NCBI GenBank assembly: GCA_014654115.1
Contig: JACWDO010000007.1
Coordinates: 1-48,587 of the forward strand
Reading direction: 5' to 3'
DNA: 48,587 nucleotides
Origin: Pelagibacterales bacterium SAG-MED17
Lineage (GTDB): Bacteria > Pseudomonadota > Alphaproteobacteria > Pelagibacterales > Pelagibacteraceae
Part shown: in pieces, positions 1 to 48,587 of the stretch
Position numbering within the stretch: position 1 is the first letter of the stretch
Layout of the letters: each line of letters begins with the position of its first letter
Notes under the pieces: generated by a model
Told to the model about the DNA's origin: nothing
The model's input: the letters and a program-made list of their open reading frames with translations, nothing else
The model's database searches: none
Program-made: the position numbers and the translations under genes

Positions 1-105
1 ATAATAATAAAATCAAAGTTCAAAAAAGTAATGAAACATTAATTAATCAGATTAACCATTTCTCACAAGTTGTTATGAAAAAAGAAAAACCTAAAGTAAC
101 TGGCC
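1..105. repeat. Inverted exact copy of 1499-1603
   Basis: Bases 1 to 105 read as the exact reverse complement of 1603 down to 1499, which lies inside the Gfo/Idh/MocA gene at 1419-2459. Identity stops after the palindrome GGCC (102-105): base 106 no longer matches the complement of 1498. The copy carries about 35 codons of that oxidoreductase's C-terminal region in a different frame from the UxaA-family gene that follows, so no fusion protein results. It interrupts the dehydratase gene and looks like a chimeric join rather than a functional repeat. Confidence 0.95.
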
Positions 106-513
106 AAAGGTGGAAAATCAGTTTTAAATGACGTTTTGTTATATTCTGAACCAATAAAAGAAAGAGGATTTAATTTCATGGACTCACCAGGATATGACCC
201 TGTATCTGTTACAGGTCAGGTAGCTTCAGGTGCTAATGTTATATGCTTTACAACCGGAAGAGGCTCATGCTTTGGGTGCAAGCCTGTTCCAAGTTTAAAA
301 TTATCAACAAATACAGAAATGTTTAAAAGAATGGAAGAAGATATGGATATTAATTGTGGTTATATTGCAGATGGATCTAAAACTATTGAGGATGTTGGTG
401 AAGAAATTTTGAATTTAATTATTGATACCGCTTCAGGTAAAAAATCAAAAAGTGAAATTAATGGCTACGGTGACGAGGAATTTAATCCTTGGCAAGTAGG
501 CGTTGTAATGTAA
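103..513 (+). CDS. UxaA-family (altronate/galactarate-type) dehydratase, 3' fragment
   Basis: This is the C-terminal part of a UxaA/GarD-family sugar-acid dehydratase, an enzyme family that removes water from altronate, galactarate or related aldonates. The reading frame starts at the chimeric junction with AKGGKSVLNDVLLYSEP, continues through MDSPGYDP and a GRGSCFGCKPVPS segment, and ends in FNPWQVGVVM, the usual family C-terminus. Only about 136 of roughly 500 residues remain. The 5' part is replaced by the inverted copy at 1-105, so no genuine start codon is present; the TTG at 136 is internal. The exact substrate cannot be decided from the fragment. A DMT permease starts 28 bases downstream on the same strand. 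Confidence 0.85.
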   Translation, partial: AKGGKSVLNDVLLYSEPIKERGFNFMDSPGYDPVSVTGQVASGANVICFTTGRGSCFGCKPVPSLKLSTNTEMFKRMEEDMDINCGYIADGSKTIEDVGEEILNLIIDTASGKKSKSEINGYGDEEFNPWQVGVVM

Positions 514-541
514 TTTTTTGATAAATTTTTAACAAATTATC

Positions 542-1426
542 ATGTCTAAAAATCAAAATGCTTCATTAATTAAAGTTATTTTTCTATCTGCTTCAGGTTT
601 TTTTTTGTTTGTGTGCATGGACTCGACAGCAAAATATTTAGGTGGCGTGATGCCAGTTACACAAGTTGTATGGGGAAGATTTTTTTTTCATTTTTTTGCA
701 ATTTGTATATATTTTTTAATATTCAAGCCAAAGCTTAATTTAAAAAGAAACTTCAAGATTCAAATTATTAGATCCTTATTAATGGTGTGTGCAACTTTCT
801 TCATGTTTAATTCTTTGCAGAGATTTGATTTAGTAGATATTTATGTTGTATTTTTTAGCGCTCCATTAATTGTATCTTTATTATCAGCATATTTCTTAAA
901 AGATTTTTTATCCCCCAAAGGTTTAGTTTTGATGCTTTTAAGTTTTGCGTCAATTATTTATGCTTTAGGACCAAGTATGAAAATTATATCTCTTGAATTA
1001 ATATTTCCAATTGTTCCTCCATTATGTTGGGCCTTTTATCAATTTTTTACAAAACTTATTTCTGGAAATAACGAGCCTTTCTCTGCAGTTTTTTATACTG
1101 CTGTTACTGGGGCTTTGATATTTACTATCTATATTTCATTCAATTGGGTGCAAATAGAAAATAATATTTATTGGATTGGTTTGGTTGCTATGGGTATCTT
1201 TGGATTCATAAGCCATTTCATAATTATTTATGCAATCCAATTATCAAATTTATCTTTCGTAACCAACTTTCAATACTCGCAACTTTTATGGTCAACAATA
1301 ATTAATTTTTTAATTTTTGGAGTTCCAGCAGACATTAGTAAAATAATAGGTCTTATAGGAATTATAATTTTTGGTGTTTTGTTTATAAGAGTTGAGGGTT
1401 CCAAAAAATTAAAAAAAATTAATTAA
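542..1426 (+). CDS. EamA/DMT-superfamily permease
   Basis: A 294-residue integral membrane protein with about ten hydrophobic segments in two EamA-like halves, the usual size and layout of drug/metabolite transporter family permeases in the inner membrane. The first segment (FLSASGFFLFVCMDSTAKYL) and the GRFFFHFFAI segment fit the family's conserved N-terminal repeat. It follows the UxaA-family fragment on the same strand and may export or import a related metabolite, but DMT substrates cannot be read from sequence. The ATG at 542 lies 28 bases after the previous stop. Its 3' end overlaps the convergent oxidoreductase by 8 bases. Confidence 0.8.
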   Translation: MSKNQNASLIKVIFLSASGFFLFVCMDSTAKYLGGVMPVTQVVWGRFFFHFFAICIYFLIFKPKLNLKRNFKIQIIRSLLMVCATFFMFNSLQRFDLVDIYVVFFSAPLIVSLLSAYFLKDFLSPKGLVLMLLSFASIIYALGPSMKIISLELIFPIVPPLCWAFYQFFTKLISGNNEPFSAVFYTAVTGALIFTIYISFNWVQIENNIYWIGLVAMGIFGFISHFIIIYAIQLSNLSFVTNFQYSQLLWSTIINFLIFGVPADISKIIGLIGIIIFGVLFIRVEGSKKLKKIN

Positions 1427-2459
1427 TTTTTATTCTTTTTCCAGATTTAGAGCTTTTTTTTATTGCATCAAAAATGATTAGGGAATTTAAACCATCTAGG
1501 CCAGTTACTTTAGGTTTTTCTTTTTTCATAACAACTTGTGAGAAATGGTTAATCTGATTAATTAATGTTTCATTACTTTTTTGAACTTTGATTTTATTAT
1601 TATGAATTCTATTCCACCAACTTCTCTCTTTTTTATAGTACCAAAGCTTTAAATTTGGAAATTGAACAGAACCCTTGGTACCCCCAATAAAATAAGAGGA
1701 TTGGTCAGTTATTGGATAAGCAGGATTTTCACCAGCAGTTAATTCATAGCTCCATGGTGAGGTTACTGTGTCAGATATATTTAAGGTACATAAAGCACCA
1801 GATTTAAAAAATAAATTCACTGAAGCTGTATCTTCAACTTTAAATTTTCTTATATTATTTGACTTAAACGCTTGAACATACTTTACAGGACCAAGTAAAT
1901 AACAAATCATATCAATGTCATGAACTAAATTAATTCCTAAAGGGCCTCCACCCTCATTAATTCTCCATTTTTCATGAAAATATTTTTTATGTTTGTAAAA
2001 CCAACACAAAACGTTTGCAGAAACAATTTGACCAAGTTTTTTGCTTTCTATTATTTTTTTTATATTATTAATAATTGAGTTATGACGTCTATGATAACCT
2101 ATCAACAGTGAAGTTTTATTTGAATTTGCACTAGTAATAATTTTCTTTGCGGATTTAATATTATCTGAAATTGGTTTCTCCAACAAAACAGGTATTTTTG
2201 ATTTTAAAAATTGTATTGTATCAGTTTCATGTAAAATGTTAGGAGTAGCGATTATTACAGCATCAGGCTTATCTTTTTCTAATAATATTTTGATATTTTT
2301 GTATAATGGTACTTTGAATTTTTTTGATAACTCCATCCCCTTTTTTTTTATTTCAACAATTGAATGAAGAGATGAGAACTTTGATTTTTTTATAGCCTTA
2401 ATGTGCTGTAAGCCCATTAAACCAATTCCAACGACTGATATTTTTACTTTTTTATTCAC
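1419..2459 (-). CDS. Gfo/Idh/MocA-family NAD(P)-dependent oxidoreductase
   Basis: A complete 346-residue cytoplasmic oxidoreductase. The N-terminus has a Rossmann dinucleotide-binding motif (VVGIGLMGLQH), followed by the family EKP motif (VLLEKPIS, about residue 95) whose lysine takes part in catalysis. A GGGPLGINLVHDIDM segment supplies the C-terminal substrate-binding helix with the conserved D and H. Members oxidise sugars, inositols or sugar acids. It lies 11 bases downstream of the SDR gene and after the ABC ATPase remnant on the minus strand, which suggests a sugar-catabolism operon. Substrate is unknown. Bases 1499-1603 of the gene occur again, inverted, at the left edge of the window. 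Confidence 0.85.
   Translation of the reverse strand: MNKKVKISVVGIGLMGLQHIKAIKKSKFSSLHSIVEIKKKGMELSKKFKVPLYKNIKILLEKDKPDAVIIATPNILHETDTIQFLKSKIPVLLEKPISDNIKSAKKIITSANSNKTSLLIGYHRRHNSIINNIKKIIESKKLGQIVSANVLCWFYKHKKYFHEKWRINEGGGPLGINLVHDIDMICYLLGPVKYVQAFKSNNIRKFKVEDTASVNLFFKSGALCTLNISDTVTSPWSYELTAGENPAYPITDQSSYFIGGTKGSVQFPNLKLWYYKKERSWWNRIHNNKIKVQKSNETLINQINHFSQVVMKKEKPKVTGLDGLNSLIIFDAIKKSSKSGKRIKIN
1499..1603. repeat. Parent copy of the inverted duplicate at 1-105
   Basis: This 105-base stretch of the Gfo/Idh/MocA gene is exactly repeated in inverted orientation at 1-105. Because it sits in an uninterrupted gene with matching flanks, it is the original copy and the left-edge copy is the displaced one. 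Confidence 0.93.
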
Positions 2460-2470
2460 AAAAGTAGATC

Positions 2471-3232
2471 TTAGGTTATGCCAGCATCTATAATAAAGTT
2501 TTGTTTAGTACATCCTGATGATACATCTGAAGAAAGATGTACAACTAAACTAGCTACATCAGCCGGTGTCAGCTGTCTTTTCAAGCATTGTTTATCAAGT
2601 ATAAACTTTTTATATTTTGGAGTTAACCAGTGCTTTATTTGTCTCTCTGTTGCAATTGATCCTGGTGTAACTGAATTACATCTAATATTAAATTTACCAA
2701 ACTCTCTTGCAAAAGATCTTGTCAAACCAATTACCGCTGACTTTGCGGTTTCATAAGCAACTTTATCACCTTCACCTAACATCCATGAAACTGAGCTCAA
2801 ATTAACTATTGCTCCACCTTTATTTTTAATCATTCCTTTTAAAACTGCTTTAATAGTAAAGAAAAAATGTTTTAAATTAACGTCCATTCTATTATTCCAA
2901 TATTTTTCATCTACTTGATCGGTAGAATGTCTGTCATCATTTGCTGCATTATTAATAAGAATATCAATTGGACCTTTAGATTTAATAATATTTTTTATAG
3001 TACCTTCCAATTTCTTAATGTTGATTAGATTACATTCAATAAAATTGGGTGTTTTAAGACCCTTTTTTTTTAAATCTTTAATTAGTTTATTTGAGTCCTT
3101 TTTATTTATATCTACGAAATAAACTTCACACTCTTGTTCACAAAAATGTTCGACTATTGAGGCACCTATTCCTGAACCACCACCTGTGATAAAAACTTTT
3201 TTGTTTTTTAAATCAAAATATTTTACTTTCAT
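2471..3232 (-). CDS. SDR-family oxidoreductase
   Basis: A 253-residue classical short-chain dehydrogenase/reductase. The N-terminus carries the cofactor motif (FITGGGSGIGASI, about residue 15), then DILINNAAND (NNAG-like), NLSSVSW with the catalytic serine, and YETAKSA with the catalytic Tyr-xxx-Lys. The C-terminus ends in the common FIIDAGIT. Enzymes of this type oxidise or reduce sugar or polyol carbonyls with NAD(P). The start codon directly abuts the TAA of the ABC ATPase remnant (ATTTAAATG), and the Gfo/Idh/MocA gene follows 11 bases later, so the three are probably co-transcribed. The specific substrate is unresolved. Confidence 0.85.
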   Translation of the reverse strand: MKVKYFDLKNKKVFITGGGSGIGASIVEHFCEQECEVYFVDINKKDSNKLIKDLKKKGLKTPNFIECNLINIKKLEGTIKNIIKSKGPIDILINNAANDDRHSTDQVDEKYWNNRMDVNLKHFFFTIKAVLKGMIKNKGGAIVNLSSVSWMLGEGDKVAYETAKSAVIGLTRSFAREFGKFNIRCNSVTPGSIATERQIKHWLTPKYKKFILDKQCLKRQLTPADVASLVVHLSSDVSSGCTKQNFIIDAGIT

Positions 3233-4010
3233 TTAAATCCTCTCTTCTGTTTTAGCATCAAATAACGAAATTTGCGTTAAATCAAAAAATAATTTTGTAT
3301 TTTTTGATAGCTCAATTTTTATTGTTGAAGGAAATTTTGCTAATATCTCTTGATTTTCATAATCAAACGTCATTATCTGTTCATGACCTATATACTCGCT
3401 TAAGTCTGCCTTTAAAGTTATCTCAAAATCACTTTCATTAGATTTTTTAAAGAATACATGTTCTGGTCTAATTCCAAAAAAAAACTTCTTTATTATCCAA
3501 TTTAGATTTTTCTTTGAAATCATATCCATTTATTGGAATTTCAATATTAGATCCATTTGCAATAAATGAAATTTTATTTGAACTTTCTTTTAGCTTTCCG
3601 TTAATCAAATTCATTGAAGGTGAGCCTATGAAATCTGCAACAAAAGTGTTGCTGGGTTTATTGTAAATATTTTCTGGCGTATCATTCTGCTGAATTACAC
3701 CATGATTCATGATTGCAATATTTGTGCCTAAACTCATAGCTTCTGTTTGATCGTGAGTAACATAGACTACTGTCGTTTTAAGTTGTTGATGGAGTTTTTT
3801 AATTTCTCGTCTCATCTCTACTCTTAATTTTGCATCTAGATTAGATAAAGGTTCATCAAATAAAAATATTCTTGGTTCTCTCACAAGCGCTCTACCAATT
3901 GCAACCCTCTGTCTTTGCCCTCCTGATAACTGTGAGGGCTTTCTCTCTAATAAAGCGTCTACTTGTAGAAATTTTGATACCTTTTCTAATTGCTCTTCTA
4001 TTTTTTCCTT
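3233..4010 (-). pseudogene. Sugar-type ABC transporter ATPase (MalK/UgpC-like), 5'-truncated and frameshifted
   Basis: Two reading frames together give the C-terminal 258 or so residues of a carbohydrate ABC ATPase that is normally about 360 long. Visible in order are the signature [15 protein letters not shown], Walker [13 protein letters not shown], the H-loop [11 protein letters not shown], and a C-terminal regulatory/TOBE domain beginning GIRPEH. The N-terminal 110 or so residues with Walker A and the Q-loop are missing: the frame meets a stop at 4011-4013 where the sequence becomes lptD. A run of nine A (3476-3484) contains one base too many; eight would restore VFFGIRPEH. Total length (778 nt) is one more than a multiple of three, as a single insertion predicts. 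It lies immediately upstream of the SDR and oxidoreductase genes. Confidence 0.85.
3476..3484. other. Nine-base A homopolymer causing a frameshift
   Basis: On the coding (minus) strand this is a T9 run in the ABC ATPase. With eight T the protein reads [11 protein letters not shown], the expected start of the TOBE region. With nine the frame ends at WN-stop. A sequencing or assembly length error, polymerase slippage, or a real mutation would all look the same here. Confidence 0.75.
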
Positions 4011-4885
4011 TTAACTGTTGGATCAGGATGATTAAAATAAGGTAAATAAAATAACTTTTTTTCAAAAACTTTAAACCAAGATTTTTCGTATTCAAATAAT
4101 TTTTTAATCTTATTGTGTGTAAATATTTCGCTTTGTAATTCCCAGGCTCTACAACTTTTATTTTCTTTATTGCATGTGCTAAAGATAGTTTTATAAATTT
4201 TAGTATTTTCATTATTTGATACAATACTTGATCCCTTAAGAACTGGATCATTGTTTTCATTACCAAAGTAATTATCTACAAAATCAACTTTGACTTCTTT
4301 TCCAGCAACTTCATTATTTTTTAAATTTAATTTAGAATTTTCAAGAAAATATTTATTATCGTTTTGGTCTTTTATTAATATTTTTTTTGATGATACAACA
4401 TCATTCAAAGTATTAAATATTAAACCTTCGTTGAATAAAAGCTTATTATTATCTTTATCATCTATTTCTGTGACATCCTCACTTGATATAATATTAAGAT
4501 TTCTATCAAATGAAATATTTGAGGATTTAATATTATATTTTTTTTCAATTTCCAAAAATGTTTTACTTTGAGAAAAAACTTTATTTGTCAACTCATTGTA
4601 AATCATTTTTTGGCTCTTAATAATGATTTTATTATCTTTATCAATATATTGTACATTATCAAAAATTATCAATTCTGAATTAATCTTGTCATAAATAAAT
4701 TTATCGCCAATAATTTTTAAACTCTTTAAAGGAATTGTTACCACACCCTCTGTGGCATAAATCATATTACCTTCCTCTTCAATTTTTAAATTTTTTGAAT
4801 CAAAAAAAACTGTTTCAGCATTTATATTTGAGTTAAAACATATAAAAATTAATATTAAAATTGTTTTTATAAATTTAATTTTCAT
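3998..4885 (-). CDS. lptD: LptD N-terminal fragment (LPS-assembly protein), 3'-truncated
   Basis: LptD is the outer-membrane translocon that places lipopolysaccharide on the cell surface. The 295 residues here are only its beginning: a signal peptide ([20 protein letters not shown]), an OstA/LptA-like beta-jellyroll domain, then the start of the beta-barrel region with [14 protein letters not shown] (two cysteines) and the family hallmark [14 protein letters not shown]. Directly after that motif the sequence switches to KK-stop and continues as an ABC ATPase. Normal LptD proteins run well beyond 650 residues, so the barrel is missing. The ATG overlaps the end of lptG (CTAAATGAAAAT), giving the conserved order lptF-lptG-lptD. 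As lptD is normally essential, this truncation is suspect. Confidence 0.88.
4005..4012. other. Chimeric junction between lptD and an ABC ATPase gene
   Basis: To the right, the minus strand encodes LptD up to HPDPTVKR. To the left, it encodes an ABC ATPase from [11 protein letters not shown] onward. The crossover lies in the A/G-rich sequence TTAAAAGGAAAAAA read on the minus strand, so a few bases could belong to either parent. Both genes are on the same strand and both are cut inside conserved regions. Confidence 0.85.
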
Positions 4886-5963
4886 TTAGTTTTGTCAATC
4901 CCAATGTACAAATAAGAAATATTAGAAGTTGAGGTAACCATACAGCAACTTCAACTGGCAATGTTTCATTTTTTCCAAATAATACTGAGAAATAATTTAT
5001 ATAGTAAAATATTACAGAAACCAATACGCCAACCACTACAAGGAAAAATTTTGATTTTATAAAAGTTAATTTAAACATTAATAATGCTCCTATAATTGTT
5101 GTAAGAGTTAGGTAAATTGGGAGACTATAAATTTTATTAAGATGTAAACTAACATCTGTTGCTGAATATCCTATTGATTTATAATTATCTTTTAACTTTA
5201 TCAATTGCAAAATATTTAATGAATTAAGATTAGAATATAGATTGGATATTATTTCTTCATTAAATGAGGAAGAATAAACATAACTACCTAAAATTTTTGT
5301 TTTTTTATCTTGTGAATAAATTTTTACATTACTCAAGATCCAAGTTTTTTCTTTAATATCAGCTTTTTCAGCAACAATTGTATTTAATAATTTATAGTTA
5401 TTATTAAGTTCAGTAATTTCTAATTTTTCTAGACTTTTAATTTTGTAATTTTTAGCGTTAATAATAAAAATTCTTTTATTTTCTATATTTTTTTCCTTAA
5501 TCCACAAACCATCTTCATTTACTACTGCTAAATGATCATTAGTATTAGAGTACTTATATTTAATATTTAAATATAAACTCTTTAAATTAGCTGAGAATGA
5601 ATAATATAACACTATTAAAATAATACCGAGCATTAGTGAAACGATAGAAATTACTATTGTTATTTTTAAATTATCTACACCATTACTTCGAAGTAATTCG
5701 ATTTCACCTTTATCATACAAACTTATAAAAAAAAACATAACTCCTAATAGAAATATGAAAGGAAGAATTTCAAAGACTATTGAAGGAATGTTTAATATAG
5801 TCAAAAAAATAGGGATATATGATTCACTTTTTTTATTTTCAAAATATTTTATTTCCTCAAAAATATTTAAAAAAAAACTTAAAAATACAAAAACAATAAT
5901 AATAATTAAAATATTTTTTAAAAATAAATTTGTTAAATATCGTTCATGTTGTTTCATTATCAT
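4875..5963 (-). CDS. lptG: LPS export ABC permease LptG
   Basis: A 362-residue YjgP/YjgQ-family inner-membrane protein that pairs with LptF and LptB2 to extract lipopolysaccharide and pass it to LptC/LptA. It starts with the family-like HERYLTNLFLKN, has three hydrophobic segments in the first 125 residues, a soluble periplasmic beta-jellyroll region in the middle, and three membrane segments near the C-terminus. Near residue 90, GEIELLRSNGV matches the cytoplasmic coupling helix that contacts LptB. The ATG at 5963 overlaps the lptF stop (ATGA); a second ATG at 5957 is equally possible. Second position after lptF supports LptG over LptF. Confidence 0.85.
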   Translation of the reverse strand: MIMKQHERYLTNLFLKNILIIIIVFVFLSFFLNIFEEIKYFENKKSESYIPIFLTILNIPSIVFEILPFIFLLGVMFFFISLYDKGEIELLRSNGVDNLKITIVISIVSLMLGIILIVLYYSFSANLKSLYLNIKYKYSNTNDHLAVVNEDGLWIKEKNIENKRIFIINAKNYKIKSLEKLEITELNNNYKLLNTIVAEKADIKEKTWILSNVKIYSQDKKTKILGSYVYSSSFNEEIISNLYSNLNSLNILQLIKLKDNYKSIGYSATDVSLHLNKIYSLPIYLTLTTIIGALLMFKLTFIKSKFFLVVVGVLVSVIFYYINYFSVLFGKNETLPVEVAVWLPQLLIFLICTLGLTKLNEN

Positions 5964-7108
5964 AAATAATTTAATTTAAAATTAGTAATTATTAATAAAA
6001 AAAAATAAAAAAATATTAAAAATATTACTGGCAAAAAAGGTATTAGATAAATCGTACTCAAAGAGTTTAAAAGAAATTTAAGACTTATCTGAGATATAAT
6101 AATTATAAAACTGCCTACTAAAAAAATATTTATTCTATGAAACTTAGAAAAAAACTTAGATTTAGGTTCTATAATTAAGCTAGCTGCAATAAGTGAAACT
6201 ACCAAAGTATAGAATGGTAAAATAAGTCTTTTATATAATTCATCACTTATTGATTTAAGTTTTCTACCTTCGCAAGTTTGTTCTTTTGTATTTCTAAAAA
6301 ATTTATAATTATTGATATTAATATTAAAAAAAAAGTCCTTAAAACAATTTATTAAAATTTCAGATTTAATTTCCTGTGTTTTTGGGTGCGTTGTTGATTT
6401 TGTTGAAAAATTTGACAAATCATAATCTGTTTCAGAAAAATTTAATGAAAAAGAATTTTTTTCACTTAAATTGGTGATGCCACCATTAAAAAGTCTCAAA
6501 AAAAATTGATTATCTCTTTTAATTATTTTTCCACTATCAGCAACAATTATTTTTGATTTATCGATATCAATTTTTTCATTTATATATATTTTATTAAGAA
6601 CACCATCATTTTTATATTCTTCAACAAAAATAGTAAGATTTTTTACTACATTTATGAATTTTTTTTCTGAAATTAATTTTGGTAAAAAATCAATATTTGA
6701 CTCTTTGATATATTGTCTTGCAAGATTTTGAGATTTTGGAACTACAAATAAGTTGAGAAATAGTTGTAAAATTAGAAATAAAATTGAAAGTTTAAGAATA
6801 AAATTTATAAACTGTATCTTTTTTATTCCATTGTTCCAAAATACTATCAGTTCATTTGAATTATTATATTTATTTATCACATAAAATATCGATATGAAAA
6901 ATACAAAAATTATTGTTTTGCTAAATATTTTTGGTAGATTTAATGAAACATAGTAAAAATAAACTTTAAGGCTGTGACCATCATCTGAAACTAGATCTAA
7001 AAAGTTTACCGCTTGTATTATCCAAACAATAAAAGTAATACTAAATGACGCAATTAAAAAAAAATTTAGTATATCTAAAGAAAATTTACGAAATATTAAT
7101 TTATTCAT
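5960..7108 (-). CDS. lptF: LPS export ABC permease LptF
   Basis: A 382-residue YjgP/YjgQ-family permease, partner of LptG in the LptB2FG exporter. The start at 7108 (MNKLIFRKFSLDILNFFLIA) is chosen because the family begins just before the first membrane helix; a longer frame extends upstream but would run into the divergent pepA gene. It shows N-terminal membrane segments, a coupling-helix-like stretch NNSNELIVFWNNGI, a periplasmic domain, and C-terminal membrane helices beginning RLILPFYTLVVSLIAASL. It heads the lptF-lptG-lptD operon and lies 55 bases from pepA on the other strand. Confidence 0.85.
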   Translation of the reverse strand: MNKLIFRKFSLDILNFFLIASFSITFIVWIIQAVNFLDLVSDDGHSLKVYFYYVSLNLPKIFSKTIIFVFFISIFYVINKYNNSNELIVFWNNGIKKIQFINFILKLSILFLILQLFLNLFVVPKSQNLARQYIKESNIDFLPKLISEKKFINVVKNLTIFVEEYKNDGVLNKIYINEKIDIDKSKIIVADSGKIIKRDNQFFLRLFNGGITNLSEKNSFSLNFSETDYDLSNFSTKSTTHPKTQEIKSEILINCFKDFFFNININNYKFFRNTKEQTCEGRKLKSISDELYKRLILPFYTLVVSLIAASLIIEPKSKFFSKFHRINIFLVGSFIIIISQISLKFLLNSLSTIYLIPFLPVIFLIFFYFFLLIITNFKLNYL

Positions 7109-7163
7109 TGAAATTATTGTTTTTAATAAATATACAACATTATCTAATAAAAATTTCAAAAAA

Positions 7164-8600
7164 ATGAAGTTAAATTTAAATTTTGTAAATAAAGTACCGA
7201 AAATCGCAAAAGATAATGAGATTATTCTGCTGACCCAAAAAGCTATTAAAATCAAAGATATTAAACAATTATCAAAATCAGTATTTTCTAATAAACTTTT
7301 CTCTGAAAAGAATTTCCTTGCAAAAGATTTTAAGGACAAAAGTTACATATTCGTAAATTGCTCTAAGTCAAAAGTTTCATTAGATTTTGAAAAACTTGGT
7401 TCGAAATTATATGTTTTTTTAAAGGAAAATAAGAAAGAGAATTTATTTATTAACGTAGAAAATAACTCTTTTACTAAAGTACAATTAGAAAAATTTCTTC
7501 ACGGAGCACAACTTAAATCTTATAATTTTAATCTCTATAAAACTGACAAAAAAAAAAATGTTAGTATAAATTTAAATATTGTAGGCAGCAGTGTTAATCA
7601 AAAAAATTTATTAAGAAATAAATTAAATGCTCTTTTGGAAGGGGTTTTTCTGACAAGAGACTTGGTTTCTGAGCCTGGTAATATTTTACATCCAGATGAA
7701 TATGCAAAGAGAATTGTTAAATTAAGAAAGTTTGGATTAAAGGTTACAGTCTATGATCAAATAAGATTAAAAAAACTAGGCTTTAATGCATTACTCGGAG
7801 TCGGACAAGGAAGTGTTAGAGGTTCTTTTATGGTGACCATAGAATGGAAGGGAAATAAAAATAAATCAAAACCTTTAGCTTTTGTTGGAAAAGGAGTTTG
7901 TTTTGATACAGGAGGAATCTCACTTAAGCCCGCAAAATTTATGGAAGATATGACATATGACATGGCAGGATCAGCAACTGTAGTTGGTCTTATGAAAACA
8001 CTAGCTTTAAGGAAATCTAAAATTAACGCAGTTGGAGTTGTAGGATTAGTTGAAAATATGCCTGGAGCAAATGCACAAAGACCAGGAGATATTGTAAAAT
8101 CTTATAGTGGACAAACGATTGAAGTTTTAAATACTGATGCTGAAGGAAGATTAGTTTTAGCAGATGCACTCACTTACACGGAGGAGAAATTTAAACCAAG
8201 TTTAATTATTGACTTAGCAACATTAACTGGAGCAATAATTGTTGCACTCGGATCCGAATACGCTGGTCTATGGTCAAATAACAAAACATTGTCGAAACAA
8301 CTTTTTGCTGCCGGAGAAAAGGTAGATGAAAAATTATGGGAAATGCCTTTGCACGAAAATTATAATAAATTAATGAATTCAAATAATGCTGATATGCAAA
8401 ATATTAATTACGTTGGAGGTGCTGGATCAACTACTGCAGCACAATTTTTACAAAGATTTATAATTAAAAAAACACCTTGGGCGCATTTAGATATTGCTGG
8501 TATGGCATTTTCTAAATATGCTGGAGCATTAAATTCTGGTGGTGCAACTGGATATGGAGTTAGATTATTAAATAAATTTATTGAGGAGAATTATGAGTAA
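7164..8600 (+). CDS. pepA: Leucyl aminopeptidase (M17)
   Basis: A 478-residue cytosolic M17 aminopeptidase that removes N-terminal residues from peptides using two metal ions. The catalytic C-terminal domain shows FVGKGVCFDTGGISLKPA (metal-binding Lys and Asp, about residues 240 to 257), the YDMAGS segment, and the signature NTDAEGRLVLADALTY near residue 325. The less conserved N-terminal domain covers about the first 150 residues. Alphaproteobacteria often carry pepA divergent from lptF and next to holC, but no holC follows here: ndk follows directly, overlapping the pepA stop by 8 bases. Confidence 0.93.
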   Translation: MKLNLNFVNKVPKIAKDNEIILLTQKAIKIKDIKQLSKSVFSNKLFSEKNFLAKDFKDKSYIFVNCSKSKVSLDFEKLGSKLYVFLKENKKENLFINVENNSFTKVQLEKFLHGAQLKSYNFNLYKTDKKKNVSINLNIVGSSVNQKNLLRNKLNALLEGVFLTRDLVSEPGNILHPDEYAKRIVKLRKFGLKVTVYDQIRLKKLGFNALLGVGQGSVRGSFMVTIEWKGNKNKSKPLAFVGKGVCFDTGGISLKPAKFMEDMTYDMAGSATVVGLMKTLALRKSKINAVGVVGLVENMPGANAQRPGDIVKSYSGQTIEVLNTDAEGRLVLADALTYTEEKFKPSLIIDLATLTGAIIVALGSEYAGLWSNNKTLSKQLFAAGEKVDEKLWEMPLHENYNKLMNSNNADMQNINYVGGAGSTTAAQFLQRFIIKKTPWAHLDIAGMAFSKYAGALNSGGATGYGVRLLNKFIEENYE

Positions 8601-9003
8601 CAATGAAAAAACATTATCTATAATTAAACCTGATGCTGTTGAAAGAAATTTGCAAGATCAGATAAAAAATGAATTTAAAAATGATGGATTTGAAATTTTA
8701 AAAGAAAAAAAAATTCATATTTCAAAAGACGAGGCTGAAAAGTTTTATAAAGTTCACGAGTCTAAACCATTTTATAATGATTTATGCGCTTATTTATCTT
8801 CCGGACCCATTGTTGTAATGTGTCTCCAAAAAGACAATGCAGTTTTAGAAAATAGAAAATTAATGGGAGCAACAAACCCCAAAGATGCAGAAGAGGGAAC
8901 GCTAAGAAAAAAATATGGTATTTCAATTGATAAAAATTCTGTTCATGGATCAGATAGTATTGAAAATGCCAAAATAGAGTTAGACTTTTTTTTTAAAGAT
9001 TAG
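8593..9003 (+). CDS. ndk: Nucleoside diphosphate kinase
   Basis: A 136-residue NDP kinase that transfers the gamma-phosphate of ATP to NDPs through a phosphohistidine. It begins TLSIIKPDAVERNL and carries the active-site NSVHGSDS with His at about residue 118. The ATG at 8593 is preferred over a TTG at 8581 because it has a GAGGAG ribosome-binding site just upstream and matches the family start. The gene overlaps pepA by 8 bases, suggesting translational coupling, and overlaps the convergent purN by 11 bases. Confidence 0.95.
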   Translation: MSNNEKTLSIIKPDAVERNLQDQIKNEFKNDGFEILKEKKIHISKDEAEKFYKVHESKPFYNDLCAYLSSGPIVVMCLQKDNAVLENRKLMGATNPKDAEEGTLRKKYGISIDKNSVHGSDSIENAKIELDFFFKD

Positions 9004-9571
9004 TTAAAAACTTATCAATAGCTTTTGGATAAATTTCATGTTCAATTTTAAGTACTTTTTTTTCTAAACTTTTCACATTATCTGTTTTAAGAATTTTTAC
9101 TTTCTTTTGTAAAATAACTTTACCTGAATCTAATCTTTCTGTTACTTTGTGAATTGAAGCTCCTGCAAATTTATCTTTATTTTTAATTGCTCTTTCATGG
9201 GTATTTAATCCTTTATACTTCGGCAAAAGTGATGGGTGAATGTTTAATATTGGTTTAGAAAATTTTTTTATAAAATTACCTGACAATATTTTCATAAATC
9301 CTGCCAAACAAAGTATATCTATATTATATTTTTTTAGTATCTTAAGTGAATAATTTTCAAAATTTAATTTTTTCTTAAAATCAATTCCATAATTTTTTAT
9401 TTTTGATTTAGATGCATATTTTAATCCTTGAGCATCTAGGTTGTTTGAAATTACTAATATAATTTTAATTAAAGAATTTTTTTTATTTGAGTGTTTTATT
9501 AAAGATTTTAAATTACTACCTTTACCACTAATAAAGACAGCTATTTTTTTTTTACCAGGATATTTTTCCAC
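8993..9571 (-). CDS. purN: Phosphoribosylglycinamide formyltransferase
   Basis: A 192-residue GART enzyme that formylates GAR with 10-formyl-tetrahydrofolate in the third step of de novo purine synthesis. It begins IAVFISGKGSNLKSLI (phosphate loop), and has CLAGFMKILS followed by the active-site segment ILNIHPSLLPKYKG with the catalytic Asn and His. ERLDSGKVILQ follows with the catalytic Asp. It overlaps the end of purM by 20 bases on the same strand, a standard purM-purN operon. Confidence 0.95.
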   Translation of the reverse strand: MEKYPGKKKIAVFISGKGSNLKSLIKHSNKKNSLIKIILVISNNLDAQGLKYASKSKIKNYGIDFKKKLNFENYSLKILKKYNIDILCLAGFMKILSGNFIKKFSKPILNIHPSLLPKYKGLNTHERAIKNKDKFAGASIHKVTERLDSGKVILQKKVKILKTDNVKSLEKKVLKIEHEIYPKAIDKFLTNL

Positions 9572-10574
9572 TTAATTTTACTTTTTTTGAATTTTTTACT
9601 ATCTTTCCAATTACATAGGGTTTAAAATTTTTTCCAAAATATCTTATTGTATTATTTAAATTTTTAGGGTCTATCACCAAACAAAAACCTACACCACAAT
9701 TAAAAGTTTTTAACATCTCATTTTCACTTACACCCATCTTATGTAACCATTTAAAAATTTTTAAGGTTTTAATACTTTTTAGATTTATTTCCACACCTAA
9801 TTTTTTTGGGATTATTCTTTTAATATTATCTACCAAACCGCCACCAGTTATATTTGCACATCCATTGATCAAATTTTTTTCATTCAAAATCGATAATTCT
9901 TTTACATAAATTTTGGTTGGTCTAATTAACTCATCTTTAAGAAATTTATTTGCTTTTAAATTAATTTTTTTTTTTTTTATTAGATATCTTACTAATGAAA
10001 AACCATTTGAGTGTAGACCATTAGATGGTACTGCTAAAATAAGGTCATTATTTTTAATCTTATTATTAAGTATTTTTTTTTTTTCAACAAGACCAACGGC
10101 GAAACCTGCAATATCAAATTTACCCTTTGAATATGTTCCAGGCATTTCTGCAGTTTCTCCACCAACTAATTTACAGTCAGCTATATTGCATCCTTTGACA
10201 ATTCCTCTTACTAAATTTTTCAATTTTGTTAAATTTATTTTACTTACTGATATATAATCTAAGAATAAATATGGTCTTGCTCCTTGAACAACTAAATCAT
10301 TTACACACATAGCCACAAGATCAATTCCAATTGTATCAAATTTATTTAGATCATTTGCAATCTCAATTTTAGTTCCAACTCCATCAGTACTGGTAACAAT
10401 GTGAGGTTCTTTGAATCTTTTTGGAATTGGAGAGACTGCACCAAAACCACCTATATTCTTAAAATCACCACTTTTACTTGATTTTCTAGTTAATGAACTT
10501 ATGAACTTAACAAAACTATCCGCTTTTGGAATATTAACTCCACTCCTACTGTATGTTAATTTATTTGATGTCAT
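9552..10574 (-). CDS. purM: Phosphoribosylaminoimidazole synthetase (AIR synthase)
   Basis: A 340-residue ATP-dependent enzyme that closes FGAM to AIR in purine synthesis. Characteristic segments are VTSTDGVGTKIEIA near residue 60, IGIDLVAMCVNDLVVQGA (ATP-binding domain), LVGGETAEMPGTYSKG, and SNGLHSNGFSLVR. Length and order match the family. It starts 11 bases from the divergent DUF2066 gene, so the two promoters must overlap the coding ends. Its 3' end overlaps purN by 20 bases. Confidence 0.95.
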   Translation of the reverse strand: MTSNKLTYSRSGVNIPKADSFVKFISSLTRKSSKSGDFKNIGGFGAVSPIPKRFKEPHIVTSTDGVGTKIEIANDLNKFDTIGIDLVAMCVNDLVVQGARPYLFLDYISVSKINLTKLKNLVRGIVKGCNIADCKLVGGETAEMPGTYSKGKFDIAGFAVGLVEKKKILNNKIKNNDLILAVPSNGLHSNGFSLVRYLIKKKKINLKANKFLKDELIRPTKIYVKELSILNEKNLINGCANITGGGLVDNIKRIIPKKLGVEINLKSIKTLKIFKWLHKMGVSENEMLKTFNCGVGFCLVIDPKNLNNTIRYFGKNFKPYVIGKIVKNSKKVKLSGKISW

Positions 10575-10585
10575 ATAACAAAATT

Positions 10586-11662
10586 ATGCTTTTTATAAAA
10601 AAAAAAATACTAGGTTACTTATATATATTTTTTCTAATTATGAACTTCAATTTTATTGAGTTTTCCACAATTAAAGCTATAGCAAAAACTTTTGTTGTTT
10701 CGGAAATCGAGGTTGAAGAAAAATATAATCTTAATTTTAATAAACATAAAGTTATAGACAGAGGATTTAGAAAAGCATTTCAAGATCTCTCTAGAATGAT
10801 TCTTGAAAGAAAAGACATAAATAAAGTTATAAATACTCCCATTGAAGATATAAAAAAATTGGTAGAAAATTTTTCAATATTAGATGAAAAATTCATTAAC
10901 CAAAAATATAAAAATATTATGGAGGTAGAATTTAATAGAAAAAAATTAATTATATTCTTAAATTCTAAAGATATAACACTTTCATTACCAAAAAAAATAG
11001 ATGTTTTTCTTCTACCAGTAATAGTTAATCTAGAAAATAATAGTTTTAATTATTTGAATAATAATATTTTTGTAAATAATTGGGAAGATATTAAGAAAAA
11101 TTATTTCCAAATTAATTATATTTTTCCAAATGAAGATGTTGAAGATTACTTAATCATAAAAAATAATTTAAAAAATATCGAGAATTATAATTTTAAAAAA
11201 ATACTGAAAAAATATGACTTTCAAAATTATATAATAATGATTGTCTTCAAAAGAAAGAATAGTATTAAATTTTTTTCAAAAATTAATTTTGATGATAAAT
11301 TAGTATTATTTAATAAAGACTTTATAAACAAAAAAATTGAAGATCAATCAGACATAAACTCAATGATACTAAATATAAAAAATAAATATGAAGATAATTG
11401 GAAATCCATAAATAAAATGAATGCATCCGCATCTGTACCAATTAGATTATCAGTAGAATCTATAAATATTAAAAAATCTTTAAAATTAGAAAATGCTTTA
11501 TCAAATCTAGATTTTGTGAATAATTATACTGTTGAAAGGTTTGATAGTAATGAAATTATTTTTAAGATATTTTATGGCAGTAATCTAAAAAGATTTTTAA
11601 AAGATATGTCATCAAATGATATTAATATTGATACGTCTTCAACAAATTGGAAAGTAAAATGA
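10586..11662 (+). CDS. DUF2066 domain-containing exported protein
   Basis: A 358-residue protein of unknown biochemical function. After a short basic stretch and a hydrophobic signal or anchor (LGYLYIFFLIMNFNFI), residues 35 to 75 contain a DUF2066-like beginning (KHKVIDRGFRKAFQDLSRMI). The rest is rich in Asn, Lys and Ile with no motif I recognise. Assignment leans on position: in alphaproteobacteria DUF2066 genes lie between purM and the hda-like DnaA paralogue, exactly as here. The ATG at 10586 is chosen to avoid overlap with divergent purM; an in-frame ATG at 10553 exists. The stop overlaps the next gene by 4 bases (ATGA). Confidence 0.65.
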   Translation: MLFIKKKILGYLYIFFLIMNFNFIEFSTIKAIAKTFVVSEIEVEEKYNLNFNKHKVIDRGFRKAFQDLSRMILERKDINKVINTPIEDIKKLVENFSILDEKFINQKYKNIMEVEFNRKKLIIFLNSKDITLSLPKKIDVFLLPVIVNLENNSFNYLNNNIFVNNWEDIKKNYFQINYIFPNEDVEDYLIIKNNLKNIENYNFKKILKKYDFQNYIIMIVFKRKNSIKFFSKINFDDKLVLFNKDFINKKIEDQSDINSMILNIKNKYEDNWKSINKMNASASVPIRLSVESINIKKSLKLENALSNLDFVNNYTVERFDSNEIIFKIFYGSNLKRFLKDMSSNDINIDTSSTNWKVK

Positions 11663-12330
11663 GTGAATTAAATCAATTACTCTTAGGATTGGACTACAAA
11701 ACAAATTTTAATGAACATGATTTTTATTTATCAAAAAGTAACTCTAATGCATTTAATTTAATTAATAGATGGCCTGACTGGAATAAAAAAATATTAAATA
11801 TATCTGGAGAAAAATTTTCTGGAAAAAGTCATTTAGCAAACATCTTTAAATTAAAATCAAAAGCATTCTTTGTTAAAGGTAATAATATAGATAATTCAAT
11901 TTTCAAAAGTCTTAAATTATTCGAAAGTATAATTATTGATGATTTTGAGGAGTGTAAAGAAGAGGAGATACTTTACTCAATATTTAATCTGATAGATCAG
12001 GATAACAAGTATATGTTAATAAATTCATTAAAACCAATAAATCAAATAAAATTTGACTTATCTGATTTAGCCTCAAGATCAAAAAATTGCCTTTATGCAG
12101 AAATTGAAAATCCTGATGACGAATTACTTTTTGCAATAATATTAAAGAATTTTTCTGACCGTCAGATTAAAATTGAAAAAAAAATTATAGATTTCATTGT
12201 TAGTAGGATTCATAGATCTTATAGAAAAATTGATGAATTTATATATAAGATTGATGAGTTAAGTTTAAAAAAAAAAAAACCAATTAATTTTAAGACAATT
12301 AAAGAGATTTTACAAATTGAAAAAATATAG
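11659..12330 (+). CDS. hda: Hda-like DnaA-related replication regulator
   Basis: A 223-residue DnaA-family AAA+ protein without the DnaA DNA-binding domain IV. Its N-terminus contains NQLLLGLD, resembling the QL(S/P)L(P/D)L sliding-clamp-binding motif of Hda. Walker A is ISGEKFSGKSHLAN, Walker B is SIIIDDFEE, and a sensor-like ASRSKN follows. In Hda proteins these features serve clamp-dependent inactivation of DnaA-ATP. The start at 11659 overlaps the DUF2066 stop (ATGA); an in-frame ATG at 11647 lies inside that gene. The 3' end overlaps aspS by 14 bases. Confidence is high for the family and moderate for the regulatory role. Confidence 0.8.
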   Translation: MSELNQLLLGLDYKTNFNEHDFYLSKSNSNAFNLINRWPDWNKKILNISGEKFSGKSHLANIFKLKSKAFFVKGNNIDNSIFKSLKLFESIIIDDFEECKEEEILYSIFNLIDQDNKYMLINSLKPINQIKFDLSDLASRSKNCLYAEIENPDDELLFAIILKNFSDRQIKIEKKIIDFIVSRIHRSYRKIDEFIYKIDELSLKKKKPINFKTIKEILQIEKI

Positions 12331-14101
12331 AACACATAACTGTGGAGAATTGACTAAGTCACATAAAGAAAAAGAAATTTCTTTATCTGGTTGGATTAAT
12401 AAAAAAAGAGATCATGGAAATCTATTATTCGTAGATTTAAGAGACAACTACGGAATTACTCAATGCGTTATAGATAAAAGTAATCAAATATTTAAGAAAA
12501 TTGAAAAGTTGTCTTTAGAGACTGTAATTAAAATATCAGGAGTTGTAATTGAGAGATCAAATGAAACAATAAATAAAAATATTCCTACTGGAGAAATAGA
12601 AGTCAAAATTAACAATATAGATATTTTGGGCGCAACCAAAGAATTGCCAATGCCAGTTTTTTCAGATCAAGAATATGCTGAAGAAATAAGACTTAAATAT
12701 AGGTTCTTAGATTTAAGAAGAAAAAAAATACACCAAAATATTATCTTAAGATCAAAAGTAATCTCATTTATTAGAGATGAAATGCAAAAAGTTGGTTTTT
12801 TGGAGTTTCAAACTCCAATATTAACCTCTTCCAGTCCTGAAGGCGCAAGAGATTTTCTTGTTCCAAGTAGACTAAATCCTGGAAAATTTTATGCTTTGCC
12901 ACAAGCGCCTCAACAATTTAAGCAACTCATAATGGTATCTGGATTTGATAAATATTTTCAAATAGCACCATGTTTCAGAGATGAGGATGCTAGAGCGGAT
13001 AGAAGTCCTGGAGAATTTTATCAATTAGATGTTGAGATGTCATTTGTTGAACAAGAAGATGTTTTTGAGGTAATTGAAACTTTATTTTTAAAATTATTTA
13101 AAACATTCAGTAATAAAAAAATCCTCCATGAAAAGTTTCCAAGAATTACCTTTGAAGAAGCAATGCTTAAATATGGATCGGATAAACCTGATTTAAGAAA
13201 TCCTTTAAAAATTTCAGATTTAACAAATATTTTTGAAAGAGATGACGTAAAATTTGATATTTTTAAGAAATTAGTGAAAACTGGCTCTATTGTTAGAGCA
13301 ATAATCACCAAAAATACAAAAGACAAACCAAGAAGTTTCTTTGATGGAATTGATAAATGGGCAAAAGACGAGGGTTCTTCTGGTCTTGCATATTTTACAT
13401 TAGAAAAAGATGATAAAATTAGTGCGAAAGGACCAATTGGAAAATTTTTTTCAGAAACTTCTTTGACGGAAATTATAAGGCAAACAAATGCTAATATAGG
13501 TGATACCATATTTCTTTCTTGTGGAAAAAAAAATGATGTAGAAAAAATATTAAGTAGTGCAAGAAAAAAAATAGCTGAGGATTTAGATTTAATTGATAAT
13601 GAAACATTCTCATTTTGTTGGATTGTTGATTATCCAATGTATGAATTAGATGAAATAACTAAAAAAATAAAATTTAGTCACAATCCATTTTCAATGCCCC
13701 AAGGAGAAATAAATAATTTAGATCTATCTAATCCATTAAATATTAAAGCCTATCAATATGATATTGTTTGCAATGGAATTGAGCTATCATCAGGTGCTAT
13801 AAGAAATCATCTTCCTGAACTAATGTATAAATTATTTGAAATTGCTGGGTATTCAAAAAATGATGTTAATAGTAAATTTAGTGGAATGATAAATGCTTTG
13901 AGTTATGGAGCACCACCGCATGGAGGGATAGCACCTGGAATTGATAGAATTGTTATGTTATTAGCAAATGAAAAAAATATTAGAGAAATAACAATGTTTC
14001 CGATGAATCAAAATGCACAAGATTTGATGATGAATGCACCATCTGAAATTTCTGAAGATCAATTAAAAGAGTTGAATTTAGCTCTTAAAAAGAAAAATTA
14101 A
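12317..14101 (+). CDS. aspS: Aspartyl-tRNA synthetase
   Basis: A 594-residue class II tRNA synthetase of the long bacterial type. It begins KKYRTHNCGEL, has an OB-fold anticodon-binding domain (SLSGWINKKRDHGNLLFVDL), motif 2 (FRDEDARADRSPGEFYQLD, about residues 217 to 235), the bacterial GAD insertion domain (about 280 to 400) and motif 3 (GGIAPGIDRIVMLL near residue 540). Translation most likely starts at TTG 12317, inside the end of the hda-like gene, because the family begins at this point and no better ATG is near. The stop lies one base from the convergent gene at 14102. Confidence 0.95.
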   Translation: MKKYRTHNCGELTKSHKEKEISLSGWINKKRDHGNLLFVDLRDNYGITQCVIDKSNQIFKKIEKLSLETVIKISGVVIERSNETINKNIPTGEIEVKINNIDILGATKELPMPVFSDQEYAEEIRLKYRFLDLRRKKIHQNIILRSKVISFIRDEMQKVGFLEFQTPILTSSSPEGARDFLVPSRLNPGKFYALPQAPQQFKQLIMVSGFDKYFQIAPCFRDEDARADRSPGEFYQLDVEMSFVEQEDVFEVIETLFLKLFKTFSNKKILHEKFPRITFEEAMLKYGSDKPDLRNPLKISDLTNIFERDDVKFDIFKKLVKTGSIVRAIITKNTKDKPRSFFDGIDKWAKDEGSSGLAYFTLEKDDKISAKGPIGKFFSETSLTEIIRQTNANIGDTIFLSCGKKNDVEKILSSARKKIAEDLDLIDNETFSFCWIVDYPMYELDEITKKIKFSHNPFSMPQGEINNLDLSNPLNIKAYQYDIVCNGIELSSGAIRNHLPELMYKLFEIAGYSKNDVNSKFSGMINALSYGAPPHGGIAPGIDRIVMLLANEKNIREITMFPMNQNAQDLMMNAPSEISEDQLKELNLALKKKN

Positions 14102-14926
14102 TTATTTTTTTCCTTTAAGGTTTATTTTTATATCTGATAAATCAACTAACTTCTTTTTGTAATTACTTCTAACAAATCCTTTACTAGTAATATCTTTTAC
14201 CAATTTTAAGAATTGAGTTTTATCCTCATTATTTTCATCTATTACATTTTCGTCTAAAGTTTCAGATCCTCCAATAGATGGTGTATGAGCTAGGTCTTCT
14301 CTATTCAAATAAGATATCGCTAATTCTCTAAATATATAATCTAGAATTGATGTTGCACTTAATATTCTATCGTTTCCAAATACTTTTCCTGAAGGCTCAA
14401 ATTTAGTATCCACAAAAGCATTTACAAACTCATCTAAAGGAACTCCATATTGCAATCCAAGTGAAACAGCTATAGCAAAATTATTCATTGTAGCTTTTAC
14501 TAACTCACCTTCTTTGCTTGTATCGATGAATATTTCACCTATTTTACCATCTTCGTACTCACCTGTATGAAGATATACTTTATGATCTCCAATTGATGCT
14601 TTTTGGATGTATCCTTTTCTTCTGTCTGGCATACTAAATCTTCTACCATTACTATCTTTAATGTTTTTTGTTAAAATTTCTTGGTTAATTTTAAGGCTAT
14701 TTTTTTGATCAGGTTGAGGAAGCTCTTTTTCAACAACATTTATCTTGTTTTTTTCAATTTTTTCTAGATTTTTAGTTTTTCTGTTATCTAGTTTTACATC
14801 TAGTATTTCAAACTTCCCGTCATCTCTTTTCTCTATATTTTGTATATTTTTTTCGTCTATATCATCGAGATAATGACTTACTTTAAAACTACAAGTGTAG
14901 TACGTCTCTACTAAATATTTTGCCAT
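14102..14926 (-). CDS. Stand-alone NrdJ C-terminal-like (TSCPD) protein
   Basis: A 274-residue protein whose second half matches the C-terminal domain of alphaproteobacterial vitamin B12-dependent ribonucleotide reductase: [59 protein letters not shown] and [17 protein letters not shown]. The reductase catalytic barrel, normally some 900 residues ahead, is absent. The first 60 residues ([20 protein letters not shown]) are a separate conserved-looking module, followed by a Lys/Asn-rich linker. It starts with its own ATG after an AAGGAAAT-like site, so it appears to be a real independent gene rather than a fragment. Function is unknown; a nucleotide-reductase-associated or metal-binding role is possible. 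Confidence 0.7.
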
Positions 14927-15042
14927 TTAATTTCCTTATTTATTTATAAAATTGAATCTTAAAGATATAATGTATATAGAAATTTAAAATTTTAGTCTAA
15001 TTTAATCTTTACAATTTTGAATTGAAAAAAAAATAAACTTTT

Positions 15043-15402
15043 ATGTTGACAGTGTTTAAACAAATTTTTACTTGGTGGAATCACCAGACGTTTGGAACAC
15101 GATTACAAATATTTTTTTCAGGAAAATTAGTTGGAGAAGATAAAAATGGGAATAAATATTATGAAAGTAAATCAGGAAGAAGATGGGTAATCTATAACGG
15201 TGAAGTCGAGGCATCAAAAATACCTAATGAATGGTATTCTTGGATGCACTATATGAATAATAAAATAGAAAATGATCATAACTTAAAAAAATATGATTGG
15301 CAGAAAGAACATTTGCCCAACCAAACAGGATCGGAAAATTCTTATCATCCCAAAAAGTACAACAATGTTATTAAAAAAAAATATAAAAGCTGGAAAAGTT
15401 AA
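15043..15402 (+). CDS. NDUFA12-family complex I accessory subunit
   Basis: A 119-residue homologue of the mitochondrial NADH dehydrogenase accessory subunit NDUFA12 (B17.2), shared by alphaproteobacteria. Matching segments are WWNHQTFGTRLQIFFSGKLV near the start, the GxDxxGNxYYE-like GEDKNGNKYYESKSGRRWVI and PNEWYSWMHYMN, and QKEHLPNQTGS near residue 90. It is thought to sit on the peripheral arm of complex I. Its 3' end overlaps the DUF2155 gene by 38 bases, the same neighbour it has in many alphaproteobacteria. No complex I core genes lie in the window. Confidence 0.88.
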   Translation: MLTVFKQIFTWWNHQTFGTRLQIFFSGKLVGEDKNGNKYYESKSGRRWVIYNGEVEASKIPNEWYSWMHYMNNKIENDHNLKKYDWQKEHLPNQTGSENSYHPKKYNNVIKKKYKSWKS

Positions 15403-15769
15403 TTTTTCAATAATATTAGTGTTTAGTATTCTTGCAATAAATAATTTACATGCTGACACCTTACCAAAAAGTGAGACTACTGCAGAGTTAAGTATTCTTG
15501 ATAAAGTAAGTTCTAAAAATACAAACATTAAAATTCAAGTAGGAGAAGAACTTTTATTTCAAAATCTTAACATAAAAGTTTTAAAATGTTATAATTCAAA
15601 ATTTGATGATGACCCAGAAGTTACAGCTTATATGCAAGTAAAAGATAGTACAATGAACAATAATAATAAAGTTTTTATCTTTAATGATTGGACATTTGCA
15701 TCTAGTCCATCGATAAGACCATTTGATCATCCAGTTTATGATGTTTGGTTAAAAAAATGTTATAGTTAA
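15365..15769 (+). CDS. DUF2155 exported protein
   Basis: A 134-residue protein with a signal peptide (VNFSIILVFSILAINNLHAD) and a DUF2155 domain in the mature part. Visible are LDKVSSKNTNIKIQVGEELL, a conserved cysteine in VLKCYNSK, FIFNDWTFASSPSIRPFDHP, and a C-terminal YDVWLKKC. The paired cysteines suggest a periplasmic disulfide. Start 15365 is chosen because the signal peptide begins there; an upstream in-frame ATG at 15293 would add 24 residues inside the NDUFA12 gene. Function is unknown. The stop overlaps the convergent accC stop by 4 bases. Confidence 0.8.
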   Translation: MLLKKNIKAGKVNFSIILVFSILAINNLHADTLPKSETTAELSILDKVSSKNTNIKIQVGEELLFQNLNIKVLKCYNSKFDDDPEVTAYMQVKDSTMNNNNKVFIFNDWTFASSPSIRPFDHPVYDVWLKKCYS

Positions 15770-17103
15770 ATAACTTTTTCTTTATCTAGCCAGCTTACAT
15801 TAAAGTCAGATGTTATAAACTTTTTGTTATTTAGTAATACTTTATGAAGTTCTATTGTAGTTGTTATTCCTTCGATCACAAACTCATCAAGAGATCTCAA
15901 CATTCTTTGAATTGCCTCTTCTCTGTTTCTACCATGTGTTATCACTTTACAAACCATACTGTCGTAATAGGGTGTTATTTTATATCCTTGATAGATAGAT
16001 CCATCAACTCTTGTTCTAAAACCAGATGGCTGATGGCACATTCCAATTTTTCCTGGCGATGGTTGAAAATTATTGCTTGGATCCTCAGCATTAATTCTAC
16101 ATTCAATCGCATGACCTCTTGGATTGATATCGCTTTGTTCCAAAGCTGTATCGCCTGAGAAAGCTATCCATATTTGCTCTTTTATTATATCAATTCCTGT
16201 AACCATCTCAGTTACTGGATGTTCAACTTGCACCCTTGTATTCATCTCCAAAAAGTAAAACTTTCCATCCTCGTATATAAATTCAACTGTTCCAGCTCCT
16301 TCATACCCAATTTTACTAACCATACTAACAGTCTTTTCAAACAGATCTTTTCTAATAGCATCATCTAAAACTGGACTGGGGGTTTCTTCTATAAGTTTTT
16401 GATGTCTTCGTTGAACAGAACAATCTCTCTCATGTAGATGAACAGTTCTATTTTTACCAGAAAGAACCTGCACTTCTATATGTCTTGGATTTTGAAAGAA
16501 TTTTTCAATATAAACTTCATCATTTCCAAAAAATTTTTTTGCTTCTTGCTTAGCTGTTATAAAAAAATTTTCAAATTCTTCTAATTTATTAACTATTTTC
16601 ATTCCTTTTCCGCCACCTCCGCCAGATGCTTTTATTAGAACTGGGAATCCTATTTTTTCACATATTTTTTTTGCTTCATTGATATCTTTAATACCCCCTT
16701 CTGAACCTTCTATAACTGGAAGTCCATATTCTTTAGCTACTTTTTTAGCTTCAATTTTATCTCCCATCATTTTAATTAAATTAGATGAAGGACCTATAAA
16801 TTTGATATCATTTTCTTCTAAAATTTTTGCAAACTCAAAATTTTCCGATAAAAAACCATAACCAGGGTGTACAGCTTCAGCACCTGTTAGTTCGATGGCC
16901 GACATAATTGCTGGAATATTTAAATAACTAAATGTTGGTTGGTGAGGACCCACGCAAACACTTTCGTCAGCTAATCTAACATGCATGCTCTCTCTATCCA
17001 CATCAGAATGAATAGCTACAGTTGAAATACCCCATTCTTTACAGGCTCTAATTATACGAACTGCTATTTCGCCTCTATTAGCTATAAGTATTTTTTTAAA
17101 CAT
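15766..17103 (-). CDS. accC: Acetyl-CoA carboxylase, biotin carboxylase subunit
   Basis: A 445-residue ATP-grasp enzyme that carboxylates biotin on AccB, the first half-reaction of malonyl-CoA synthesis. The N-terminus ILIANRGEIAVRIIRACKEW is diagnostic. The glycine-rich ATP-binding loop is LIKASGGGGGKGMKIV near residue 160, the HLHERDCSVQRRHQKLIEE segment follows, and the catalytic region FLEMNTRVQVEHPVTE lies near residue 290. Length matches AccC, not the longer biotin-dependent carboxylases. It follows accB by 4 bases in an aroQ-accB-accC operon. Confidence 0.96.
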   Translation of the reverse strand: MFKKILIANRGEIAVRIIRACKEWGISTVAIHSDVDRESMHVRLADESVCVGPHQPTFSYLNIPAIMSAIELTGAEAVHPGYGFLSENFEFAKILEENDIKFIGPSSNLIKMMGDKIEAKKVAKEYGLPVIEGSEGGIKDINEAKKICEKIGFPVLIKASGGGGGKGMKIVNKLEEFENFFITAKQEAKKFFGNDEVYIEKFFQNPRHIEVQVLSGKNRTVHLHERDCSVQRRHQKLIEETPSPVLDDAIRKDLFEKTVSMVSKIGYEGAGTVEFIYEDGKFYFLEMNTRVQVEHPVTEMVTGIDIIKEQIWIAFSGDTALEQSDINPRGHAIECRINAEDPSNNFQPSPGKIGMCHQPSGFRTRVDGSIYQGYKITPYYDSMVCKVITHGRNREEAIQRMLRSLDEFVIEGITTTIELHKVLLNNKKFITSDFNVSWLDKEKVI

Positions 17104-17107
17104 TAAT

Positions 17108-17530
17108 TTATTCTAGAGTCGCAATAGTCTGACCAAATTCTACAGGCTGGCCATCCTCAACTATGATTTCTTTTATAACTCCATCTTGTGGGCTTGGTAC
17201 ATGGTTCATAGTCTTCATTGCCTCAACAATCATAATTGTATCACCTTTTTTAATCTTTTGACCTATCTCTATAAACTTTTTCCCACCTGGCTCAGGAGCT
17301 AAATAAGCAGTACCAATTATTGGTGAAGTAATTTTTTTTGAATTATCAATTGAAGTTTCTTCACTTATAACTTTTTTTTCATTACTAGGTTCTATTGTCT
17401 CAATATTTTTTGATATTCTTGATTTTGAAACTTTAACCTTAACATCTTTTTCAGTGTACTCTATTTCTGTTAGATTAAATTCCTCCAAATAATCATTTAA
17501 CTCTTTAATAATATTTTTATTAATTTTCAT
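17108..17530 (-). CDS. accB: Biotin carboxyl carrier protein of acetyl-CoA carboxylase
   Basis: A 140-residue carrier of the biotin arm for acetyl-CoA carboxylase. The N-terminal domain (residues 1 to 35) is followed by an acidic, Ser-rich linker and a C-terminal biotinyl domain with the biotin lysine in IVEAMKTMNHVPSPQDG, in the EAMKTMN form common in alphaproteobacteria. It begins inside aroQ (11-base overlap) and is followed by accC after 4 bases, so the three genes are likely translated from one message. Confidence 0.95.
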   Translation of the reverse strand: MKINKNIIKELNDYLEEFNLTEIEYTEKDVKVKVSKSRISKNIETIEPSNEKKVISEETSIDNSKKITSPIIGTAYLAPEPGGKKFIEIGQKIKKGDTIMIVEAMKTMNHVPSPQDGVIKEIIVEDGQPVEFGQTIATLE

Positions 17531-17963
17531 TGCTTAAGATTTCATGCATAGAATTTATGGCTAAAATATAGCCATTTGTTCCTAGTCCACAAATTACACC
17601 AGTAACAACAGCGCTTATAAGTGACTTATGTCTAAAATCCTCTCTTTTATAAATATTTGATATATGTAGTTCTATAATAGGTTTTTTAAAAATACTTAAC
17701 GCATCTCTAATAGCAACCGATGTATGACTATATCCAGCAGCATTTATTATTATTCCATCATGTGTTTTGCGAGCATCTTGAATAATATTTACAATATCTC
17801 CTTCAATATTTGATTGTTTGATTTCTATGCCCACATTTAAATCCTTTGCTCTATTTACACAAATTTCCTCAAGATATTTATAGTCCTTGCTACCATATTG
17901 GGTTTGTTCTCTTTCACCTAATAGATTAAGGTTAGGCCCATTAATTATAATTAATTTACTCAT
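17520..17963 (-). CDS. aroQ: Type II 3-dehydroquinate dehydratase
   Basis: A 147-residue type II dehydroquinase that makes 3-dehydroshikimate in the shikimate pathway. It starts KLIIINGPNLNLLGERE with the conserved Asn and Arg and has the catalytic Tyr region in REQTQYGS. It also shows IIINAAGYSHTSVAIRDAL (substrate-binding His and Ser) and PIIELHISNIYKREDFRHKS. Length is typical. It heads the aroQ-accB-accC operon and starts only 16 bases from divergent thiS. Confidence 0.95.
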   Translation of the reverse strand: MSKLIIINGPNLNLLGEREQTQYGSKDYKYLEEICVNRAKDLNVGIEIKQSNIEGDIVNIIQDARKTHDGIIINAAGYSHTSVAIRDALSIFKKPIIELHISNIYKREDFRHKSLISAVVTGVICGLGTNGYILAINSMHEILSNEN

Positions 17964-17979
17964 TAAAACTTTATATTAT

Positions 17980-18198
17980 ATGAATAAAAAAAATAAAATA
18001 AAAATAGTAGTCAATGGTAAACTTTTGACTGTAAATGCAAAATTTTCTTTAAAAAATCTTATCGAAAAGTTAAAAACGCCGATTAGTAAAGTTGCAATAG
18101 AATTAAATGAAGAAATTATTGATAAAAGAAAATTAAAAAAAATTTTTTTAAAAAATAAAGATAAAGTAGAAATTGTACATTTTATAGGTGGTGGATAA
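17980..18198 (+). CDS. thiS: Sulfur carrier protein ThiS
   Basis: A 72-residue ubiquitin-fold carrier that brings sulfur as a C-terminal thiocarboxylate to thiazole synthase. It starts KIKIVVNGKLLTV, has the hydrophobic VAIELNEEII strand, and ends in the obligatory Gly-Gly tail (HFIGGG). The ATG at 17980 is chosen because the beta-grasp fold begins there; a longer frame starting at 17887 reads inside aroQ. The stop and the thiG start overlap by one base (TAATG). Only 16 bases separate it from aroQ, so there is no room for an upstream TPP riboswitch. Confidence 0.9.
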   Translation: MNKKNKIKIVVNGKLLTVNAKFSLKNLIEKLKTPISKVAIELNEEIIDKRKLKKIFLKNKDKVEIVHFIGGG

Positions 18199-18971
18199 TG
18201 AAATTAGTTAATTTAAAAATTGCAAATAAGAATTTCAAATCTAGACTTATAGTTGGAACTGGAAAATATAAGAATATGCAAGAATGTGCAAAAGCAATTA
18301 AAATTTCAGGTGCTGAAATTGTTACTGTTGCAGTAAGAAGAGTAAATATTTCAGACAAATCCAAACCTTTATTAATGGATTATATTGATCCTAAAAAAAT
18401 AATGTACTTACCAAATACAGCTGGATGCTTTACTTCAAAAGATGCTTTACGAACATTGAGACTTGCAAGAGAAATTGGAGGTTGGAAAATAGTTAAATTA
18501 GAGGTTTTAGGAGATAAAAAAAATTTATTTCCAGATATGATTGAAACTTTAAAGTCAACAGAAGTTTTAACAAAAGAAGGATTTAAAGTAATGGTTTATT
18601 GCAATGATGATCCTCTTATGTGTAAAAGATTAGAAAATTCTGGAGCTTCAGCTATTATGCCTTTAGCAGCTCCAATTGGATCTGGTCTTGGAATCCAAAA
18701 CAAAACAAATATTAAAATTTTAAGACATCAAACAAAAGTTCCCTTGATAATTGATGCTGGAATAGGGCAGGCTTCTGATGCTGTTGAAGCAATGGAAATG
18801 GGTTGTGATGCAGTCTTAATAAATACGGCTATTGCTAAGGCTAAAGATCCTTTTCAAATGGCTGAGGCCATGAAGTTTGCTGTTATTTCTGGAAGAAAGT
18901 CATTTCTATCTGGTAGAATAATTCCAAGTTATCAGGGATCTTCTTCTTCACCTAAAAGGGGATTGATTTAG
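18198..18971 (+). CDS. thiG: Thiazole synthase
   Basis: A 257-residue TIM-barrel enzyme that joins deoxyxylulose phosphate, dehydroglycine and ThiS-bound sulfur into the thiazole half of thiamin. It shows RLIVGTGKYKN near the start, VTVAVRRVNI, YLPNTAGCFTSKDALRTLRL, KLEVLGDKKNLFPD with the likely Schiff-base lysine region, IMPLAAPIGSGLGIQN, and the C-terminal VLINTAIAKAKDP. It is coupled to thiS by a TAATG overlap. Its stop overlaps the convergent RNase E stop by 4 bases. The thiazole branch without visible thiC fits an organism that imports the pyrimidine half. Confidence 0.95.
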   Translation: MKLVNLKIANKNFKSRLIVGTGKYKNMQECAKAIKISGAEIVTVAVRRVNISDKSKPLLMDYIDPKKIMYLPNTAGCFTSKDALRTLRLAREIGGWKIVKLEVLGDKKNLFPDMIETLKSTEVLTKEGFKVMVYCNDDPLMCKRLENSGASAIMPLAAPIGSGLGIQNKTNIKILRHQTKVPLIIDAGIGQASDAVEAMEMGCDAVLINTAIAKAKDPFQMAEAMKFAVISGRKSFLSGRIIPSYQGSSSSPKRGLI

Positions 18972-20731
18972 ATTTTCTTTTTAAAGTTTTGTCTTTTTTT
19001 AAATTTTTTTCTTTTAAAAATCTTTTTTTTATTTTTAATTTCATTTTGTTTTAAATCACTTTTATCTTCAACAATTTTTTGTAAAGTTTCCATCTTTTCA
19101 ATTTTTTCTAATACTTTTCCTGATTTCGAATTAAACTCCATTATATACTCTTGCAGACTTAAATTTTGATCTGTATGAAAATTTATTTTAATTTTATGTT
19201 TTTTCTTAAAGTAATTAAGGTCCTCAATGAAATTATTGTTTATATAATTTAAAATTTTCTCATTTATTTTGACATCTATAGCTTTAGCGCTGTGTTCAAG
19301 AGTTTTAATCTCTATTAATTTAATAATTTTTAATGCTTGTGTTTCGTTTGTTAATTTAATTAACCATTTTATATTACTCTCTCTTAGTCGTTGTCTTGAC
19401 ATTTCTAGTAATCCAAAATTACTAATTCTACCTATTTGTATCCTTGCTCTATCATTTCTACATCTCTCTTTTAATTTTCTTTCAACTTGTTTACGATTAT
19501 TGAAACTAAGCATATCTATAAAATCAATTATTATTAATCCTGACAAATCTCTTATCTTAATCTGTCTAGCTATTTCCTCTGCAGCCTCAAGATTGGTATC
19601 TAAAGCAGTGCTTTCAACGTTTTTTTGTTTTATAGATTTTCCAGAATTTATATCTATAGAAACTAAAGCTTCTGTAGGATTAATTACAAGATAGCCACCT
19701 GAGTTGAGTTTTACTTCAGTTTTAAAAATTTCAAATAACTTTTTTTCAATATTTTCCTTGAAAAAAAGAGGTAATTTTTCTCTAAATTTTTTAACTTTTT
19801 TTATTTGTTTTGGCATCATAAGCTTCATGTAGCTTTTTGCTTTATGATAACCATCATTTCCTTCAACTATAATACTTTGAGTATCATCATCATACATATC
19901 TCTGATGCTTCTTTTAATAATGTCACTTTCTTGATGAATCAAAGAGGGTGCAATCGAACTTAATGCATTATCCTTAATAGAGTTCCAAACTGTGATTAGA
20001 TTTTTAAGGTCACCATTTATTTCGTTTTTAGTTTTATTTGAACCAGCAGTTCTAACTATAATTCCCATCTCTTTTGGGATCTCGATTTCATTTAATATTT
20101 TACGGATTTTTTTTCTATCTCCGGGGTTAAAAATTTTTCTTGATATACCCCCGCCTTTAGCTGTGTTAGGCATCAAAACAATGTATTTTCCTGCAATACT
20201 TATAAATGTACTAAGTGCGGCTCCTTTAAATCCTCTTTCATCTTTTAATACTTGTACTAATATAACTTGGTTGGGTTTTATTACTTCCTGGATCTTATAC
20301 CTTTTGGACGGAAATTTTTTTTCATTAATTTTTTCTTTATTTTCATCATCTAATTTATCTACTGGATCATTTATCTTTATTTCCTCATTTCCCTCTAAAA
20401 TTTGATTTTCATTATTTTCACTTTCTTTAGAAAGTTCTTCTCTTACTTTTTCTTCTTCTTCTTTTATCTTTTCTAAGTCACTATTTGGAAGTTGATAATA
20501 ATCAGATTGAATATCATTAAAAGATAGAAATCCATGTCTCTCTCTCCCAAAATCAACAAATGCTGCTTGAAGTGAGGGTTCTATTCTACTTACTTTACCT
20601 AAATAAATATTATTTTTTATTAGGGTGTTGTTTACACTTTCATATTCATAGTCTTCAATATGATTATCTTTTTTGAGAACAACTCTTGTTTCATTTGGAT
20701 GCGATGCATCGATGTATAAATTTTTTGACAT
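18968..20731 (-). CDS. rne: Ribonuclease E/G family protein without the Zn-link
   Basis: A 587-residue endoribonuclease that initiates RNA decay and processing. Residues 1 to about 190 hold the S1 domain, interrupted by a long acidic insert rich in Glu/Lys (about 85 to 150). The RNase H-like and DNase I-like regions follow. The metal-binding aspartates are in LVSIDINSGKS and LIIIDFIDML, and FGLLEMSRQRLRES is well conserved. Directly after that motif family members normally have a CPxCxG zinc-link; here the sequence reads IKWLIKLTNETQ with no cysteine. The C-terminus is a strongly basic tail (KRKKFKKRQNFKKKI). No long degradosome scaffold is present. Confidence 0.88.
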   Translation of the reverse strand: MSKNLYIDASHPNETRVVLKKDNHIEDYEYESVNNTLIKNNIYLGKVSRIEPSLQAAFVDFGRERHGFLSFNDIQSDYYQLPNSDLEKIKEEEEKVREELSKESENNENQILEGNEEIKINDPVDKLDDENKEKINEKKFPSKRYKIQEVIKPNQVILVQVLKDERGFKGAALSTFISIAGKYIVLMPNTAKGGGISRKIFNPGDRKKIRKILNEIEIPKEMGIIVRTAGSNKTKNEINGDLKNLITVWNSIKDNALSSIAPSLIHQESDIIKRSIRDMYDDDTQSIIVEGNDGYHKAKSYMKLMMPKQIKKVKKFREKLPLFFKENIEKKLFEIFKTEVKLNSGGYLVINPTEALVSIDINSGKSIKQKNVESTALDTNLEAAEEIARQIKIRDLSGLIIIDFIDMLSFNNRKQVERKLKERCRNDRARIQIGRISNFGLLEMSRQRLRESNIKWLIKLTNETQALKIIKLIEIKTLEHSAKAIDVKINEKILNYINNNFIEDLNYFKKKHKIKINFHTDQNLSLQEYIMEFNSKSGKVLEKIEKMETLQKIVEDKSDLKQNEIKNKKKIFKRKKFKKRQNFKKKI

Positions 20732-20809
20732 AAATTTTGATTATATTTCATTGGTTTTTTTAATTCTGTGCCTTAACATTAACAAATTCGATCAATAATT
20801 TAAACTAAA

Positions 20810-23149
20810 ATGAGTAAATTAATCAAAAAACTTCTCATAGTCTTAACTGTATTTTCATTATTAGGGTTTATAACAATGTTCTCAGTCCTTTGGACTTATT
20901 CAAATAAATTACCGGATTATAAGTTTTTAAAAAACTATAAGCCACCAGTATCAAGTAAGGTATATTCTGGGAATGGTATATTGATTAGTGATTTCTCAGC
21001 TGAAAAAAGAATATTTATTCCTTTCAATGCAATTCCAAAAAAAATAATAAATTCCTTTTTATCTTCAGAGGATAAGAATTTTTTTAAACATCCAGGAGTT
21101 GACGCAAAAGGCGTATTAAGGGCAATTAAAAATAATATTTTTAATTTAATAAGATCAAATAGATTGGAAGGAGCATCTACAATTACACAGCAGGTTGCTA
21201 AAAATTTTCTTTTATCTAATGAGGTAAGTTTAGATCGAAAAATAAAAGAAGCTATTTTAGCTTTTAGAATTGAAAGAGCTTTATCAAAAGAAAGAATATT
21301 AGAACTTTACTTAAACCAGATTTATTTGGGTGAAGGTTCTTACGGCATAGCATCAGCAAGCCTTAGATATTTTAATAAACCTATCAGTGAGTTAAATTAT
21401 TCAGAATCCGCTTTGCTTGCAGCATTACCCAAAGCCCCAAGCAAATATAACCCATATAAAAATAAGGAATTGGCGACCTATAGAAGAAATTTAGTACTAA
21501 AAAATCTTTATGATAACAATTATATTTCCAAATATAAATTTGAAGAATTTATTAATTCAGAAATTATTTTAGAAAAGAGAAAAAGAATATTCCTAGAAGA
21601 TACAAGGTATTTTGTAGAAGAGATAAGAAAAAAAATAATCAAGGAATATGGATATGATAAAGTTTATAAATTAGGACTTAATATAAAAACTCCTATTAAT
21701 TTAGATTTTCAAAATTTAGCTGCAGCTTCGTTAAGAAAAGGATTATTAGAGTATGATAAAAGAAAGGGATGGCGTGGACCTCTAGAAAATAGAAAACAAA
21801 AGAATTGGAATAGAAATTTAGAAAAGTTTAATCTAGAAAAAAAAATAGGTTGGCAAATTGCTATAGTAAAAAGGATAGATAAATTTGAGACTGTCATTGA
21901 AACTTCAAATAAAGAAAAAGGTATAATAAGTTTTGAAGATATTAATTGGACTAGAAAAAACTTCGACCAAATTTTTAAAATAAATGATTTAATTTATGTA
22001 AATAAAATTTCTGATGGAGTTTTTAGTTTAAGACAGCTTCCAAATGTTAATGGAGGAATAGTTGTTATGGATCCATATAGTGGGAGAGTTTTAGCGATGT
22101 CAGGTGGTTTTAGTTTTAAAAAAAGCGAATTTAATAGAGCTTCTCAAGCAAAGCGACAGCCAGGATCTGCTTTTAAACCGTTCATATATGCTCTAGCATT
22201 GGAAAATAATTATACACCATCATCATTAATTCTTGATGCACCAATTGTACTTGATCAAGGAGATGATCTTAAAATGTGGAAACCTGAAAATTACGGAAAA
22301 AAATTTTATGGTCTCTCTACTCTAAGAACTGGTGTTGAGAAGTCTAGAAATTTAATGACTGTTAGAATCTCACAGAGACTGGGAATAGACAAAATTATAA
22401 ATTTTTCAAAAAAACTTAATATTTATGAGAATCCTGATGAATTAATGTCAGTATCACTAGGATCGGCAGAAACAACATTATTAAATATTACAACTGCTTA
22501 TTGTTCGTTTGTAAATGGTGGTAAATTAGTTACTCCAATTATCATAGATAGAATTCAAGACAGTCAAGGTAATACAATTTCAAATAATGAAAAAAGATTT
22601 TGTGAAAATTGTGATAAAATTTCATTTAAGGGTGATAATCTCCCAAAAATAAAAAATAATTTTAAACAAATCTTTTCTCCTCAAACTGCCTATCAAATGA
22701 CTTCTATATTAGAAGGTGCAATTCAAAGAGGTACTGGAAAGAGGTTGCGGGATTTAAATCTACAAATTGCCGGAAAAACTGGAACAACAAACAACAATAC
22801 TGATACATGGTTTATTGGATTTACATCAAATTTAGTTGTGGGAGTATACGTAGGATATGACAATCCAAAAAAATTAGGAAAATACGAAACTGGTTCTAAA
22901 ACTGCGTTACCGATTTTTAAAGATTTTATCAAAAATGCTGTCAATAATTATGAAGCTAGACCTTTTAAAATTGCAAAAGGTATAAAAATGATGGTTATTG
23001 ATGCTGATACAGGAAAAAAAGCAGATTTTGGATCAAAAAAAACAATTATAGAGTCTTACAAAAAAGAAAAAATTGAAAATCAGGCATTTATTAGTAATTA
23101 TGAATATAATTTAAATATATTAAAAAAAAATATTTTAAAATTTTATTAA
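20810..23149 (+). CDS. mrcA: Penicillin-binding protein 1A (bifunctional transglycosylase/transpeptidase)
   Basis: A 779-residue class A PBP that polymerises and cross-links peptidoglycan. One N-terminal membrane helix (LLIVLTVFSLLGFITMFSVL) is followed by a GT51 domain with SEDKNFFKHPGVDAKGVLRA near residue 83 and EGASTITQQVAKNFLL. Next come an OB-like insert and a transpeptidase domain with the SxxK motif QPGSAFKPFIYA (Ser near residue 452), the SxN motif EKSRNLMTV, and KTGTTNNNTDTW near residue 655. The ATG at 20810 lies 78 bases from the divergent RNase gene. The stop overlaps prfB by one base (TTAATGG). Confidence 0.93.
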   Translation: MSKLIKKLLIVLTVFSLLGFITMFSVLWTYSNKLPDYKFLKNYKPPVSSKVYSGNGILISDFSAEKRIFIPFNAIPKKIINSFLSSEDKNFFKHPGVDAKGVLRAIKNNIFNLIRSNRLEGASTITQQVAKNFLLSNEVSLDRKIKEAILAFRIERALSKERILELYLNQIYLGEGSYGIASASLRYFNKPISELNYSESALLAALPKAPSKYNPYKNKELATYRRNLVLKNLYDNNYISKYKFEEFINSEIILEKRKRIFLEDTRYFVEEIRKKIIKEYGYDKVYKLGLNIKTPINLDFQNLAAASLRKGLLEYDKRKGWRGPLENRKQKNWNRNLEKFNLEKKIGWQIAIVKRIDKFETVIETSNKEKGIISFEDINWTRKNFDQIFKINDLIYVNKISDGVFSLRQLPNVNGGIVVMDPYSGRVLAMSGGFSFKKSEFNRASQAKRQPGSAFKPFIYALALENNYTPSSLILDAPIVLDQGDDLKMWKPENYGKKFYGLSTLRTGVEKSRNLMTVRISQRLGIDKIINFSKKLNIYENPDELMSVSLGSAETTLLNITTAYCSFVNGGKLVTPIIIDRIQDSQGNTISNNEKRFCENCDKISFKGDNLPKIKNNFKQIFSPQTAYQMTSILEGAIQRGTGKRLRDLNLQIAGKTGTTNNNTDTWFIGFTSNLVVGVYVGYDNPKKLGKYETGSKTALPIFKDFIKNAVNNYEARPFKIAKGIKMMVIDADTGKKADFGSKKTIIESYKKEKIENQAFISNYEYNLNILKKNILKFY

Positions 23150-24247
23150 TGGAACAAGAAATCGAAAAATTTAAATCGGAAGTAATTAAAATTAATCAAA
23201 GAATCAAGGAGTTTCTTTGAAACACAAAAAATTGAACTAAAAAGAGAAAAACTTAACAACCTTGTAGAAGATCCAAAATTCTGGAATAATAGAAAGCAAG
23301 CTGAAAAGATTTTAAAAGAAAAAAAAGGGTATGATGATTTATTAGAGGCCCATAAGCATTCTGAGAGTGAAATTAATGAATTATGTGATATTTTAGATTT
23401 AGCAAATGAAGAGAATGATAAACAGCTTATTCAAGAGTCTCTAAATAATTTTGCTAATCTAAAATTAGAATTTAAAAAACTAGAAATCAAATGCTTTCTG
23501 TCGAATGAAAACGATTCATTAGATAGCTATCTGGAATTTCATGCAGGTGCAGGTGGCACAGAAAGTCAAGATTGGGCAGAAATGCTTAGAAGAATGTATA
23601 TGAAATGGGCAACCGATCGGGGCCACAAAGTAGAATTAATCAGCGAACATAAAGGAGATGAGGCCGGAGTAAAGTCTTCTGTAGTAAAAATTTCTGGGGA
23701 ATATATATATGGTTTTTTAAAATCAGAGTCTGGAATTCATCGTTTAGTAAGAATATCTCCTTTCGACTCAGGAGCCAGGAGACATACTAGTTTTGCAAGT
23801 GTCTGGGTTTATCCAGTAATTAGTGAAGATATAGATGTTGAAGTGTTAGATAAAGATTTAAGAATTGATACTTATAGATCTAGTGGAGCAGGAGGCCAGC
23901 ATGTTAATACAACTGATAGCGCTGTTAGAATTACTCATCTTCCAAGTAAAATTGTTGTTCAATGTCAAAATGAAAGATCCCAGCATAAGAATAAGGAGAC
24001 TTGCATGAATATGCTTAAAGCAAGACTTTATGAGCATGAAATTCAAAAAAGAAAAAAAAAGAATGATAATATTGAGAGCTCAAAATCAGAAATTGGCTGG
24101 GGTCATCAAATTAGATCTTATGTTCTGCATCCTTACAGAATGGTTAAGGATAATAGAACAAATTACGAGAACTCTAATCCTGATAAAGTTTTAGATGGGG
24201 AAATTGATGATTTTTTAGAAAATTCTTTATATAAAATAAATGCGTAA
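23149..24247 (+). CDS. prfB: Peptide chain release factor 2, with programmed +1 frameshift
   Basis: RF2 releases peptides at UGA and UAA. The zero frame starts at ATG 23149 and reads 23 codons to an in-frame TGA at 23218; skipping T23218 continues without a stop to 24247, giving about 365 residues, the normal RF2 length. The shift site has AGGAG, three bases, then CTTTGA, as in the classic autoregulatory prfB site. Downstream features are the catalytic DTYRSSGAGGQHVNTTDSAV containing GGQ, and an SPF-like stop-recognition region (VRISPFDSGARR). The start overlaps the PBP1A stop by one base, and the end overlaps the next gene by 8 bases. It is intact, not a pseudogene. Confidence 0.96.
23207..23220 (+). 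promoter_or_regulatory. prfB recoding site (internal SD, CTT TGA)
   Basis: AGGAG (23207-23211), TTT, then CTT TGA A. The internal Shine-Dalgarno ends three bases before the CTT slippery codon, and the TGA is the RF2-specific stop. In the known mechanism low RF2 slows termination, so the ribosome slips +1 on CUU-U and makes RF2. Confidence 0.93.
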
Positions 24248-27212
24248 AACAGTATTAATAACAACCTCTTCAGTCATATTAGTTATATTAGTTTTCATAA
24301 GCTATTTAAGTATTTTTGGAATTAAGACTGACAATTTTAATATTCTCATAAACAATATAGTTAAAGAATATAATCCTAGATTAATAATTAAACTTGATGA
24401 TGTGTTTATTAAGTTAAATCCCAGTCGAGGCTCTATAAATATAAACACAAAAGACTCAATTTTGATTTCAGAAAATAATACTTTAAAAATTTCAAATATA
24501 GATACTAATTTAAATATTATAAAATTTATTAAAAAAGAAAACGCTATTAAAAATATTAAAATAGAAACTTCAGAAAACTCTATTAAGGATACAACATCCT
24601 TACTAAACTCAATTAATTATGATTTATCAAGGTATTTATTTTATAGTCAAATTAAAAAAGGAGCGATTAAATTTAAATTAGACACTGAGTTTGATATTAA
24701 CAATCCAAAAATTTATTCCTATAAAATCTCAGGCTTTGTGAAAGATGCAAAATTAAATTTAATTGGTAAAGGTAGCCTCGATAGTATTAATTTTAATTTT
24801 GATACAAAAGATAAATTGACTAAGATTTCAAAGCTAAATTTTGACTATCAAAATTTGAATTTATTATCAGAAAGTATTGAAATTAAAAAAGAGACATTAG
24901 ACTCATATTTAATTAAAGGAGATATTCAAAATAATAAATCACTAATAAATCCAAATATTTTATTTAAATTATTAAAGATTAATCAGGATTTTTTATCTAA
25001 CAACGATATTTCAATTCAAAGTAAAAATTTTTTCTCATTTAGATTAAATAAATTAAAAAAATTAAAGAATTTCAAAATTGATTCAATTATAAATTTTGAT
25101 GAAATTTATTTTAGTAAAAAGTACCAAAACTTAATTTTTCTAAAAGAAGGCATAATTAATTCTAAATATGAAAATAATCAATTTACTGCAGACTTTAAGT
25201 CAAATTTCGACTTTTCTAAGGATTTAAAAATTAAAAATGAATATAGGGATAATATTTTAAAATTTTCTGTAAATAGTAAAAATAATCAAAATATCAGAAT
25301 TAACGGCAGCATAAGTAATGGGAAAACACTTTTAGATCCAAATGTTTTATTAAAACTTTTAGACATAGACTCCAATCTAATTTCTGACAATAATGTAAAT
25401 ATAAAAACAGATAATCAATTTAGATTTGAAGTAAATAATAGCAAAATAGAAAATTATCTTATCAATTCAACAGTTGATTTAGAAAAATTAGAGTTTAATA
25501 AAAAAATCCAAGATATTATTTATCTTAAAAACATTAAAACCAAATTAACTTTTCGTGATAAGCTATTAAAATTAGACTTAAAAAGTAATTACTCATTTTT
25601 TGACAAAAATAACAGTAATCAGTCAGACAAGAATATATTTAATTTAAAATTAAATAAGATAAATCCTAACATTTCTGACGTAGAAATTTTTTTACAGGCT
25701 GACAACAATAATATTAATACAAAGGAATTTAAAAAATATATTAATATTCAAAAAGGCATTATATCAGATCAGACCATAAACTTTGACTCAAATTTTTTAA
25801 TTAATTTTTCTATTGATGAAGAATTTAATATTAAAAAACTTACTCTACAGTCTGATTTAAATTTAGATAATCTATACATTAATCATAAATCAAATTTAAT
25901 AAAAAAATATTTAATAAACTATGACAATAAACTTATTATTAAGAGGCCTAATATTTTATTCGAATATTCAAATGATATAATAAATTTACAATTAGATGGC
26001 AAATATTCATTTAACAACAATGAGGATAATTTTTTTATAAAATTTAAAGGTGATAAAAATAATTTTGAAATTTATTCTTTATTAGACTTAGATAATTGCG
26101 TTTTAAATCTTACTGATATTCAATACTATAAAAAAAATGATATCCCTTCAAAATTAGAAATTTTAATAAGTAACTCAAAAAAAGGTTTAAACTTAGAAAG
26201 TATTAGTTTTAGAGAAAATAAAAATTATATTTCAATTAAAAATTTAATTATTTCAGATGATTTCAAAATTCAGAGTGTAGAAGAAGTTGATGTAAATTTT
26301 ATAAATAAAAATAAAATTTTAAATAATTTCACAATTAGTAAAAATTCAAATAATTACAATTTTACTGGATATCAAATTGATGGAGAAAAATTAGTTGAAA
26401 AACTATTAAAGAATAACAAAAAAAATAAATTTTATAAATTGTTTGATAACATAAATACTTCATTAATATTAAGCTTAAATAAGATATATTTAGAAAAAAA
26501 TGAATATCTTGAAGAAATTGTAGGTGAATTTAAAATAAAAAATAATAAGTTATTTCTAGCCAATGTTAATGGTGTTTTAAAAGATACAAAGAAATTCTTG
26601 TATTCTTATAGAACAACAATAAAAAATGAAAAAATTACGAACATATTCATTGAAGAGCCAAAACCGTTTGTAAATAATTACAAATTTATTAAAGGATTTG
26701 AGGAAGGTGAATTAAAATTAAATTCAATAAAAATTGATAACACTTCACGCTCAAATTTGAAAATTACTAATTTTAAAGTTAAGGAAGTTCCTGTCTTAGC
26801 TAAAATACTGATACTAGCATCTTTACAAGGAATTGCGGATCTACTTACTGGAGAAGGAATAAGATTTGATGAGTTCGAAATGGATTTTAAAACAAAAAAT
26901 AATCTAACAGAAATAAATGAATTATATGCGCTTGGGCCAGCTTTATCTATAATGATTGAGGGTTATATTGAGAAAGATATAATAACAAGCCTAAGAGGAA
27001 CTCTGGTGCCCGCAACCACAATCAATAAAACAATAGCTAAAATCCCATTACTTGGCAGCATTCTGGTAGGTGAAAAAACAGGCGAAGGTGTATTTGGTGT
27101 TAGTTTTAAGATTAAGGGACCACCAAGTAATTTAGAAAGTACGGTTAATCCCATAAAAACTCTGACACCAAGATTTATAACAAGAACTCTAGAAAATATT
27201 AAAGGTAATTAA
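24240..27212 (+). CDS. YhdP/AsmA-like envelope protein
   Basis: A 990-residue protein with one N-terminal membrane anchor (VLITTSSVILVILVFISYLS) and a long beta-rich periplasmic region. The C-terminal 150 residues match AsmA-like/YhdP proteins: VPVLAKILILASLQGIADLL, GEGIRFDEFEMDF, LYALGPALSIMIEGYI, LRGTLVPATTINKTIAKIP and VNPIKTLTPRF. Such proteins bridge the envelope and are implicated in phospholipid transport to the outer membrane. Two copies of a module of about 130 residues are visible near 226-325 and 355-454. The start overlaps prfB by 8 bases and the stop overlaps tyrS by 4 (TTAA). Confidence 0.82.
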   Translation: MRKTVLITTSSVILVILVFISYLSIFGIKTDNFNILINNIVKEYNPRLIIKLDDVFIKLNPSRGSININTKDSILISENNTLKISNIDTNLNIIKFIKKENAIKNIKIETSENSIKDTTSLLNSINYDLSRYLFYSQIKKGAIKFKLDTEFDINNPKIYSYKISGFVKDAKLNLIGKGSLDSINFNFDTKDKLTKISKLNFDYQNLNLLSESIEIKKETLDSYLIKGDIQNNKSLINPNILFKLLKINQDFLSNNDISIQSKNFFSFRLNKLKKLKNFKIDSIINFDEIYFSKKYQNLIFLKEGIINSKYENNQFTADFKSNFDFSKDLKIKNEYRDNILKFSVNSKNNQNIRINGSISNGKTLLDPNVLLKLLDIDSNLISDNNVNIKTDNQFRFEVNNSKIENYLINSTVDLEKLEFNKKIQDIIYLKNIKTKLTFRDKLLKLDLKSNYSFFDKNNSNQSDKNIFNLKLNKINPNISDVEIFLQADNNNINTKEFKKYINIQKGIISDQTINFDSNFLINFSIDEEFNIKKLTLQSDLNLDNLYINHKSNLIKKYLINYDNKLIIKRPNILFEYSNDIINLQLDGKYSFNNNEDNFFIKFKGDKNNFEIYSLLDLDNCVLNLTDIQYYKKNDIPSKLEILISNSKKGLNLESISFRENKNYISIKNLIISDDFKIQSVEEVDVNFINKNKILNNFTISKNSNNYNFTGYQIDGEKLVEKLLKNNKKNKFYKLFDNINTSLILSLNKIYLEKNEYLEEIVGEFKIKNNKLFLANVNGVLKDTKKFLYSYRTTIKNEKITNIFIEEPKPFVNNYKFIKGFEEGELKLNSIKIDNTSRSNLKITNFKVKEVPVLAKILILASLQGIADLLTGEGIRFDEFEMDFKTKNNLTEINELYALGPALSIMIEGYIEKDIITSLRGTLVPATTINKTIAKIPLLGSILVGEKTGEGVFGVSFKIKGPPSNLESTVNPIKTLTPRFITRTLENIKGN

Positions 27213-28432
27213 TTTAAAATTTTAAAATGTTTTTTCTTTCCGATTGATAACTTTACAAATCCTTTATCTGAGAAAAAGCTATTATCAATAATATATTTTT
27301 CATCCTGAATATTTTGGTTATCTATTTTGATTGCGTTTGATTTAATCAATCTTCTTATTTCAGATTTTGAGATATCTTTATTCACGAATGAAATTAGCTC
27401 AACAATATTTTTTGATAGAACATCACTCGTAACTTTTATCCCAGGAAGGTTTTCACCTGTTGAATTTTCTCTAAAGGTATTTTTTGCAAGATACAAAGAT
27501 TTTTTTGCTTCTTTTTCCCCATGTAACATTGCCGTTGCATTATTGGCTAGTAAAATTTTTAATTCATTAATATTTTTATTTTTTACATTATCTAATTCCT
27601 CTAAAGATAAATCAGTAAACATCTTTAAAAACCTTATTACATCGCGATCATCTGTGTTTCTCCAAAACTGCCAGTAATCATATGGTGATAGTATCTCCTT
27701 ATTAAGCCATACTGCGCCTTTTTCAGTTTTACCCATTTTAGTACCCGATGCTAAAGTAATTAGTGGGGTAGTTAAACCATATGCATGGTTTCCAGATTCT
27801 CTTTTAATAAGTTCAACTCCATTTATTATATTTCCCCATTGGTCTGATCCGCCAATTTGTAAATTACATTTATTTGATTTATTAAGTTCATAAAAATCAT
27901 ATGCTTGTAAAATCATATAATTAAACTCCATATAACTTAATGATTGTTCTCTTTCTAATCTTAATTTTACACTATCGAATGTTAACATTTTATTTATTGT
28001 AAAATGTTTACCTATATCTCTTAAAAAATTTATGTAATTAAGTTTACTTAACCATTTATAATTATTAACAAATATTGGTTTCAATTTTGGATTATTTGTT
28101 TTAAGAAAAATTCTAAAAACTTTTTTAATATTATTAATATTATTCTCTATCTGTTTTTCAGATAGTATTTTTCTAGTCTCCTCTTTTCCAGATGGGTCTC
28201 CTATTCTTGTTGTTCCTCCACCCAGAAGAACAATTGGTCTATGTCCATGTTTTTGTAAAAGCCTAAGGCACATAATTTGCAATAAACTGCCAACGTGAAG
28301 ACTTGGTGCTGTACTATCAAATCCAATATATGCGTTAATATTTTCTTTGTTTAGTAAATCTGATAACCCTAATTCATTGGTACATTGATAATAGTAGCCT
28401 CTATCTTTAAATTCTTTTAAAAAATTATTCAT
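27209..28432 (-). CDS. tyrS: Tyrosyl-tRNA synthetase
   Basis: A 407-residue class I synthetase. The HIGH-like motif is SLHVGSLLQIMCL near residue 45, the tyrosine-binding segment is LQAYDFYELNKS, LQIGGSDQWGNIINGVELI follows, and the KMSKS-like loop is LASGTKMGKTEKGA. A C-terminal S4-like RNA-binding domain starts near residue 340 (SKSEIRRLIKSNAIKIDN). It starts 47 bases from divergent anmK. Its stop overlaps the convergent AsmA-like gene by 4 bases. Confidence 0.95.
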   Translation of the reverse strand: MNNFLKEFKDRGYYYQCTNELGLSDLLNKENINAYIGFDSTAPSLHVGSLLQIMCLRLLQKHGHRPIVLLGGGTTRIGDPSGKEETRKILSEKQIENNINNIKKVFRIFLKTNNPKLKPIFVNNYKWLSKLNYINFLRDIGKHFTINKMLTFDSVKLRLEREQSLSYMEFNYMILQAYDFYELNKSNKCNLQIGGSDQWGNIINGVELIKRESGNHAYGLTTPLITLASGTKMGKTEKGAVWLNKEILSPYDYWQFWRNTDDRDVIRFLKMFTDLSLEELDNVKNKNINELKILLANNATAMLHGEKEAKKSLYLAKNTFRENSTGENLPGIKVTSDVLSKNIVELISFVNKDISKSEIRRLIKSNAIKIDNQNIQDEKYIIDNSFFSDKGFVKLSIGKKKHFKILN

Positions 28433-28479
28433 AGGTCTATAATCTTACAATATACATATTTTAATAAAAAAAAATAAGA

Positions 28480-29577
28480 ATGGAAAAAAATTTATCTGCA
28501 CTTGGGTTCATGAGCGGAACTTCTGGTGATGGCGTAGATACATCTGTCATAAGTTCTAATGGTAAAGACACTATTAATATTAAATATAATAGATTTGATC
28601 CTTATCCAACAAGTCTCTCAAATAAAATTCATAGAGTAAAAGAAAATATTTTACAAATGCAAGACTTGCTAAAATATTCATCTGATATTGAGGATTTAGA
28701 GAAACAAATTACTGATTTTCATGCAGATATAGCAATTAAAACATCAAAAAAAATTGATTATGATCTCATCGGTTTTCATGGACATACAATTTATCATAAT
28801 ACAGATGAAAAAATTTCTAAACAAATTGGGCTTGGAAATAGTTTATCAAAAATAACTAATAAAACGGTAGTTTATGATTTCAGACAAAATGATATCAAAA
28901 ATGGAGGAGAGGGCGCACCCTTAACGCCAATTTATCATCTTGCTCTAATAAAAGCACTGTTTAATGAAAATAAAGTAAAAATTCCTATTTCAATATTAAA
29001 TATTGGTGGAATTGCCAATATTACTGAAATTGATAAAAATTTTAAAATTATAAGTAAGGATATAGGGCCAGGAAACTGTTTAATTGATAAATGGATAAGA
29101 AAAAATTCTGACAAATTTTTTGATCAGGATGGAAATTTAGCAAACAAAGGAAAAACAGACAAATTTATTTTTGATCAATATTTAGAAAATTATTATTATA
29201 GTAAAATAAGTTCCAAGAGATCTTTTGACACAAATGATTTTGATATTTCTTTTGCAAAAGGTCTTTCATTAGAAAATGGAACAACAACAATTTCTGATTT
29301 AACATCTGAGCTATTATCAAAAAAAATAGGAAAAAATAATATTTATGTTTGTGGTGGAGGCCGCAAAAATAAATTTTTAATTAATTCATTAAAAAGTAAA
29401 ATTAAAAATAAACTTCTTTACATTGATGACTTAAATATAGATGGTGACTTTATTGAATCCCAAGCATTTGCATTTCTAGCAATTAGATCGTACCTAGGAT
29501 TACCTATTTCATTTCCATCTACAACTAATTGTAAACACCCTAGTACTGGGGGGAATATTATTAAAACTTTTAATTAG
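28480..29577 (+). CDS. anmK: Anhydro-N-acetylmuramic acid kinase
   Basis: A 365-residue ASKHA-fold kinase that turns 1,6-anhydro-MurNAc from recycled peptidoglycan into MurNAc-6-phosphate. It starts LGFMSGTSGDGVDTSVI, the typical nucleotide-binding beginning, and has GFHGHTIYHN, VVYDFRQNDIKNGGEGAPLT with the catalytic Asp, and LNIGGIANIT. It ends with IYVCGGGRKNKFL and a second conserved ESQAFAFLAIR. It stands opposite tyrS, a pairing found in other alphaproteobacteria. The stop overlaps the convergent hydrolase stop by 4 bases. Confidence 0.93.
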   Translation: MEKNLSALGFMSGTSGDGVDTSVISSNGKDTINIKYNRFDPYPTSLSNKIHRVKENILQMQDLLKYSSDIEDLEKQITDFHADIAIKTSKKIDYDLIGFHGHTIYHNTDEKISKQIGLGNSLSKITNKTVVYDFRQNDIKNGGEGAPLTPIYHLALIKALFNENKVKIPISILNIGGIANITEIDKNFKIISKDIGPGNCLIDKWIRKNSDKFFDQDGNLANKGKTDKFIFDQYLENYYYSKISSKRSFDTNDFDISFAKGLSLENGTTTISDLTSELLSKKIGKNNIYVCGGGRKNKFLINSLKSKIKNKLLYIDDLNIDGDFIESQAFAFLAIRSYLGLPISFPSTTNCKHPSTGGNIIKTFN

Positions 29578-30239
29578 TATAAAGCAGTTTCTTTTTTTAT
29601 ATATTTATTTAAAGATTTAATTAAAGAAACACTATTTTTAGAAAAAAAATGGTTTGCATCGGGAATAGATTCAAATTCGACCTTAATACCTTTTTGTTCA
29701 CTAAGTCTTTTATTTAAATCGTTTAAATGTTCTAAGGGAACTAGTTCATCTTTTTTTCCATAAATCATTGTACCTGATGTGGGACATGGTGATAAAAAAG
29801 AAAAATCATAAACATTAGGTTGAGGAGAGACTACAACAAATCTATTTATTTCAGGTCTTCTCATTAACAATTGCATTGCTATTAAAGACCCAAAAGAAAA
29901 ACCTGATATCCAACATTGAGAGTTGTCAAAGTTTTCTCTCTCAAGCCAATCAAGTGCTGCAGCAGCGTCCGCAAGTTCGCCTTGCCCATTATCAAACTCT
30001 CCATCACTTTTACCAACTCCTCTAAAATTTACTCTGCAAACAGAAAAATCATTATCAACAAAAGTTTGAAAAATATCGACAACAACTTTGTTGTTCATGG
30101 TTCCGCCATATTGAGGGTGTGGATGTAAAACTAATGCGATGGGGGAGGTATTCTTTTTACTTTTATAATACTTAGCTTCAAGTCTTCCAGCTGGACCTGG
30201 AATAAAAATCTCTACAATTTTATTATCTATTGATGCCAT
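29574..30239 (-). CDS. Alpha/beta hydrolase
   Basis: A 221-residue single-domain alpha/beta hydrolase without signal peptide. The oxyanion region is LVLHPHPQYGGTMNNKV, FRGVGKSDGEFDNGQGE follows, the nucleophile elbow is GFSFGSLIAMQ (Ser near residue 117), an acid lies in YGKKDELVPLEHL, and the His is in DANHFFSKN. This set matches a bacterial family often annotated as dienelactone-hydrolase-like or CocE-like, whose substrates are mostly unknown. It lies between anmK (4-base tail overlap) and the iscR promoter region on the opposite strand. Confidence 0.82.
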   Translation of the reverse strand: MASIDNKIVEIFIPGPAGRLEAKYYKSKKNTSPIALVLHPHPQYGGTMNNKVVVDIFQTFVDNDFSVCRVNFRGVGKSDGEFDNGQGELADAAAALDWLERENFDNSQCWISGFSFGSLIAMQLLMRRPEINRFVVVSPQPNVYDFSFLSPCPTSGTMIYGKKDELVPLEHLNDLNKRLSEQKGIKVEFESIPDANHFFSKNSVSLIKSLNKYIKKETALY

Positions 30240-30317
30240 TGATTATTAATCTCAAAAAAAATTAGGGTTTTATGTACCAAAATTGAGTGACAAAATGCAA
30301 GTTTTTAAATATTAATT

Positions 30318-30349
30318 AAACTTGACTAAAATAGTCGGGTATATATAAG
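30318..30349 (+). promoter_or_regulatory. iscR-suf promoter overlapped by an IscR type 1 box
   Basis: The 25 bases 30318-30342 match the type 1 IscR consensus ATASYYGACTRWWWYAGTCRRSTAT at every position except one (AAA for ATA). The palindromic half-sites are GACT and AGTC around AAAAT. The box contains a -35 element TTGACT (30322-30327), and a -10 TATAAG lies at 30344-30349 with a 16-base spacer. Occupation by [2Fe-2S] IscR would block RNA polymerase, giving negative autoregulation of the whole iscR-suf operon. Site and promoter are seen in sequence; repression is inferred from the known IscR system. Confidence 0.82.
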
Positions 30350-30350
30350 T

Positions 30351-30363
30351 CGCGTCAATCGCG
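30351..30363 (+). other. Small GC hairpin in the iscR leader
   Basis: CGCG (30351-30354), loop TCAAT, CGCG (30360-30363) forms a compact all-GC stem six bases before the iscR ATG in otherwise AT-rich DNA. It overlaps where a ribosome-binding site would sit and could influence translation or start-site choice. Role unproven. Confidence 0.45.
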
Positions 30364-30369
30364 GAAAAT

Positions 30370-30792
30370 ATGAAATTATCAAGTAAAGGTAGATATGCTG
30401 TAATGGCTCTGGCAGATCTGGCTAAATTTAATTTAAATGAGCCAGTATCATTAAGAGACATCTCTCTAAGACAAGGTATATCACTTGTTTACCTGGAGCA
30501 ACTCTTTTCAAAATTAAAAAAAAACCAGATTGTTTCAAGTGTTAGAGGAAATAAAGGTGGCTATGTTTTATCAAAACAAGCTTCTGAGATAAAAATTTCA
30601 GATGTTTTTATTGCGGTTGATGAAAAAGTAAAAACAGTCGGGTGTGAAAAGCATTCTGAGAGTGGATGTAACGGTAAGTCTTCTAAATGTATTACGCATG
30701 ACTTATGGGATGAATTAGAAGATTATATAAATAATTTTTTCCAGCAAAAAACATTAAGTGATTTAATTAATAAGAAGGTTTTAAATGGATAA
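30370..30792 (+). CDS. iscR: Rrf2-family Fe-S sensor regulator IscR
   Basis: A 140-residue Rrf2 transcription factor that senses iron-sulfur status. The winged helix covers residues 1 to 65 ([49 protein letters not shown]). Cluster ligands are visible as Cys92, Cys100 and Cys107 with His110 in the GCEK, SGCNG and KCITH segments. This matches the three Cys and one His of IscR rather than the RirA pattern. It leads the suf operon, overlaps sufB by 8 bases, and has its own consensus box upstream, so autoregulation is likely. Confidence 0.93.
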
Positions 30793-32227
30793 TAGGCAGA
30801 AAGAAATTGATAATTTAAAAGATTATAAATACGGTTTTACTACTGATATTGAAAATACAAGAGCTCCCAAGGGATTAAACGAAGATGTAATAAAATTTAT
30901 ATCTAATATTAAAAAAGAACCTCAATGGATGCTTGATTTTAGATTAAAAGCATTTGAAAGATTTAAGCAACTAAAAGAACCAAGTTGGCAAAAACCAAAA
31001 TATCCAAAAATAAATTACCAAGATTTGTATTATTATTCAGCACCCAAAAGTATGAAAGATAAACCGACAAATTTAGATGATTTAGACCCTAAACTTTTGG
31101 AAACTTATAAAAAATTAGGTATTCCACTTCAAGAACAAAAAAGACTTAATGGTATAGCAGTTGATGCAGTATTTGACTCTGTATCAGTAGCAACTACATT
31201 TAGAGAAGAGCTTACAAAACAGGGGATTATTTTTTGTCCAATTTCAGAGGCTATTCAAAATCATCCTGAATTAGTTAAAAAATATTTAGGCTCAGTCATC
31301 CCATTAACTGATCATTTCTTTGCAACTCTAAATTCTGCAGTTTTCACCGATGGTTCATTTGCTTACATCCCTGAGGGTGTGCGATGTCCAATGGAACTTT
31401 CAACATATTTCAGAATAAATGCATCTAATACCGGTCAATTTGAGAGAACATTAATTGTTGCTGATAAAGGAAGTTATGTTAGTTATTTAGAAGGTTGTAC
31501 AGCACCTATGCGAGATGAAAATCAATTACATGCTGCAAATGTTGAACTAGTTGCACTAGACGACGCAGAAATTAAATATTCTACTGTTCAGAACTGGTAT
31601 CCAGGTGATAAAGATGGAAAAGGTGGAATTTATAATTTTGTTACAAAACGTGGTTTGTGCAAAGGAAAGAACTCAAAAATTTCTTGGACACAAGTTGAAA
31701 CTGGTTCTGCCATTACTTGGAAATATCCAAGTTGTATTTTAAAAGGCGATAACTCAGTTGGAGAGTTTTACTCTATAGCGATAACTAACAATCATCAAAA
31801 AGCAGATACTGGAACTAAAATGATACATTTAGGAAAAAATACTAAAAGCAAAATAATATCAAAAGGTATTAGTGCTGGTTTCTCAGATATGACTTATAGA
31901 GGGTTAGTTGATATCTCATCAAAAGCTACAAATTCCAATAATTATACCCAATGTGATTCATTACTAATGGGCAACAAATGTGGAGCACATACAGTTCCAT
32001 ATATTAAAAATAAAAATTCAGAATCTAATATTGCTCATGAAGCTACAACATCAAAGATTAGTGAAGAGCAATTACATTACTGTCAGCAGAGAGGCTTGAG
32101 TGCAGAAGAGGCAGTGGGATTAATTGTTAATGGATTTTGCAAAGAGGTATTACAACAATTACCAATGGAATTTGCTGTTGAGGCTCAAAAACTAGTTGGT
32201 ATCAGCCTAGAAGGTAGTGTGGGCTAA
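30785..32227 (+). CDS. sufB: Fe-S cluster assembly scaffold SufB
   Basis: A 480-residue SufB, the cluster-building core of the SufBC2D complex. Family segments include the N-terminal [57 protein letters not shown], the conserved [29 protein letters not shown] and [17 protein letters not shown]. It is longer than SufD and carries the cysteines used for sulfur transfer. The ATG at 30785 overlaps the end of iscR; the stop shares one base with the sufC ATG (TAATG), so translation is coupled. Confidence 0.96.
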
Positions 32228-32961
32228 TGTTAAAAATACACAAACTAAATGCAAAAATTGATAGCAAAGAAATTTTAAAAGAGTTTTCTTTAAATATAAA
32301 TCCTGGAGAAGTACATGCTATTATGGGGCCAAATGGATCTGGTAAAAGTACACTTTCAAATATTCTATCAGGAAAAAAAGGCTATGAAGTTTCAGGAGAA
32401 GTTCTTTTTGAGGAAAAAGATTTGTTTGAACTTGAAACAGAGGAAAGAGCTCATAAAGGTATTTTTTTAGCCTTCCAATATCCTCTGGAAATTCCAGGAG
32501 TTAATACAAATATATTTTTAAAGACATCATTAAATGCAGTAAGGAAAGCAAGAGGTGAAAAAGAACTTGATGCAATAGAATTTTTAAAATTAGTTAAAAA
32601 AAAATCTAAAGAACTTAAATTTGATGAGGAGAAATTGAATAGACAATTAAATGTTGGTTTTTCAGGTGGAGAGAAAAAGAAAAATGAAATTTTGCAAATG
32701 TCGTTATTAGCTCCAAAATTATCAATTTTAGACGAAACAGATTCAGGACTAGATATCGATGCTTTGAAAATTGTAGCTGACGGGGTTAATACTTTAAGAG
32801 ATGATAAAAATTCATTTCTAATAATTACACATTACCAAAGATTACTTGATTACATTAAACCAGATTTTGTTCATGTTTTAATGGATGGAAAAATTATTAA
32901 ATCAGGCGGTGCAGAATTAGCTTTAGAATTAGAAAAAAAAGGGTATGAAAATTTTCATTAG
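32227..32961 (+). CDS. sufC: Fe-S assembly ATPase SufC
   Basis: A 244-residue ABC-type ATPase that drives conformational change in SufBC2D in the cytosol. Walker A is MGPNGSGKSTLSN, the SufC-type Q-loop region is GIFLAFQYPLEIPGV, the signature is VGFSGGEKKKNEI, Walker B with D-loop is LSILDETDSGLDIDAL, and the H-loop is LIITHYQRLLDYI. The FxxPxxIPG and GGEKKRNE-type signatures separate it from transport ATPases. It lies between sufB (1-base overlap) and sufD (directly adjacent). Confidence 0.97.
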   Translation: MLKIHKLNAKIDSKEILKEFSLNINPGEVHAIMGPNGSGKSTLSNILSGKKGYEVSGEVLFEEKDLFELETEERAHKGIFLAFQYPLEIPGVNTNIFLKTSLNAVRKARGEKELDAIEFLKLVKKKSKELKFDEEKLNRQLNVGFSGGEKKKNEILQMSLLAPKLSILDETDSGLDIDALKIVADGVNTLRDDKNSFLIITHYQRLLDYIKPDFVHVLMDGKIIKSGGAELALELEKKGYENFH

Positions 32962-34209
32962 ATGAAAGAGCAACTACAAAAAGATTTTGATAATACTATT
33001 AAAAATTTAACTTTATCTCAAAAGGATATTGAAATAAAAAAGTTTTATTTAGATAATTTCATAAATAAAGGTTTTCCAAATAGAAAAGAAGAAGACTGGA
33101 AATTTTCTGATCTTAATCAAATAATTAAAAAAAATATTGGTGAGTTAAGTTTTTATAGTGACTATGCATCTACCAATAAAGTTGATACTTCTGTATTTGT
33201 AGATGGTCTAGAACATAACAAAATAGTATTTATAAATGGTAGAATAGAAAAAATTGATTTTGATTATGAAAAAAAAGACCAAATAGAGATAATTGATCAG
33301 TCAGAAACTATTAATAAATTTAACAATAATAGTTCTTTATCTGACTTAAATAGCGCCTTTACAAATAAGTCTTTTAAAATAGTGGTTAAAGAAGATTATC
33401 AATTAACAAAACCTCTTATTATCTACCATACAACTAACTCTAAAATTTGGTCTAAAAATATTAATTTAAGATTAAATTTTGAATTATATGAAAATAGCTC
33501 ATTAAGATTAATTGATTTATTTAGAGACACATCAGAAAAAAACTTTCTAAATATTTTTTATAACTTTGATTTAAAAGAAAATTCTGTTTTAAAAAATTAT
33601 AAACTAGATAAATTTGAAAATAAAAATATTAAGTATTCCTTTAATAATATTGAGCAAGATAAAAATAGTATTTCAGAAACATTTATTTTATCTTCAGGAT
33701 CAAATTTTTTTAAGAATGAAATTAATTGTAATTTAAAAGGAGAATATTCATCAGCTTTTGTAAATGGTATTTTCTCTATAAATAGTAATAAACTTCACGA
33801 AATTAGAACAATAATAAATCACTTAACTGAAAATACAAAAAGCTATCAACTTATAAAAAGTGTTTTAGAGGATAGTTCAAGAGCAGTATATCAAGGAAAA
33901 ATATTTGTTAACTCTAAAGCACAAAAAACAGATGGTTATCAACTGAGTAAAGCAATATTATTAAATAAAGATTCTGAGTTTAATGCTAAACCAGAATTAG
34001 AAATTTACGCTGATGATGTAAAATGTTCACATGGTTCTGCATCAGGTAGTCTTAATGAGGACTCAATATTTTATTTAATGTCTAGAGGATTAAATTATCA
34101 ACAGTCCAGAGAGCTTTTGATAAACGGTTTTTTACTGGATGTAGTTGAGAAAATCACAGATCCTGAAGTAAAAAATTTAATTAAAAATATGATTGGAATT
34201 AAGGAATGA
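32962..34209 (+). CDS. sufD: Fe-S assembly protein SufD
   Basis: A 415-residue SufD, the SufB paralogue that completes SufBC2D and aids iron entry. The N-terminal helical part contains FPNRKEEDWKFSDLNQIIKK. The right-handed beta-helix in the middle is divergent. The C-terminus has TDGYQLSKAILLNKDSEFNA and PELEIYADDVKCSHGSASGS, with the conserved His and Cys of the SufB-SufD interface, and LMSRGLNYQQSRELLINGFL. It starts immediately after the sufC stop and overlaps sufS by 4 bases. Confidence 0.95.
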   Translation: MKEQLQKDFDNTIKNLTLSQKDIEIKKFYLDNFINKGFPNRKEEDWKFSDLNQIIKKNIGELSFYSDYASTNKVDTSVFVDGLEHNKIVFINGRIEKIDFDYEKKDQIEIIDQSETINKFNNNSSLSDLNSAFTNKSFKIVVKEDYQLTKPLIIYHTTNSKIWSKNINLRLNFELYENSSLRLIDLFRDTSEKNFLNIFYNFDLKENSVLKNYKLDKFENKNIKYSFNNIEQDKNSISETFILSSGSNFFKNEINCNLKGEYSSAFVNGIFSINSNKLHEIRTIINHLTENTKSYQLIKSVLEDSSRAVYQGKIFVNSKAQKTDGYQLSKAILLNKDSEFNAKPELEIYADDVKCSHGSASGSLNEDSIFYLMSRGLNYQQSRELLINGFLLDVVEKITDPEVKNLIKNMIGIKE

Positions 34210-35426
34210 AAATAGAGAATATAAAAAACGAGTTTCCTATATTTGATGAAAAAATACAAAATAATGATTTAGTCTATTTAGATAGTGCTAACTCGTCACA
34301 AAAACCAAAGGTTGTAGCTGATAAAATTAATGAATTTTATACTAAACAATTTTCAAATGTTGGAAGAAGTGTCCACTATTTGGCAGTTGCAGCGACAAAC
34401 TTATATGAAAATACAAGATCCTCTGTTCAAAAATACATTAATGCCAAAGATAAAAACGAAATAGTCTTTACCAAAGGAGCAACTGAGGCATTAAATTTAG
34501 TAGCCAACACTCTAGGGCAAAAATATCTAAATGAGGGTGATGAAATTTTAATTACAGAGCTTGAACATCATTCAAATTATGTCCCTTGGCATTTCTTAAG
34601 AAAATCAAAAAACATAAAAATTAATTTTGCGGAGGTAAATGATGATGGTGATATTTCTCTAGAGGATATTGAAAAAAAAATAACTTCTAAGACCAAAGTG
34701 ATTGCAATTACTCACTTATCAAATGTTACAGGAGCGATATTACCTGTTAAAGAAATAACAGAGTTAGCACACTCTAAAGGAATAATAGTTGTAATTGATG
34801 GTTGTCAAGGAGCTCCTCATCTTAAATTAGATATGCAAGATTTAGACTGTGATTTTTATGCAATATCATGTCATAAAATGTATGGGCCTACGGGACTAGG
34901 TGTTTTATACGGTAAGAAAAAGTGGTTAGAAGAATTACCACCCTACCAAGGTGGAGGTGGAATGATTAGAGAAGTTAAAAAAGACAAAATATCTTATGGT
35001 GATTTACCAAATAAATATGAAGCTGGCACAATGGCGACAGCACAAGTTATTGCGTTTGATCAGTCAATTAAGTTTATGGAGAGCATAGGTATAGAAAACA
35101 TAATGAAACATGAAGCTGATTTAATTGAATATGGTCAAGAACTGTTACAAAAAAATAACTCAGTTAAATTGATAGGTAGTCCAAAAAATAAAGGTGGAGT
35201 TTTATCATTTACTTTAGAAGGTATTCATCCACATGATATTGCAACAATTCTTGATGAAGATGGGGTTGCGATAAGAGCTGGCCATCATTGTTGTCAAATT
35301 TTGCATGATAAATTAAATATACCTGCCAGCGCAAGAGCGTCAGTTGGAATTTATAATACTAAAGATGACCTAGATAAATTAAATGACTCTATCAATAATT
35401 GTAAAAAAATATTTAATTTAAAATGA
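34206..35426 (+). CDS. sufS: Cysteine desulfurase SufS
   Basis: A 406-residue group II cysteine desulfurase using PLP to take sulfur from cysteine. It begins with YLDSANSSQKPKVV and has FTKGATEALNLVAN. ELEHHSNYVPWHFL and VIDGCQGAPHLKLD (PLP Asp and stacking residues) follow, then YAISCHKMYGPTGLGVLYG with the PLP lysine. The catalytic cysteine lies in IRAGHHCCQILHDKL near residue 359. It overlaps sufD and sufU by 4 bases each. With no sufE present, SufU is the probable sulfur acceptor. Confidence 0.95.
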   Translation: MKIENIKNEFPIFDEKIQNNDLVYLDSANSSQKPKVVADKINEFYTKQFSNVGRSVHYLAVAATNLYENTRSSVQKYINAKDKNEIVFTKGATEALNLVANTLGQKYLNEGDEILITELEHHSNYVPWHFLRKSKNIKINFAEVNDDGDISLEDIEKKITSKTKVIAITHLSNVTGAILPVKEITELAHSKGIIVVIDGCQGAPHLKLDMQDLDCDFYAISCHKMYGPTGLGVLYGKKKWLEELPPYQGGGGMIREVKKDKISYGDLPNKYEAGTMATAQVIAFDQSIKFMESIGIENIMKHEADLIEYGQELLQKNNSVKLIGSPKNKGGVLSFTLEGIHPHDIATILDEDGVAIRAGHHCCQILHDKLNIPASARASVGIYNTKDDLDKLNDSINNCKKIFNLK

Positions 35427-35887
35427 ATTTAAAAGAACTTTATCAAGAAATTATTTTAGAACATGGAAAAAATCCAAGGAATCTTGGAAAGACACATGAG
35501 TTTAATAAAGATGCAAAAGGTAATAATCCCTTATGTGGAGATAATGTTCATGTTTATTTAAAATTAAACGGACAAAAAATAGTTGAGGATATTTCATTTG
35601 AGGGAAGTGGATGTGCTATATCTATGGCATCAGCTTCAATAATGACAGATTTAATCAAAGGTAAAAATGAACATGAAGCTAAAGAGATTATTGAAGATTT
35701 TTTAGGAATGATAAAAGAAAATCCAGAACTAAAATCAGAATATATAACAAAGGATGAAAAAACGAAATTAATGTGTCTTTCTGGTGTCAAACAATATCCA
35801 ATGAGAGTTAAGTGTGCAACATTATCATGGCACACTCTTATATCTGCAATAGATAATTCTGAAGAAATAACTAATACTGAGTCGTAA
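35423..35887 (+). CDS. sufU: SufU-type sulfur-transfer protein
   Basis: A 154-residue IscU-fold protein of the SufU class. Three cysteines sit in NPLCGDNVHVYL, FEGSGCAISMASAS and MRVKCATLSWHTL. Between the second and third is a region longer than in IscU, which with the RVKCATLSW ending marks SufU. In other bacteria SufU binds zinc and accepts persulfide from SufS rather than building clusters. The start overlaps sufS by 4 bases; sufT follows 4 bases later. The final residues after AIDNSE look variable. Confidence 0.9.
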   Translation: MNLKELYQEIILEHGKNPRNLGKTHEFNKDAKGNNPLCGDNVHVYLKLNGQKIVEDISFEGSGCAISMASASIMTDLIKGKNEHEAKEIIEDFLGMIKENPELKSEYITKDEKTKLMCLSGVKQYPMRVKCATLSWHTLISAIDNSEEITNTES

Positions 35888-35891
35888 TTTT

Positions 35892-36188
35892 ATGGAACTA
35901 AAAGAAAAAGTAATTGAAGAAATAAAAAAAATTTATGATCCAGAAATACCCGTAAATATTTATGAACTTGGATTAATATACGACATTGCAGTAGATAAAA
36001 AAAATATTAGTGTAAAAATGACACTTACCACCCCAAATTGCCCAGTAGCTGAAAGTTTGCCTAAAGAAGTTAAAGATAGTATTATGCAATTAGAAGAAGT
36101 TGATAAAGTAGATTTAGATTTAGTATGGGAACCACCATGGGATAAATCTATGATGTCAGAAGCAGCTAAATTAGAATTAAATTTATGA
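35892..36188 (+). CDS. sufT: SufT-like MIP18/DUF59 maturation factor
   Basis: A 98-residue DUF59/MIP18-family protein that helps deliver Fe-S clusters to target proteins. The domain spans the whole length: IKKIYDPEIPVNIYELGLIY near the start, LTTPNCPVAESLPKEV with the family cysteine, and a C-terminal VDLVWEPPWDKSMMSEAAK-like segment (read as DLDLVWEPPWD). It lies inside the suf operon, overlapping sufA by 4 bases, which is the basis for the SufT assignment. Confidence 0.9.
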   Translation: MELKEKVIEEIKKIYDPEIPVNIYELGLIYDIAVDKKNISVKMTLTTPNCPVAESLPKEVKDSIMQLEEVDKVDLDLVWEPPWDKSMMSEAAKLELNL

Positions 36189-36520
36189 CGAAACAAATTA
36201 TATCTTTGAGCGATCAAGCAGCTAGTAGAATAAAAGAGATTATGTCCTCTGCTGAAAATAAGTCTATTGGAGTTAGAGTTGGTGTAAAATCAGGCGGATG
36301 TGCTGGCATGTCTTATGTTATGGAATATGCTAAAGAAATTAATCCAAATGATGAACTTATTGAGGATAAAGGAGTTAAGGTTTTTATAGATCCAGCAGCA
36401 GTAATGTATCTTCTTGGAACTGAAATGGATTTTAAAAAAGAACAGTTTTCTTCAGAATTCGTTTTTAACAATCCTAACGAAACCGAAAGATGTGGATGTG
36501 GGGAGTCTTTTAAAGTTTAA
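36185..36520 (+). CDS. sufA: A-type Fe-S carrier (SufA/IscA)
   Basis: A 111-residue A-type carrier that receives clusters and passes them to apoproteins. The three conserved cysteines are in VKSGGCAGMSYVMEY and in the C-terminal CGCGESF. ALS-like LSDQAASRIKEIM opens the fold, and FIDPAAVMYLLGTEMDF is a strong family segment. It is the last gene of the operon. The 231 bases after it contain a small minus-strand reading frame and a strong hairpin. Confidence 0.93.
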   Translation: MTKQIISLSDQAASRIKEIMSSAENKSIGVRVGVKSGGCAGMSYVMEYAKEINPNDELIEDKGVKVFIDPAAVMYLLGTEMDFKKEQFSSEFVFNNPNETERCGCGESFKV

Positions 36521-36524
36521 TTGA

Positions 36525-36662
36525 TTATTGGTAATAGGATATAAACCAATATTGGCCTCTTTTATCCATAGAATAAGTTTTATTTTTTCTACTTCTAGAC
36601 TTCCTAATTTCAGGTTTTTTATAACCAATAATATTCTTAAACGTTGATATAATCTTTAGCAT
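36525..36662 (-). CDS. Possible 45-residue basic small protein
   Basis: Not recognised. The minus strand carries a 45-codon frame from ATG 36662 to TAA 36525. It starts MLKIISTFKNIIGYKKPEI, has a basic middle (RKSRSRKNKT) and an aromatic end (GQYWFISYYQ). The composition is less Asn/Ile-random than typical noncoding frames here, and it fills a gap of 230 bases that is unusually long for this genome. Against it: only a weak purine-rich ribosome site, and it lies beyond the probable glnA terminator. It may be a real small basic protein or chance. Confidence 0.35.
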   Translation of the reverse strand: MLKIISTFKNIIGYKKPEIRKSRSRKNKTYSMDKRGQYWFISYYQ

Positions 36663-36670
36663 ATCTTTTT

Positions 36671-36738
36671 TTAACAAAAAAAAATGAAATTAGAATTCTA
36701 ATATGGGAATACCTGCTATTACTGCAGGTAATCCCATA
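36671..36738 (-). terminator. Strong hairpin plus palindrome and T-run downstream of glnA
   Basis: 36702-36738 folds into a stem of 14 pairs with one A-A mismatch and a 7-base loop (arms TATGGGAATACCTGC and GCAGGTAATCCCATA). It begins 12 bases after the glnA stop. Reading on along the minus strand, a 14-base perfect palindrome with core TAGAATTCTA (36689-36702) and a T9 run (complement of 36676-36684) follow. This fits a rho-independent terminator for glnA. On the plus strand the same hairpin could end the suf transcript. Stability is much above the AT-rich background. Confidence 0.6.
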
Positions 36739-36750
36739 AAAATAAGCTTT

Positions 36751-38157
36751 TTAACAGCTATAATACATGTCAAATTCGATAGGGTGCGGTGTATGTTCAA
36801 AATTATGAATTTCTTCATATTTAAGTTCAATGTACGCATCTATCTGATCATCAGTAAATACATTACCTTGAGTTAAGAAGCCTCTATCTTTATCTAAAGC
36901 TTCCATTGCCTCTCTTAAAGAACCGCAAACAGTTGGTACTTTTTTAACTTGCTTTTCTGATAAAGCATAAAGGTCTTTGTCAAACGATTTACCTGGATCA
37001 ATTTTATTTTTTATTCCATCAATTCCAGCCATAAGCATGGAAGCAAAAGTTAAATATGGATTACCAGAAGCATCAGGAAATCTTATTTCACATCTTGCAC
37101 CTTTTTTACTTAATGTAATTGGTATTCTACATGACGCTGATCTGTTTCTTGCTGAGTATGCGAGTAAAACTGGAGCTTCAAATCCTGGAATTAATCTCTT
37201 ATAACTATTTGTAGTAGCATTTGAAAATGCATTTATAGCTTTAGCATGTTTCAACACACCACCAATATAATACAATGCTGTCTGTGAAAGATTTGCATAT
37301 TTATTTCCGGAAAACAGTGGATTCTTGCCTTTCCAAATAGATTGGTGAACATGCATTCCAGATCCGTTATCTCCTTTTACAGGTTTTGGCATAAATGTTG
37401 CAGTTTTACCAAAAGAGTGAGTAACCATTTGAACTACGTATTTATATAATTGAACATTATCAGCTTGATCAACTAAAGTTCCAAATAACATGCCTAACTC
37501 ATGTTGACTGGGAGCAACTTCATGGTGATGTTTTTCAACCTTTATCCCAACATCCCTTAAACCTTTTAAATATTCGCCTCTCATATCTTGAGCACTATCT
37601 ACAGGTGGAACAGGAAAGTATCCTCCCTTAACTCCAGGTCTATGACCCATGTTTCCATTAGCATAAGATTTACCTGAGTTATAAGGTCCTTCAGTACTAT
37701 CTATTGAAAAACCTGTTTCATTCATTTCATTTTTAATTTTTACATCATCAAATACAAAAAATTCTGGTTCTGGTCCAAAATAGGCTTTATCTCCAATTCC
37801 TGTTTTTTTTAAGTATGCCTCAGCTTTTTTTGCAATTCCTCTTGGATCTCTTTCGTAAGGAGTTCTTTTTACTGCATCTAAAACGTCACAAAACAAAATC
37901 ATGGTATTATGAGACGTATAAGGGTCGATAACTGTTCTACTTAGGTCTGGCTTTAATATCATATCAGACTCGTTAATTGCTTTCCAACCAGCAATAGACG
38001 ATCCATCAAAAAAAACGCCGTCGTTTAACATTTCGTCATCAACAATTGTTGTATCCATAGTTACATGTTGAAGTTTACCCCTAGGATCTGTAAATCTTAA
38101 ATCTACAAATTCTACATCTTTTGTTTTCATTAGTTTTAAAACGTCTTTAGCGCTCAT
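36751..38157 (-). CDS. glnA: Type I glutamine synthetase
   Basis: A 468-residue GS-I that makes glutamine from glutamate, ammonia and ATP. Visible are the N-terminal VEFVDLRFTDPRGKLQHVTM, the latch FDGSSIAGWKAINESDM, metal-ligand region GPEPEFFVFD, HHEVAPSQHELG, the ATP loop FMPKPVKGDNGSGMHVHQS, and RNRSASCRIP. The adenylylation-loop tyrosine (FDKDLYALSEKQ) is kept, so GlnE-type control is possible. A ribosome-binding site AGGAG lies just upstream of the ATG (ATAGGAGATTTTATG). It is monocistronic as far as seen; no glnB or amtB is adjacent. Confidence 0.97.
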   Translation of the reverse strand: MSAKDVLKLMKTKDVEFVDLRFTDPRGKLQHVTMDTTIVDDEMLNDGVFFDGSSIAGWKAINESDMILKPDLSRTVIDPYTSHNTMILFCDVLDAVKRTPYERDPRGIAKKAEAYLKKTGIGDKAYFGPEPEFFVFDDVKIKNEMNETGFSIDSTEGPYNSGKSYANGNMGHRPGVKGGYFPVPPVDSAQDMRGEYLKGLRDVGIKVEKHHHEVAPSQHELGMLFGTLVDQADNVQLYKYVVQMVTHSFGKTATFMPKPVKGDNGSGMHVHQSIWKGKNPLFSGNKYANLSQTALYYIGGVLKHAKAINAFSNATTNSYKRLIPGFEAPVLLAYSARNRSASCRIPITLSKKGARCEIRFPDASGNPYLTFASMLMAGIDGIKNKIDPGKSFDKDLYALSEKQVKKVPTVCGSLREAMEALDKDRGFLTQGNVFTDDQIDAYIELKYEEIHNFEHTPHPIEFDMYYSC

Positions 38158-38249
38158 AAAATCTCCTATAATTTTTTAATTTTCTTATCAGTTAAGAAAA
38201 GATAAATAATGCCTATAAAATAGATATCACATATGCTTTTTTTACATAT

Positions 38250-38279
38250 ATATTAACCCTAAAAATTTGGAATTTTCAA
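38250..38279 (-). promoter_or_regulatory. Possible glnA promoter
   Basis: On the minus strand TTGAAA (38279-38274), 18 bases, then TAATAT (38255-38250) fits a sigma-70 type promoter about 95 bases before the glnA start. No sigma-54 -24/-12 element or NtrC site is evident in the 141-base gap. AT-rich DNA gives many chance matches, so this is tentative. Confidence 0.35.
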
Positions 38280-38298
38280 TCAATCTTAAGTTGCAAAA

Positions 38299-38778
38299 AT
38301 GAGTTTATTAAACAAAGAACCAGTTAAAAGAGCTGAAAAAGCATTAAAACAGTTCAATGAGACTTTATCAGTCACAGAATTAGAAAATACTGCAAGAACA
38401 GCAATTGATGCAGCAACGTCATTAAACTGTGAGGTAGGAGCAATTGTCAAAAGCTTACTTTTTAAAAATGGAGATAATTATTTTTTATGTTTGGTATCTG
38501 GTGACAAAAGATGTTCATTAAACAAACTAAAAAAATTTTTTAATAGTAAAGATTTAAGTATGGCATCTCCAGATGAAGTGAAAGATCAAACTGGATATAC
38601 GATTGGAGGGGTTTCACCTATTGGTCATATAAATAGTTTACAGATATTAGTTGATAGTTCATTAAACAGGTTTAAAGATTTGTATGCTGCTGCAGGACAT
38701 CCTAATTGTATTTTCAAAATCAACTTTAAAGATCTGTTAAAATTAACTAATGGTTCATTAGAAGATATTGTAGAATGA
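38299..38778 (+). CDS. YbaK/EbsC-family aminoacyl-tRNA deacylase
   Basis: A 159-residue single-domain protein of the YbaK/ProX group, which hydrolyses mischarged aminoacyl-tRNAs. It shows LENTARTAIDAATSLNCEVG, IVKSLLFKNGDNYFLCLVSG with the conserved lysine after IV, a DEVKDQTGYTIGGVSPIGH region with the GGVSP signature, and LYAAAGHPNCIFKINF. The GxxSP loop and HP motif are typical active-site features. It overlaps the downstream permease gene by 4 bases (ATGA), so the two are co-translated. Precise tRNA specificity is unknown. Confidence 0.88.
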   Translation: MSLLNKEPVKRAEKALKQFNETLSVTELENTARTAIDAATSLNCEVGAIVKSLLFKNGDNYFLCLVSGDKRCSLNKLKKFFNSKDLSMASPDEVKDQTGYTIGGVSPIGHINSLQILVDSSLNRFKDLYAAAGHPNCIFKINFKDLLKLTNGSLEDIVE

Positions 38779-39668
38779 AAACTCCAAATACTACCGATTA
38801 TTTTATTCTTACTTTTTTAGCTTTACTTTGGGCTTCAGCTTTTTTTAATATTAAAATTGCAACATACTCTTATGGACCGATAACGATAGCCTTTTTAAGA
38901 ATTTTTTTTGGGATGATACCACTATTGTTACTTTGTTATTTCAAAAAAATTAAAATCGAAGCTTTTTCAAAGGATTGGAAATGGTTTGCAGCAATTGGTA
39001 TTATTAATTTAGTTATACCTTTTTTTCTAATAGCATACGGAGTTCAAAAAGTTCAAAGTAACCTAGCAGCAATTTTAATGTCGACTACACCCATAAGTGC
39101 AACGATACTTGCACATTTTTTTGCTAAGGGAGAGAGGATCAATTTAATAAAAATATTTGGAATAGTTTTAGGTTTTTCAGGAATTGTTTATATGTTCTCA
39201 GAAAATTTACTTATAAATAACGAAAATTTATTCTCTGCACTTATGATACTTTTAGGATCTACTTTTTATGTTATAGGAGGAATTTTAACATTAAAAATTA
39301 GTAATAAAAAAAATGAAAATGTAACTGCATCAATTCTTATTTGGGGAGCTATTATTGTTTGTCCAATATCACTAATATTTGAGCAACCTTGGAATTTAAA
39401 TCCCTCATTAGAGTCCACATTATCTTTGATTTATCTTGGTATTTTTCCAACTGGAATAGCATGGCTATTAAGATTTATGATTTTAAAGAAAAATGGCTTA
39501 GTTTTTCAAAGTCAGGTCGCTTATTTAATACCAATTTTTGGTGTAATTTTAGGATATATTTTCCTAAATGAATTAGTGACACCTAAAATTTTAATTGCTC
39601 TATGTGCTGTTGTCTTAGGAATTTACTTTGTAAAAAAAGCAGGGGATAAAAAAATACAGAATATATAA
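38775..39668 (+). CDS. EamA/DMT-superfamily permease
   Basis: A 297-residue inner-membrane transporter with about ten hydrophobic segments and two EamA repeats. LTFLALLWASAFFNIKIA opens the first repeat, with YGPITIAFLRIFFGMIPLL following, and AILMSTTPISATILAHFFAK closes it. The second repeat contains LIYLGIFPTGIAWLLRF and YLIPIFGVILGYIFLNE. It resembles amino-acid or metabolite exporters of the RhaT/EamA type, but substrate cannot be assigned. Coupling to a YbaK-type deacylase by a 4-base overlap may be only genome compaction. It is unrelated in detail to the DMT gene at 542. Confidence 0.85.
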   Translation: MKTPNTTDYFILTFLALLWASAFFNIKIATYSYGPITIAFLRIFFGMIPLLLLCYFKKIKIEAFSKDWKWFAAIGIINLVIPFFLIAYGVQKVQSNLAAILMSTTPISATILAHFFAKGERINLIKIFGIVLGFSGIVYMFSENLLINNENLFSALMILLGSTFYVIGGILTLKISNKKNENVTASILIWGAIIVCPISLIFEQPWNLNPSLESTLSLIYLGIFPTGIAWLLRFMILKKNGLVFQSQVAYLIPIFGVILGYIFLNELVTPKILIALCAVVLGIYFVKKAGDKKIQNI

Positions 39669-39693
39669 AAATAAATAATTCTAATTTATTTTT
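39667..39693. terminator. Weak bidirectional AT hairpin between convergent genes
   Basis: AAAAATAAAT (39667-39676) pairs with ATTTATTTTT (39684-39693) around a 7-base loop, spanning the 12-base gap between the permease stop and the iolG stop. T-runs follow on either strand. The stem is all A-T and therefore weak, but its position suits a shared terminator. Confidence 0.4.
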
Positions 39694-40697
39694 AATTTTT
39701 CAAATTTTTTTGACTTAACTGACTTTTGCGCACCCTCTGCTAAAATTATAGACTTTCTTCCATCTTCAAAAACAGCTCTAGGTTTAATATTTTTTTTACA
39801 AAATTTTGCTAGGTCATATAATTGCAAACTAAAAGCTTCTGCGTATCTCTCTATAAAAAAATGGAGGAGAGGGGATTTATTATTTGTAGAATTTTTTAAA
39901 AAAAGATTGGTTTCTGTATCTCTTTTATTATCGGAAATCATCATTCCTTTTGTGCCAAAAAGCTCAACCCTTTGGTCATAACCAAAACTACAATGTCTTG
40001 AATTAGTTATAACGCATTGTACTCCTTTTCTCGACTTAAGCACCGTAGTCGCAAGCTCAAAGTCTTTTATCTTATTAAACCTTTGGTCTGATATATTACT
40101 TCCAGTAGCAAATACTGATATAAATTCATCTGAACCCAAGTAATATCTTGCTAAATCAAAATCATGAATCATCATATCTTTAAAAATACCCCCCGAAACT
40201 TTTAAATAAGATAATGAAGGAGGAGCAGGGTCTCGACTAGTTATGATAATTTTCTCTAGTTTGCCTATTTTATTTTTTAACAAATTCTTTTTTAGTAAAT
40301 TATGTCCAGGATCATATCTTCTATTAAAACCTATTTGTACTTTAGGATTAAGTTTTTTAATTTTCTTTAGAGATGAATTAATTTTATTTAGATTTAAATC
40401 TAGTGGTTTTTCACAAAAGACTACTTTTTTATATTTCGCACCCTTTTCAATAAACTTTAAATGCGTAGAAGTAGAGGAGGCTATAAAAATACATTTAATT
40501 TCGTTATCTTTAAAAGCGATATCTGGATTATTTATTGAAATAGCATTAAATCTTTTTGAAATTTTGCTTGATAAATTTTTATTTAAATCAAAAACATATT
40601 TTAAATCAAATTCACTATTTTTTCTTAAATTATCAGCATGCATCTGGCCAATTCTACCAAGGCCAAACAGAGCAGTTTTTATTTTATTTTTACCCAT
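39681..40697 (-). CDS. iolG: Inositol 2-dehydrogenase-like (Gfo/Idh/MocA) oxidoreductase
   Basis: A 338-residue NAD-dependent oxidoreductase. The Rossmann motif is TALFGLGRIGQMHADNL, with the EKP motif in KKVVFCEKPLDLNL, QIGFNRRYDPGHNLLKK near residue 120, and GGIFKDMMIHDFDLARYYLG with the substrate-binding Asp and His. These features closely match bacterial myo-inositol 2-dehydrogenases. It overlaps the end of a second Gfo/Idh/MocA gene upstream by 19 bases and lies near iolE on the other strand, supporting an inositol or related polyol role. Other iol genes are not in view. Confidence 0.82.
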   Translation of the reverse strand: MGKNKIKTALFGLGRIGQMHADNLRKNSEFDLKYVFDLNKNLSSKISKRFNAISINNPDIAFKDNEIKCIFIASSTSTHLKFIEKGAKYKKVVFCEKPLDLNLNKINSSLKKIKKLNPKVQIGFNRRYDPGHNLLKKNLLKNKIGKLEKIIITSRDPAPPSLSYLKVSGGIFKDMMIHDFDLARYYLGSDEFISVFATGSNISDQRFNKIKDFELATTVLKSRKGVQCVITNSRHCSFGYDQRVELFGTKGMMISDNKRDTETNLFLKNSTNNKSPLLHFFIERYAEAFSLQLYDLAKFCKKNIKPRAVFEDGRKSIILAEGAQKSVKSKKFEKLKIN

Positions 40698-41824
40698 CTT
40701 TTTTTTTTATTTGAAACTTTGCAAGCTTCAATAAATTTTGCAGTTTCAAGTCCCTCATCCTCATTTGGGTAAAAGTACCTTTTTTTTGCATTATTTTTCA
40801 AAGAATCTGCAAATTCGCGATAAATATTTGCAAATGCATCCAAATATCCTTCTGGATGACCAAATTTTAATCTAGAAAATTTTTTAGACAATTCAGCATT
40901 AAAAAAACCTCTTTCAATAAATTTAACAGCACCATTAGATGGATTAAGTTTTAAATAGTTTGGATCGTTTTGAACCCATTCCAAACTTCCTTTCGTTCCA
41001 AATATTCTTATTCGTAATCCATAAACTCCGCCTCTAGCCATCACACTGGTCCAAAACATTCCTTTAGCTCCGTTATTAAAATTAATCATTACTTGAGCAT
41101 TGTTGTCCATTTTAATTTTATTTGAAACTTGTTTAATATCTGCAAAAATAGTTTCACCTTTTAAGCCTGATATATAAGTTGCCATATGATATGCATGGGA
41201 GCCAATTTCATTCAAGACTGCTGAGGCTCCAACAATATTTTTATCTATTTTCCATTTAAACTTTTTCTTTGCATTTTTTTGTGAGATATTTTCTCCACCT
41301 GACCAATCTTGAACATATTCAACATTTACATATTCAACTTTTCCAATTTTACCTTTTTCAACCAATAATTTAGCTTCTCTAACCATAGGATAAGCAGAAT
41401 AATTATGTGTTAAAGCATACTTAATTTTTTTATTTGATTTTATTTTTTTGAATAATTTTTTAGCTTGAGTAAGATTTCCAGCGAATGGTTTATCAGAAAT
41501 TATATGAATATTTTTATCAATAAATTTTTCAGCAATAATCTGGTGACTTGAAGGAGGTGTCATTATTGCAACAACGTTTATACCATCTTCTCTCGCTGCT
41601 TCACTTTCAGCCATTTCTTTAAAATTTGAATAGCATCTCTCTTTTAAAATACCTAAGCTTTGGCCAAAGCTTTTAGATAGTTTTGAATTTCTGGAAAAAA
41701 CACCAGCAACTATCTCATATTGATTATCAAATCTTGATGAAATTCTATGAACATGACCAATCCAAGATTTTGGACCACCTCCAACTACGCCAAGCTGAAT
41801 TTTTTTTCCTTTAATTAATCTCAT
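40679..41824 (-). CDS. Gfo/Idh/MocA-family oxidoreductase, inositol-cluster type
   Basis: A 381-residue oxidoreductase distinct from its neighbour. The N-terminus LGVVGGGPKSWIGHVHRISS has the unusually extended loop of a large subgroup of Gfo/Idh/MocA enzymes found with inositol and sugar catabolic genes. IISDKPFAGN replaces EKP by DKP, and GASAVLNEIGSHAYHMATYI supplies the substrate-site Glu and His. RIFGTKGSLEWVQNDPNYL lies in the C-terminal domain. Start 41824 is chosen over an upstream ATG at 41905 because the Rossmann fold begins there and the longer form would overlap iolE. It faces iolE divergently across 31 bases. Confidence 0.8.
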   Translation of the reverse strand: MRLIKGKKIQLGVVGGGPKSWIGHVHRISSRFDNQYEIVAGVFSRNSKLSKSFGQSLGILKERCYSNFKEMAESEAAREDGINVVAIMTPPSSHQIIAEKFIDKNIHIISDKPFAGNLTQAKKLFKKIKSNKKIKYALTHNYSAYPMVREAKLLVEKGKIGKVEYVNVEYVQDWSGGENISQKNAKKKFKWKIDKNIVGASAVLNEIGSHAYHMATYISGLKGETIFADIKQVSNKIKMDNNAQVMINFNNGAKGMFWTSVMARGGVYGLRIRIFGTKGSLEWVQNDPNYLKLNPSNGAVKFIERGFFNAELSKKFSRLKFGHPEGYLDAFANIYREFADSLKNNAKKRYFYPNEDEGLETAKFIEACKVSNKKKRWVKIK

Positions 41825-41855
41825 GATTAAATATATCTTAACAAATAAAAAATTT

Positions 41856-42758
41856 ATGTCAGTAAAATTAGGTATAGCACCAATTGCATGGAGTAATGAT
41901 GACATGCCTGAGCTAGGCGGAGATACTCCTCTAGAGCAATGTTTGTCAGAGGCAAGTCAGGCTGGATTTGTTGGAATAGAATCAGGTGGTAAATTCCCAA
42001 AAACATCTGAAAAATTATTACCAAAATTAGATAAATATAACTTAAAATTATGTTCTGGTTGGTATAGCGGAAATCTTAGAAAAAATTCTGTCGAACAAGA
42101 AAAAAATTTAATTCAAGACCAACTTAAATTATTTAAAGATTGTGAAGCTCCATGTATCGTTTTTGCTGAAGTTTTTGGTTCAATACAGGGTGATCCAACA
42201 AAAAAACTTTCCAATAGACCCAAGATGACGGATCAAGAATGGAAAGATTATTGCACAAAAATATCTGAACTTGCAAAATATCTTGAAGACGAAGGTATGC
42301 CTTTAGCTTATCACCATCATATGGGTACAGTAATAGAAACAGAAGAAGAAACTATTAGATTGCTAGAAAATACAAATGATAGTGTAAAATTAACTTTAGA
42401 TACCGGTCATATGCTATTTGCTCAGGGAAATTCAATTAATATAATAAATAAATTTAAGGAAAGAGTAATCCATATTCACTGCAAAGATATTAGGGAGGAA
42501 GTATTAAAAAAAGCTCTTTCTGAAGATTTAAGTTTTAGGGATGCTTTTTTAGAAGGTGCTTTTACCGTACCTGGCGATGGGTGTATCGACTATAAACCAC
42601 TGTTTGATATTTTAAAAAAAAATAATTATCAAGGTTGGCTTGTTGTAGAAGCTGAACAAGACCCTAAAAAAGCTAATCCACTTGAATATGCTATTAAGGG
42701 TTACAAATATATTACAGATACTTTAAAGAAATCAAATTTAGAGATTAATAATCTATAA
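41856..42758 (+). CDS. iolE: Myo-inosose-2 dehydratase-like TIM-barrel protein
   Basis: A 300-residue xylose-isomerase-fold protein closely resembling IolE, which dehydrates scyllo-inosose in inositol breakdown. It starts KLGIAPIAWSNDDMPELGGD and continues with GFVGIESGGKFPK. The metal-site segment is MPLAYHHHMGTVIETEEE, followed by LTLDTGHMLFAQGN, VIHIHCKDIREEVL, FTVPGDGCIDYKP and GWLVVEAEQDPKKANPLEY. Start 41856 is preferred to an upstream ATG at 41823 that would collide with the divergent dehydrogenase. Its stop overlaps the convergent gene by 6 bases. Confidence 0.88.
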   Translation: MSVKLGIAPIAWSNDDMPELGGDTPLEQCLSEASQAGFVGIESGGKFPKTSEKLLPKLDKYNLKLCSGWYSGNLRKNSVEQEKNLIQDQLKLFKDCEAPCIVFAEVFGSIQGDPTKKLSNRPKMTDQEWKDYCTKISELAKYLEDEGMPLAYHHHMGTVIETEEETIRLLENTNDSVKLTLDTGHMLFAQGNSINIINKFKERVIHIHCKDIREEVLKKALSEDLSFRDAFLEGAFTVPGDGCIDYKPLFDILKKNNYQGWLVVEAEQDPKKANPLEYAIKGYKYITDTLKKSNLEINNL

Positions 42759-43709
42759 TTTTACTTTTTTACTATCTTCAAGTTTACCATCAAAAAAATC
42801 AAAAATATTTTGAATAGTTTCTTTTGCCATCCTTGTCATACATTCTTCAGTGAATGCTGCAGCATGAGGACTAAGGAAAACTTTTTCATTTTTTAAGAGA
42901 GGATTATCAGCCTCTGGAGGCTCTACGTCAAATACATCAATTCCTGCTCCAAAAATCAAATTTTCTTTCAAAGCCCTATCTAAATCTTTTTCATTTATAA
43001 TACCGCCTCTTGCAGCATTTATGATGATGCAGTTTTTTTTCATCGTTTTTAAAAGTTCGAAATTTATAATATTTTTAGTTTGATCCGTTAAAGGTATATG
43101 GAGTGAGACAGCATCCATATCTTTAATAGCCTTTGATAAATCTTCAACTTTTTTACCACCCATTTTGCTTATTGTTTCTGAGTCTACAAATGGGTCGTAA
43201 ACAAAAACGTTCATTTCAAATCCTAAACATCTTTTAATCAATGCTTTTCCAATTCTTCCAAATCCAGCTATAAGAATATTTTTATCCCAAATCTCTATAG
43301 TTTTTGGTAATTTATTTCGTTCAGTAAATTTTCCACTTTTAACCGAATGGTCATACATACTCTTTCTTTTTGAGATACTTAAAAGCATGAAAAGTACATG
43401 TTCTGCAACTGCTACAGCATTTGCTGTTGCAGTTATTGCTACATCGATATTTCCCTTTTTACAGCTATTTAAATCAATATTATCGTAACCAACTCCATGT
43501 CTTGAAATTATTTTAAGGTTTTTCGCATTTTCAATTGCCTCTGCAGGCAACATTGATGTTCTTAAAGAAACCGCATCTGCATCAACAATTTTTTGTTTCA
43601 CGTTTTCAACGCTTAAATCTTCAACTACTTCGTATTTATAGTTACTATTACTTTTTAATAACTCCATACCTTTTTCATGAATAGGTTGAACAATTAGAAT
43701 TTTTTTCAT
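42753..43709 (-). CDS. D-2-hydroxyacid dehydrogenase (SerA-like)
   Basis: A 318-residue NAD-dependent D-isomer 2-hydroxyacid dehydrogenase. The N-terminal catalytic half includes ISRHGVGYDNIDL. The nucleotide motif is LIAGFGRIGKALIKRCLGFE near residue 150, the catalytic Arg is in INAARGGIINEKDL, the Glu in FGAGIDVFDVEPPEADNP, and the His in LSPHAAAFTEE. It lacks the ACT regulatory domain of biosynthetic SerA, so a catabolic hydroxy-acid or glyoxylate/hydroxypyruvate type role is more likely. It is the last gene of a four-gene minus-strand run, 17 bases after the phytanoyl-CoA-dioxygenase-like gene. Confidence 0.88.
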   Translation of the reverse strand: MKKILIVQPIHEKGMELLKSNSNYKYEVVEDLSVENVKQKIVDADAVSLRTSMLPAEAIENAKNLKIISRHGVGYDNIDLNSCKKGNIDVAITATANAVAVAEHVLFMLLSISKRKSMYDHSVKSGKFTERNKLPKTIEIWDKNILIAGFGRIGKALIKRCLGFEMNVFVYDPFVDSETISKMGGKKVEDLSKAIKDMDAVSLHIPLTDQTKNIINFELLKTMKKNCIIINAARGGIINEKDLDRALKENLIFGAGIDVFDVEPPEADNPLLKNEKVFLSPHAAAFTEECMTRMAKETIQNIFDFFDGKLEDSKKVKL

Positions 43710-43726
43710 AATTTTAAAAATTGAAA

Positions 43727-44716
43727 TTATACTAGTCTAGCAAGATCTCTTTTGCTATTTTTAAATGTCGGAAGTGGATATTTAAATGCATACTTTCTTG
43801 GAATACATTTATTCTTTGCCTTTTCCCATAAAGCAATCCATTGCTTATAGTTGTGGATAGTAATATTTTTTTTGTCTTTGCTTCTTACATAAAAATTTGG
43901 CAAAGGTTTTCTACCAGATGGAGTTCCAGCTCTATTATATCTTAAATCAGCGCTAATTCTAAAATCGTTAGATCTATTAGGCAATGAACAATGAATTGAG
44001 TGTTTGTGCAAAATTATAATATCGCCAACATCAGCCTCCAGAAAAGCTGGTTGGTATTTATCAAGTAGTTTACTATCTTTTATTTCGACTTGACCTCTAT
44101 ATCCCGATATATGATTCAATAGTCCTAATTTATTAATTTCTTTCACTGTAATCATACATCCATTTTTTTTTGTAGTTTTAGTAAATGGAATCCACACAGT
44201 AACCATATCGGTTAATCTTTGTCCCAAAGACGATAATACTGCTGCATCCTGATGCCATGGCGTTCTGCCTGAGAGACCATCGTGAACAGAATGTTTAGGT
44301 AGTTTTTTTTCAGGTTGTTTAATTCTTGTATTTTGAACAGGATTTGACAGAATTTCTGGCCCTAATAATTTTTCAACTACATCCAAGATTTTTTTGTGAT
44401 TTATTAAATTCCACAAAGATTGAGATGCAAAATAATCACTATCTTTCTTTACATGATCTCTTGGAAGTCTAGTATTAAAATATTGATCAAGATCATAAAT
44501 ATTTAGCTTTGAAATGTATGTGTATTTTTTCCTAAAGTTATATTCAAAAATCTTTTCTTTCATGTGGTCTGGAGCAAATTTATGAACTAAATTGTCCATT
44601 ACATATTCCATGTCATTTAAAATTGGTTTTAAATCTTTATTGAAGTTGAGAACATTTCTTACTCTTAAGAAGCCATCTCTATCTAAAATACTCTTTAATT
44701 TATTCTTAATCTGCAT
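43727..44716 (-). CDS. Phytanoyl-CoA dioxygenase (PhyH) family oxygenase
   Basis: A 329-residue Fe(II)/2-oxoglutarate-dependent oxygenase. The Fe-binding HxD is in RTPWHQDAAVLSSLG near residue 155. The distal His is in ILHKHSIHCSLPNRSNDF, with the 2-oxoglutarate-binding Arg in FRISADLRYNRAG. The N-terminus GFLRVRNVLNF is family-like. PhyH proteins hydroxylate small organic substrates including fatty acyl-CoAs, ectoine and phosphonates; the target here cannot be read off. It lies 5 bases after a second 2-oxoglutarate oxygenase gene and 17 before a hydroxyacid dehydrogenase, suggesting that its product is oxidised next. Confidence 0.83.
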   Translation of the reverse strand: MQIKNKLKSILDRDGFLRVRNVLNFNKDLKPILNDMEYVMDNLVHKFAPDHMKEKIFEYNFRKKYTYISKLNIYDLDQYFNTRLPRDHVKKDSDYFASQSLWNLINHKKILDVVEKLLGPEILSNPVQNTRIKQPEKKLPKHSVHDGLSGRTPWHQDAAVLSSLGQRLTDMVTVWIPFTKTTKKNGCMITVKEINKLGLLNHISGYRGQVEIKDSKLLDKYQPAFLEADVGDIIILHKHSIHCSLPNRSNDFRISADLRYNRAGTPSGRKPLPNFYVRSKDKKNITIHNYKQWIALWEKAKNKCIPRKYAFKYPLPTFKNSKRDLARLV

Positions 44717-44721
44717 ATTCT

Positions 44722-45582
44722 TTAATATTTTAGCAAATAATTTGAATCATGAAAAGATGTAAGCATTCTTTTTTTCGTCGCAACAATATGTGGATGATAT
44801 TCAGAATTTTTATATTTCCATATTACTGGTTTATTGAGGGCATAACTTCCATAAATAAAAAATCTTTTTGGACAGTTTTTTTCCTTAAATCTATTTACTC
44901 CGTGATAAGAATTAGGAGTAGATTTAAAGAAAATTACACTTCCCTGTTTTGGTGTAAATTCCTTTAATTTATCAAGTTCATTAATTTTAGGAAATCTTCT
45001 AAAACTTTTTCTAAGGTTTTTGATAGTTTTTTTCTTGTATATAGTAAGAGATCCTCCATTTTTTTTAGGTATATCAGTTAAATAGATTAAAAAATTATAT
45101 AGCCTATTCACATCATCTCTATGCGGTCTCAATCTATATCCTCCTTTAGACACTGAGAAATCAATATCTAAATTTAAATTTGGGTTTTTATAACTCTTAC
45201 CTAATAGTTTTTTAAGTTCTTTGGAATTTACTTTTCTTTTAAGTGTATATTTTTTTTTATTAAATATTTTTGGTTTAAATAAACTTTCCCAAGTATTTGT
45301 CTTAAACTCTGTTTTAAATTTCTTATCAATTTTATTATAAAACGATTGTGTATTGAAAGTAGCAAAAATTTTTTTTGAGATTTTAGAACTTGATATATAC
45401 TTATTGAAATTTTTTGATCCTTTATTAATTCTGCTTCTACCACCCATAATCATATCATCAAAACTTTTTGAATTACTTATTTCTTTAATTATAGAATTGC
45501 AGATTTTTTTACTGATTATTTGTTCTCCAACAATGACTGGGAAGTTTGATTTAATTTTCTTTAGTTTGCTAATTTTCAGCAT
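44722..45582 (-). CDS. 2OG-Fe(II) oxygenase, prolyl-4-hydroxylase-like
   Basis: A 286-residue protein whose second half contains a 2-oxoglutarate/iron oxygenase core. HxD lies in YRLRPHRDDVNRLYNFLIYL near residue 155, a beta-strand GGSLTIYKKK follows, and a distal His with Arg is in FFKSTPNSYHGVNRFKEK followed by KRFFIYGSYAL. The first 110 residues are Lys-rich without a recognised domain. It is directly adjacent to the ketopantoate-reductase-like gene (0-base gap) and 5 bases from the PhyH gene. The substrate is unknown; free amino or hydroxy acids, sugars or protein side chains are possible. Confidence 0.72.
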   Translation of the reverse strand: MLKISKLKKIKSNFPVIVGEQIISKKICNSIIKEISNSKSFDDMIMGGRSRINKGSKNFNKYISSSKISKKIFATFNTQSFYNKIDKKFKTEFKTNTWESLFKPKIFNKKKYTLKRKVNSKELKKLLGKSYKNPNLNLDIDFSVSKGGYRLRPHRDDVNRLYNFLIYLTDIPKKNGGSLTIYKKKTIKNLRKSFRRFPKINELDKLKEFTPKQGSVIFFKSTPNSYHGVNRFKEKNCPKRFFIYGSYALNKPVIWKYKNSEYHPHIVATKKRMLTSFHDSNYLLKY

Positions 45583-46527
45583 TTAGCTGTACATACCCTC
45601 TTTTACTTTAATCATTTTGTACATAAGGTCATTTAATGGCGTGGCTATTCCATGTTTTTTTCCTATTTTAGACACAGCGCCACTGATGAAATCAATTTCA
45701 GTTTTTCTTTTATAAAGTACATCAAAAGCCATTGAAGACTTATTTGTTTGTTTTGAATCTACTATTTTATTAAACATAAATAAACACTCATCTTCAGAAA
45801 CATCAACACCATCTGCTAAAGCAACATCTCTTGTTTCTAAAATTATCTCTTTACCTAAACTTCTTGAGACATCGTTGGCATTATTATTTATGTAAAGATC
45901 AGTGTGATGCAGATCAAAAATAGCTGAAAGTGGGCCTATTGCTGTTAATGCAAAAAGTTTCATCCATTTTCTTTTTTTTACATCCTCAGCTGCAATCATT
46001 TCTAAATTATGAGCAGTAAATGTGTCTGCAATTTCAGTTATTCTATCTGTTATCCCACCATCATATTCTCCAATCCAAGAGGGTAGAGCTGCATGATTCA
46101 TAATATGACCAGGGCCTAAGATATTTGATGCTTGAGTTGTTGTTCCACCAATTACTTTTTCATCGCCAACAATACTTTTAATTATAGCTTCATGTCCAAT
46201 TCCATTTTGAAAAGACATAAAAACTGTTTTATCGTTAATAATGTTTTTAATACTTTTTAAAGCAGGTTCTAGAGCCGTTGCTTTACACATGACTATCACA
46301 GCATCAACTTTTCCCATTGTAGATGGATCTGATGTTGCTGGTACCTTTATAAATCTATCACCACCATGACCATCCATTTTTAGACCATTTTTATTTATTT
46401 CATCAACGTGCTCTTTCCAAACATCAATGAGCATTACATTTAGACCTTTTTCAGCAAGCAACCCTCCAAATAGACAACCCATTGCTCCCGCACCAAGAAC
46501 TGCAACTTTCAAATTTTTATTATTCAT
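45583..46527 (-). CDS. Ketopantoate reductase (PanE/ApbA)-family protein
   Basis: A 314-residue NADP-type reductase. The N-terminal Rossmann motif is VAVLGAGAMGCLFGGLLAEK. VMCKATALEPALKSI and MSFQNGIGHEAIIKSIVG carry the conserved Lys and Asn, GGTTTQASNILGPGHIMN follows, and the C-terminal domain begins KKRKWMKLFALTAIGPLSAI. It leads an operon of oxygenases and a hydroxyacid dehydrogenase rather than pantothenate genes, so reduction of some other 2-keto acid is more probable than ketopantoate. The start is 64 bases from the divergent DUF1907 gene. Confidence 0.82.
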   Translation of the reverse strand: MNNKNLKVAVLGAGAMGCLFGGLLAEKGLNVMLIDVWKEHVDEINKNGLKMDGHGGDRFIKVPATSDPSTMGKVDAVIVMCKATALEPALKSIKNIINDKTVFMSFQNGIGHEAIIKSIVGDEKVIGGTTTQASNILGPGHIMNHAALPSWIGEYDGGITDRITEIADTFTAHNLEMIAAEDVKKRKWMKLFALTAIGPLSAIFDLHHTDLYINNNANDVSRSLGKEIILETRDVALADGVDVSEDECLFMFNKIVDSKQTNKSSMAFDVLYKRKTEIDFISGAVSKIGKKHGIATPLNDLMYKMIKVKEGMYS

Positions 46528-46591
46528 TTTTAAGAAACGAAATATATTAATGTATAGAAATTATGCAATATATTATGTAACTAATTTATAT

Positions 46592-47560
46592 ATGGAATTA
46601 AAAATAGAAAAAGGAATTTTTAAGAAATTCGAGTTAGAAGAAATAACAAGTGCGTTGCAAGTTGGATTGTCAAAAAATTTTGAAAGTGTCACAGCAAAGA
46701 TAGTTGATTGTCCAAATTTAAGAGATTGGAATTGTCCATCAGAAGGAATGAGTGGCAACCAAAGAATAATTGATGTTGGAGGAGAACCGTATATGCACGA
46801 TCCTAAATATATTGGTGCTGAATTCGATTATGCAGAAATATCAAAATTGATTGGGTCAGAGAAATCATACGCACTTGGCGCAGGATCTGGAGCAATGTCT
46901 TGTCTTGATGGTCACTGCGGTGAATTGGTTATAAACGAAAACTTAACAACAAAGGAGTATAGATCTTTAATAGCAAGGGTAGGTAAAGATAAAAAATGTA
47001 TTGTAGAGGACTATAATGACAGTAAACACGGTGGGCTTGGCAATGTTTATTATTCAGATGGTATTAAGGGTAAAGTTATTTATTTAAAGATAAAGAAAAG
47101 AATTGGAAAACAAGGCTCATTGCCTCAAGCAATCAGAGCAGCACTTTCAAAAAATTTAAAAATATTTAACAACGATCATATCGCTTTAGCTGGTGTATTT
47201 AGAGTTTTAAATGGAAAAATAAGATCACATGTTCAACCAGATTATAAGGATATAAAACATGAATACTACGATCCAAAATTAATGAAATGTACAAAAGATT
47301 TTCTTCAATTTTATGAGCCAGTAGGGCCAAAATTACAATGTTATACCGTTTTATGGACAGGAGATCCAATGGGTGGAGAATTAAATCTTAGAGAGTCTGG
47401 AGAGCATACACATTTTCATTCATACGAACATAAAAATGATGCAGGACATTATCATTTTGATGTTACGCCAGACGAGATAGAATATGAAGGATATTTTAAT
47501 ACCGCACAAGAAGTTCACAGAGTAAATAATATTTACAAAGAATTATCTGCGAAAAATTAA
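46592..47560 (+). CDS. DUF1907 protein (C11orf54-like putative zinc ester hydrolase)
   Basis: A 322-residue protein matching the DUF1907 family, whose human member C11orf54 is a zinc-binding protein with ester-hydrolase-type activity. Visible are DCPNLRDWNCPSEGMSGNQR, the VGGEPYMHDPKY segment, ALGAGSGAMSCLDGHCGELV, and a histidine-rich metal site (GEHTHFHSYEH and GHYHFDVTPDEIEYEGYF). Length is close to the human protein. Start 46592 is chosen because the family begins at this point; upstream in-frame ATGs lie in the gap or inside the reductase gene. It stands alone on plus between two minus-strand operons; its stop is one base from the aldolase stop. Substrate unknown. Confidence 0.83.
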   Translation: MELKIEKGIFKKFELEEITSALQVGLSKNFESVTAKIVDCPNLRDWNCPSEGMSGNQRIIDVGGEPYMHDPKYIGAEFDYAEISKLIGSEKSYALGAGSGAMSCLDGHCGELVINENLTTKEYRSLIARVGKDKKCIVEDYNDSKHGGLGNVYYSDGIKGKVIYLKIKKRIGKQGSLPQAIRAALSKNLKIFNNDHIALAGVFRVLNGKIRSHVQPDYKDIKHEYYDPKLMKCTKDFLQFYEPVGPKLQCYTVLWTGDPMGGELNLRESGEHTHFHSYEHKNDAGHYHFDVTPDEIEYEGYFNTAQEVHRVNNIYKELSAKN

Positions 47561-47561
47561 T

Positions 47562-48353
47562 TTAGTAAGTTTCAGACTCTTTTTTGCTTATTGAGCCTTT
47601 CATTTTTTCTACAATTGCCTTAGCACCAGCACTCATTGCCCTTTGATCTGCTCCAATAGTTACAAAGTTAAATCCTTTATCGATCATTTTTTGTGCATAC
47701 TCAGGTGTTCCATTATGAATTCCTGCAAAAATATTATTTTTTTTGGCATGCTCTAAAATTCTAAGAATTTCAGAATATGCCTTTGTATCTTCTGGTCTAT
47801 CAAATCCAGGCTTTTCTCCAATTGCTAAACTTAAGTCAGCTGGGCCAATATATATTCCATCTACACCATCTGTAGACATAATCTCATCTAATTTATCTAA
47901 TGACTCTTTTGTTTCAATCATAGCTAATTTTAAAATTTCATCATTTGCATGGTCGGCATAATCAGCTCCACCATAAATCAATCCTCTAACAGGACCAAAA
48001 CTTCTATATCCTCTTGGAGGATACATGCATGCTTGTACAAATCTTTCTGCCTCTTCTTTATTGCTAACCATAGGACATATAATTCCATAACAACCAGCGT
48101 CTAAAATTTTCATGATTTGGCCCGGTTCATTCCAATTTACTCTTGCAAGAGGAGTTACATCAGTTGATGAAATAGTTTGAAGCATTGGAAGTGCATTTGT
48201 GTAATCAACAAGTCCATGCTGCATATCTACAGTTAGAGAATCCCAACCCTGATGTGCCATAACTTCTGCTGATACAGTGCTTGGTATTTGTAACCAACCA
48301 TTAACAACAGGCTTACCTTCAGCCATCATTTGTTTGACTTTATTTTTTCTCAT
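47562..48353 (-). CDS. HpcH/HpaI-family aldolase
   Basis: A 263-residue class II pyruvate-dependent aldolase. It shows VNGWLQIPSTVSAEVMAHQG, DSLTVDMQHGLVDYTNALPM with the catalytic His, VNWNEPGQIMKILDAGCYGI with the conserved Arg before it (ARV), IICPMVSNKEEAERFVQA, RGYRSFGPVRGL, KLAMIETKESLDKLDEIM with the metal Glu, and DGIYIGPADLSLAIG with the metal Asp. Members split 4-hydroxy-2-oxo acids into pyruvate and an aldehyde. The ATG overlaps the stop of the upstream aldehyde dehydrogenase by one base (TAATG), so the aldehyde product may feed that enzyme. Confidence 0.9.
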   Translation of the reverse strand: MRKNKVKQMMAEGKPVVNGWLQIPSTVSAEVMAHQGWDSLTVDMQHGLVDYTNALPMLQTISSTDVTPLARVNWNEPGQIMKILDAGCYGIICPMVSNKEEAERFVQACMYPPRGYRSFGPVRGLIYGGADYADHANDEILKLAMIETKESLDKLDEIMSTDGVDGIYIGPADLSLAIGEKPGFDRPEDTKAYSEILRILEHAKKNNIFAGIHNGTPEYAQKMIDKGFNFVTIGADQRAMSAGAKAIVEKMKGSISKKESETY

Positions 48354-48587
48354 TAATAATTGAGACCGAAGTGAGTGTACTTAACGTTCAAATAATCTTT
48401 GATAGCCGTAGAACCACCTTCTCTTCCATAGCCTGTTTGTTTTATTCCTCCAAAAGGCACTTCAGCAAAAGCAATTGTTGGATGGTTTACAGCGCATGTT
48501 CCAGTTTCCATTTTTTCTGAGACTTTGTGCGCTTTTTCTAAGGAATTTGTGTAGATATAGCTTGCTAAACCAAGGTCATTATCATTA
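48353..48587 (-). CDS. gabD: Succinate-semialdehyde dehydrogenase-like protein, C-terminal part (runs off right edge)
   Basis: Only the last 77 codons are in the window. They read DLGLASYIYTNSLEKAHKVS, then TGTCAVNHPTIAFAEVPFGG, IKQTGYGREGGSTAIKDYL and VKYTHFGLNY at the stop. The VNHP..AEVPFGGIKQSGxGREGG-type ending is typical of NAD(P)-dependent succinate-semialdehyde and related aldehyde dehydrogenases. The catalytic Glu and Cys lie outside the window, so the exact class is tentative. It is upstream of, and coupled by TAATG to, the HpcH/HpaI aldolase. Confidence 0.82.
   Translation of the reverse strand, partial: NDNDLGLASYIYTNSLEKAHKVSEKMETGTCAVNHPTIAFAEVPFGGIKQTGYGREGGSTAIKDYLNVKYTHFGLNY

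Follow-up and report, generated by a model that had tools for sequence, protein, structure and literature searches.

Results

The window, our term for the whole stretch of DNA analyzed here (48,587 bases), is contig C67 of an assembly (G000) that comprises 905,425 bases in 72 contigs, with a completeness of 61.2% and a contamination value of 0.26. Thirty-eight of these contigs, all shorter than 3 kb, read N, leaving 34 that are readable. Near the left end of the window, the minus strand carries an LptD reading frame of 295 amino acids (3998–4885) that is normal up to the motif HPDPTVKR, then enters the middle of a MalK-type ATPase and stops. As judged from its translation and from alignment with relatives, this frame consists of the N-terminal part of LptD (approximately 293 of 808 residues), the junction codons and the stop. 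Beyond the join, also on the minus strand, ORFs and alignment with relatives identify a C-terminal remnant of malK (3233–4011) corresponding to approximately residues 105–364 of 364, in which Walker A is absent. The preliminary description of this DNA had likewise read the locus as an LptD that is normal to HPDPTVKR and a MalK-like ATPase without its Walker A half, both broken at one point. Our translation and alignment agree and place the join at 4004–4011; in a 96% complete relative, G004, the homologs are complete proteins of 808 (LptD) and 364 (MalK) amino acids. In the malK remnant, the frame additionally shifts by one base at a T/A run (~3480–3500), which gives two ORFs (3468–3884 and 3233–3529); the cause may be either a true mutation or a homopolymer error.

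The named loci closest to the LptD fragment, in a search from which the window's own record may have been excluded, are those of the uncultured Pelagibacteraceae AG-337-D19 (63% identity) and AG-910-O15 (80% identity). By this sequence likeness, the window is that of a SAR11-type alphaproteobacterium. The AG- names presumably denote single-cell genomes; the title of one of the two carries the label MAG.

Below position ~4011 the sequence is that of malK. Of ten malK stretches that we aligned (two of which, L033 and L068, represent the same G004 locus; an eleventh, L038, failed to align), nine match the window at 4011 and none at 4012, with L035 departing already at 4011. Approached from the other side, all seven lptD relatives match from ~4004/4005 upwards. 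The run common to both parents is therefore at most 8 nt (4004–4011). It may be only 4 nt (4008–4011), because six of the seven lptD relatives have another base at 4007, a silent position of its codon. These lengths, like that at the other join described below, are estimates from relatives' sequences, as the way in which lptD and uxaA natively continue in this cell is unseen. The same breakpoint emerged independently from a search of 399 genomes.

A second abnormal join lies at the left edge. Positions 1–105 are an exact reverse-complement copy (105 nt, 100%) of 1499–1603, the end of a Gfo/Idh/MocA gene, forming a fold-back whose arms are 1.4 kb apart. In comparison with G004, positions 1–114 match contig C2 at 117941–118053 on the plus strand and positions 103–4014 match it on the minus strand, such that, on the G004 map, the contig leads outward via uxaA and then turns back into the Gfo/Idh/MocA gene. 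The turn falls at ~103–105, where the uxaA and Gfo parents have 2–3 nt in common. An inverted join at this edge, and hence a 3.9-kb segment bounded by two abnormal joins, had been proposed from the first reading of the sequence; both are real, with the joins at 103–105 and 4004–4011.

In G004, both genes are intact and occupy two separate places: lptD sits between genes for an LptG-type permease and a SurA-like protein, and malK lies behind genes for a sugar-binding protein and two permeases (all names from reading of translations). The segment at 103–4014, minus strand, which contains the uxaA 3′ part, a DMT transporter, Gfo/Idh/MocA, an SDR and the malK 3′ part, is collinear with G004:C2 119441–115531 (84.4% over 3913 columns). 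The remainder, 4005–48587 on the plus strand, is a native stretch with intact LptF/LptG-type permease genes beside lptD, collinear with G004:C2 50125–95517 at 81–91%, with 0.8 kb of extra sequence in G004 near the window's right end. Thus, the two portions of the window correspond to opposite strands 65 kb apart in G004, and by G004 order the malK segment would natively sit ~20 kb past the window's right end. When G004, L034 and L033 are compared, both sides of the join prove to be ordinary pieces of native SAR11 loci, lptF-lptG-lptD-surA-pdxA-ksgA on one side and malE-malF-malG-malK-SDR-Gfo on the other (gene names again from reading of translations). Unlike in the window, these two loci are never joined to each other in the matches listed, the window's own excepted.

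That statement rests on a search with 201 bases around the join against 399 genomes of the genus, of which 150, the window's own included, gave a match. Among the matches listed, none besides the window's own spans the join: all others end by query position 112 or start at position 94 or later, and the best of them scores 145 bits, compared with 363 bits for the window. Matches were sorted by E-value with weaker rows lying beyond those listed, and a spanning match would be expected near the top. The occurrence of the same junction in independent genomes, which the preliminary description had named, together with even coverage by spanning long reads, as the sign of a true deletion, was therefore not found among the matches listed for the 399 genomes. 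Eight of the genomes listed (G004, G137, G192, G257, G307, G362, G370 and G378) carry both loci on one contig, in all eight inverted relative to the window and 54–80 kb apart, with six of the eight at 65–66 kb.

Because the two parts are oppositely oriented in relatives, a true deletion, the genuine event first envisaged, does not fit; a genuine rearrangement could only be a ~65-kb inversion. Flipping G004:C2 50.1–115.5 kb indeed yields exactly the join seen in the window, and the assembly shows no intact gene containing a missing half of lptD or malK, as expected if the breakpoints of a real chromosomal inversion lay inside the two genes. However, the reciprocal join (lptD barrel to malK N terminus) is likewise unseen, with neither half found in an assembly that is 61% complete and in which 38 contigs read N. 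The same join is also absent from the matches listed for the 399 genomes, the window's own excepted, and the inversion leaves unexplained both the fold-back at 1–105 and the five others at contig ends described below. lptD is normally essential, and a match to its barrel is present in 14 of 16 relatives that are at least 90% complete; LpxC and LptF/G, moreover, are intact. We thus consider a real inversion very unlikely, and the full scenario of a cell that carried a true 65-kb inversion cutting lptD and the sugar ABC ATPase gene, and that survived at least temporarily with a truncated LptD, slightly less probable again.

If the 4-kb segment is displaced, is it foreign? The preliminary description suggested that 1–4010 does not belong where it lies. 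This holds for position, as the segment is inverted and 65 kb away in G004, but not for a foreign source. The GC content of the segment (0.288, versus 0.276 for the rest of the window) and its identity to the same relative (84% to G004, comparable to the 81–91% of the remaining window) rule out foreign DNA. In addition, contig C7 (13,235 bases) ends 14 bases past its match to L033 position 15187, and this terminus lies, by G004 order, ~2.7 kb from the uxaA side of the segment, so the segment's native neighborhood seems to be present in the assembly. By these sequence comparisons, the segment is DNA of the same organism in the wrong place.

Neither intact parent locus was found in the window's assembly; their existence is inferred from relatives. 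Following the suggestion that the LptD barrel and the N-terminal part of the ATPase be sought in the rest of the assembly, we used the G004 LptD barrel as a protein query, which gave no match in the window's genome (61% complete, 38 of 72 contigs reading N). Nor did this assembly show the sugar permeases, the part of the locus around the MalK N terminus or that around SurA; a malK-like stretch on contig C8 at 70% was taken as a paralog. Given the 61% completeness and the 38 of 72 contigs (<3 kb) that read N and may have escaped the searches, the absence of these halves is expected. The absence of the surA-pdxA-ksgA-gmk side together with the barrel also fits a coverage gap.

Could the lineage instead have lost canonical LptD and retained a truncated protein? 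The truncated gene is the only lptD visible in the assembly. Against this stand the incompleteness of that assembly and the coverage gap just described, together with the relatives: the barrel query is matched in 31 of the 41 genomes of the relatives set (the window's own among the 41), with two of the 16 relatives that are at least 90% complete lacking a match, and in 16 of 24 other genomes of the same genus, with eight lacking one. We therefore regard loss of LptD as extremely unlikely. The related proposal that canonical LPS export has been lost is similarly unsupported, since an LpxC open frame is present on contig C56 of the same assembly and, besides the barrel matches in 14 of 16 good relatives, the two LptF/LptG-type permease genes next to lptD in the window are intact. 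We conclude that the join is no evidence for lptD loss. The Pfam model of the outer-membrane barrel domain, PF04453, was set aside as a test of barrel absence in favor of the G004 barrel query. The LptD fragment shows no Pfam family, and the full-length G004 homolog reached 32 bits against the PF04453 cut-off of 22.4 in one search and showed no family in another; as PF04453 matches only 36 of 151 genomes of the genus, and 8 of 22 good ones, it performs poorly within the genus, and its negative result in the window's own genome says little.

Inverted repeats of the kind found at the left edge of the window recur elsewhere in the assembly. Of the 68 ends that the 34 readable contigs provide, six (among them the start of the window) carry a terminal fold-back that reaches the last base; the survey covered mostly 4 kb per end, and more widely spaced fold-backs would escape it. 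The other five lie at the end of C5 (46 nt, 95.7%), the end of C12 (43 nt, 97.7%), the start of C15 (78 nt, 100%), the end of C34 (107 nt, 98.1%) and the start of C71 (62 nt, 100%); C15 contains an extra internal 21-nt inverted pair. With the same settings, no fold-backs were detected in 14 stretches of relatives totaling 210,773 bases, which are mostly contig interiors and not contig ends.

A further false join occurs in contig C6 (L170; G000:C6; 17,385 bases), which is made circular by an overlap of 121 bases (1–121/17265–17385). Comparison with relatives indicates that its outer ends are joined in direct orientation over ~6 nt at 7112–7134. It encodes cytochrome b, cytochrome c1 and pth (ORF reading), and since relatives carry the same DNA as ordinary chromosome, a plasmid or phage is ruled out. 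On these comparisons, C6 is a piece of chromosome that was closed into a false circle. Separately, at ~8096–8117 of L170 there is a variable region, where G004 and G378 have ~7.5 kb of extra DNA relative to the window's genome and G370.

Discussion

We consider it highly probable that the join between lptD and malK is a chimera formed during amplification, most likely by phi29 multiple displacement amplification (MDA) of a single cell and less likely in library making or assembly. Our reasons for regarding the main join as an artefact are that it is absent from the other matches listed, that it lies beside a fold-back and that the assembly contains other false joins. An artificial join was one of the options raised at the outset, and it is strongly favored by parents that lie inverted and 65 kb apart, by the 4–8 nt that they share, by the lack of any other spanning match among those listed and by the fold-backs seen at six of the 68 contig ends examined. 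Thus, lptD is truncated in this contig, but the break very probably does not exist in the living cell, which should have intact lptD and malK genes, ~65 kb apart as in relatives.

In such a chimera, a freed 3′ end of one locus would anneal over a few nucleotides to the other locus and be extended. A second template switch, over the 2–3 nt at 103–105, would then fold the same molecule back upon itself. That MDA was used on the DNA of this window is itself inferred. How well does the window resemble known MDA products? According to Lasken and Stockwell (2007; PMC1855051), 406 of 475 MDA chimeras are inverted and most have complementarity of 2–21 nt. The window resembles these in having inverted segments and short shared stretches (4–8 nt and 2–3 nt), as well as in the fold-backs at other contig ends of its assembly, whose arms are 0.45–3.7 kb apart. 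As expected after MDA, the assembly contains further chimeras, evident at the 6 of 68 contig ends (the window's own among them) and in the false circle of C6.

One feature is atypical. In PMC1855051, inversion is favored only at separations of <10 kb; above 10 kb, inverted chimeras number 69 versus 58 direct ones, with complementarity in 34.8% of those inverted. The fold-back at 1–105, with arms 1.4 kb apart, fits the <10-kb pattern, whereas the two loci brought together at the main join are ~65 kb apart in G004. As orientation is close to even at such distances in these data, the inversion at the main join does not by itself identify MDA; the argument for this join leans more on the accompanying fold-backs. 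By analogy, the main join would belong to the long-range, intermolecular kind of MDA chimera.

A library chimera or mis-assembly that has nothing to do with MDA, such as might arise in a metagenome bin, is an overlapping explanation that leads to the same verdict of artefact. The retention of contigs as short as 1,020 bases in the assembly would suit it, and orientation at 65 kb does not favor MDA. However, shared stretches of 2–8 nt are probably too short for joins made by assembler k-mers, and fold-backs that run precisely to the contig terminus, as at 6 of 68 ends, better suit amplification chimeras. We therefore regard an origin apart from MDA as unlikely, and return to amplification as the preferred source of the join.

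Joins of this type make an essential gene appear broken and could feed false claims of gene loss and synteny. Fold-backs at contig ends offer a cheap, read-free marker with which assemblies of this kind could be flagged. A further source (PMC11247762) treats chimerism as contamination. In the present assembly, the low contamination value of 0.26 gave no warning of the chimera, presumably since the two pieces come from one and the same organism.
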